Source of the DNA: Chthoniobacter flavus
GTDB lineage: Bacteria; Verrucomicrobiota; Verrucomicrobiia; Chthoniobacterales; Chthoniobacteraceae
Direction: 5' to 3'
DNA: 37,526 nucleotides
Assembly (NCBI GenBank): GCA_945861435.1
Contig: CAMAUX010000055.1
Span: 1-37,526, forward strand
The notes under the pieces are model-generated. The model ran no database searches, had not been told where the DNA came from, and worked only from the letters and a program-made list of their open reading frames with translations. Below, piece after piece: positions 1 through 37,526 of the stretch (the first letter of the stretch is position 1; each line of letters starts with the position of its first letter). The translations under genes and the position numbers were made by a program.

Positions 1-162
1 GCTGCCGGTCCCTCGTTCATTGATCTTGGCCTCGCGCAAATCGATCAAGGCGACCGCCTCCATGATGAAATGCACCAAGTGATCCTCCGGCACCCACTCC
101 CGCAGGTCCGGGGGCATCAGCAACGGAGTATCGCGGTCAACACAGACGAGCCTAGCAGCCAT
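1..162 (-). CDS. Transposase N-terminus (IS1182/IS5-like), cut by window edge
   Basis: The reverse strand reads in frame from an ATG at 162 to the window edge (54 residues). It begins MAARLVCVDRDTPLLMPPDL, continues with REWVPEDHLVHFIMEAV, and ends INERGTGS. The pattern 'PPDLREWVPEDHL...F' is typical of the N-terminal domain (DUF772/InsH type) of DDE transposases of the IS1182 and IS5 groups. The catalytic domain would lie outside the window, so whether the gene is intact cannot be judged. The family is recognised from its N-terminus only. Confidence 0.75.
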   Translation of the reverse strand, partial: MAARLVCVDRDTPLLMPPDLREWVPEDHLVHFIMEAVALIDLREAKINERGTGS

Positions 163-219
163 GCCCAATGAACACCGACACCCCCTCATTCGTTGCGGCG
201 AAAGTCCGACAGGCTGCTA
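1..219. mobile_element. End of an insertion sequence (partial)
   Basis: This covers the transposase start plus about 57 bp of leader. CTAGCAGCC (152-160) and GGCTGCTAG (211-219) form an inverted pair with a 50-base spacer. The first copy overlaps the transposase start codon; the second sits where the IS should end. The terminal inverted repeat is probably within 204-219 (GTCCGACAGGCTG followed by CTAG). CTAG may be a target duplication, but the other end of the element is outside the window, so the exact boundary is inferred. Confidence 0.5.
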
Positions 220-220
220 G

Positions 221-320
221 AGCGCCGATAAATTGCCTGTCCCTACGCACCCATGCAAGATGTGCGGGCCGGTGGTGGGGCTCAACGGGTTCTTTGATAA
301 ATTGCCTGTCCCTACGCACC
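221..320 (+). repeat. Two copies of the GATAAATTGCCTGTCCCT repeat
   Basis: Copy 1 (221-252) reads AGCGCCGATAAATTGCC then TGTCCCTACGCACCC. Copy 2 (295-320) reads GATAAATTGCCTGTCCCTA then CGCACC. Both share their core with copies near 2.2-2.8 kb and 34.0-34.6 kb. Copy 1 starts right after the IS end. No gene is supportable between the transposase and position 505: the plus-strand reading frame there (168-458) is made of these repeats and a proline/alanine-rich tail. Confidence 0.85.
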
Positions 321-504
321 CTGCAAACCAAACCGCGAGAACTCCAGCGCAACACTTCGCTTCCCTTCACTGAAACTCCCTTTAGCCAGCCCCAGCCACC
401 AGCCCCAGCCACGCCTTCTAGCAGCGCTCAGGAACGGAAACCACGAGCCTTCCTCTAAACTTAGGCTGCATACCGGTTATCTTATTTGCAGTATTTTTAA
501 CCTT

Positions 505-2073
505 ATGATTCCCCGCCTCCTCCCCCTACTGGCCCTCTCCGCCTCCATCGCCATCGTCCCTTTCGCACTGGCCGAAGTTAAATTGCCACGCATCCTGAGT
601 GACCACATGGTCCTCCAAGCCGGCAAACCCGCCACTATCTGGGGCTGGGCCGATCCCAACGAAAAGGTCACCGTCCAAATTGGCTCCAAACAAGCCACCA
701 CGACCGCCAACCCCGCCGGCAAATGGTCCGCGAAACTCGAACTCCCAGCGGCCTCCTCCACCCCCATCGAATTAACCGTTTCAGGGACCAATACCCTCAA
801 GGTCTCCGACATCCTCGTGGGTGAAGTGTGGCTCTGCTCAGGCCAATCCAACATGGAGTGGTCGCTCAAGCAGTCCAGCACCGCGAGCACCGACATTCCG
901 GGCGCCAATTTCCCGGCAATCCGCCACTTCAAGGTTGCCAAACACGCCGCCGCCACTCCCCGAGAAGACGTGCAAGGCGAGTGGAAGGTCTGTTCTCCAG
1001 AAGCAGCCGGCGACTTTACCGCGGTCGGCTTCTTCTTCGGACGCGAATTGCACAAGCAGCTTGCAGGGGCGCCCATCGGCCTCATCGCCAGCAACTGGGG
1101 AGGGACCCCCGTTGAATCCTGGGCCAGCCGCGCTTCCATGGAGGCCGAGGCCTCCCTCAGGCCCTTCCTCGATCGCTGGGACCGGCACGTGGCTATTTAC
1201 GATCCCGCCAAGGCGCAAGAGATTTTCGAGAAGGCTAAGGCCGCTTGGTCCAAACAGGCCGAAGACGCTAAGGCCGGGGGCAAGCCCGTTCCACCCCAGC
1301 CCAACCTTACCGCCTCGCCTGCGCTCCGCAATAGCCGCCCCGCCAACCTCTACAACGGGATGATCGCCCCCCTTCTGCCCCTGAGCATCCGAGGCGCGAT
1401 CTGGTACCAAGGAGAGTCCAACGTCGGCCGGGCCCACCAGTACCGCACCCTCTTTCCCCTGATGATCCGCAACTGGCGGGCGGACTTCGCCCAAGGGGAT
1501 TTCCCATTCCACTTCGTGCAAATCGCTCCGTTCGGTTATGCCGGAGGGAATCCTACGGCCGACCTGACCCCCTGCGCAGAACTGTGGGATTCTCAGTTAT
1601 TCACGCTCAAGACGGTGCCGAATACGGGGATGGCTGTGACCACCGACATTGGGAACATCCAGAACATTCACCCCACCAACAAAGTGGACGTGGGACGCCG
1701 CCTCGCCCTTTGGGCACTAGCCAAGGATTACGGAAAAAAGGATCTCGTGTACTCAGGTCCCATTTTCCAGAAGTCCTCTGTGGAGGGAGATAAGATCCGC
1801 GTTCGTTTCGAACATGGCGCCGGACTGAAAGCCCGGGACGGCAAGGCGCTCTCGCACTTCACGATTGCTGGGGAAGACCAGAAGTTTGTGGAGGCGGAGG
1901 CGAAAATCGACGGGGATTCGCTCGTGGTGAGCAGCGCTTCCGTGACCAAGCCGGTGGCGGTTCGGTTCGCTTGGCGTGAGGATGCGGAACCCAACTTGGT
2001 CAATGGAGCTGACCTCCCAGCGAGCCCATTCCGTACCGACGACTTCAAGGCAGTCACAGCCGACAAATTCTAG
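505..2073 (+). CDS. Secreted sialate O-acetylesterase-like SGNH hydrolase
   Basis: A 522-residue protein with a hydrophobic signal peptide (about residues 1-23, ending ALA). It is probably exported and removes O-acetyl groups from sialic acids or other acetylated glycans. It shows the hallmarks of the 9-O-acetylesterase family: the serine block LCSGQSNMEWS with nucleophile Ser115, the oxyanion-type block IASNWGGTPVESW (194-206), IWYQGESNVG (299-308), and a C-terminal TDIGNIQNIHP with Asp381 and His389 as the likely rest of the catalytic set. About 90 residues of beta-rich sequence (AEVKLPRILSDHMVLQ onward) precede the hydrolase domain, as usual in the family. Length is typical. No clear ribosome binding site precedes the ATG. 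The true substrate is not readable from sequence; related enzymes act on plant or animal polysaccharides. Confidence 0.88.
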   Translation: MIPRLLPLLALSASIAIVPFALAEVKLPRILSDHMVLQAGKPATIWGWADPNEKVTVQIGSKQATTTANPAGKWSAKLELPAASSTPIELTVSGTNTLKVSDILVGEVWLCSGQSNMEWSLKQSSTASTDIPGANFPAIRHFKVAKHAAATPREDVQGEWKVCSPEAAGDFTAVGFFFGRELHKQLAGAPIGLIASNWGGTPVESWASRASMEAEASLRPFLDRWDRHVAIYDPAKAQEIFEKAKAAWSKQAEDAKAGGKPVPPQPNLTASPALRNSRPANLYNGMIAPLLPLSIRGAIWYQGESNVGRAHQYRTLFPLMIRNWRADFAQGDFPFHFVQIAPFGYAGGNPTADLTPCAELWDSQLFTLKTVPNTGMAVTTDIGNIQNIHPTNKVDVGRRLALWALAKDYGKKDLVYSGPIFQKSSVEGDKIRVRFEHGAGLKARDGKALSHFTIAGEDQKFVEAEAKIDGDSLVVSSASVTKPVAVRFAWREDAEPNLVNGADLPASPFRTDDFKAVTADKF

Positions 2074-2155
2074 GAGCGTTGGAGGTTTCAATTGTTGCGG
2101 ATGTTTTCCCAAGCGTTCACCCAAACGATCCTGGGAATGCCCTTCCAGTCGGGAT

Positions 2156-2179
2156 GCGCCAGCGCAGAGGCGCTGGCGC
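2156..2179 (+). terminator. Perfect 10-bp hairpin downstream of the esterase
   Basis: GCGCCAGCGC (2156-2165), loop AGAG, GCGCTGGCGC (2170-2179). The stem lies 82 bp after the esterase stop codon and has no T-tract, so it may be an intrinsic terminator of weak type or a REP-like hairpin belonging to the adjoining repeats. Confidence 0.4.
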
Positions 2180-2203
2180 CCAAATCGGTGTGCCTCCGGC
2201 TTG

Positions 2204-2340
2204 AGCGCCGATAAATTGCATGTCCCTATGCACCGTCTCTATGCGCCGCCTCCAGTGCGCCGGCTGCCTCCCCTCAGATGGAAGCGCCGATAAATCAGCC
2301 TGTCCCTATGCACCGTCCTATGCACCGTCCTATGCACCCG
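2204..2340 (+). repeat. GATAAATTGC-TGTCCCT repeats with CTATGCACCGTC iterations
   Basis: Copy at 2204-2236 (variant TTGCATGTCCC) and copy at 2283-2312 (variant AAATCAGCCTGTCCC). They are separated by a short block GTGCGCCGGCTGCCTCCCC (2255-2273) that also occurs in the composite element at 2593-2716 and 7053-7179. The second copy runs into direct iterations of CTATGCACCGTC/CCTATGCACC to about 2340. Confidence 0.8.
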
Positions 2341-2432
2341 TGCCCGCTTCGCCGAAGTTGGATCCAGACCCGCCAAACCCCGCTTCGAGCCACGCGATTA
2401 AAGCCGCGTTTTAGCCCGAACTTCCGTTTTCG

Positions 2433-2480
2433 GGATAAATTGCCTGTCCCTATGCGCCGTCCCTATGCGCCCCTGTGTCG
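2433..2480 (+). repeat. GGGATAAATTGCCTGTCCCT repeat
   Basis: The same core as the other family members, followed by two CCCTATGCGCC units. It lies in a region with no gene. Confidence 0.8.
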
Positions 2481-2592
2481 TGTTTATGCCCCCCCGTTGG
2501 GCGAACTCCGGTCCTTCAGTCCAGAAAGACCCCACAAATCAAAACCCCCGTTTTCTCAGTAGCCCTTGGCTATGTCCGACGGGTTGCATGTT

Positions 2593-2716
2593 GTCCCGTC
2601 TGGTTTGCGCAGCGGGAGAAGGATTCCGCGGAGGATGGGGCGCAGGTGGGGTTTGTTTACCAACCGCCAGTGCCAGTGCTGCCAGTGCCAGTGCGCCGGC
2701 GGCCTCCCCTCAGCTA
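2593..2716 (+). repeat. Composite ~125-bp element, copy A
   Basis: It starts GTCCCGTCTGGTTTGCGCAG, continues with CGGGAGAAGGATTCCGCGG, holds a run of GCCAGT-type hexamers (about 2660-2695) and ends GGCGGCCTCCCCTCA-GCTAG. The same architecture in the same orientation occurs at 7053-7179 with CCAACG hexamers. The two copies bracket the kinase gene. In copy A the element runs directly into a GATAAATTGCC repeat. Confidence 0.85.
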
Positions 2717-2825
2717 GAGCGCCGATAAATTGCCTGTCCCCATGCGCCCTCCCATGCGCCCTAATAAATTGCCTGTCCCTATGCACCCATAAATTGCCGG
2801 TCCCTATGCACCCTATGCGCCGTCT
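2717..2825 (+). repeat. Cluster of three GATAAATTGCC-TGTCCC repeats
   Basis: Copies start near 2717 (TTGCCTGTCCCC), 2763 (TTGCCTGTCCCT) and 2789 (TTGCCGGTCCCT), each followed by ATGCRCCC iterations. A degenerate member (GATAGATTGCCGG then CTATGCACCC twice) follows at about 2950-2996. Confidence 0.8.
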
Positions 2826-3082
2826 CGTATCGCCGTCTCGTATTGGGCACCAGTGGATGGATGGCGCGCGCAGACGGGAAGCACGGCCAGGAATTGGGAG
2901 GGGGGCAGGGGTGGCATGATTCGATGTGGGGCTATGGAGTGGGGCACCCCGATAGATTGCCGGCTGCCTCCCTATGCACCCGCTATGCACCCGAAGGGAG
3001 AGAGTGAGGAGGATTGGGGGTGGGCTTTCTTATCGCTGATGGACAGGCGGGCGCGTGATCGTTCGCCCGAAAAGCACGCAGC

Positions 3083-6000
3083 CTACTTGGGTTCGGACAG
3101 GGCGGTGAGGTGGCTGACGTCGTAGAGGCGCATGGTGCGCTCTTCGGCGTCGGCGAAGAGGAGCCTGCCGTTCGGGCTGAATGCCAGCGTGACCGGCACC
3201 CCGGCGAGGCCGATGAAGTGATCCAGCATCCGTCCGGTCTGGTAGTTCCAGAGCTTCACCGAGCCGTCGGAGGACGCGCTTGCAAGGATGGGGGCCGTGG
3301 GGTGGAAGGTCAGCGCACTGATCTCGCCTTCGTGGGCGCGCAGGGGCTGCTTCTCTTCGAGGGTGCGTGGATCAAAGAAGTGGATGCTCCGGTCGATGCC
3401 GCCGACTGCGAGGACGCTTTGGTCCGGGGAAACCGCGAGGGCCTGGATTTCAAACCGAGTGGGGGCGGTTTTCAAATTGGCGCCCGTGGCCCCGTCGATC
3501 TGTTGGAGTTGATACTCCGTGATGCCGGATTTCAGGGTGCCGGCGCACGAGGCGATGAGGCGATTGCCGGTTTCCGAAAAGGCGATCTTTTGGAATTTTC
3601 CCGGGAGTTTCAGCCGCGGTTCACCGGCCGGGACGGTGAAGGTGAGGAGAGATCCATCGGTGAGTGTGGCCGCGATGGCGTCTCCCTTTGGGTGGAAACA
3701 CAGGTCGGAGATTCTCCCGGCGAGCGGCGCCACAAAGAGTTCCTTGGGCGTGTTGGCGTTGGCGGAGAAAAGCTGGAGGGTGATGGGCCGATCGACGCCG
3801 GTGATCGCAAAGAAGCCCGTCTGCTGGTGCACGGCAGAGTAGCGGTGGGGCCAGACCGGGGCATCTTTCGCTCTCACCCATTTTCCGGGCGTGCTGACGT
3901 CATAAAACGTGAGCCCCCATCCCTCCCTTGCCAGGAGGAGGGTGTCGGAAAGAAAAGCCCCGGAATAGCCGGACTCGGAGCGGTGGTTCATCCGGGCCAG
4001 TTCGCGGCCGGCGGGGATTCGCCAGATGCGCGGAGGTGTGTCGGCGGTGAGGAGGTATCCGCCGAGGGGATCGTGAGCCCAGCGGACAGGGTATCCTGGG
4101 CGGAGGCCGGAGAAGACGGCGCGGAGAGCCAGGGTCTCGGGAGCCCATAGTTTGAAGAGCCACCGGCTGTCGTAGATTTTTCCTTCGGTCCCCATGGTCA
4201 GGAGATGTCCGTCGGTGGTCCATGCCATCGACACCAGTCGTCCCGAGTGGAGTTTTGCGTTCTGGATGATGACGCCACTCGCGAGATCGATGATCCGCAA
4301 CTCGCCCGAGGATGAGCCAATGGCCGCGGTTTTCCCGTCGGGATGGATGGCCTGACAGAGGCAGAAGAGCGGAGTCTCGAACAGTTTTTTTCCGTTCGTG
4401 GTGTCAAAGCCCCAGCAATAGCGGGTGGATCCCCCGCTGATGGCGATGAGGCGTTTTCCCTCCCGATCGAACTGGATTCCGGTGACATTCCCCAAGTCCG
4501 TCCGCCACTGGACGCCACCATCGGCCACTGCGAAAAGCAGGAGCGAGACGGAGGTGGATCCTTCCCTCGCTTTGACGACAGCAGCCAGAAGGGAGCCGTC
4601 CTGATTGAGGGCGATTGACTCTGCGGCGGGCATGATGTCCCCGCGGGAGTCCTTGATCTCCGATGGAAGCGTGATTTGGGTGCGGAGCTCTCCCGTCGCT
4701 GTGTCGTGGAGGAGTAATTCCTTGGTGCCGACTACCGTGAGGAAGGTGAGGCCATCGCCTGAAAACACGAGGTCTCGCAGGCCGGTCGGCGTCTTCACCG
4801 TGCGCAGCAACTGGCCGGAGTCTGCCTGTGCGAACCCGACCTCGCCCTGTGCGGTCGCGAGGGCGAACAGGCCGGCTGCACCCGGCACCTCTCGAATCGT
4901 GACGAGCTTTTCAAAGCCCGGAATTTTCAGGGTGCCGATCGAGCTGTCTCTCTTGGCTGCGAGATAATCCCATGTCTGGTCGCGCAAGTCCGGCGGACAG
5001 AGATCGAGAGCCTCCGTCATTGCGGGGAAATCGCCGGATCGGAAGGACGCTTCGGCGAGGGCGATTTGTGCCTTGGAGGAAGATAACCGGGCGAGTTTTT
5101 CTGCCTGAAGCGCCTTGTTCTTCTCCCCCTGCGCGATGCTCTCTGCCTGAAGCGCCTTGTTCTTTTCGTCCTGCGCGATGCTCTCTGCCTGAAGCGCCTT
5201 GTTCTTTTCGTTCTGCGCGATGCTCTCGGCTTGAAGTGCTTTGTTCTTTTCGTCCTGGGCGATGCTCTCGGCCCGAAGTGCCTTGTTCTTTTCCTCTTCA
5301 GCGACTTCGGCTGCGTGAGTGGCTGCGCGTTGCTTGGTCTGCAGGCTGAGGACAAACCAAGCGGTGAGCGCGGTGATGGCCAGGATGGCCGTTGCGATGG
5401 AGACGGTGACCCCTTTGTTGCGCTTCACCAGCAGCAGGAACTGTCCGAGTGCGCTGACATGGAGCGCGCTTGTCGCGAAGCCGTTCTGGTAGGCCTCGAT
5501 GTCGGCGACGAAGGCCTCCACGGTCGGATAGCGGTCGTCGCGCTTTGTGGACATGGCCTTCAAGGTCACCGCCTTCAGTGCTTCGGGAACCTCGATTTGA
5601 AGCCGATCGCGGGGTTTTTCCCTGGGCGGGGCGGCTTCGCTTCGCAGGATGTGCATTGCGCTGATCTCGCCTCTCTTCACCTTGGTGAGAACTTCGTCGA
5701 GAGTGGTGCCATCAATGGGCGGATGCAGTGTGAGAACGGCGTACAGGATGGCACCGAGCGCATAGATGTCTGAGCGCTCGTCGAGGTCTGCGACCATGCC
5801 CTCGGCTTGTTCGGGCGACATGTACTGCGGAGTCCCCATCACCGATCCCTCCATGGTGATTCCGAAATCGCCCGGACTGGAGGTGGTCCTGTTGGTTCCC
5901 TTGGTTGCGTGTGGCTCTTCGTTTTGGCCGAGGATTTTGGAGAGGCCCCAGTCCATGACGAGCACCTCGCCGTACTCGCCGACCATGATGTTATCCGGCT

Positions 6001-6907
6001 TCAGATCGCGATGGAGGATGCGCTTGCTGTGGGCGAACATCATCGCATCGCAGACCTTGCGAAAAATGGTGAGCAGGGTGGGGGTGGGGTAGTCTTTGTG
6101 TGCGGCGGGATCGTCCTCGCGGAGGGCGTGGAGGATGGCTTGGAGCGTGCGTCCCTTCACCAGTTTCATCGCGTAGAACGGGCGGTTCAGGGCATCGACG
6201 CCGATGTTGTGGATGGGAACCACATTGGGATGGGCGAGTTGGGCGAGGACCTCGGCTTCCTTCGCAAAACGGGGGTCGATCCCGCCATGGGCCACGGTGC
6301 TCACTTTCACGGCGACCTGGCGCTTGAGTTGGGGATCCTCGCCGGAATAGATCTGCCCCATCCCTCCGCGCGCGATTTCGTGTACCAGCGTGTACTCGGT
6401 CGTCAGCGCAGCCTTGTTCTGTGCGATGCCGGGCGGTTGTGCGGGTGCAATGCGGGAGACCGCCTCCCTCCTTGGCACCGCGATGGTGACGTCCGAATTC
6501 TTTCCGATCTCCGAGGCGGTGCTGGGCGCGGGAATGGTCACCTCCAAAACGAAAGAAACTTTGGGAGTCGGCTGCGCCGGGATGGTGAGATCCAGAGGGG
6601 AATGGGCAACCGCTTCCGGATGCTGCTCGATTTTGAGGATGACTCCCTTGAGTTCGATCGAAGCCGGGAGCGCCACCTCCGGGTGCTCGGTGATCGGACG
6701 GCCGTTTACTGTCACTCCGCCGGCAAGGTCCTCGACCTGCAGGCGCTCTGGCTTCAGGCGGAGGGCAAGGTGTCGATCGGCAACGCCTTGTTGTTTGAGG
6801 AGTACATCGGCTCCCGTGCCGCTTCCCACCACATGGAGTCCCTCGGGCAGGTCCATGCGCTGGACACTGCCGTCAGCCAGGGAGACCCAGATGCGGAATC
6901 GCTGCAC
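3083..6907 (-). CDS. Membrane-anchored FHA-like / Ser-Thr kinase / WD40 protein
   Basis: 1274 residues. Residues 1-95 resemble an FHA domain (HVVGSGTGADVLL, then ADRHLALRL). Residues 172-475 are a Hanks-type kinase: glycine loop IARGGMGQIYSG (178-189), VAVK with Lys201, catalytic HRDLKPDN (299-306, Asp301), DWG in place of DFG (319-321) and GTPQYMSPEQ (358-367). One transmembrane helix lies at about 498-522. It is followed by a charged coiled-coil made of 14-residue repeats (about 538-605) and then by WD40-like repeats to the C-terminus (for example ASASSDGSVKLWNYQTGR). The kinase is therefore cytoplasmic and the propeller is on the other side of the membrane, if only one helix crosses. All catalytic residues are present. 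This architecture is common in Verrucomicrobia and Planctomycetes; the substrate is unknown. It stands alone, convergent with the esterase and flanked by direct repeats. Confidence 0.93.
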   Translation of the reverse strand: MQRFRIWVSLADGSVQRMDLPEGLHVVGSGTGADVLLKQQGVADRHLALRLKPERLQVEDLAGGVTVNGRPITEHPEVALPASIELKGVILKIEQHPEAVAHSPLDLTIPAQPTPKVSFVLEVTIPAPSTASEIGKNSDVTIAVPRREAVSRIAPAQPPGIAQNKAALTTEYTLVHEIARGGMGQIYSGEDPQLKRQVAVKVSTVAHGGIDPRFAKEAEVLAQLAHPNVVPIHNIGVDALNRPFYAMKLVKGRTLQAILHALREDDPAAHKDYPTPTLLTIFRKVCDAMMFAHSKRILHRDLKPDNIMVGEYGEVLVMDWGLSKILGQNEEPHATKGTNRTTSSPGDFGITMEGSVMGTPQYMSPEQAEGMVADLDERSDIYALGAILYAVLTLHPPIDGTTLDEVLTKVKRGEISAMHILRSEAAPPREKPRDRLQIEVPEALKAVTLKAMSTKRDDRYPTVEAFVADIEAYQNGFATSALHVSALGQFLLLVKRNKGVTVSIATAILAITALTAWFVLSLQTKQRAATHAAEVAEEEKNKALRAESIAQDEKNKALQAESIAQNEKNKALQAESIAQDEKNKALQAESIAQGEKNKALQAEKLARLSSSKAQIALAEASFRSGDFPAMTEALDLCPPDLRDQTWDYLAAKRDSSIGTLKIPGFEKLVTIREVPGAAGLFALATAQGEVGFAQADSGQLLRTVKTPTGLRDLVFSGDGLTFLTVVGTKELLLHDTATGELRTQITLPSEIKDSRGDIMPAAESIALNQDGSLLAAVVKAREGSTSVSLLLFAVADGGVQWRTDLGNVTGIQFDREGKRLIAISGGSTRYCWGFDTTNGKKLFETPLFCLCQAIHPDGKTAAIGSSSGELRIIDLASGVIIQNAKLHSGRLVSMAWTTDGHLLTMGTEGKIYDSRWLFKLWAPETLALRAVFSGLRPGYPVRWAHDPLGGYLLTADTPPRIWRIPAGRELARMNHRSESGYSGAFLSDTLLLAREGWGLTFYDVSTPGKWVRAKDAPVWPHRYSAVHQQTGFFAITGVDRPITLQLFSANANTPKELFVAPLAGRISDLCFHPKGDAIAATLTDGSLLTFTVPAGEPRLKLPGKFQKIAFSETGNRLIASCAGTLKSGITEYQLQQIDGATGANLKTAPTRFEIQALAVSPDQSVLAVGGIDRSIHFFDPRTLEEKQPLRAHEGEISALTFHPTAPILASASSDGSVKLWNYQTGRMLDHFIGLAGVPVTLAFSPNGRLLFADAEERTMRLYDVSHLTALSEPK
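5102..5300 (-). repeat. 42-bp coding tandem repeat in the kinase coiled coil
   Basis: About 4.7 copies of a 42-bp unit encode the 14-residue motif EKNKALQAESIAQ(D/N/G). Copies differ by only a few bases. The unit is a multiple of three, so gain or loss of copies keeps the frame and changes the length of the stalk between membrane and propeller. Confidence 0.9.
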
Positions 6908-7052
6908 GGGGAGGGGTGGGGTGCGGTTTTATATACACAGCCCTCCATTGCAACAAGGTCGCGGAAAGTGAGACATCGCAAGCAAAGCCCGCGATGGACC
7001 GGCGGCCGGCCACGGCGCTTTGCGACTGCGCGCTGGAATTGCGCCGCCCGTC

Positions 7053-7179
7053 GTCCCGTCTGGTTTGCGCAGCGGGAGGATGATTCCGCGGAGGAGTAGG
7101 CGCTGGTGGGGTTGTTTGCCAACCGCCAACGCCAACGCCAACGCCAACGCCGATGGCGCCGGCGGCCTCCCCTCACCTA
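7053..7179 (+). repeat. Composite ~125-bp element, copy B
   Basis: It matches copy A at 2593-2716 in order and orientation: GTCCCGTCTGGTTTGCGCAG, a GATTCCGCGGAGGA block, a hexamer run of CCAACG (7124-7150), then GGCGGCCTCCCCTCA and CTAG. Its right end coincides with the stop codon (7177-7179) of the leftward propeller gene, so the element begins exactly where that gene ends. The 145 bp between the kinase start (6907) and the element shows no gene. Confidence 0.85.
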
Positions 7180-8400
7180 GGGCACGTAATAGATCCCGAC
7201 CTGATCGCCCCAGATGTCAGTGAACCAGACTTTCTTACCATTCCGATCCACCTGGATGCGGTGGAGGAAGTGATTGGCGCCGGCGGCCGCTTCGATGGGG
7301 ATTTCGGTGAGGGCTGCACCCGGGTCGAGGATGTTGAGATGGTAGCCGTCTTCGGTGAGGGTGGCCTCAGTGCCGGCTGCTTCCACGAGTGTGCTCACTT
7401 TGATCTGTGCGATGCAGGCGACGGGGGCTTCTTGGAGAGAGGTGGTGTATTCGGTCCAGAGGGTGCCACGGCCGTCGTAGGCGAGTCCGCCGAGTCGTGC
7501 GAACGGACGTGGTGTCTTCCATGTGAAGATCTTTCCATCGCTGCGCAGGTGACCGAAGTAGCCCGACGCGGTTGCATCGTCGGGTTCCCCCTCCACGCTG
7601 AACCATGCGCCTCCCCTGCCATCAGAGACGATGCCGATGGGATAGTCCGTGATCCCATTGTCCCCGAGCGTCCATTCCTGCATGGAAGTGACGCCGGACG
7701 AGGAAACCGACACGCGGCAGAGTTTGGAGGAGATCAGTTGGGTGCCCCATACTCCGCCTGCTCCGTCGGGGGCCACCCAGATTGGTTTTGCGGAAACCAT
7801 GGACTCACCGCTGGGAACCAAGGGCGCGGCGACGGAGCCTTGGGCGCGTGTTTTCGGATTAATCCACCCGAACACGCTGCCTTCCTTGCCTGCGTACCAA
7901 AGACGGGTGCCGGAGGCGGTGAGTCCATGCGGGCCAGCTCCGGTGACGCCGGGGATGTGAGAGAGGTCGGGGGTGAGCGGCAGAGTGCGCCGGATGCGCC
8001 CCGTGTAGGTGAGTTCGCCGACCGAGTTGGTGCCCTCAAACAAGACCCACCGGAGTGAATTGAGGACGGCGATCCCGTGCGGGTCGCTTCCGGGTGGCAT
8101 TTGGTAGCGGTAAACTTGGCCCTTGGAGATGCGCCCGACGCACTCCTGGTTTTGCTGGACGAAGAAGCCTTCCATCACGCCCCGCACATCGAGTTCATGG
8201 GTGCTTCCCGAGAAGGTCGGATCCACCCCCCGCCCGAGGCCCACCTGATACATTTCGATGGTGCCGGATTTGCCCGCAATGGCCGTGGGAGCAAGGGTTC
8301 CAGCGAGGAGCCCAACTCCGAGGGCCGCCGACTTGAAGAGCCCTGCACGATTGCAGAACAGGGAGCGAAAGCTGGTGGATTCTAATAGAGGCAAGCGCAT
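7177..8400 (-). CDS. Secreted Vgb/streptogramin-lyase-like beta-propeller protein
   Basis: 407 residues with a signal peptide (hydrophobic segment about 22-42, ending TAIAG). The mature part has propeller-blade sequence resembling the virginiamycin B lyase/SMP-30-like family: repeated phrases such as DPHGIAVLNSLRWVLFEG, TGAGPHGLTASGTRLWYAG, KPIWVAPDGAGGVWG, GIVSDGRGGAWFS, GGLAYDGRGTLWTEY and HRIQVDRNGKKVWFTDIWG. In bacteria such proteins are often hypothetical; real streptogramin lysis needs specific catalytic residues that I cannot confirm here. The start gives a good signal peptide. The gene is transcribed towards the kinase and its stop codon touches repeat copy B. Confidence 0.7.
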   Translation of the reverse strand: MRLPLLESTSFRSLFCNRAGLFKSAALGVGLLAGTLAPTAIAGKSGTIEMYQVGLGRGVDPTFSGSTHELDVRGVMEGFFVQQNQECVGRISKGQVYRYQMPPGSDPHGIAVLNSLRWVLFEGTNSVGELTYTGRIRRTLPLTPDLSHIPGVTGAGPHGLTASGTRLWYAGKEGSVFGWINPKTRAQGSVAAPLVPSGESMVSAKPIWVAPDGAGGVWGTQLISSKLCRVSVSSSGVTSMQEWTLGDNGITDYPIGIVSDGRGGAWFSVEGEPDDATASGYFGHLRSDGKIFTWKTPRPFARLGGLAYDGRGTLWTEYTTSLQEAPVACIAQIKVSTLVEAAGTEATLTEDGYHLNILDPGAALTEIPIEAAAGANHFLHRIQVDRNGKKVWFTDIWGDQVGIYYVP

Positions 8401-8739
8401 GGCTATCTAATCGACCGGATATGGCCTGCGATGCAATCCTGAAGGCTCTGTCTATAGCGCTTAATTAGATTCCCGCCCCGCGCCGTTTTGGCGGATCTGG
8501 CTGCGGGGGATGGCGGCTGAAATCGCCTCTTGTTCCGTCGGTTTTTATCTGACTGATCTCGTGCTGTTGCACAGCCTGTCAGCACCCCCGTGGTAGTGAT
8601 CTTCCGATGGTGTTCTGAAGCCCCGCAAATTGGGGTCCGCCACAGCGCCCGTCCTTGCGATGTCCGCCGATTGTGGGCCCCAAGGAGGCTGCTCCAACCC
8701 CGGAGGGATGGACGGGCCTGCGGGTGGATGCCGCACTCC
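8401..8739. other. Intergenic, no recognisable gene
   Basis: 339 bp between two leftward genes. Short frames on both strands (up to 76 codons) lack family resemblance and start signals. It should hold the promoter of the propeller gene on its left side and the end of the lipoprotein transcript on its right. I see no repeat of the families found elsewhere. Confidence 0.6.
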
Positions 8740-9219
8740 TCAGTACGGATTGGGGATGATGCGCACTTCCGGATTCAGGCAGTTGGAACTCCGGAAGATC
8801 GCCCCTGGGGCGCGGCTTGAGAGTTCGTAATTGCGCAGCACGAACTCTGGATAGAAGCCGTTGCTGGCGGGTTCGTAGACGGTGTCGCCGGAGAGCTTCC
8901 CATACAGGCGGTACTCAAAGCCGTTGTCGCTGCCGATGGTGTTGGTCTCGCGGTCGGGCGCCAGTTTGGACTGTTCGTTGAGCATCACGAGTTTGGCCTC
9001 GGACCATGATTGGCGCGGCCTGCGTACGAAGCCCCAGAACTTGTATTCAGTCTTAAAGAAACGGCGGCCGATAAAGTAGTCGCCCTCCGGTTCTGCGGCG
9101 ATCGCCGCGATCATCGCCGGGCGTCCGGCCTGCGCGTCGCGCCATTGGGGCGTCTGGCAGCCAGCCTGCATGGCGAGCGCGGTGGAAAGGGCGAGAAGTT
9201 TGAAGAGACGCGGATGCAT
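8740..9219 (-). CDS. Small putative lipoprotein of unknown function
   Basis: Starting at the ATG at 9219 gives 159 residues beginning [20 protein letters not shown] followed by Cys. This is a short basic-hydrophobic leader and a lipobox-like QAGC, so the protein is probably lipid-anchored, although Gln at -3 is not ideal. The open frame extends further upstream (to 9396), but that part has no leader and overlaps the region opposite the Nramp start, so I prefer 9219. The mature part is rich in aromatics and charges ([20 protein letters not shown]) and ends [14 protein letters not shown] do not recognise the family. It is divergent from the Nramp gene, 128 bp away. Confidence 0.65.
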
Positions 9220-9347
9220 GCCCCATGGCTCTAGCGATTCACTGCTATGCGCGCCATCCCGCAGTGTTGCATCAAGGGTGCGCCGCGGCCATCCCGGACT
9301 CGACATCGCGGATGTCCGGAACGAGAACGGGCGTCCACCGATCGTCC

Positions 9348-10664
9348 ATGCAACCTCGCAACCCCGTTCCCGAGTCCCCGTCTCTTCCGGAAGCATTCCG
9401 GACGGTGACCGTGCCGGCGGGTGGCTCGTTTCGGCGCAAGCTGCTGGCGTTTGCGGGGCCGGGGTTCCTTGTTTCTGTGGGGTACATGGATCCTGGCAAC
9501 TGGGCTACGGACCTCGCGGGCGGTGCGCGCTACGGGTACGGGCTCCTGTGGGTGATCCTGCTTTCGAACCTGATGGCGATGCTGCTGCAGCACCTGTGTG
9601 TGAAGCTTGGGGTCGCCACTGGACGCGATCTTGCGCAGGCCTGCCGGGATCATTACCCGAAGCCGGTGGCGTGGGGATTGTGGGTGGTGTGCGAGGTGGC
9701 CATCGCGGCGTGCGACCTTGCGGAGGTGGTGGGCTCGGCGATCGGGCTGCAGCTTCTCTTCGGGATTCCGCTGCTCTGGGGCTGTGCGATCACGGTGCTC
9801 GACGTGATGCTCGTGCTCCTTTTGCAGAACCGGGGATTCCGCTATGTGGAGGCGCTGGTGGTGACGCTGGTGCTGACCATCGGCGCATGTTTCCTCGCCG
9901 AGTTGCTGTTTGCCAAACCCAGCCCCGCCGGTATCGCTGCGGGGTTTGTGCCCACAGCCGAGTTGTTCCGCAACCGGGACATGCTCTTTGTGGCGATCGG
10001 GATTCTCGGTGCCACGGTGATGCCCCACAACCTCTACCTGCACTCCTCCATCGTGCAGACGCGCAACTTCGAACGCTCACCGGCTGGGCGTGCGGAGGCG
10101 ATCCGCTTTGGCACGATCGATTCCACCGTGGCGCTGCTCTTTGCGTTCTTCATCAATGCGGGGATCCTTGTGCTGGCGGCGGCTGCTTTTCATTTCAACG
10201 GTCACCCCGAGGTGGCGGAGATTCAGGATGCGCACCGGCTGCTGAGTCCGGTGCTCGGTGTGGGCGTGGCGAGCACCCTCTTTGCCCTCGCTTTGCTCGC
10301 CAGTGGTCAGAGTTCCACGCTCACGGGCACGCTTGCCGGACAGATCGTGATGGAGGGTTTCCTCAACCTGCGCATGACGCCGTGGCTGCGCCGGATGCTG
10401 ACCCGGATCGTGGCGGTGGTGCCTGCGATGCTTGTGATTGGGATTCTTGGCGAACACCAGACCACCAACTTGCTCATCTGGAGTCAGGTGATCCTCAGCA
10501 TGCAGCTCGGATTCGCCGTGGTGCCGCTGCTGTGTTTCACGGGTGATCCGGCCAAGATGGGCCCGTTCGTGAACCCGCTCTGGGTGAAGCTCCTCGCGTG
10601 GACGACGGCCGTTCTCATTATCGGCCTGAACCTGAAGTTGCTGGCCGATTTTTTCCTGTCCTGA
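9348..10664 (+). CDS. mntH: Nramp-family divalent metal (Mn2+/Fe2+) transporter
   Basis: From the ATG at 9348 the protein has 438 residues; the frame is open further upstream, but that part is not hydrophobic and looks non-coding. It is a polytopic inner-membrane protein. The Nramp signatures are intact: TM1 metal-site motif [11 protein letters not shown] (DPGN at 48-51) and TM6 motif [13 protein letters not shown] (MPHN at 225-228). It should import Mn2+ or related divalent metals driven by protons. It is followed 11 bp later by a uspA gene, an arrangement that suggests co-transcription; in some bacteria Nramp and Usp domains occur linked. No metal-responsive operator could be identified. 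Confidence 0.93.
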
Positions 10665-10675
10665 CCCAACCGGCC

Positions 10676-11101
10676 ATGTACCAGAAAATTCTCGTCGCGC
10701 TCGACCACTCGCCCGCCAACGTGCGTCTTCTCGCGCACGTCACGGAAGTGGCGCGCTTGAACGGAAGCGAACTCCTCCTGCTTCATGTGGCGGACGGCTG
10801 GGTTGCCCGCAATTTCGAACAACTCAATCTCGCTGACTCTGAGGAGATGCGTGAGGACTGGAGGCTTTTGGAGGAGGACGCCAGCCGGTTGCGGGCCGAG
10901 TCCGGGCTGGTGATCGAGACCCGCCTCGCGCTTGGCAGTCCGTCCGAGCAGATCTTGAAGGTCGCCAAGGACGAAGCCGTGGACCTCATCGCGCTTGCCT
11001 CCCACGGACACCGCCTGTTGGGCGATCTGCTCCACGGCAGCACGATTGACGCCGTGCGTCACGGGGCGCGCGTCCCGCTTCTGGTGATCCCGCCCGCCTG
11101 A
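10676..11101 (+). CDS. Universal stress protein, UspA family
   Basis: 141 residues starting MYQKILVALDHSPANVRLLA, the standard UspA opening with strand 1 and the nucleotide-binding Asp. The C-terminal half has DLIALASHGHRLLGDLLHGS and VPLLVIPPA, the family's phosphate-binding loop and last strand. It is a single-domain cytoplasmic protein that probably binds ATP. It starts 11 bp after the Nramp stop, so both are likely one operon; a role in regulating or protecting the transporter is a guess. Confidence 0.9.
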   Translation: MYQKILVALDHSPANVRLLAHVTEVARLNGSELLLLHVADGWVARNFEQLNLADSEEMREDWRLLEEDASRLRAESGLVIETRLALGSPSEQILKVAKDEAVDLIALASHGHRLLGDLLHGSTIDAVRHGARVPLLVIPPA

Positions 11102-11173
11102 AGCGACCGGCTGCCGCGGGTGGCGCACTCCGTTGTTCTCAAGCCCCATGGTTTGCCGTATGAGGAGCGGCTC

Positions 11174-11695
11174 ATGGAATCTCCTGACAGCGGCCCGATG
11201 AGCTCGAAGAGCCGCCAGACTTACCGGCGGTTGTTTTGGTTTCTGTCCGGTGCGGTGTTCAACTACCTGCTGATTGCGACGCCCTTCAAGTGGCTGCGTC
11301 TGCACACGGAGCTGCCTGTGTGGGCGGTCTCGGGCTGTTCCATCGCGGTGGGCAGCGTGGCCTTCTTCTTCTGGAATTACTTCGTCAACTTCCGCACGGA
11401 CGCCCGCAAGCGTGATGCGCTGTCCCGGTACTGCTGCGCGGTGGTGCTGATGTGGGCGACTTCGTCCGGGGTTCTCACCCTGCTCAAGGGCTTTGATGCC
11501 AGGATGCACCTCGACTTCGGCCCGGTGCATGTCGACCTCGATGTCGTTGCCACCCAGTTCTTCCTGAGCTGGCTGAAGTTTCTCCTCTACCACCTCTGGG
11601 TCTTCCCCCTTCCGAAGGATTCCCCCTCGCCCGAGCCGCATCCCGCTGCTCACAAAGCGTCCGCCGCCGCAGACTCCACCGCAGCTGTTTCATAG
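11174..11695 (+). CDS. GtrA-like small membrane protein
   Basis: The ATG at 11174 is preceded by a good ribosome binding site (GAGGAG, 8 bp upstream), which decides the start against the in-frame ATG at 11120. It encodes 173 residues with about four membrane segments: FLSGAVFNYLLIATPF, AVSGCSIAVGSVAFFFWNYF, CCAVVLMWATSSGVLTLL and TQFFLSWLKFLLYHLWVF. The phrase FFFWNYFVNFRTDARKRDAL recalls the NKxWTFR block of GtrA-like proteins, which move lipid-linked sugars or accompany glycosyltransferases. The tail (about 155-173) is Ala/Pro/Ser rich. No glycosyltransferase lies next to it. The family call is moderate. Confidence 0.6.
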   Translation: MESPDSGPMSSKSRQTYRRLFWFLSGAVFNYLLIATPFKWLRLHTELPVWAVSGCSIAVGSVAFFFWNYFVNFRTDARKRDALSRYCCAVVLMWATSSGVLTLLKGFDARMHLDFGPVHVDLDVVATQFFLSWLKFLLYHLWVFPLPKDSPSPEPHPAAHKASAAADSTAAVS

Positions 11696-11784
11696 TGCTG
11701 GGTTTTGCGGGACTGCGACGGGGGTGCGGGAGAGTCTTGCGCTCACTGGGCGTGGGGAATTAATCTCCGCGCCCTTTTCCGGCC

Positions 11785-12933
11785 ATGGATTCGCCTGACC
11801 TTCTTTACCTCGACAACAACGCGACGACGCAGGTGGACCCGGCGGTGTTGGATGAAATGCTGCCCTTTTTGCGCGAGCATTACGGCAACCCCTCCAGCGG
11901 TTACCGGATCGGGAAGCAGGTCGCCCAGGCTCTTGCCACCGCTCGCGAACGTGTTTCCGGGCTTCTTGGTTGCGAACCCTCCGAGATTCTCTTCACGAGT
12001 TGCGGCACTGAGTCCACGGACGCCGCCATCCACTCTGCGCTGGCGCTGGACCGCGATCGTCAGCACATCGTCACGACGCGGGTGGAGCATTCCGCCACGC
12101 TCAAGACTGCGGAGATTCTTGCCAGGCGCGGGTATGAGGTCACGTGGATCGAAGTCGACAGCCGCGGGCAGGTGGACCTGGATGAACTCGAGCGCGCCAT
12201 TCGACCGGACACGGCGCTGGTGAGCATCATGTGGGCGAACAATGAGACCGGCGTGCTCTTCCCCACCGAGGACATCGCCGCGATCGTCCGCCAGAAGGGC
12301 ACGCTGTTTCATACCGACGCCGTGCAGGTCATTGGCAAGCTGCCTGTCCGGCTTTCTGACGGCCGTGTCAGCTTCCTCTCCCTCTCGGGTCACAAGCTCC
12401 ATTGTCCGAAAGGCGTGGGCGCACTCTACGTCAACAAGCGCACCAAGTTCGTCCCCTTTCTTACTGGAGGCGGTCAGGAAAGCGGGCGCCGTGCGGGTAC
12501 GGAGAACGTTGCCTCCATCGTCGGTCTCGGCAAGGCGTGTGAACTCGCCGCCACCCACATGGACCACGAGGCCATCGCCGTGCGCGCCTTGCGCGATCGG
12601 TTTGAGAACGGGATCCTCGAGAGTGTCTCTGGCACGCAAGTGAACGGTGATCGTGAGCACCGCCTGCCGAACACAAGCAGCCTCGCCTTCGACGCGATTG
12701 ATTCCGAGGCCGTGCTCCTGCTGCTCGACCAGCGCGGCCTCTGCTGCTCCTCTGGATCCGCCTGCACCACGGGCTCCCTGCACGCCTCCCACGTGCTCAA
12801 GGCCATGGGCTTCTCGGACAATCGCGCGCGTTCCAGCCTGCGGTTCTCCTTCGGCCGGTTCAACTCCGAGGCCGATGTCGACCGCGCGCTCGAGATCGTT
12901 CCCGAGGTGATCGCCAAGCTGCGCCGCTCCTAG
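11785..12933 (+). CDS. Cysteine desulfurase (NifS/IscS class)
   Basis: 382 residues. It removes sulfur from cysteine through PLP and an active-site cysteine persulfide, feeding Fe-S cluster or thio-cofactor assembly. Visible: LYLDNNATTQVDP at the N-terminus, His102 in RVEHSATLKT (stacks on PLP), ANNETG (151-156), the PLP lysine Lys204 in SLSGHKLHCPKG, and the catalytic Cys327 in SSGSACTTGS, with the RSSLRFSFGR block near the C-terminus. The SGSAC loop with no insertion fits the NifS/IscS class rather than SufS. No scaffold or regulator gene is adjacent, so the target pathway cannot be told from context. Confidence 0.93.
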   Translation: MDSPDLLYLDNNATTQVDPAVLDEMLPFLREHYGNPSSGYRIGKQVAQALATARERVSGLLGCEPSEILFTSCGTESTDAAIHSALALDRDRQHIVTTRVEHSATLKTAEILARRGYEVTWIEVDSRGQVDLDELERAIRPDTALVSIMWANNETGVLFPTEDIAAIVRQKGTLFHTDAVQVIGKLPVRLSDGRVSFLSLSGHKLHCPKGVGALYVNKRTKFVPFLTGGGQESGRRAGTENVASIVGLGKACELAATHMDHEAIAVRALRDRFENGILESVSGTQVNGDREHRLPNTSSLAFDAIDSEAVLLLLDQRGLCCSSGSACTTGSLHASHVLKAMGFSDNRARSSLRFSFGRFNSEADVDRALEIVPEVIAKLRRS

Positions 12934-13005
12934 GCGGCGCGCCTCTCTGTGCGAGGCGGCGCTGGTGTGGGGGCAGTCCCCGCTCCGCAGCCAGATGACA
13001 GGTGT

Positions 13006-14133
13006 CTATTCCACCAGGAAGCGGTACACCGTCGTGCTGCGCAACTCCTGACCCGGGCGCAGCACCGAGCACGGAAACGAGGGCTGGTTCGGCGAGTCTG
13101 GATAATGCTGGGTTTCCAGACACAACCCCGTCCGGAATCCGTGGGGAGCGCCTTTTTTTCCAGTCGTCGTTCCATCGAGAAAATTGCCGCAATAGAACTG
13201 GAGGCCGGGCTCGGTGGTGAGGACTTCCAGGACGCGGCCGGATTCGGGTTCGCGGACCCGTGCTGCAAGGGCGAGGCGACCGTCCTGTGCGTTGAGCACG
13301 AAGTTGTGGTCGTATCCGCGTCCGAAGCGCAGTTGTTCGTCCTCCGTCTCGACCCTTTCGCCGACGAGGTGTGGGGTGCGGAAATCGAGTGGGGATCCTG
13401 AGAGCGGGCGCAGTTCGCCGGTGGGGATGAGGTCGGCGCCCACGGGGGTGAAGCGGTCGGCGTGGATGGTGACTTCGTGGCCGAGGATATCGCCGGTCCC
13501 CTCGCCGCGGAGATTGAAGAAGGTGTGCTGGGTGAGGTTTACGGGCGTGGCGCGGTCGCTCGTTGCATGGTAGTCGATGCGCCATTGCCCGTCCGGGCTC
13601 AGCCAGTAGGTCACGTGGACGAGGAGGTTGCCGGGGTATCCTTCGTCGCCATCGGTACTGAGATGGGTGAGGCGCAATCCTTGTCCGTGCTCGCCTGCAA
13701 GCGGCTCGGCTTTCCACACCGCCTTGTCGAAGCCCTTGAGCCCGCCGTGCAGCGCACACGGAATTCCTGCGGGATGATTGTTCGTGGCGAGCTGGTATTC
13801 CCGGCCATCCAGTGCGAATCGGCCGTTCGCGATCCGGTTGCCAAAGCGACCGACCACCGCCCCGAAGTAGGGGTTGCCGCGTTCATATTCTGCAAGCGTG
13901 CCGAGTCCGAGCACCACGTCCGCCGTGCGTCCCGCGCGGTCCGGAGCTTCGAGACTCACGACAATCGCGCCGAAGGTGATCACCCGCATGCGCACGCCGC
14001 TCTGGCTCGAAAGCGTGTACATCTCCACAAGTTGGCCATCTGCGGTGCGACCAAAAGGCTCTGCCATTGGGAGGGGAGCGGCTCCCTGCGGGGGAGCACC
14101 GGAATGATCGGCGGCGGATGGACTTTCCTTCAT
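13006..14133 (-). CDS. galM: Aldose 1-epimerase (galactose mutarotase)
   Basis: 375 residues from the ATG at 14133; a second possible start at 14067 gives 353 residues and begins just before the domain (MAEPFGRTADGQLVEMYTL). It interconverts alpha and beta anomers of hexoses such as galactose or glucose. Family marks: FGAIVVSLEAPDR, VVGRFGNRIANGRF, CALHGGLKGFDKAVW with His129, the catalytic His203 in NLTQHTFFNL, GYDHNF (273-278) and the catalytic Glu340 in GLCLETQHYPDSPN. There is no signal peptide in the chosen reading, so it is cytoplasmic. It is convergent with the cysteine desulfurase and divergent from the TerC gene. Confidence 0.93.
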   Translation of the reverse strand: MKESPSAADHSGAPPQGAAPLPMAEPFGRTADGQLVEMYTLSSQSGVRMRVITFGAIVVSLEAPDRAGRTADVVLGLGTLAEYERGNPYFGAVVGRFGNRIANGRFALDGREYQLATNNHPAGIPCALHGGLKGFDKAVWKAEPLAGEHGQGLRLTHLSTDGDEGYPGNLLVHVTYWLSPDGQWRIDYHATSDRATPVNLTQHTFFNLRGEGTGDILGHEVTIHADRFTPVGADLIPTGELRPLSGSPLDFRTPHLVGERVETEDEQLRFGRGYDHNFVLNAQDGRLALAARVREPESGRVLEVLTTEPGLQFYCGNFLDGTTTGKKGAPHGFRTGLCLETQHYPDSPNQPSFPCSVLRPGQELRSTTVYRFLVE

Positions 14134-14310
14134 GGGAGGAAAGCTAAACGCAAAGTGCTGCGGCTTGTAGCGGGAATTGAGGTGGGCAAGCCATGAAACC
14201 GTGAAGCAGGAGGCGGGGCGGGAGGTGGAGGTTCCAATGCGAGGCAGCCTCAGGCGGTGGTCGGTTGCCATTCTGTAATGCAAGTTTCCTGCACGCGGTC
14301 TTCATTCAAT

Positions 14311-14339
14311 TTGAGGCAGGGCCCGTATACGGCTAGGGT
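14311..14339 (+). promoter_or_regulatory. Possible promoter of the TerC-family gene
   Basis: TTGAGG (14311-14316) and TAGGGT (14334-14339) with a 17-base spacer sit just ahead of the gene starting at 14352. The match to a sigma-70 promoter is weak, and position 14339 is too close to the ATG for a leader of useful length. No riboswitch-like fold of the yybP-ykoY type is evident. Confidence 0.2.
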
Positions 14340-14351
14340 AGGCCCATCCTC

Positions 14352-15167
14352 ATGCCTGCGTTCTCAGAACTTACCAGCATCCTGCCCGTCCTGTTCTCGC
14401 TTGTCCTAGTCGAGACTCTGTTGTCGGTGGACAACGCGCTGGCGATCGCCTCCATGGCGTCCCATCTTCCCCCGGACAAGCAAAAGCTCGCGCTGCGTCT
14501 TGGCATCATTGGTGCCTATTTGTTCCGTGGAGTCTGCCTCTTTGCGGCGGGCTTCATCGTTCATAATCCGTGGCTCAAGGCGCTTGGCGCGCTTTACCTC
14601 GTCTACCTGATGGCCTCCCATCTGAGCGAGAAAGAGGGGGGAGACGGAGGACAGGGCTTGCGCGCGGGTGCCGCCAGTTTCTGGGGAACCGTGCTGCAGA
14701 TCGAACTGTTGGACCTCTCGGTGAGCCTCGACAATGTGGTGGCTGCAGTCGCCTTGGACGATCGGCTCTGGGTGGTCATCACGGGCGTGTTCATTGGCAT
14801 CCTCGCCCTGCGTTTTCTCGCAGGCGTCTGCATCGAGCTCGTTGAGCGTTTCCCGGTGCTCAACCACACGGCCTTCCTGCTGATCGGATTCGTGGGGATG
14901 CTCCTGCTGACGGAGCTAGGCGCTCAGCACTTCGGACATCCGTTGCATCTGGGGCCTGTGGTGAAGATGGGCGGGATCATTACCATCGTGGGCATCAGCA
15001 TTGTACACGAGCAAAGCGCTGTCATGCGGCGCATCTGCACTCCGCTGCTCTTTCTCGGGCGCCCGCTTCTGCGCGCCATTCACCTGTCCGTGCAACTCCC
15101 GCTGAGGCCATTCGCCCTGCTTCTCCGCGCCCTCCGCCCAGCGCGGGGGAAGGACTCCGCGGACTAA
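14352..15167 (+). CDS. TerC-family integral membrane protein
   Basis: 271 residues with seven or so membrane helices. The two halves carry the TerC signatures LVETLLSVDNALAIA (about 19-33) and IELLDLSVSLDNVVAA (about 117-132), each with an acidic residue and the S-(V/L)-DN motif thought to bind a metal ion. Members include tellurite-resistance TerC and Alx/MeeF-type Mn2+ exporters. The tail is basic (RALRPARGKDSAD) and probably cytoplasmic. An Nramp importer lies 3.7 kb away on the same strand, which makes manganese handling an attractive but unproven role. Confidence 0.85.
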   Translation: MPAFSELTSILPVLFSLVLVETLLSVDNALAIASMASHLPPDKQKLALRLGIIGAYLFRGVCLFAAGFIVHNPWLKALGALYLVYLMASHLSEKEGGDGGQGLRAGAASFWGTVLQIELLDLSVSLDNVVAAVALDDRLWVVITGVFIGILALRFLAGVCIELVERFPVLNHTAFLLIGFVGMLLLTELGAQHFGHPLHLGPVVKMGGIITIVGISIVHEQSAVMRRICTPLLFLGRPLLRAIHLSVQLPLRPFALLLRALRPARGKDSAD

Positions 15168-15250
15168 GCGCAGCCCCGAGCGAAAGCACGCGCAGGATCT
15201 GGAGGCAGGTGCTCAGACGCCGCCTGCGCCAGAGACTAGGAAACGCAGGG

Positions 15251-15281
15251 GACGCTGGGACGCTGGGACGCTGGGACGCTG
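15251..15281 (+). repeat. 8-bp tandem repeat (GACGCTGG)n
   Basis: Nearly four perfect copies of GACGCTGG between the convergent TerC and oxidoreductase genes, 13 bp from the oxidoreductase stop codon. It is a small VNTR-like tract with no obvious role. Confidence 0.9.
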
Positions 15282-15294
15282 TCGGGTCTGGAAC

Positions 15295-16428
15295 CTACTG
15301 CAGCGACCACTCAGGCAACGGCAGCACGGCGCCATTCTGCTGGGCCGACTGGTGTGCAAGGATGCCGCAGAGGGTGATGTTCGCGGACTGTACCGCGTTG
15401 GGATAGCCCTCGCCCGTGCCGCGCAGCAGTTCCACGAACTGGTGCACGAGGTGCGGATGCGATCCTCCATGTCCGCCGCCTTGGATGAAGCTGAGGTGCT
15501 CGTCCCCCTCCTTGTCCGAATACACGCCGCCTTTGGTGAAGCCCGCGATTTCCTTGGGGAGGAGATGACCGAAGTCGGGGCATTCCATCTCGCTCGGGAT
15601 CTCGGGTTCCGGCTTCTTGGCGGTATGGAGGACGAGCGGGCGCCCTTCCACCAGAGGCCACTCGACGGCCTGCTTGGATCCGTAGACCTCGAAGCTCTCG
15701 CGGTACTGGCGGGCGACGTCGAAGAGGGAGCGGTACACATGGGCGCTCAGGTCGCTGTCCTTGAACTTGATGTGGGTGGTCTCCACGGCAAACGGGCTTC
15801 CGTAGCAACTGTGCATCTCCTCGCGGATGGTGCCCGATCCGAAGCAGCTCACATGCGAGGCTTGGTTGCGAGCGAGACCCAGCACCGGGCCCACGCAGTG
15901 CGTGGCGTAGTACATCGGAGGCAGGCCGGGCCAGTAGCCGGGCCATCCATCCATGTCCTGCTGATGGCTTGCCTTTAGGAACTGCAATCTGCCCAGCTTC
16001 CCCTCCCGGTAAAGCTCTTGCATGAAGAGGAACTCCCGCGCGTACACCACCGTTTCCATCATCATGTAGCGGAGTCCCGTTTGGGCACACAGGTCCACGA
16101 TCGCCTTGCAGTCCTCGACCGAGGTCGCCATTGGGACGGTGCAGGCCACGTGCTTGCCTGCACGCAGTGCCTGCAGCGTCTGCTCGGCATGATTGGGAAT
16201 CGGCGTGTTGATGTGCACGGCATCGATTGCGGGATCCTTCAGCAGTTCTGCGTAGTCCGTGTACCGCTTCTCGACCCCGAACTTGTCCCCCACCTCCCGC
16301 AATGTCTCTGGGTTGCGCTGGCAGATCGCCGCCAGTTCTGCATTCGGATGCCGCTGGTAGATCGGGATGAATTCCGCACCGAAACCGAGGCCGATGATTG
16401 CGACGCGTGGACGGGTGAGCTGGGACAT
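15295..16428 (-). CDS. Gfo/Idh/MocA-family oxidoreductase
   Basis: From the ATG at 16428 the protein has 377 residues starting MSQLTRPRVAIIGLGFGAEF, the Rossmann NAD(P)-binding loop. A further in-frame ATG at 16521 would add a proline-rich leader and is less likely. Residues 67-103 read AIDAVHINTPIPNH...GKHVACTVPMATS: the position normally holding the EKP motif with its catalytic lysine is TVP here. The rest is the usual alpha/beta C-terminal domain with many aromatic and His residues (QDMDGWPGYWPGLPPMYYAT; GGGHGGSHPHLVHQF). It is cytoplasmic and probably oxidises or epimerises a sugar or cyclitol. The gene is divergent from an AraC-type regulator 183 bp away. Confidence 0.88.
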   Translation of the reverse strand: MSQLTRPRVAIIGLGFGAEFIPIYQRHPNAELAAICQRNPETLREVGDKFGVEKRYTDYAELLKDPAIDAVHINTPIPNHAEQTLQALRAGKHVACTVPMATSVEDCKAIVDLCAQTGLRYMMMETVVYAREFLFMQELYREGKLGRLQFLKASHQQDMDGWPGYWPGLPPMYYATHCVGPVLGLARNQASHVSCFGSGTIREEMHSCYGSPFAVETTHIKFKDSDLSAHVYRSLFDVARQYRESFEVYGSKQAVEWPLVEGRPLVLHTAKKPEPEIPSEMECPDFGHLLPKEIAGFTKGGVYSDKEGDEHLSFIQGGGHGGSHPHLVHQFVELLRGTGEGYPNAVQSANITLCGILAHQSAQQNGAVLPLPEWSLQ

Positions 16429-16611
16429 GGAGTGAGGGGTTGGGGATCGTTTGGGGATGGATGCCGCGGGCGGCGGGGACGCAGGTTGCATTATGAAATG
16501 CCAGCCTTGTGCGCAAGCCACACGGCGGAGTGAGCGTCCTCAATTCCAAACATAGACGGGCGCCCGGCGGGCTTCTTGTGGAGGGACGACATTTTTTGTT
16601 AAAAGTCAGCC

Positions 16612-17511
16612 ATGCCACGCCGCACTCCTCCGCCCGCCGCAGAAGGCTGCAAACAGTCGCGGACCTATCGGAAGGCACGCCGCCCCACGCCGCCGCACCC
16701 GGTGCCGGCAGACCACGCCCCGGCGAAGGTTCGCAACCTCAGCCCCGCGGCGCGCCGCGACCGCTTCCTGCGCCAGGCGGGTGACCTCGCGCAGTTCACC
16801 CACCTCTTCGATCACCTTCCGCACCTCGCCTTTTTTGCGAAGGACCGTGACCTCCGGCTCGTGCTGGCGAGCGAGCGTTTCTGTCGTCACCTTGGATTTG
16901 CGGACGCCTCCGGGCTGTTGGGTCGCGACGACTTTGCGCTCTTCCCGCGTCCTCTTGCGGAGAAGTTTCGCGCCGACGACGAGTGGATTCTCCGGAACGC
17001 CGCACCCATCACGAACCGTGTTGAGCTCTTCCTCAGCCAGCAGGGCATTCCCGACTGGTTCATCACGCAGAAGCTTCCGGTGCTCGACCGCAATGGATCA
17101 CCGTGTGGCGTGATGGGCGTGGTCCAGCCCTACGACCGGGAGCGCAGTCTCGTCACTGGTGATGCGGCCGCCCTCGAGGCAGCCAACCTCTTCCGCGAGG
17201 ATCCGGGCCGCCGCTGGCAGATCCCGGATGTGGCGCGCTACGTCGGTCTTTCCCCGCGCCACTTCGACCGCAAGTTCAAGGACAGCTTCGGCGTCGGTCC
17301 GCAGGCGTATCTTCTGAAAACCCGCATTCATGGGGCTTGCGAGGCGTTGCGGGAGCCGGGTGCGCGGATTGCGGACATTGCGCTGCGTCTTGGGTTTTGC
17401 GATCAGAGCGCTTTCACCGCGCAGTTCCGTCAGCAGATGGGGCTGACACCGCTGCGTTACCAGAAGCAGTACCGTCGTCAGGATCAGCCTCCGCAGGAGG
17501 TGGTTCCCTAG
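16612..17511 (+). CDS. PAS-AraC family transcriptional regulator
   Basis: 299 residues. A basic, proline-rich N-terminus (1-50) is followed by a PAS-like sensor domain at about 60-178 (FDHLPHLAFFAKDRDLRLVL; LGRDDFALFPRPLAEKF; QKLPVLDRNGSPCGVMGVVQ). A C-terminal AraC DNA-binding domain spans about 195-290, with both helix-turn-helix units visible (IPDVARYVGLSPRHFDRKFK and IADIALRLGFCDQSAFTAQF). AraC proteins with such sensors often control sugar-use genes. The divergent neighbour, a Gfo/Idh/MocA oxidoreductase, is the natural target. The signal is unknown. Confidence 0.88.
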   Translation: MPRRTPPPAAEGCKQSRTYRKARRPTPPHPVPADHAPAKVRNLSPAARRDRFLRQAGDLAQFTHLFDHLPHLAFFAKDRDLRLVLASERFCRHLGFADASGLLGRDDFALFPRPLAEKFRADDEWILRNAAPITNRVELFLSQQGIPDWFITQKLPVLDRNGSPCGVMGVVQPYDRERSLVTGDAAALEAANLFREDPGRRWQIPDVARYVGLSPRHFDRKFKDSFGVGPQAYLLKTRIHGACEALREPGARIADIALRLGFCDQSAFTAQFRQQMGLTPLRYQKQYRRQDQPPQEVVP

Positions 17512-17542
17512 AAGTGCAGGCCGCCGGTCTGAGGGTGTCGGT

Positions 17543-19030
17543 TCACGTGCCGCAGAAGGTGCGGTAGGGCGGGGCCTCCGGCGGCGCTGGTTCGAGGAAC
17601 GGTGCAGGCGGGAGAGCGGAGTGGTCGAAGGGATTTGCGATCGCGGCGAGCAGACGTTCCAGCGGTGCGAGGTCCGCGTGATCGCTCGCAGCGGTGAGCG
17701 CCTCTTCCACAAGATGGTTGCGGGGGATCACCACGGGATTGTGGGCCTGCATGTGGAGGAGGCTGTCCGTTGCGGACTGGGACTGGAGTGCGAGGCGCGC
17801 CTTCCAGCGGGCGTGCCATTCGTGAAACACGGGATCGGCGAAGGGGGGCTCGCGGAATGCCTGTTCGGAGGAGAGCGCGCGGAAAGTGTTGGTGTGATCC
17901 GCGCCTGTGAGGGTCATCCAATCCAGGAGAGACTGTGCGAGCTGGTGATCTCCGGAGTCCTCGTGGAAGAGGCCGAGCTTTGCGCGAAGGCCCGCCCGGT
18001 GATGGTGCTCGTAGCGGGCGGGGAATTCGTGGATGAGCGCGGTGGCGGCGTCTACTGCACGGGTCTCGTCGGTGTCGATGAGGGGCAGCAGGGATTCTGC
18101 GAGGCGTGCGAGATTCCACTGGGCCACGGCCGGTTGGTTGGCAAAGGCGTAGCGTCCGTTGCGGTCGATGGAGCTGAAAGTGGTGTCGGGATGGTAGCGG
18201 TCGAGGAAGGCGCAGGGTCCGTAGTCGATGGTCTCGCCGGAGAGAGCCATGTTGTCGGTGTTCATCACGCCATGGACGAAGCCCGCGAGCATCCAGCGGG
18301 CGATGAGCGAAGCCTGCGCTTCGAGCACCGCGCGCAGCAGTTCGAGCGCCGGGGTGTCCGAGGCGGCGCGCTCGGGATAATGGCGTTGCAGGGTGTGCAG
18401 GGTGAGCGCTTCGAGCGCCTGTGCATCGCGCCGGGCTGCCACCCACTCGAAGGTCCCGACCCGGATGTGGCTCGCCGCGACGCGCGTGAGCACCGCGCCC
18501 GGAAGTGTCTCTTTGCGGAAGACGGGCTCGCCTGTGGCAGTGACGGCGAGGCTGCGTGTGGTGGGGATGCGGAGGGCGTGCATTGCCTCGCTGATCACAT
18601 ACTCGCGCAGCATGGGGCCGAGGGCGGCGCGTCCATCGCCGCCGCGTGAGAAGGGGGTGGGGCCGGAGCCCTTGAGTTGGATGTCGAAGCGGGTGCCGGC
18701 GGGAGTGATCTGCTCGCCGAGCAGCAGCGCGCGTCCATCTCCGAGCACGGTGAATCCGCCGAACTGGTGGCCTGCATAGGCTTGGGCGAGTGGAGCGGCG
18801 CCCTCGGGTGGATTGTTGCCTGCGAAAAGGCCGGCGTTCTCAGGTTGGGCGAGGGCGTCGGCATCGAGTCCGAGCGCGGCAGCGAGCGGTTTGTTGAAAA
18901 CCACGAGGCGCGGTTCTTGGACGGGTGTGGCTTTCCATGCCACATGGAGAACCTCCGGGAGGCGCGCATAAGAGTGCTCCAACCGCCAGCCGTTTGCGGA
19001 GGGACGGGGGACGGGAAGCGGGGTGGTCAT
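17543..19030 (-). CDS. selO: Protein adenylyltransferase SelO (YdiU/UPF0061)
   Basis: 495 residues, the usual length. SelO is a pseudokinase-fold enzyme that transfers AMP to Ser/Thr/Tyr of target proteins, linked to redox stress. Visible: QAYAGHQFGGFTVLGDGRA (83-101), Lys120 in FDIQLKGSGPTPFSRGGDGR, REYVISEAMHALRIPTTRSL, FVHGVMNTDNMALSGETIDY with the catalytic-loop Asp259 and metal-binding Asp269 (DYG), and a C-terminal YRTFCGT where the conserved Cys (selenocysteine in some species) sits near the end. All key residues are present, so it should be active. It is leftward and convergent with the AraC regulator. Confidence 0.95.
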   Translation of the reverse strand: MTTPLPVPRPSANGWRLEHSYARLPEVLHVAWKATPVQEPRLVVFNKPLAAALGLDADALAQPENAGLFAGNNPPEGAAPLAQAYAGHQFGGFTVLGDGRALLLGEQITPAGTRFDIQLKGSGPTPFSRGGDGRAALGPMLREYVISEAMHALRIPTTRSLAVTATGEPVFRKETLPGAVLTRVAASHIRVGTFEWVAARRDAQALEALTLHTLQRHYPERAASDTPALELLRAVLEAQASLIARWMLAGFVHGVMNTDNMALSGETIDYGPCAFLDRYHPDTTFSSIDRNGRYAFANQPAVAQWNLARLAESLLPLIDTDETRAVDAATALIHEFPARYEHHHRAGLRAKLGLFHEDSGDHQLAQSLLDWMTLTGADHTNTFRALSSEQAFREPPFADPVFHEWHARWKARLALQSQSATDSLLHMQAHNPVVIPRNHLVEEALTAASDHADLAPLERLLAAIANPFDHSALPPAPFLEPAPPEAPPYRTFCGT

Positions 19031-19191
19031 GAGATGTCTCTACGCCAGATCCCGAGGATGCGGAAGCGTGGGAACGTGGCGGCCCCTCCTCGGGGCGCGT
19101 CAACGCGAAGGGTGGAGAGAGGCGGGGCGGGGATCATGCATCCGCCGGGTTCTGCGGGAGTTCCCCTGTGCGCGCCGGGTGGCGCCGGGGA

Positions 19192-19674
19192 TTACTTTTT
19201 GGGAGTCTTGAGGGCGACTTCGACGAGGAGGTCGTCGTTGCCGTAGCGGAAGCCGAGGGAGCGGCGTTCCGAGGTGCCGGAGGAGGCGGTGCGGCACTGG
19301 GTGCAGCGGAAGATGGTGGGGATGGTCATCACGCAGGAGACGCCCATGTCGGAGACGCGGGATTTGACGGAGCCGACGACCATGTTGGCGAGTTCACCGA
19401 CGACGTCGTTGACCATGTCTTCGTCGAGTTCCTGGACGGGCATGCCGAGGATGTTGCTGGCGAGGCGTGCGGCGGCGTCTGCGGGGGTTTGGAGGACGAC
19501 GTCGACGTTGGCGTCGCCTGCGAAGCCGATGGCGGCGAGGATGAGGGGCTTGCCCTCAGCGAAGGCCGGGACGGGGCCGGGCTGCGCGGCGAGCGTGAAC
19601 ATGGTGTCGAAGATGTCGATGACGCTTTGGGAGAGCCACTGGGACAGGTCGCCGATGGGAACAGGTGAGCTCAT
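19192..19674 (-). CDS. cheX: CheX, CheY-phosphate phosphatase
   Basis: 160 residues. CheX dephosphorylates CheY-P and so ends the signal. The diagnostic E-x-x-N pair is present: Glu94 and Asn97 in VNDVVGELANMVVGSVK. It is the last gene of the chemotaxis cluster; its ATG overlaps the cheR stop by four bases (ATGA type), so translation is coupled. CheZ is absent, consistent with CheX serving in its place. Confidence 0.9.
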   Translation of the reverse strand: MSSPVPIGDLSQWLSQSVIDIFDTMFTLAAQPGPVPAFAEGKPLILAAIGFAGDANVDVVLQTPADAAARLASNILGMPVQELDEDMVNDVVGELANMVVGSVKSRVSDMGVSCVMTIPTIFRCTQCRTASSGTSERRSLGFRYGNDDLLVEVALKTPKK

Positions 19675-20498
19675 GTGGTGCGGATGGAGGGGGTGCGGTA
19701 GACGGTGGTGCGGTCGAGGACGACGCGTTCGTACTGGTCGTCGAGGTTGATGGTGGTTTCCGCGCCGCCGAGGAAGAGGTAGCCGCCGGGACGGAGGATG
19801 CGGCGGATTTTTCCGAGGATGGCTTTCTTGATATCGTTGTCGAAGTAGATGAGGACGTTGCGGAGGAAGACGATGTCGAGCGGTGGCATGAAGGCCCAGT
19901 CTTTGACGAGGTTGAGCTCGCGGAACTGGATGCGTTTGCGGAGGTCTTCGCGGAATTCCCAGCGATCGGCCTTGCGGGTGAAGTACTTCACGAGCATGGG
20001 GGCTGGGAGGCCGCGGTTGATCTCGATCTGGCTGTAGCTGCCGGCGCGCGCCTGATTGAGGACATCAAGGCAGAGGTCGGTGGCGATGAAGTTGAAGTTC
20101 CACGCGAGGACTTCCGGGAAGTGTTCCGCGAGGACCATCATGACGGTGTAGCATTCCTGACCCGTGGAGGCCGCGCCGCACCAGATGTTGAGGGTGCGAT
20201 CGGCTTCGCGCTTCTGGCGGATCTCGGGGAGGATGATTTTGCGGAGGGCTTCGAAGGGATGGAGATCGCGGAAGAAGGAGGTCTCGTTGGTGGTCATCGC
20301 GTCGATGAGGCGGCGATGAAGGGGGTCGCTTGGTTTGGCGCGGAGGGTGTCCACGAGGGCGTCGACGGAGACGAACTTCTCTCGGCGGGCGAGAGCTTCG
20401 AGGCGGGATTCGACGAGGTACTCCTTCCCGGGTTCAAGAACGATCGCCGCCTGTTCGCGCACATAGGTGCGCACGTAATCGAAGTCGGCAGGTCTCAT
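19671..20498 (-). CDS. cheR: CheR, chemoreceptor methyltransferase
   Basis: 275 residues. It methylates receptor glutamates with S-adenosylmethionine during adaptation. Seen: the N-terminal helical domain with [18 protein letters not shown] (68-85), the AdoMet site [18 protein letters not shown] (104-121), [18 protein letters not shown] and the LRNVLIYFD block (212-220). Its ATG overlaps the cheB stop by four bases, and its stop overlaps the cheX start, so cheB-cheR-cheX form a translationally coupled set. Confidence 0.95.
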
Positions 20499-21622
20499 GA
20501 GTTCAGTTTGCTCGGGGTTAGGAGTGGGAAAGCGGGCTTGGAGCCAGCTTCGATGCGGCGGCGGATCTCTTGGGCGATTTGGTTGAGGGGGAGAATTTTG
20601 TCAGCGAGACCGGCTTCGGCGACGGCGCCCGGCATTCCCCAGACGACGCTGCTGGCTTCGTCTTGGGCAAGGATCTGGCCGCCCGCCTGACGAATGACTT
20701 CCGAACCGCGCAGGCCGTCCTGTCCCATTCCTGTGAGGACGACGGCGAGGACGCGGGGTCCGTAGGCGAGGGCGGCGGAGCGGAAGAGGACGTCGACGGC
20801 GGGTCGGCAGGAGTTCTCGGGTTTGTCCTCGGTGAGGGCGATGCGGACCTGGGTCTTGTCGCGGCGGACCTCCATGTGGAAGCCACCGGGGGCGACCCAT
20901 GCCTCGCCGGGGCGGAGGACTTCGTCCGCTGCGCCTTCGCGGCAGGGGATTCCGGAGACGGATCCGATGCGTTCGGCGAGGAGTCGTGTGAAGAGAGGCG
21001 GCATGTGTTGGACGATGACGATGGGGACGGGGAGGCCGATGCCGATGGCGGGCATGAGTTCTGCGAGGGCGTTGGGGCCGCCGGTGGAGACGCCGATGGC
21101 GAGGAGGTCGATGGCGCCCGGGGTGGATTCGCGGCGGGGGAGTGTGGGAATGGCCTGGCGTGCGGCGATGATGCCGGGGACGGCGTGGGCTGGGCGTCTG
21201 CAGAGGGCCTTGATCTTTGGGACCAAGTCGCTGCGGATTTTCTCCATGCTGGCGATGACGTTGCCGACATTGCCGGGTTTGGTGACGTAATCGCTGGCGC
21301 CGCTGGAGAGGGCGTCGAGGGTGGCACAGGAGCCGCGCTCGGTGAGCGTGCTGAACATGATCACCGGGAGCTTGAGATGGGTCTTGCGGAGAGCGCGGAG
21401 GGTTTCGAGCCCATCCATTTCCGGCATCTCGATGTCGAGGGTGATGAGGTCGGGTTTGAACTCTTCGAGGCGTGCGAGGGCGAGCTTCCCGTTGGCGGCG
21501 GAGCCGACGACCTCGATGTCGGGGTCGGCGGCGAGGATGTCGCTGAGGAGCCTCCGGATGAGGGAGGAATCGTCCACGATGAGGACGCGGATTTTTGGAA
21601 GTGGTGTGGTTGGGATGCTCAT
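20495..21622 (-). CDS. cheB: CheB, receptor methylesterase/deamidase
   Basis: 375 residues. The receiver domain (10-125) has the acidic pair Asp17/Asp18, phosphorylation site Asp63 ([11 protein letters not shown]) and Lys115. After a linker comes the methylesterase domain (170-360) with the catalytic triad Ser179 ([11 protein letters not shown]), His206 (VQHMPP) and Asp302 (LTGMGQDG). It removes methyl groups from the receptor when phosphorylated by CheA. It lies 17 bp after cheY and overlaps cheR. Confidence 0.96.
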
Positions 21623-21639
21623 GCCTGAGAGGGCTGTTA

Positions 21640-22005
21640 TCAGAGCATGCCCATCAGCGTGAGTTTTTCGAGGAGGAGATCTTTGGTAAAAGGTTTCATG
21701 AGGTACTCGTTTGCGCCTGCGGCGAGAGCCTTTTGGACGTGTTCCATGGAGGACTCGGTGGTGACCATCATGATGCGGATGTCGTTGAGGAGGATGTTGG
21801 CACGCACGGCGCAGACGAGGTCGTAGCCATTCATGACGGGCATGTTCCAGTCGACGAGGAGGAGGTCGACGGTGTCGCCTTGGTAGAGGCGTTCGATAGC
21901 CTTCTGGCCGTCCTCGGCTTCAAGGACATCGAATCCGATTTCCCGCAGGGATTTTCCCAAGACCATGCGAACGGTCTTGGAGTCGTCGACAATCAGTGCA
22001 CGCAT
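21640..22005 (-). CDS. cheY: CheY-type response regulator
   Basis: 121 residues, a stand-alone receiver: acidic pair Asp7/Asp8 (IVDDSKTVR), phospho-acceptor Asp52 ([15 protein letters not shown]), Thr82/Thr83 and Lys104 (YLMKPFTK). It should take phosphate from CheA and act on whatever motor or effector this system controls. It follows the receptor gene after a 213-bp gap that holds a hairpin, and lies 17 bp before cheB. Confidence 0.95.
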
Positions 22006-22157
22006 GAGTGTTTCCTATGGTTGGGGAGCAAAGGGGTGAGCGGAATGCTCCCCAGACTGTGGGTGAGGTGCATGGGGAGAAAAGGGGGGATTGCGCGGAC
22101 GGTGCGAGGGCCAGGCCGTGGGGCGGAAGCCGGCCTTGTGCGGTGGTTCGAAGGGGG

Positions 22158-22193
22158 AAGCCGCCCGGTGTCCGGTGGGAAACCGGGCGGCTT
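22158..22193 (-). terminator. GC-rich hairpin between the receptor gene and cheY
   Basis: AAGCCGCCCGGT (22158-22169) pairs perfectly with ACCGGGCGGCTT (22182-22193), a 12-bp stem with a 12-base loop. In the direction of transcription it begins 25 bases after the receptor stop and is followed by CCCCC and two T, so it may act as a partial terminator or processing site separating cheA-cheW-mcp from cheY-cheB-cheR-cheX. Confidence 0.5.
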
Positions 22194-22218
22194 GATGGGA
22201 ACTGGGCCCGGGGTGGGA

Positions 22219-24228
22219 TCAGCCCTGGATGGAGGTGGCGGTGCGCTGGAGTGTCGCGGCGAGCTTGGCGAGTTCGAGCGCGGCCTTTTCGGTGTCGTTG
22301 GCGCCGAGGGTGGTATTGCGCGCGGCATCGGCGACGCCGACGATGTTCTGTGCGATCTCGGAGGAACCCTTGGCGGCCTCGCCGACGTTGCGGGTGATTT
22401 CCGCGGTGGTGGCGGTCTGTTCCTCGACAGCGCTGGCGATGGTGTTTTGGTAGTCGTTGATCTTGTTGATGACGTCGTTGATCTCGGAGATGGCGGCGAC
22501 GGCGTGTTTGGTGTCGGCTTGGATGGTCTCGATTTTCTGGCTGATGTCCTCGGTGGCCTTGGCGGTTTCCTTGGCGAGTTCCTTCACCTCGTTGGCGACG
22601 ACAGCGAAGCCCTTGCCTGCCTCGCCTGCACGAGCGGCCTCGATGGTGGCGTTGAGCGCGAGGAGGTTGGTCTGGCGCGCGATGGAGGTGATGGTCTTGA
22701 TGACCTTGCCGATCTCGGCCGAGCTTTCACCAAGCTTGGAGATGGTGCCGGTGGCGGTGTCGGCTGCCTTGACGCCGATGGCGGCGACCTTGGCTGCGTC
22801 CTGCGCGTTCTTGGCGATCTCGCGGATGCTGGTGCTCATGGCCTCGGTGCCGTTGGCGACGGTCTGTACGTTGCTGGAGACCTGCTGGGCGGCGGCGGAG
22901 ACGACACCGGCCTGCGCGGAGGTTTCCTCTGCGTTGGAGACCATCTGCTGGCTGTTGGCGGTGAGTTCCTCGGAGGCGGAGGAGAGGGTCTGCGCGTTGT
23001 CGTTGATGTCCTTGAGCACCTGGACCAGCGCGATGCGCTGGCGGACGGCGGCGGTGATGTCGGTGGCGATCTTCACGATCTTCACCACGCGGCCGGTCTC
23101 ATCGGTGACCGGTGAGTAGACGGCTTGGAGCCAGAGTTCCTTGCCGCTGCGGCTGATGCGCTTGAATTCGCCGGACTTGCTTCTGCCGCTCTTGAGGTCG
23201 GGCCAGAACTGGCGGTACTCGGCGGAGTTGGCGGTGGCGTCGTCGCAGAACATGCGGTGGTGGCGGCCCTTGATGGAATCGAGGGAGTACTCCATGGCGT
23301 CCTGGAAGTTTTTGTTGGCGATGAGGACGTTGCCCTCGGTGTCGAACTCGATGTAGGCGAATGCGGCATCGATGGCGCGGAAGACGCCGCGCATGCTCTG
23401 GCGCTCGATCTCCATGTCGGTGATGTCGTAGCGAACACCGAGGTACTTCTTGGGTTTGCCGTTTTCGCCGATGATGGGGGCGATGACAGCGTCGACGTAG
23501 TAGGGGGTGCCGTCCTTGGCGCGATTTTTGACGACGCCGCGGAAGATGTTGCCCTTGCCGATGGTGGCCCACATGTCGCGGAAGACCTCCTTGGGCATGT
23601 CGGGATGGCGGGTGGTGTTGTGGCCCTTGCCGATGAGTTCGTCGCGTCCGTATTTGGAGACCTGGAGGAACTTCTCATTCACGTTGAGGATGTCGCCCTT
23701 GAGGTCGGCCTCGGAGACGATGCTCGTCATGTTCATGATGTCCGTGCGGACCTTGAGCTCCGTCTTGGAGGCGGTGATGTCCGTGGCGAACTTGGTGACT
23801 TTGACGACCTTGCCTGCGTCGTCGAAGACGGGGTTGTAGGAGGCGATGATCCACACCTCCTTGCCACTCTTGGCGATGCGGCAGAATTCGCCGGCTTGGA
23901 ATTCGCCCCTGTTGAGAGCGGCCCAGAATTCGCGGTACTCGCCGCTCTGGGTGTAGATGGGGTCGCAGAACATGCGATGGTGCTGGCCCTGGATGTCGGC
24001 GAGGGAGTAGCCGAGGGTTTTGAGGAAGTTCTCGTTGGCGTGGAGGATGGTGCCGTCGGTTTTGAAATCGATGACGGCCTGGGAGCGGTTGAGCGCCGAG
24101 CTCTGGGCGCGGAGGTCGGTGAGCTCAGTGTCGGCCACCCTGGTGCCCTTGGGCGCGGCGATGAGCTTGGTGCTGGCTTTCTTGACGGGAGCGGCGGTTT
24201 TGGCGGAGGGCTTGCTGTTGGCTTTCAT
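22219..24228 (-). CDS. Soluble chemoreceptor with three PAS domains
   Basis: From the ATG at 24228 the protein has 669 residues with no transmembrane segment and no HAMP domain. The N-terminus (1-40) is Lys/Ala rich. PAS1 spans about 48-155, PAS2 about 165-275 and PAS3 about 285-393. PAS1 and PAS3 share HHRMFCD (83-89, 323-329), E-Y-R-x-F-W and SGKE-W blocks and are an internal duplication. PAS2 is of Aer type ([18 protein letters not shown], 203-220). The signalling domain (about 400-660) has the hairpin tip [20 protein letters not shown] (516-535). No C-terminal CheR-binding pentapeptide is present (it ends TATSIQG). It should form cytoplasmic arrays with CheA and CheW and sense an internal redox, oxygen or small-molecule cue. 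Confidence 0.93.
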
Positions 24229-24289
24229 GAGGTTGGGTGTGGGATTCTGAAGCAGGGGATGTTTGTGAGAGTTGGGAGTTGAGAACGGT

Positions 24290-24748
24290 TCAGTTTTTGA
24301 CGGTGGGTCGGCTGTAGGCTGCGGGAAGGTTGGAGGCGCGTTCGGTGTCGAGGATGAGCAGGAGGCGGTCTGAGAGTTTGTAGACGCCGCAGATGAGTTC
24401 GCGGGCGGTGCCGGTGAGGGTTTCCGGGACGGACTCGTAGCTTTCGTCATCGATCTCCACGACGTCGCCGATTTCATCGACGAGGAAGCTGACGGCGCCG
24501 TCGTCTGCGCGGATGACGACGTTCATGGGGAGCTGGCCTTCGGGGCGGTCCGGGAGTTCGAAGCGGCGGCGGAGGTCGATGGCGGTGATGATTTGGCCGC
24601 GGAGGTTGATGAGGCCTTCGATCATGGAGGGGGCGATGGGGACGCGGGTCATCGTCTGGTAGCGGATGACTTCCTGGACCTTGAGGACATCGACGCCGAG
24701 GAAGAGCCCGGCGAGGTGGAAGGTGGCGAATTGCTGTGTCTGGCTCAT
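24290..24748 (-). CDS. cheW: CheW coupling protein
   Basis: 152 residues forming one CheW domain: [40 protein letters not shown] and [12 protein letters not shown] are the standard blocks. It links the receptor to CheA. It lies 18 bp after cheA and 61 bp ahead of the receptor gene. Confidence 0.95.
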
Positions 24749-24766
24749 GGGTGTGTGGAGTAGGGT

Positions 24767-27139
24767 TTATGCGGCTGCAGAGCCGGGCTTGGGCGTGGGA
24801 TCGACGGAGCGGAGGATGGTTTGGATGTCGAGGAGGTCGGTGACGCGGTCCTGGATGACCACGGAGCCGAGGATGCCGTTGCCGTAGGCGTGGCGTTTGA
24901 CGGTGATGGACTCGTTGACGATGTCGTCGATGTTGCCGACGATGAGGCCGACGCTGCGGTTTTTCTCGGAGTAGACAACGACCTGCATGGTGTCGGCGTC
25001 GTCCTCGGGAGTGTGACCGTTGTCCGGCAGATAATCTGCGACGCGGACGAGTGGGAGGATCTGGCCGCGGTAACGGATGACGGCCTGGCCGCCGGAGTAT
25101 TCCATGGCGGAGCGTGGGAACTCCTCGAGGCGTGCGACGGTGGAGAGGGGGATGGCGAGGCGGCTGCCCTTGCCTGAGCCGAAGAGGAGGAGGGTCTGGC
25201 GCTGGTCGTCGGCTTTGCGGGTGTGTGCGGCTTCGTGGAGATTGTTGCGGTCGTGGATCTCGGAGACGATGGAGGCGCGCTGTGCGAGGCCGAGGACGTC
25301 GAGGATGAGGGCGACATGGCCGTCGCCCATGATGGTGGCGCCGGCGAAGCAGGTGACGCCCTTGAGTTGTTTGCCGAGCGGTTTTACGACGATCTCCTGG
25401 GTGTCGTTGATTTCGTCGACGACGAGGCCGAACGGGTAGCCGTCCGCCTGAACGACCACGATGTGGATCTCGCCGCGGAGTGCGACCTCGGGAGCGTCGT
25501 GCAGCTTGAGTTCGCGGTTGAGGTAGACGAGCGGGAGGAGTTTTCCGCGGAGGCGGTAAACGGGAGCGCCGTGGATGAGTTCGATCTGCTTGGTCTGCGC
25601 GCCTTCGAGGCGGACGAGTTCGAGGAGGCTGACCTGCGGGATGGCGAACTGCTCGCCGCCGCTCGTGACGATGAGCGCGGGGATGATGGCGAGGGTGAGG
25701 GGGATCTTGATCTTCAGGGTGGTGCCGACGCCGAACTGGCTGTGGATGTCGACGGTGCCGCCGATTTTCTCGATGTTGGTTTTGACGACGTCCATGCCGA
25801 CGCCGCGGCCGGAGACGTTGGTGACCTTCTCCGCGGTGGAGAAGCCCGGCATGAAGATGAGGTGGAAGGCCTCGTGATCGGTCATGCGCGCGGAGTGCTC
25901 GCTGGTGATGAGTCCGCGGGAGACGGCCTTCTGTTTGACGCGTTCGATGTGGATGCCGCCGCCGTCGTCGGAGATCTCGATGTTGACCTGGCCGCCCTCG
26001 TGGTAGGCGCGCATTTTGAGGCAGCCTTCGCGGGGCTTGCTGCGTTCCGCGCGGCCTTCCGGAGATTCGATGCCGTGATCGACGGAGTTGCGGACAATGT
26101 GGGTGAGGGGGTCTTTGATGGCCTCGATGATGGTCTTGTCGAGTTCGGTGTCCTTGCCCTCCATGTCGAGGCGGACCTCCTTGCCACACATGGAGGCGAG
26201 GTCGCGGACGACGCGCGGGAGCTTGTTCCAGATGTTGCCGATGGGCTGCATGCGGGTCTTCATCACGCTGCCTTGGAGCTCGGTGGTGATGAGGTTGAGG
26301 CGCTGCGAGGTGGCAAGGAACGCGCTGTCAGCGTGCTGCGTGGTGAACTGGAGGACTTGGTTGCGGGCCAGAACGAGTTCGCCCACGAGGTTGACGAGTT
26401 TGTCGAGAAGACTGACGTCGACGCGGATGGAGCTCTCGGAAGCTGCAGAGCCGCGGGGTTCGTGCGCGTCGGCGGTTGGAGCGGCCGGGGGTGTTGCGGG
26501 GGCGGCGGATGCTGCGACGGCCGGGGCGGCGGGGGCTGCTGCGGGAGGAGGAGTAGGTGCGGAGATGGGAGTAGGAGTAGGAGTCGGAGGAAGAGAAGCC
26601 GCGGGTGGCTCCTGCGGGACTTCAGCGAGGACGGGGGCGGAGGGAGGATCGACCGGTGCCGGAGCGGAGGCTTCGACCACGGGATCGACTGCTGGAGCGG
26701 GTTCCGAGGCGATCTCCGGTGCGGGTGCAGCGGCGACGGCGGCCGGCGCGGGGGAGTCGGAGGGGCCATCCTTGAGCTGCGCGAGGAGGGCGATGAGTTC
26801 GCTGTAATCGCGTTCCGCGGGAGAGCCCGTGGCCTCGATCTCCGCGAGCATGGTGCGCACGGCGTCGACGGTGGAGAGGAGAGCGCCGGCAATCTGCGGG
26901 TTGATGACCAGAAGGCCGTCGCGCATTTTGCTCAGAAGGTTTTCGCCAACGTGAGCGACGGCTTCGAGCTTGCCGAAGCCGAGGAATCCACTGGAACCCT
27001 TGAGGGTGTGGATCGTGCGGAAGATGCTTCCGAGGGTTTCGCTGTCGTGCGGATCCTTCTCAAGGTTGACGAGGTCGCGTTCGAGACGGTCGAGGTTCTC
27101 GTGGCTTTCGATGAGGAACTCTTTGAGGATTTCGTCCAT
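24767..27139 (-). CDS. cheA: CheA histidine kinase with two CheW-like domains
   Basis: From the ATG at 27139 the protein has 790 residues; the frame remains open upstream but that part is not family-like. HPt domain 1-115 with phospho-acceptor His44 (IHTLKGSSGFLGF). Residues 125-235 are a Pro/Ala-rich linker where a P2 (CheY/CheB-docking) domain is usual. Dimerisation domain about 237-300 (DVSLLDKLVNLVGELVLARN). ATPase domain about 305-480 with N-box HIVRNSVDHGIE (347-358), DDGGG (391-395) and GRGVGMDVV (444-452). Then a first CheW-like domain (about 483-625) and a second (about 640-780). It phosphorylates CheY and CheB in response to the receptor. It heads the cluster, divergent from uvrA with 78 bp between. 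Confidence 0.95.
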   Translation of the reverse strand: MDEILKEFLIESHENLDRLERDLVNLEKDPHDSETLGSIFRTIHTLKGSSGFLGFGKLEAVAHVGENLLSKMRDGLLVINPQIAGALLSTVDAVRTMLAEIEATGSPAERDYSELIALLAQLKDGPSDSPAPAAVAAAPAPEIASEPAPAVDPVVEASAPAPVDPPSAPVLAEVPQEPPAASLPPTPTPTPISAPTPPPAAAPAAPAVAASAAPATPPAAPTADAHEPRGSAASESSIRVDVSLLDKLVNLVGELVLARNQVLQFTTQHADSAFLATSQRLNLITTELQGSVMKTRMQPIGNIWNKLPRVVRDLASMCGKEVRLDMEGKDTELDKTIIEAIKDPLTHIVRNSVDHGIESPEGRAERSKPREGCLKMRAYHEGGQVNIEISDDGGGIHIERVKQKAVSRGLITSEHSARMTDHEAFHLIFMPGFSTAEKVTNVSGRGVGMDVVKTNIEKIGGTVDIHSQFGVGTTLKIKIPLTLAIIPALIVTSGGEQFAIPQVSLLELVRLEGAQTKQIELIHGAPVYRLRGKLLPLVYLNRELKLHDAPEVALRGEIHIVVVQADGYPFGLVVDEINDTQEIVVKPLGKQLKGVTCFAGATIMGDGHVALILDVLGLAQRASIVSEIHDRNNLHEAAHTRKADDQRQTLLLFGSGKGSRLAIPLSTVARLEEFPRSAMEYSGGQAVIRYRGQILPLVRVADYLPDNGHTPEDDADTMQVVVYSEKNRSVGLIVGNIDDIVNESITVKRHAYGNGILGSVVIQDRVTDLLDIQTILRSVDPTPKPGSAAA

Positions 27140-27217
27140 AGGAGACTGGGTGGTGGAAAGTGGGTGGGAGCGGCGGTCGGTTTTCTGGGGGGTGGGCGCA
27201 CCAAAAAAGCAGGTGCC

Positions 27218-30200
27218 ATGCCCGGTGGCCGGATTTTTTCGGTGGCGGGATTGCCAACGGGGCGGGTGCCGTCGAAAGTGGCGGTCCACCCCGTGAAGAA
27301 TCAATCATCGCAGCCAGAGGGTTCGCCGCGTGACGGCGCCCGGATCGAGGTGCGCAATGCGCGCCAGAACAACCTCAAGGGGTTCGACTTGGACCTGCCC
27401 TTGGGCGAGTTGATCGTGGTCACGGGCCCGAGCGGGAGCGGCAAGTCGAGTCTGGCCTTCGACACGGTTTATGCAGAAGGGCAGAGGCGTTACGTGGAGA
27501 CGTTCTCGCCGTATACGCGGCAGTTCCTCGAGCGCATGGACAAACCGCAGGTGGATGCGATCCGGGGAATCCCGCCGGCGATCGCCATTGAGCAGGCCAA
27601 TCCGGTGAAGAGCACGCGCTCGACGGTGGGGACGATCACGGAGATCAACGATTACCTGAAGCTGTTGCTGCCGCGCGTGATGGAGGCGCGCTGTCCAGGA
27701 TGCCGGCGGGCCGTGCGACCGGAGAGCGCGCGCTCGATCGTGGAGGCGCTGTTGTCGCGTGCTGCAGGAATGCAGGGCGCGGTGTCGGGTGTGGTGACGT
27801 TTCCCGTGCCGGTGCCTGCAGGCACGCCGCCTGCCGAGTTCTTCGGGTTTCTGCAGCAGCAGGGTTATCTTCGTGTGTGGATCGAGGGGCGCGCAGTGCG
27901 CACGGATGAACCGGCGGGAGTGGACCGGTTGCCGGCGCAGGTGGCGGTGATTCAGGATCGGGTGGCGCTGACTCAGGAGCATCGTTCACGCTTGAGCGAG
28001 GCCGTGGAGACGGGGCTGCGTTTTGGGAAGGGACGGTTGCTGGTGATGGTGCAGCAGGAGGGCGGTGCATCCGATGCGGTGTCCTTCTCGAGCGGATGGC
28101 ATTGTGCGGAATGCGACGTGGAGATCACTGCGCCGACGCCCGGGCTCTTCAGTTTCAATCATCCACTGGGAGCGTGTGCGAAGTGCCGCGGGTTCGGGCG
28201 GACGATCACGATTGACCTGGAGCGTGCGATTCCGGACCGCTCCCTGAGCATCGCGGAGGGAGTCGTGAAGCCGTTCCAATCGGAGAGCGGGAAGGAGTGT
28301 CAGCGGGATTTGTTGAAGGCGGCGCGTGCGCGCGGTCTGGATGTGCGCAAGGCGTTTGCGTCGCTGCCTGCGGAGGATCAGCGGTGGGTGTTGCACGGGG
28401 AGCGGCCCGCGGCGACGTCGGAGGAGAATTGGTCGGAGGGGCTTTGGTACGGGGTGAAGGGGTTCTTCGACTGGCTGGAGACGAAGGCTTACAAGATGCA
28501 CGTGCGCGTGCTGCTAAGCCGGTACCGGTCCTACGCGTTGTGCCCGGATTGCGGAGGCGGGCGGTACCGCGCGGCGACGTTGAACTTTCACTTGGACGGG
28601 CGGACGCTGCCGGAGTTGATGGCGCTGGGAGTGGGGGAGCTGGGGCGCGTGCTGGAGGCGCATGCGGTGCCTGCGGGCGACACCACGGCGGAGATGTTGA
28701 AGACGATGGTGGGATCGCGGTTGCGCTATCTGTGCGAGGTGGGGCTGGAGTACCTGAGTCTGGACCGGCCCACGCGCACGCTCAGCGGCGGCGAGATTGA
28801 GCGGGTGAATCTGACGACATGCCTTGGGGCGTCGCTGGTGAACACGCTCTTCGTGCTCGATGAACCCAGTGTGGGCCTGCATCCGCGGGACACGGTGAAG
28901 TTGATCGGCGTGCTCGAGCAGTTGCGCGACAAGGGCAACACGCTGCTGGTGGTGGAGCACGAGGAGGCGGTGATCCGCGCGGCGGATCATGTGGTCGAGC
29001 TCGGGCCAGGGCGCGGAGCCGCGGGTGGCGGCCTCGTGTTTTCAGGAACCGTGCCGCAGTTGATGCGCAGCAAGGGCACGCTGACGGCGGATTATCTGGC
29101 GGGCCGCCGCGGGATTGCGGTGCCGGAGAAGCGGCGCAAACCGGCGGGGTTTGTCCGCGTGGAAGGCGCGTCGGAGCACAATTTGCGCGGGGTCGATGTG
29201 GAGATTCCGCTGGGAGTTTTTGCGTGTGTGACGGGAGTTTCCGGCTCTGGGAAAAGCACGCTGGTGCACGAGGTGCTGTATGAGAACCTGCGGGTGGCGC
29301 TGGGGGAGGCGGCCGAGGAGACGCGGGGCGCATGCCGCGCGATCCATGGAGCGGAGCAGCTCGGGCAGGTGGTGATGGTGGATCAGTCGCCGCTTTCGCG
29401 CACACCGCGTTCCAGCCCGGCGGTGTACGTGGGGGTGTTCGAGGATATCCGCGAACTGTTCGCGCGCACGGCGGATGCAGCCGCGCGCGGCCTCGGTGCG
29501 AGCGCGTTTTCGTTCAACTCAGGCGTCGGACGCTGCGAGCGGTGCGGCGGTGGCGGCTTTGAAAAAATCGAGATGCAGTTTCTGAGCGACGTCTTCGTGC
29601 GCTGTCCGGAGTGCGAGGGGAAGCGGTACCAGGCGCATGTGCTGGAGGTGCGCTTGGAAGGGGCCGGCGGCGCGAAGTCGGTGGATGAAGTGCTGGGGCT
29701 GAGCGTGACCGAGGCGGTGCAGTTTTTTGAGGGAGTGCATGGGGCGGAGAAGATCGTGGCGCGGATCACCGGGCCTCTGCGCGTGCTCGAGGAGGTGGGG
29801 TTGGGATATCTGACGCTGGGCCAGCCGTTGAATCTGCTCTCTGGCGGTGAATCGCAGCGCATCAAGCTGGTGGAACGGCTGGTGGCTGGATCGAAGGGGA
29901 CGAAGGGCACGAAGGGACCGAAGGGCGCAACGAGCGCAAAGAGTGCAAAGAGTGCAAAGAGTGCAAAGAGTGCAAAGAGTGGAGATGGGAAAAAGGAAGA
30001 GGAGAAGAAGGGAGTGCTGCTGATCATGGATGAGCCCACGACGGGGCTGCATCTGGATGATGTGGCGGTGCTCGTGAAGGTGTTTGATCGGCTGGTGGAG
30101 CAGGGGAACAGCCTGCTCGTGATCGAGCATCATCTGGAGGTGATCAAGTGCGCGGATCATGTGATCGATCTCGGGCCGGAGGCAGGCGCGGGTGGCGGGT

Positions 30201-32977
30201 TGGTGGTGGCCACGGGCACGCCGGAGGAGGTGGCGCGCGTGGACGGATCGCACACGGGCCGCTTTTTGCGCGATGTTCTGGGGGGTGTTCTGGGGGGTGT
30301 TCTGGAGAAGGACGGTGGGCGATTTGCGCAACTTGCGCGAGTTGCAGAGGGGCGGGTCGCGGAAAAAGTGCCGCGGGTGGCGGAGGCCCGGAGCATCACG
30401 GTGCACGGAGCGCGGGAGCACAATTTGAAGAACATCTCGCTGCAGATTCCGCGGGACGAGTTGGTGATCATCACCGGGTTGAGCGGATCCGGGAAATCGA
30501 CGCTCGCGTTTGACCTGTTGTTTGCGGAGGGGCAGAGGCGTTTTCTGGACAGCATGTCGGCGTACGCGCGGCAGTTCGTGGAGCAGTTGGAGCGGCCCGA
30601 TGTGGACTTGATCGCGGGTCTGCCGCCGAGCGTGGCGATCGAGCAGCGGCTCACACGCGGCGGCGGAAAATCAACGGTGGCGACGGTGACGGAGGTTTAT
30701 CATTTCCTGCGTTTGCTCTACGCGAAGGCGGGGACGCAGTTCTGTCCGACGTGCGATGTGGCGGTGGAACGGCAGGCGCTTTCAGAAGTCGAGAAGCGTG
30801 CGGAGGCGCTTGCACGCAAGGGTCCGCTGCGGGTGCTGGCGCCGCTGGTGAAGGGGCGCAAGGGCTTCCACACGGAGGTGGCGGAATGGGCGGGGAGACA
30901 GGGGTTCACGACGCTGCGGGTGGACGGAGACTGGGTGGAGGTGGAGGGGTTTGAGAAACTGGAACGGTTCCGTGAACACACGATCGAGGTGCTGGTGGGT
31001 GCGGAGCGGGAGCCCGCAAAGGTGCGTGCGCTGGTGAAGCGTGCGCTGGAGATCGGGAAGGGGACGGCGCTGCTGCTCGATGGGCGGGGCAAGAGCACGG
31101 TGCTGAGCATTACGCAGAGCTGTCCCGGGTGCGGGGAATCCTTTGAGGATCTGGATCCGCGGCTGTTCTCGTTCAACTCGCCGCACGGATGGTGCGCGCA
31201 GTGCAATGGGTTCGGCGAGGTGTGGCGGCTTTCAGTGAATCCGAAGCTGGAGACGGAGGTGGAGCGGGAGATGGATGCGGAGCGTCAGCATGAGCAGTTG
31301 GAAGAGGGCGAGTCCGAGCCGTGTCCCGGGTGTGCGGGCGGTCGGTTGAATGCGGTGGCGAGGCACGTGCGCATCCATGGGGCGAGCATCGACGAGGTGG
31401 TGGGATGGAGCGCGAGCGCGGCTTCGCGCTGGATGGGGAAGCTGAAGTTCAGCGGAGTGCATCAGCGGATCGCGGCGGATATTTTACCGGAGATCCGGCA
31501 GCGGTTGCTGTTTCTGAGCGAGGTGGGGCTCGATTACCTCGCGCTGAACCGTTCGGCGAAGACGTTGAGCGGCGGGGAGTCGCAGCGCATCCGGCTGGCG
31601 GCGCAACTGGGGTCCAATCTGCGCGGGGTGTTGTACGTGCTGGATGAGCCGACGATTGGGCTGCATCCGCGGGACAACGCGCAGCTCCTCGACACGCTGG
31701 AGGCGCTCAAGCGCAAGGGCAACTCACTGGTGGTGGTGGAGCATGATGAGGAGACGATGCGCCGTGCAGACACCATCATCGACCTCGGGCCAGGGGCCGG
31801 AACGCGCGGCGGTCAGGTGGTGGCGTGCGGGACGCTCGCCGAGATCAAACGCAATCCGCAATCGGTTACCGGCCGGTGTCTGCGCGAGCCGCTGAGGCAT
31901 CCGGTGCGCGGCGGACGGCGGAGTCTCGCGGATGCAGAGCATTGGCTGGAAATCCGCAACGCTTCGCTGCGAAACCTGAAGGATCTGAGCGCGCGGATTC
32001 CGCTGGGCCGCCTGACGGTGATCAGCGGGGTGTCGGGTTCTGGAAAGAGCACGCTGATGCGCGGCGTGCTGAAGCCGGCGGTGGAGGCGGCGTTGAAAGG
32101 GGCACGGGGGCGCGGGAAGCGCGGTGCGGCTCTGGCGCAGGTGCGCGGGGTGGAGCGAGTGGAGGCGGTGTACGAGGTGGATCAGTCACCGATTGGAAAG
32201 ACATCGCGATCGACGCCCGCGACGTACCTCAATGTGTTCGACGAAATCCGGAAGCTGTATGCGCAGGTGCCGCTGGCGCGGATGCGCGGGTATACGTCGG
32301 GGCGGTTTTCATTCAACACGGAGGGCGGGCGCTGCGAGGGCTGCGGCGGGCAGGGGATGGTGAAGGTGGAGATGAACTTCCTGCCGGCGAGTCATGTGCT
32401 GTGTCCGGAGTGCGCGGGGCGGCGTTATGAGGCGGCAACGCTGGAGGTGCTCTACAACGGGAAAAGCATCGCGGATGTGATGGAGATGAGCCTCGAGGAG
32501 GCGGCGGTATTCTTTGCGCCAGTGACGAAGGTGGCGGGTCCTCTGCGGCTGCTGTGCGACACGGGACTGGGCTACCTGAAGCTCGGGCAGCCGAGTCCGA
32601 CGCTGAGCGGAGGCGAGGCGCAGCGGCTCAAGCTGGTGTTTGAACTCACGCGCGGGCTGGGGCGTGCGCGGGTGTCGCGGCGCCCGGACCGTTCGATTTT
32701 GTACCTGCTGGAGGAACCCACGATCGGGCTGCACATGGGGGATGTGACGGAGCTTTTGAAAGTGCTGCATCGGTTGGTGGACGAGGGCCACACGGTGGTG
32801 GTGATCGAGCATCATCTCAGCGTGGTGGCGGAGGCGGATTACGTGCTCGATATCGGGCCGGAAGCCGGGCCGGACGGAGGCGAGGTGGTGGCCGCGGGGA
32901 CACCGGAAGAGGTGGCAAGGGTGAAGCGCAGCCGGACGGCACCGTTCTTGCGGGAGGTGCTGGAGGCGGGGCATTAG
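27218..32977 (+). CDS. uvrA: UvrA, tandem-duplicated excinuclease subunit A
   Basis: 1919 residues from the ATG at 27218 (GTG starts at 27266 and 27293 are alternatives), about twice the usual ~940. UvrA finds DNA lesions and loads UvrB. Two complete UvrA units are fused. Four Walker A loops: GPSGSGKSS (70), GVSGSGKST (673), GLSGSGKST (1087), GVSGSGKST (1604). Walker B/D-loops: LDEPSVGLH, MDEPTTGLH, LDEPTIGLH and LEEPTIGLH. Both units have CxxC zinc modules (CAECDVE...CAKCRGFG; CERCGGGGF...CPECEGKRY; CPGCGES...CAQCNGFG; CEGCGGQGM...CPECAGRRY). Residues 891-931 are a low-complexity Lys/Ser/Thr/Gly/Glu insertion between the second signature motif and its Walker B. Chlamydial UvrA is likewise about 1790 residues, so the fusion fits the PVC group. 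The frame is open far upstream, antisense to cheA, but that is not coding. Confidence 0.95.
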   Translation: MPGGRIFSVAGLPTGRVPSKVAVHPVKNQSSQPEGSPRDGARIEVRNARQNNLKGFDLDLPLGELIVVTGPSGSGKSSLAFDTVYAEGQRRYVETFSPYTRQFLERMDKPQVDAIRGIPPAIAIEQANPVKSTRSTVGTITEINDYLKLLLPRVMEARCPGCRRAVRPESARSIVEALLSRAAGMQGAVSGVVTFPVPVPAGTPPAEFFGFLQQQGYLRVWIEGRAVRTDEPAGVDRLPAQVAVIQDRVALTQEHRSRLSEAVETGLRFGKGRLLVMVQQEGGASDAVSFSSGWHCAECDVEITAPTPGLFSFNHPLGACAKCRGFGRTITIDLERAIPDRSLSIAEGVVKPFQSESGKECQRDLLKAARARGLDVRKAFASLPAEDQRWVLHGERPAATSEENWSEGLWYGVKGFFDWLETKAYKMHVRVLLSRYRSYALCPDCGGGRYRAATLNFHLDGRTLPELMALGVGELGRVLEAHAVPAGDTTAEMLKTMVGSRLRYLCEVGLEYLSLDRPTRTLSGGEIERVNLTTCLGASLVNTLFVLDEPSVGLHPRDTVKLIGVLEQLRDKGNTLLVVEHEEAVIRAADHVVELGPGRGAAGGGLVFSGTVPQLMRSKGTLTADYLAGRRGIAVPEKRRKPAGFVRVEGASEHNLRGVDVEIPLGVFACVTGVSGSGKSTLVHEVLYENLRVALGEAAEETRGACRAIHGAEQLGQVVMVDQSPLSRTPRSSPAVYVGVFEDIRELFARTADAAARGLGASAFSFNSGVGRCERCGGGGFEKIEMQFLSDVFVRCPECEGKRYQAHVLEVRLEGAGGAKSVDEVLGLSVTEAVQFFEGVHGAEKIVARITGPLRVLEEVGLGYLTLGQPLNLLSGGESQRIKLVERLVAGSKGTKGTKGPKGATSAKSAKSAKSAKSAKSGDGKKEEEKKGVLLIMDEPTTGLHLDDVAVLVKVFDRLVEQGNSLLVIEHHLEVIKCADHVIDLGPEAGAGGGLVVATGTPEEVARVDGSHTGRFLRDVLGGVLGGVLEKDGGRFAQLARVAEGRVAEKVPRVAEARSITVHGAREHNLKNISLQIPRDELVIITGLSGSGKSTLAFDLLFAEGQRRFLDSMSAYARQFVEQLERPDVDLIAGLPPSVAIEQRLTRGGGKSTVATVTEVYHFLRLLYAKAGTQFCPTCDVAVERQALSEVEKRAEALARKGPLRVLAPLVKGRKGFHTEVAEWAGRQGFTTLRVDGDWVEVEGFEKLERFREHTIEVLVGAEREPAKVRALVKRALEIGKGTALLLDGRGKSTVLSITQSCPGCGESFEDLDPRLFSFNSPHGWCAQCNGFGEVWRLSVNPKLETEVEREMDAERQHEQLEEGESEPCPGCAGGRLNAVARHVRIHGASIDEVVGWSASAASRWMGKLKFSGVHQRIAADILPEIRQRLLFLSEVGLDYLALNRSAKTLSGGESQRIRLAAQLGSNLRGVLYVLDEPTIGLHPRDNAQLLDTLEALKRKGNSLVVVEHDEETMRRADTIIDLGPGAGTRGGQVVACGTLAEIKRNPQSVTGRCLREPLRHPVRGGRRSLADAEHWLEIRNASLRNLKDLSARIPLGRLTVISGVSGSGKSTLMRGVLKPAVEAALKGARGRGKRGAALAQVRGVERVEAVYEVDQSPIGKTSRSTPATYLNVFDEIRKLYAQVPLARMRGYTSGRFSFNTEGGRCEGCGGQGMVKVEMNFLPASHVLCPECAGRRYEAATLEVLYNGKSIADVMEMSLEEAAVFFAPVTKVAGPLRLLCDTGLGYLKLGQPSPTLSGGEAQRLKLVFELTRGLGRARVSRRPDRSILYLLEEPTIGLHMGDVTELLKVLHRLVDEGHTVVVIEHHLSVVAEADYVLDIGPEAGPDGGEVVAAGTPEEVARVKRSRTAPFLREVLEAGH
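29888..30010 (+). repeat. Microsatellite-like insertion inside uvrA
   Basis: A purine-rich tract encoding GSKGTKGTKGPKG, then five Ala-Lys-Ser units, then GDGKKEEEKK. The core is five perfect copies of the 9-bp unit GCAAAGAGT (29935-29979), preceded by GACGAAGGGCAC-like iterations. The length is a multiple of three, so the frame is kept. Confidence 0.9.
30275..30306 (+). repeat. 12-bp tandem repeat in the uvrA inter-unit linker
   Basis: GTTCTGGGGGGT occurs twice and is followed by GTTCTGGA, encoding VLGGVLGGVLE in the linker joining the two UvrA units. Confidence 0.85.
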
Positions 32978-33527
32978 GGCGCGGGCGTTCGTAGCCCTTG
33001 GATGGAGGCGGGTTGGCGGGCGGGGCGGTGAAAGGTGGGTGCCTTGTGTGCGCTTCAGAGACAGGCTCTCACACCAAGCACGGGCACCAAGGCGGGGAAG
33101 AGCGGGGAAGAGCGGGGAAGAGCGGGGAAGAGCGGGGAAGAGCGGTGTCTCCTGTCCCGAGTGGAATGGAGATAAGGGCACCGATCGTGCCTTGTGGAGG
33201 GGCCTGAGAAAGCAACAGGCACTCGCATTTCCCCTAGCGACGCGCCCCGGCAGGGTGCGCGAGAAGGCTGACGATGCGAGAAGATTTTGTCCCTTGCGGG
33301 CGCCTTGCTGGCGTCTCAACTGCGGGCATGGCCGATGGGAGGAATTGCTAATCCACCCCAATCGGGTAGCTTTGCGCTCGTGAGTGCTGGCGAATCCACC
33401 TCGGTTCGGGAACCCGTGCGCAAGCGCGTGGGGGGAAGTCTTGCGCGTGGAAATGCACTGGCGCGGGTGGACGCTCTGCGGCGCAATGCACATGCACTGT
33501 TGGGGGGGAAGTGGAAGCCCGACGACG
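32978..33527. other. Intergenic, no gene; short repeats
   Basis: 550 bp between uvrA and the nucleotidyltransferase pseudogene. It contains a fragment (33047-33080, GTGCGCTTCAGAGACAGGCT then CTCACACCAAGCAC) that matches 34547-34581 in the hairpin-repeat array, a 10-bp tandem repeat at 33092-33145, and a TTTTGTCCCTTGCGGGC phrase (33285-33301) resembling 34612-34628. No protein family is recognisable in any frame. Confidence 0.7.
33092..33145 (+). repeat. 10-bp tandem repeat (GCGGGGAAGA)n
   Basis: Five perfect copies of GCGGGGAAGA plus a partial one, in non-coding DNA downstream of uvrA. Confidence 0.95.
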
Positions 33528-33997
33528 ATGGAACATTCGTTCGAAAAATTGTTGGGGCGTCTCGCTGAGGGTGACGTCCGGTTCATCCTCGTGGGCGGGC
33601 TTGCCGTGGCACTGCACGGATACGTGCGCCTCACCGAGGATGTGTGCTGATCGAATCGTCGGAGGAAAATGTCCGCCGCTTTCTCGTTTGCCTGTCAAAC
33701 TTTGGCGCGGGTTACGCCCGTGAACTCAGTGCCGCAGATTTCACGGATGAGGAGGGGGCAATCCGAATCGTGGAGGAGACCGAGCACTGCCAGTTGGATG
33801 TGTTCACACGCATGTCCGGGTTGCGCTACGGAGACCTTGAGCCGGATGCGCTGAGGCACACGCTCGGCAGGCACACGTTTTTCTACGCATCAAAGAGCGC
33901 CCTCATCCGCATGAAGTCCGCTTCTGTCCGTGAAAAGGATCACCTCGACGTGCTCGCGCTTCGCCGTCTGGAGCAGGATCCCAACGCATTCCTCTGA
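33528..33997 (+). pseudogene. Broken nucleotidyltransferase (AbiEii/DUF6036-like)
   Basis: The frame from the ATG at 33528 reads MEHSFEKLLGRLAEGDVRFI, LVGGLAVALHGYVRLTEDVC and stops at 33650. The rest continues in another frame from 33644 (VLIESSEENVRRFLVCLSNF ... KDHLDVLALRRLEQDPNAFL, stop at 33997). Joined, they form a ~155-residue nucleotidyltransferase of the type seen with toxin-antitoxin and abortive-infection systems: GG...TEDVD(L/V)LI. The break is a net loss of one base modulo three (a 4-base loss restores a good reading) and falls exactly on the expected second catalytic Asp. A sequencing error is possible. Confidence 0.75.
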
Positions 33998-34718
33998 GCC
34001 GGCCGGGCTCAGAAAGGCCCAGAAAGGCCGATATTTTGCCTGTCCCTGGTTCCCTCACACCAAGGCACAGAGGCACCAAGAAAAACTCCCAATCACCAGA
34101 ACGCATCTCCCCTTGGTGCCGTTGTGCCTCCGTGTGAGAACCCTGAACTGCACCCCACACCATGGCTTCATGCCGTTTTGTGAGACTCAGAGATGGCAGA
34201 AAGGGGGCATACACGAGGGCAGTGGAAACGGAGATTTTGCCTGTCCCTATCCGCACACTATCGGCATTCCCTCACACCAAGGCACAGAGGCACCAAGAAA
34301 AACTCCCAATCACCAGAACGCCTCTCCCCTTGGTACCGTTGTGCCTCCGTGTGAGAACCCTGAACTGCACCTCGCACCATGGCTTCATGCCGTTTTTGTG
34401 AGACTCAGAGATGGCAGAAAGGGGGCAGACACGAGGGCAGTGAAACGGAGATTTTGCCTGTCCCTATCGGCACACCAAGGCACAGAGGCACCAAGAAAAA
34501 CTCCCAATCACCAGAACGCATCTCCCCTTGGTGCCGTTGTGCCTCCGTGCGCTTCAGATGCAGGTTCTCACACCAAGGCACCAAGCTCACCAAGCGGTAA
34601 GGAACGGATATTTCGCCTGTCCCTTGCGGGCTTTGCCATTTTTGGATTTGCGGTGGTGCCCGCCCGTCATCGTGGTGGGGTGGCGCAGCAGGCGTGGGTG
34701 TGGTAGTGTTGGGCCATA
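33998..34718. other. Gene-free stretch before the toxin-antitoxin pair
   Basis: It is occupied by the hairpin-repeat array. The last ~90 bp (34626-34718) are ordinary spacer leading to the antitoxin gene and contain no obvious promoter. A plus-strand open frame spans most of it (33930-34706), but its sequence simply repeats with the DNA repeat. Confidence 0.8.
34030..34625 (+). repeat. Tandem array of a ~217-bp hairpin repeat, ~2.5 copies
   Basis: Units begin near 34030, 34228 and 34448 with GAnATTTTGCCTGTCCCT and share a GAACTGCACC...CCATGGCTTCATGCCG block (34143-34228 and 34360-34447). Each unit holds a long inverted repeat: arms 34054-34080/34112-34138, 34271-34297/34329-34355 and 34471-34495/34527-34550 (CACACCAAGGCACAGAGGCA against CTTGGTGCCGTTGTGCCTCC), with a loop of about 31 bases that is nearly identical in all three. 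A fourth TGTCCCT core is at 34612. Open frames through this stretch are repeat translations, not genes. Confidence 0.9.
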
Positions 34719-34946
34719 GTGAAATTCACCCGCATGACGCGCGATCCGAATACGATGGGCGGAAGGCCCTGTATCCGCGGCCTTCGAGTGACTGTGGGTT
34801 CGCTCGTCGGGATGGTGGCTGCCGGGCGTTCCGTGGATGAGAATCTGCGTTTGCACCCGTATCTCGTTGCGGAGGACATCCGCGAGGCCCTCGCGTATGC
34901 AGCTTGGCGGGTTGAGGAGATCGAGCTCCCTCTCGTGGCGGGGTGA
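34719..34946 (+). CDS. DUF433 antitoxin (VapB-like)
   Basis: 75 residues from a GTG at 34719 (an ATG at 34734 is the alternative). The sequence MKFTRMTRDPNTMGGRPCIR followed by GLRVTVGSLVGMVAAG is the DUF433 signature, with the helix-turn-helix-like second half LRLHPYLVAEDIREALAYAAWR. DUF433 proteins pair with DUF5615 PIN-like toxins as in this window. It probably binds the toxin and represses the shared promoter. The toxin gene begins 41 bp downstream. Confidence 0.85.
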   Translation: MKFTRMTRDPNTMGGRPCIRGLRVTVGSLVGMVAAGRSVDENLRLHPYLVAEDIREALAYAAWRVEEIELPLVAG

Positions 34947-34969
34947 ATGGGGTGAATGCGGTGAATGGG
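34943..34969 (+). repeat. 9-bp tandem repeat over the antitoxin stop codon
   Basis: Three copies of GTGAATGGG (the middle one GTGAATGCG). The first copy contains the antitoxin TGA (34944-34946). Confidence 0.85.
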
Positions 34970-34987
34970 AGGTGGTGAGGGAGGGGT

Positions 34988-35365
34988 GTGGCGGTGAGAG
35001 TGCTGGTCGACATGAATCTCTCCCCTGACTGGGTGGGGTATCCCACCGAGGCTGGTTTCGAAGCGGTACATTGGTCGGCGATCGTTGCCGGCAATGCCCC
35101 GGACGCGGTGTTGATGAGTTGGGCCCGGGACAACGAACATGTGGTTTTTACGCATGACTTGGATTTCGGAATCCTGCTTGCCCACAGTAAGGAGGGAAGG
35201 CTGAGCGTGATTGAGACGCGCGCTCGCGATTTGTCTGTGAATCACATCGGGGTGTTGGTGGTTGGGGCATTGCGCGCCCATGAGGACGCGCTGGAGCGCG
35301 GGGCGCTCGTCACTGTGGACGAGGTCAGATCGGGGATTCGGATCTTGCCGATCTTACCTGGTTGA
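34988..35365 (+). CDS. DUF5615 PIN-like toxin
   Basis: 125 residues from a GTG at 34988, preceded by GGTGAGGGAGGGG, a usable ribosome binding site. VRVLVDMNLSPDWVGYPTEA, WARDNEHVVFTHDLDFG and SVNHIGVLVVGALRAH are typical of the DUF5615 (Mut7-C-like PIN) family; Asp8 and the acidic THDLDFG block are the expected metal-binding residues of an RNase. With the upstream DUF433 gene it forms a VapBC-like toxin-antitoxin unit. Both genes look intact. Confidence 0.85.
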   Translation: MAVRVLVDMNLSPDWVGYPTEAGFEAVHWSAIVAGNAPDAVLMSWARDNEHVVFTHDLDFGILLAHSKEGRLSVIETRARDLSVNHIGVLVVGALRAHEDALERGALVTVDEVRSGIRILPILPG

Positions 35366-35456
35366 GCGTCGGAAACCTCCCCATCCCAAGAAGCGGGGGT
35401 TGTCCCTTGCAGGCGTCTCTCTTTCCGCTCGTGATGCTTTGTGGTGGGATGACGCG

Positions 35457-35803
35457 ATGTCTCTCGTGCTTGTGCAAACGGTCGGTCTGCTTTGCCTTTC
35501 CAACCTGTTCATGACGCTGGCGTGGTACGGGCATCTCAAGAGTCTCGGTGACCACGGCCGTGGTATGTGGCGGCGTTGGTGAGTTGAGGGATCGCGCTTT
35601 TTGAATACCTGCTGCAGGTGCCGGCGAACCGGATTGGGTTCACCGCGCTGAGTCTGCCGCAGCTCAAGATCACGCAGGAGGTGATCACGATTGCGGTGTT
35701 CATTCCGTTTGCGGTGCTGGCGATGAATCAGCCGCTGAAGTGGGATTACCTGTGGGCGGGGTTGTGCCTGCTGGGGGCTGTGTACTTCACGTTTCGCTCC
35801 TGA
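35457..35803 (+). pseudogene. DUF486 small membrane protein, two lesions
   Basis: The ATG at 35457 opens MSLVLVQTVGLLCLSNLFMT followed by LAWYGHLKSLGD, then the frame runs to a stop at 35580. From about 35555 a second frame continues RPWYVAALVS, a TGA at 35585-35587 where the family has Trp, then GIALFEYLLQVPANRIGF, LKITQEVITIAVFIPFAVLA, and DYLWAGLCLLGAVYFTF to the stop at 35803. Together they give a ~115-residue four-helix DUF486 (DMT-like) protein. One frameshift (net -1/+2) plus one TGG-to-TGA change break it. TGA is used as a normal stop by neighbours, so recoding is unlikely. Confidence 0.85.
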
Positions 35804-35893
35804 GGCGGGACGGGTGGCGGGGGCCGCGTGTGCGGGATGCGCGGGGTGATCGTTGGGGTTTCACCGCGGGCGCGGATGGTGCAGGATGGAGGG

Positions 35894-36586
35894 ATGATCA
35901 TCCGTCGTTCCGGAGAGAGGGGGCACGCCGACCACGGCTGGCTGAAGACTTATCACACGTTCAGCTTTGCGGATTATCACGACGCGCGCTGGGAGCGGTT
36001 CGGGGCGCTGCGGGTGATCAACGATGATGTGATTGCGCCCGGAATGGGGTTCGGAACGCATCCGCATCGGGACATGGAGATCATCACGTATGTGATCTCG
36101 GGGGAGTTGCGGCATCAGGATTCGATGGGGAACGGGCGGGTGATCAAGGCCGGGGAGGTGCAGTACATGGCGGCCGGGACGGGGATTTTGCACAGCGAGT
36201 TCAATCCGTCCGCGAGCGAGCCGACGCATCTGCTGCAGATCTGGATCGTGCCGGATCAGAGGGGTGCAACGCCCCGGTACGCGGAACGTTCGATGGCTGA
36301 GGTGGGCACGGGCGCGTGGCATCTGGTGGCCAGCAGGGACGGGCGCGAGGGTTCGATTGCGATCCATCAGGATTGCGGAATGTGGCTGGCACGGTTGCGG
36401 GTGGGCGAGGCCGCGGGATATCGCGTGGAGGCGGGTCGCCGGGCATGGTTGCATGTGGCGCAGGGAACGGTGGTGGTGGGAGGAACGCGTCTGGGGGCGG
36501 GGGATGCGGTGGGCCTGGCGGAGGCGTTGGCGCTGGAGTGCTGCGCGGAGGAGGATGCGCAGTTGCTGCTTTTTGACATGGCTTGA
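35894..36586 (+). CDS. Pirin-family cupin protein (YhhW-like)
   Basis: 230 residues from the ATG at 35894, which has GGAGG just upstream; the frame opens earlier, but this start matches the length of E. coli YhhW (231). A bicupin with the metal site intact: His56, His58 (FGTHPHRDMEIITY), His100 and Glu102 (GTGILHSEFN). YhhW-type pirins can oxidise quercetin in vitro; the physiological role is unclear. Cytoplasmic. It follows the DUF486 remnant and precedes apbE on the same strand. Confidence 0.93.
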   Translation: MIIRRSGERGHADHGWLKTYHTFSFADYHDARWERFGALRVINDDVIAPGMGFGTHPHRDMEIITYVISGELRHQDSMGNGRVIKAGEVQYMAAGTGILHSEFNPSASEPTHLLQIWIVPDQRGATPRYAERSMAEVGTGAWHLVASRDGREGSIAIHQDCGMWLARLRVGEAAGYRVEAGRRAWLHVAQGTVVVGGTRLGAGDAVGLAEALALECCAEEDAQLLLFDMA

Positions 36587-36610
36587 TCGCCCCTGATCGC
36601 CCCTGATCGC
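36581..36610 (+). repeat. 10-bp tandem repeat over the pirin stop codon
   Basis: CCCTGATCGC twice, preceded by GCTTGATCGC, whose TGA (36584-36586) is the pirin stop codon. Confidence 0.85.
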
Positions 36611-36648
36611 TCTTGAGCGGCGGGTGCCGGCCGCGCAGGGTTGGGGTT

Positions 36649-37526
36649 GTGTTTGGTGTTGTTTCATCCCGGTTGGTGCGGTCGCTGGCGTTCGCGTGCT
36701 GGACGCTGTTCGCGGGGCTTTTGGGTTTTCGTGGCTTTGTCACGGAGGCCCGGGCCGGGGAGTTGCAACGCTTCGTGTTTGAGAAGGCGGAGATGGCGGT
36801 GCCATTTCGGATCACGCTTTACGCAGAAGGCGAGGCGCCGGCGCGGAAGGCTGCGGATGCAGCGTTTGAGCGGGTGGAGCTGCTGAATTCGCTTTTCAGT
36901 GATTATGATCCGGAGAGCGAGTTGAGCCGTTTGTGCCGCAACGCGAGGGTGGGTGAGGATGTGCCTGTGAGTTCGGATTTGTGGCGGGTGCTGGCGCTCG
37001 GGAGGGACGTTGCGGAGAGGAGCGGGGGCGCGTTCGATATCACCGCCGGACCGGTGATCCAGCTCTGGCGGAGGGCACGGCGTCAGCGGGAGTTGCCTGC
37101 TGCAGAGAAGCTCCAGGAGGCGATGGAGCGCGTGGGATGGCGCAGGTTGCAGTTGGGTGCGGAGGAAAAGACGGTCCGCTTTACCGTGGCCGGGATGAGG
37201 CTGGATCTGGGGGGAATTGCGAAGGGGGTGGCGGTGGATGCGGCGCTCGCGGTTTTGAAGGAGCACGGGATCGCGTGCGCGTTGGTGGCGGCGAGCGGTG
37301 ATATGGGTGCGGTGGGTGCGCCGCCTGGCAAGCCGGGGTGGCGTGTGGAGGTGGCGCCCCTTGATGTGCCGGGAGCGCCGGCCGCGCGCTTTGTGTGGCT
37401 GCGGGATTCGGCGGTGTCGACGGCGGGGGACACGTTTCAGCGGGTGGAGTTGGGCGGGGTGCGGTATTCGCACATCGTGGATGCGCGGACGGGGCAGGCG
37501 TTGACGGATCACAGTCTGAGCACGGT
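36649..37526 (+). CDS. apbE: ApbE, FAD:protein FMN transferase (3' end outside window)
   Basis: The frame is open from a stop at 36604 to the window end; GTG at 36649 is the most plausible start (TTG at 36613 is possible). 292 residues are visible. A hydrophobic export signal (about 10-36, ending TEARA) is followed by the ApbE domain: FRITLYAEGEAPARKAADAA, LFSDYDPESELSRL, SGGAFDITAGPVIQLW, LDLGGIAKGVAVDAAL, AASGDMGAVGAPP, and DSAVSTAGDTFQR with YSHIVDARTGQALTDHS near the cut end. It attaches FMN to threonines of exported or membrane redox proteins such as Nqr/Rnf subunits. The remaining few dozen residues lie beyond the window. Confidence 0.9.
   Translation, partial: MFGVVSSRLVRSLAFACWTLFAGLLGFRGFVTEARAGELQRFVFEKAEMAVPFRITLYAEGEAPARKAADAAFERVELLNSLFSDYDPESELSRLCRNARVGEDVPVSSDLWRVLALGRDVAERSGGAFDITAGPVIQLWRRARRQRELPAAEKLQEAMERVGWRRLQLGAEEKTVRFTVAGMRLDLGGIAKGVAVDAALAVLKEHGIACALVAASGDMGAVGAPPGKPGWRVEVAPLDVPGAPAARFVWLRDSAVSTAGDTFQRVELGGVRYSHIVDARTGQALTDHSLST

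Follow-up and report, generated by a model that had tools for sequence, protein, structure and literature searches.

Tandem gene-less hairpins in a Chthoniobacter flavus genome share arms and loop with hairpins flanking a GxxExxY gene

Several described systems come close to the hairpin array discussed here. Bacterial MITEs and other non-autonomous inverted-repeat elements are, like the array, short, gene-less and multicopy, with inverted repeats and with a gene elsewhere in the genome that lies between the same ends. The array differs from them in that no target-site duplication is seen and in that its partner gene encodes a PD-(D/E)XK protein (GxxExxY) that is not a known transposase; arms of the GxxExxY type differ further in being tandem 7-mers that vary between elements. 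The intervening sequences of 23S rRNA that carry IVP (S23, a four-helix bundle) also have a small gene between inverted arms, and the arms of the IVP family are likewise tandem with a 7-nt unit. The GxxExxY element differs from these in lying outside rRNA genes, in belonging to another protein family and in its unit spacing of 8-10 nt. IVP genes have been reported in rRNA insertions of CPR bacteria, the protein being called functionally uncharacterised in the part of that report cited here (PMC11270868). The heptanucleotide repeats of cyanobacteria and Beggiatoaceae resemble our elements in having tandem 7-nt units that are intergenic or hairpin-forming and patchily distributed (PMC4679880; PMC3488679). 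As far as the cited parts of these two papers go, the TAACTGA heptamers of Beggiatoaceae, cyanobacteria and Bacteroidetes are directly repeated, no mechanism of transfer being evident (MacGregor 2015, PMC4679880), and in the tRNA-Leu intron of Nostoc the heptanucleotide repeats form a hairpin by pairing (PMC3488679). The same parts present such repeats as direct repeats or an intron stem (P6b) and describe no inverted arms around a nuclease gene. REP/RAYT systems share with the array dispersed intergenic hairpins that are possibly spread in trans; the array differs in that no RAYT association was found for it. We know of no function for GxxExxY proteins, and our literature searches found no statement that links heptad hairpin repeats to GxxExxY genes.

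The window, by which we mean the whole stretch of 37,526 nucleotides of C. flavus DNA that was analysed (contig C55, 1-37526), holds three tandem hairpin units at 34030-34625 (Table 1), as had been noticed in a preliminary description made from this DNA alone. That description supposed a constant unit of about 217 bp. The first spacing between unit starts is indeed 217 nt; the second is 198 nt, the third unit being shorter. A 130-nt direct repeat starts at 34050, 34267 and 34465, its second and third copies being 97% and 70% identical to the first. The arms of about 27 bp and the loop of about 31 bases, described as almost identical in three units, are present in all of them (25-27-nt arms, 31-nt loop), except that the arms are imperfect, 85% complementary in hairpin 1 and 81% in hairpin 3, with mismatches that the copies have inherited. 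Two further remarks were accurate, namely that the spacer between hairpins is duplicated (34176-34227 against 34394-34445, 96% identity) and that a fragment recurs upstream of the array. An 18-nt motif, TTGCCTGTCCCT, occurs with at most one mismatch from 34030, 34231, 34448 and 34607. The arm itself consists of three 7-mers one base apart, CACCAAG-G-CACAGAG-G-CACCAAG, which gives a spacing of 8 nt, and the opposite arm is made of related 7-mers, inverted.

Table 1. Hairpin array and related features of the window (positions in the window)
Feature	Positions	Strand	Details
Isolated fragment: arm with outer flank	33047..33080	+	33048-33078, 90% identical to 34547-34577
First TTGCCTGTCCCT motif copy, left border of the array	34030..34047	+	direct-repeat family
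Hairpin 1	34054..34138	+	5' arm 34054-34080, loop 34081-34111, 3' arm 34112-34138; arms 27 nt, 85% complementary, 31 nt apart
Unit 1 spacer	34139..34248	+	ends with TTGCCTGTCCCT motif 34231-34248
Hairpin 2	34271..34355	+	5' arm 34271-34297, 31-nt loop, 3' arm ending at 34355; inverted arms detected at 34273-34297/34329-34353
Unit 2 spacer, near-copy of spacer 1	34356..34465	+	ends with TTGCCTGTCCCT motif 34448-34465
Hairpin 3	34470..34552	+	5' arm 34470-34495, 31-nt loop, 3' arm 34527-34552 with altered outer end; arms 26 nt, 81% complementary
Additional half element with one arm, GCTTCAG..GGTTCTCACACCAAGGCACCAAG	34547..34594	+	direct-repeat family; similar stretch in locus L019 at about 636-690
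Last GCCTGTCCCT motif copy, right border of the array	34607..34624	+	direct-repeat family

Each unit was expected to form a strong hairpin if transcribed, and RNA folding agrees with this: hairpins 1-3 reach -42.0, -35.3 and -37.7 kcal/mol (z = -8.7, -6.3 and -5.9), and in each case all 200 shuffles were less stable. The open reading frames of the array are overlapping mechanical ones, and no gene was identified within the hairpins. The GxxExxY gene is absent from between the arms of the window, whose 31-nt loops are gene-free; these copies are derivatives or relatives of the complete element. No tRNA gene was found in the window, nor any Rfam family at its gathering score. This includes rRNA matches, and the array was rejected as a 23S rRNA intervening sequence, to which its arms are alike in design only.

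The surroundings of the array have several features of their own. A DUF433 and DUF5615 gene pair (34719-34946 and 34988-35365) adjoins it, and a DUF5615-like gene was seen by eye beside the hairpin cluster of contig C88 as well (L012). A perfect 10-bp tandem repeat, GCGGGGAAGA, runs for 5.4 copies at 33092-33145. The UvrA-like frame at 25223-32977 is 2584 aa long and matches UvrA domains twice; such frames have 1572-1939 aa in relatives, most with two matches to the C-terminal part of the window frame. The stretch 33520-33997, read by eye, is presumably the remnant of a nucleotidyltransferase gene broken near 33640, and its part 33644-33997 has no Pfam match.

The preliminary description had left room for a duplication confined to this locus. 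With one unit as a BLAST query, 91 clustered matches were found on 22 contigs of the same genome (5.35 Mb in 105 contigs), among them C1, C5, C9, C10, C18, C29, C52, C70 and C88, several of the clusters lying close to contig ends. A stricter scan of the window and 20 other stretches fetched from this genome gave 27 complete hairpins in nine stretches. In the conserved arm columns of these 27 hairpins 96.5% of positions are paired. In the variable columns the figure is 55.6%, against a mean of 59.5% in reshuffled arms, 990 of 1000 reshuffles being as high. Since variable columns pair no better than reshuffled arms, the copies within this genome inherit their mismatches and pairing is not repaired; the compensatory changes that had been looked for among them are absent. 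Across genomes, by contrast, whole arms vary in concert, as described below.

The hairpin element was also thought to have combined with the TTGCCTGTCCCT repeat, and the two do occur together. GCC[T/G]GTCCCT, found in the window at 4, 235, 304, 2298, 2442, 2771, 2796, 34038, 34239, 34456 and 34615, is a separate dispersed repeat, which 10 of the 20 other fetched stretches with hairpins also contain. A further composite repeat that includes several small palindromes (CGCGACGCGCCCCGGC..., ATGCCTCCGGCATG...) is seen by eye to interleave with hairpin clusters, in the window at 33230-33270 and in L010, L012, L013 and L020.

One cluster, on contig C1, surrounds a gene. The GxxExxY gene at C1:99266-99613 has three matches to the unit on each side (C1:98926-99245 and 99845-100192, minus strand), which align over 86-114 nt of the query with 74-78% identity, and four of the six are complete hairpins under the stricter scan. 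Two shorter matches lie nearby, at 99655-99693 and 99800-99857. Arm and loop are those of the window, in the opposite orientation. The gene product matches TIGR04256 (E 1.5e-37) and PF13366, PDDEXK_3 (E 1.6e-35), which places it in the PD-(D/E)XK nuclease superfamily. Its structure prediction, from an alignment of two sequences, has a mean pLDDT of 50.6, and a sequence search of solved structures gave just two matches, both at chance level. Judged by arms and loop, the hairpins of the window are homologous to those on both sides of the C1 gene and share ancestry with them; that the nuclease mobilises them is something we infer. Hence we consider it probable that the three tandem units of the array are gene-less, MITE-like copies of a hairpin element which, in its gene-bearing form, includes a gene for a GxxExxY nuclease. 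The idea of a MITE-like non-autonomous element, which the preliminary description had put forward, holds good for the anatomy, for the many copies and loci and for a gene in the same genome with hairpins of the same arm and loop. No movement of the element was observed.

The main competitor of this shared-element reading is that the hairpins are passive repeats, slippage-prone intergenic palindromes that spread by local duplication or segmental copying, into which GxxExxY genes merely land or home. We regard this as possible, if rather doubtful. Tandem arrays occur at several loci, as it would predict, and some GxxExxY genes lie between complete hairpins, not inside one (L018, L034, L058). Heptamer repeats have moreover been proposed to favour slippage, in the part of the work cited here (PMC4679880). 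What such a scheme explains less readily is how regularly the arms stand on both sides of this particular gene. GxxExxY is present in 28 of the 40 genomes of the host family, all drafts. For each gene we took the 300 bp on either side, reverse-complemented the downstream piece, aligned the two locally and set a score of at least 16 as the threshold. Merging rows that were adjacent or shared a frame and dropping two sub-cut-off matches left 69 family loci (L180 was unused), or 68 without L169, whose flank is too short. Arms were found at 53 of these 68, against none of 30 PIN-toxin genes of the same 40 genomes, where even a score of at least 13 is never reached. Shifted pseudo-genes gave 0 of 53 and swapped flanks 49 of 1341, the latter being above zero partly since loci at the same site have words in common.

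Outside the family 22 of 34 loci reach the same score, the shifted control covering family loci only. These 34 comprise 26 from genomes found by a hairpin pattern and eight plasmid loci; L240 (too short), L226, L233 and L236 (sub-cut-off) and eight further rows were excluded. Four of the eight plasmid loci have arms (Bacteroides finegoldii, Gemmatirosa, Bernardetia and Sphingomonas), and the cassette in the Sphingomonas of the plasmid set is placed between fabD and fabG. Below the threshold are 15 of the 68 family loci and 12 of the 34 outside loci, four plasmid loci included. The hairpin pattern, which is exact and blind to genes, occurs in 16 stretches of GTDB genomes, and in two of them a GxxExxY gene lies no more than about 40 bp from a hairpin. 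In Planctomyces (L034) the order is hairpin, gene, hairpin, hairpin; in Sphingomonas (L035) the gene is about 10 bp from the hairpin and the upstream arm is degenerate. The two are counted among the 34 outside loci as L235 and L218, L218 being below the threshold. The GxxExxY family is present in 9 of the 12 genomes found by the pattern, with no match in Treponema (G040), Rhodobacteraceae (G042) and Glacieibacterium (G050), assemblies that are possibly incomplete. Inverted arms of three tandem units of about 7 nt, spaced 8-10 nt apart, flank most examined GxxExxY loci in several phyla. A few frames of 308-388 aa carry two GxxExxY domains in tandem (G000:C40:31852-32607, which is L172, and also L161 and L167), and these have inverted arms too.

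The arms resolve into three units on each side in 77 of 79 elements with an arm score of at least 15, with spacings of 8 (143 cases), 9 (124) and 10 nt (41). Identity among the six units is 0.866 within an element, 0.666 between genomes at the same site (66 pairs, within exceeding between in 58) and 0.489 between different sites. Our extraction of arms maximises unit identity, and column-shuffled arms with the inverted repeat kept reach 0.529, with a maximum of 0.71, in the 63 equal-length arms of the 77 that this control covers. One site has CACGAAA in one element and CACGAAT in another, the final base being uniform across all six copies in each; CGCAGAT (L061, L144) likewise stands against CGCAGAG (L079), six of six in each. 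Between pheS and pheT we find CGCGGCG and CGCGACG, again six of six in each, alongside CACNAAG and GCGAAG forms. Mixed units are present in L165, L141 and L068. By these comparisons the six 7-mers of an element evolve in concert, incompletely in some elements. Passive repeats could behave in this way, for slippage combined with palindrome correction could yield a concerted change of 7-mers.

They would not be expected to follow the nuclease, and the arms do follow it. In a tree of 92 GxxExxY proteins (100-125 aa, no internal stops; 117 aligned columns, many forks unresolved) several clades have a common arm word across sites. A CAGGAA clade has six rows and a CGCAGAG/CGCAAAG clade eight. A clade of 23 rows, which includes the gene of our genome, has by eye mostly CACNAAG or CGCNAAG words, with rows from Planctomycetes, Spirochaetes, Brocadiaceae, Verrucomicrobium and Sphingomonas. 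For seven of the 15 site groups a single branch separates the group from the rest of the tree, and because of this much of the pattern must be taken as inherited in place, not freshly inserted. The correlation between protein identity and arm similarity at different sites is 0.352 (Spearman; 2421 pairs, 71 elements), and none of 2000 permutations was as high, the best giving 0.133. Arms and nuclease are thus related in sequence, and they are so across different sites, which argues against purely passive repeats.

The predicted nuclease keeps residues of catalytic type. E22 (90 of 92 proteins), D62 (90), E72 (79) and K74 (89) are conserved together with G19 (90), Y25 (87), Q86 (80) and Y90 (86). 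We take this order, E-D-ExK and then QxxxY, to resemble the RecB/Cas4 branch of the PD-(D/E)XK superfamily. In one study, to judge by the part cited here, a pipeline-called GxxExxY gene stood where the authors expected cas4 (PMC8934634).

Gene-less copies follow the word as well. The pattern CACCAAG-N-CACNNAG-N-CACCAAG has 21 hits in our genome (G000), 18 in G039 and four in G032, of which 19, 15 and two lie outside the GxxExxY locus of that genome. These are different genera, each with a GxxExxY locus, among those fetched, that uses the CACCAAG word. The other 37 genomes have one hit each in four of them, and the reversed control has none (Fisher p 0.0035). CGCAGAT copies occur elsewhere in 5 of 7 carriers and 6 of 33 non-carriers (p 0.011), or in 4 of 5 and 7 of 35 once two carriers with degenerate arms are left out (p 0.015). 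All these p values concern two words that we picked ourselves, in genomes that are not independent. An exception is G035, with 12 CGCAGAT hits (five of them overlapping, in one array) and that arm at neither of its two GxxExxY loci.

The junction of pheS and pheT allows different states of one site to be compared. Matches to pheT were found in 36 of 40 genomes, and 30 loci were examined; 21 junctions were readable and nine were not (contig end, other gene order or unreadable). Thirteen of the 21 are empty (0-60 bp). A GxxExxY element is present in G023, G028 and G033, and two more, in G019 and G025, were found through their GxxExxY loci; all five are oriented as pheST. In G035 and G038 the junction holds a gene-less hairpin with CGCAGAT arms and a second hairpin of other words nested in its loop, and in G036 a CGCAGAT arm with other heptad arms and no complete CGCAGAT pair; in their genus-mate G034 it is empty (5 bp). 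The 516 bp at the junction of G037 contain units that resemble CAGGAA and CACGAAG, and no GxxExxY match was found on the pheS-pheT contigs of G035, G036, G037 and G038. In G031 the junction spans about 790 bp and its ends are without arms. The same junction is thus occupied by nothing, by a gene-bearing element or by a gene-less heptad hairpin in different genomes. No target-site duplication or exact insertion boundary could be discerned across the junctions compared, none of the empty sites being sufficiently close. As for the uvrA-like loci of relatives, arms occur in the 1.4 kb downstream at none of nine, our own locus having them; the flanks are not collinear, so there is no clean empty site here either. 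The nested hairpins in L119 (G035) and L117 (G038) look like one element inserted into another.

The heptad design is not limited to GxxExxY, because genes of a second family are flanked by inverted arms of 7-mers. Four-helix-bundle genes (TIGR02436) occur in 30 of the 40 family genomes, and the one that was checked belongs to PF05635, 23S_rRNA_IVP. Of their 30 loci (L081-L110), 22 reach the threshold of 16 for inverted repeats on their two sides. The 7-mers are different ones, vary from locus to locus and are mainly of 7-nt period, with a mean self-identity of 0.69 at lag 7. This likeness to 23S rRNA intervening sequences lends some weight to the idea that the elements act at the level of RNA, their arms forming a stem in polycistronic mRNA that shields the insertion or lets RNase III excise it. 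The strong RNA folds of the array hairpins and the insertions within the gene pairs pheS-pheT and, in Sphingomonas, fabD-fabG would suit such a role, as would the heptanucleotide hairpins of the Nostoc tRNA-Leu intron, which according to the part cited base-pair as RNA (PMC3488679). A stem selected as RNA fits poorly with the variable arm columns of the copies in our genome, which show no covariation, and we consider it unlikely that RNA is the level at which the elements work. It is very improbable that the elements originated as REPs dispersed by a RAYT (Y1) transposase. They are intergenic hairpins and the genome has six Y1_Tnp matches, but each arm is made of three 7-mers and is no single short palindrome, and a search that allowed up to two mismatches found no arm at any Y1 locus (L045-L050, six stretches of 2.2-3.3 kb), on which ground we rejected this origin. 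Integron attC sites or a cassette array, with hairpins among small toxin-antitoxin-like genes, can hardly be credited at all: the DUF433/DUF5615 pair borders the array and 11 of 40 family genomes have an integrase over the cut-off, yet the PIN genes of the family are without arms (0 of 30) and our genome has no integrase over the cut-off (best 84 bits against 265).

Several suggestions can be made as to how an element shared by the array and the GxxExxY gene might work. Granted such an element, we would give about even chances to its mobility being driven by the nuclease. The nuclease may act on its own arms, as cruciform, as single-strand hairpin DNA or as RNA. Once the arms were cut, the element and any gene-less copies bearing those arms could reach further intergenic sites by copying or homing. 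Slippage inside an arm and snap-back copying between arms would keep the six units alike, and local tandem duplication would then produce arrays such as that of the window. The gene-less array and the hairpins flanking the nuclease gene together suggest an undescribed kind of selfish DNA element. A wider and more tentative suggestion, which we hold to be possible and would not call likely, is that an undescribed class of bacterial selfish elements comprises two branches, one with GxxExxY and one with IVP genes. Their ends would be defined by a design, three inverted tandem heptads, with a lineage-specific word that is rewritten in all six copies, and a RecB/Cas4-like nuclease would recognise and copy the word and mobilise gene-less hairpins that bear it.

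Whatever the mechanism is, the arms tie the GxxExxY proteins, and the equally obscure IVP proteins, to a role that can be tested, and such a role would explain intergenic hairpins common to several phyla. Related genomes in which the six short units at a given site have been rewritten together offer a natural system in which to study repeat homogenisation. The heptad arms also allow one to ask whether a nuclease co-evolves with a drifting recognition word.
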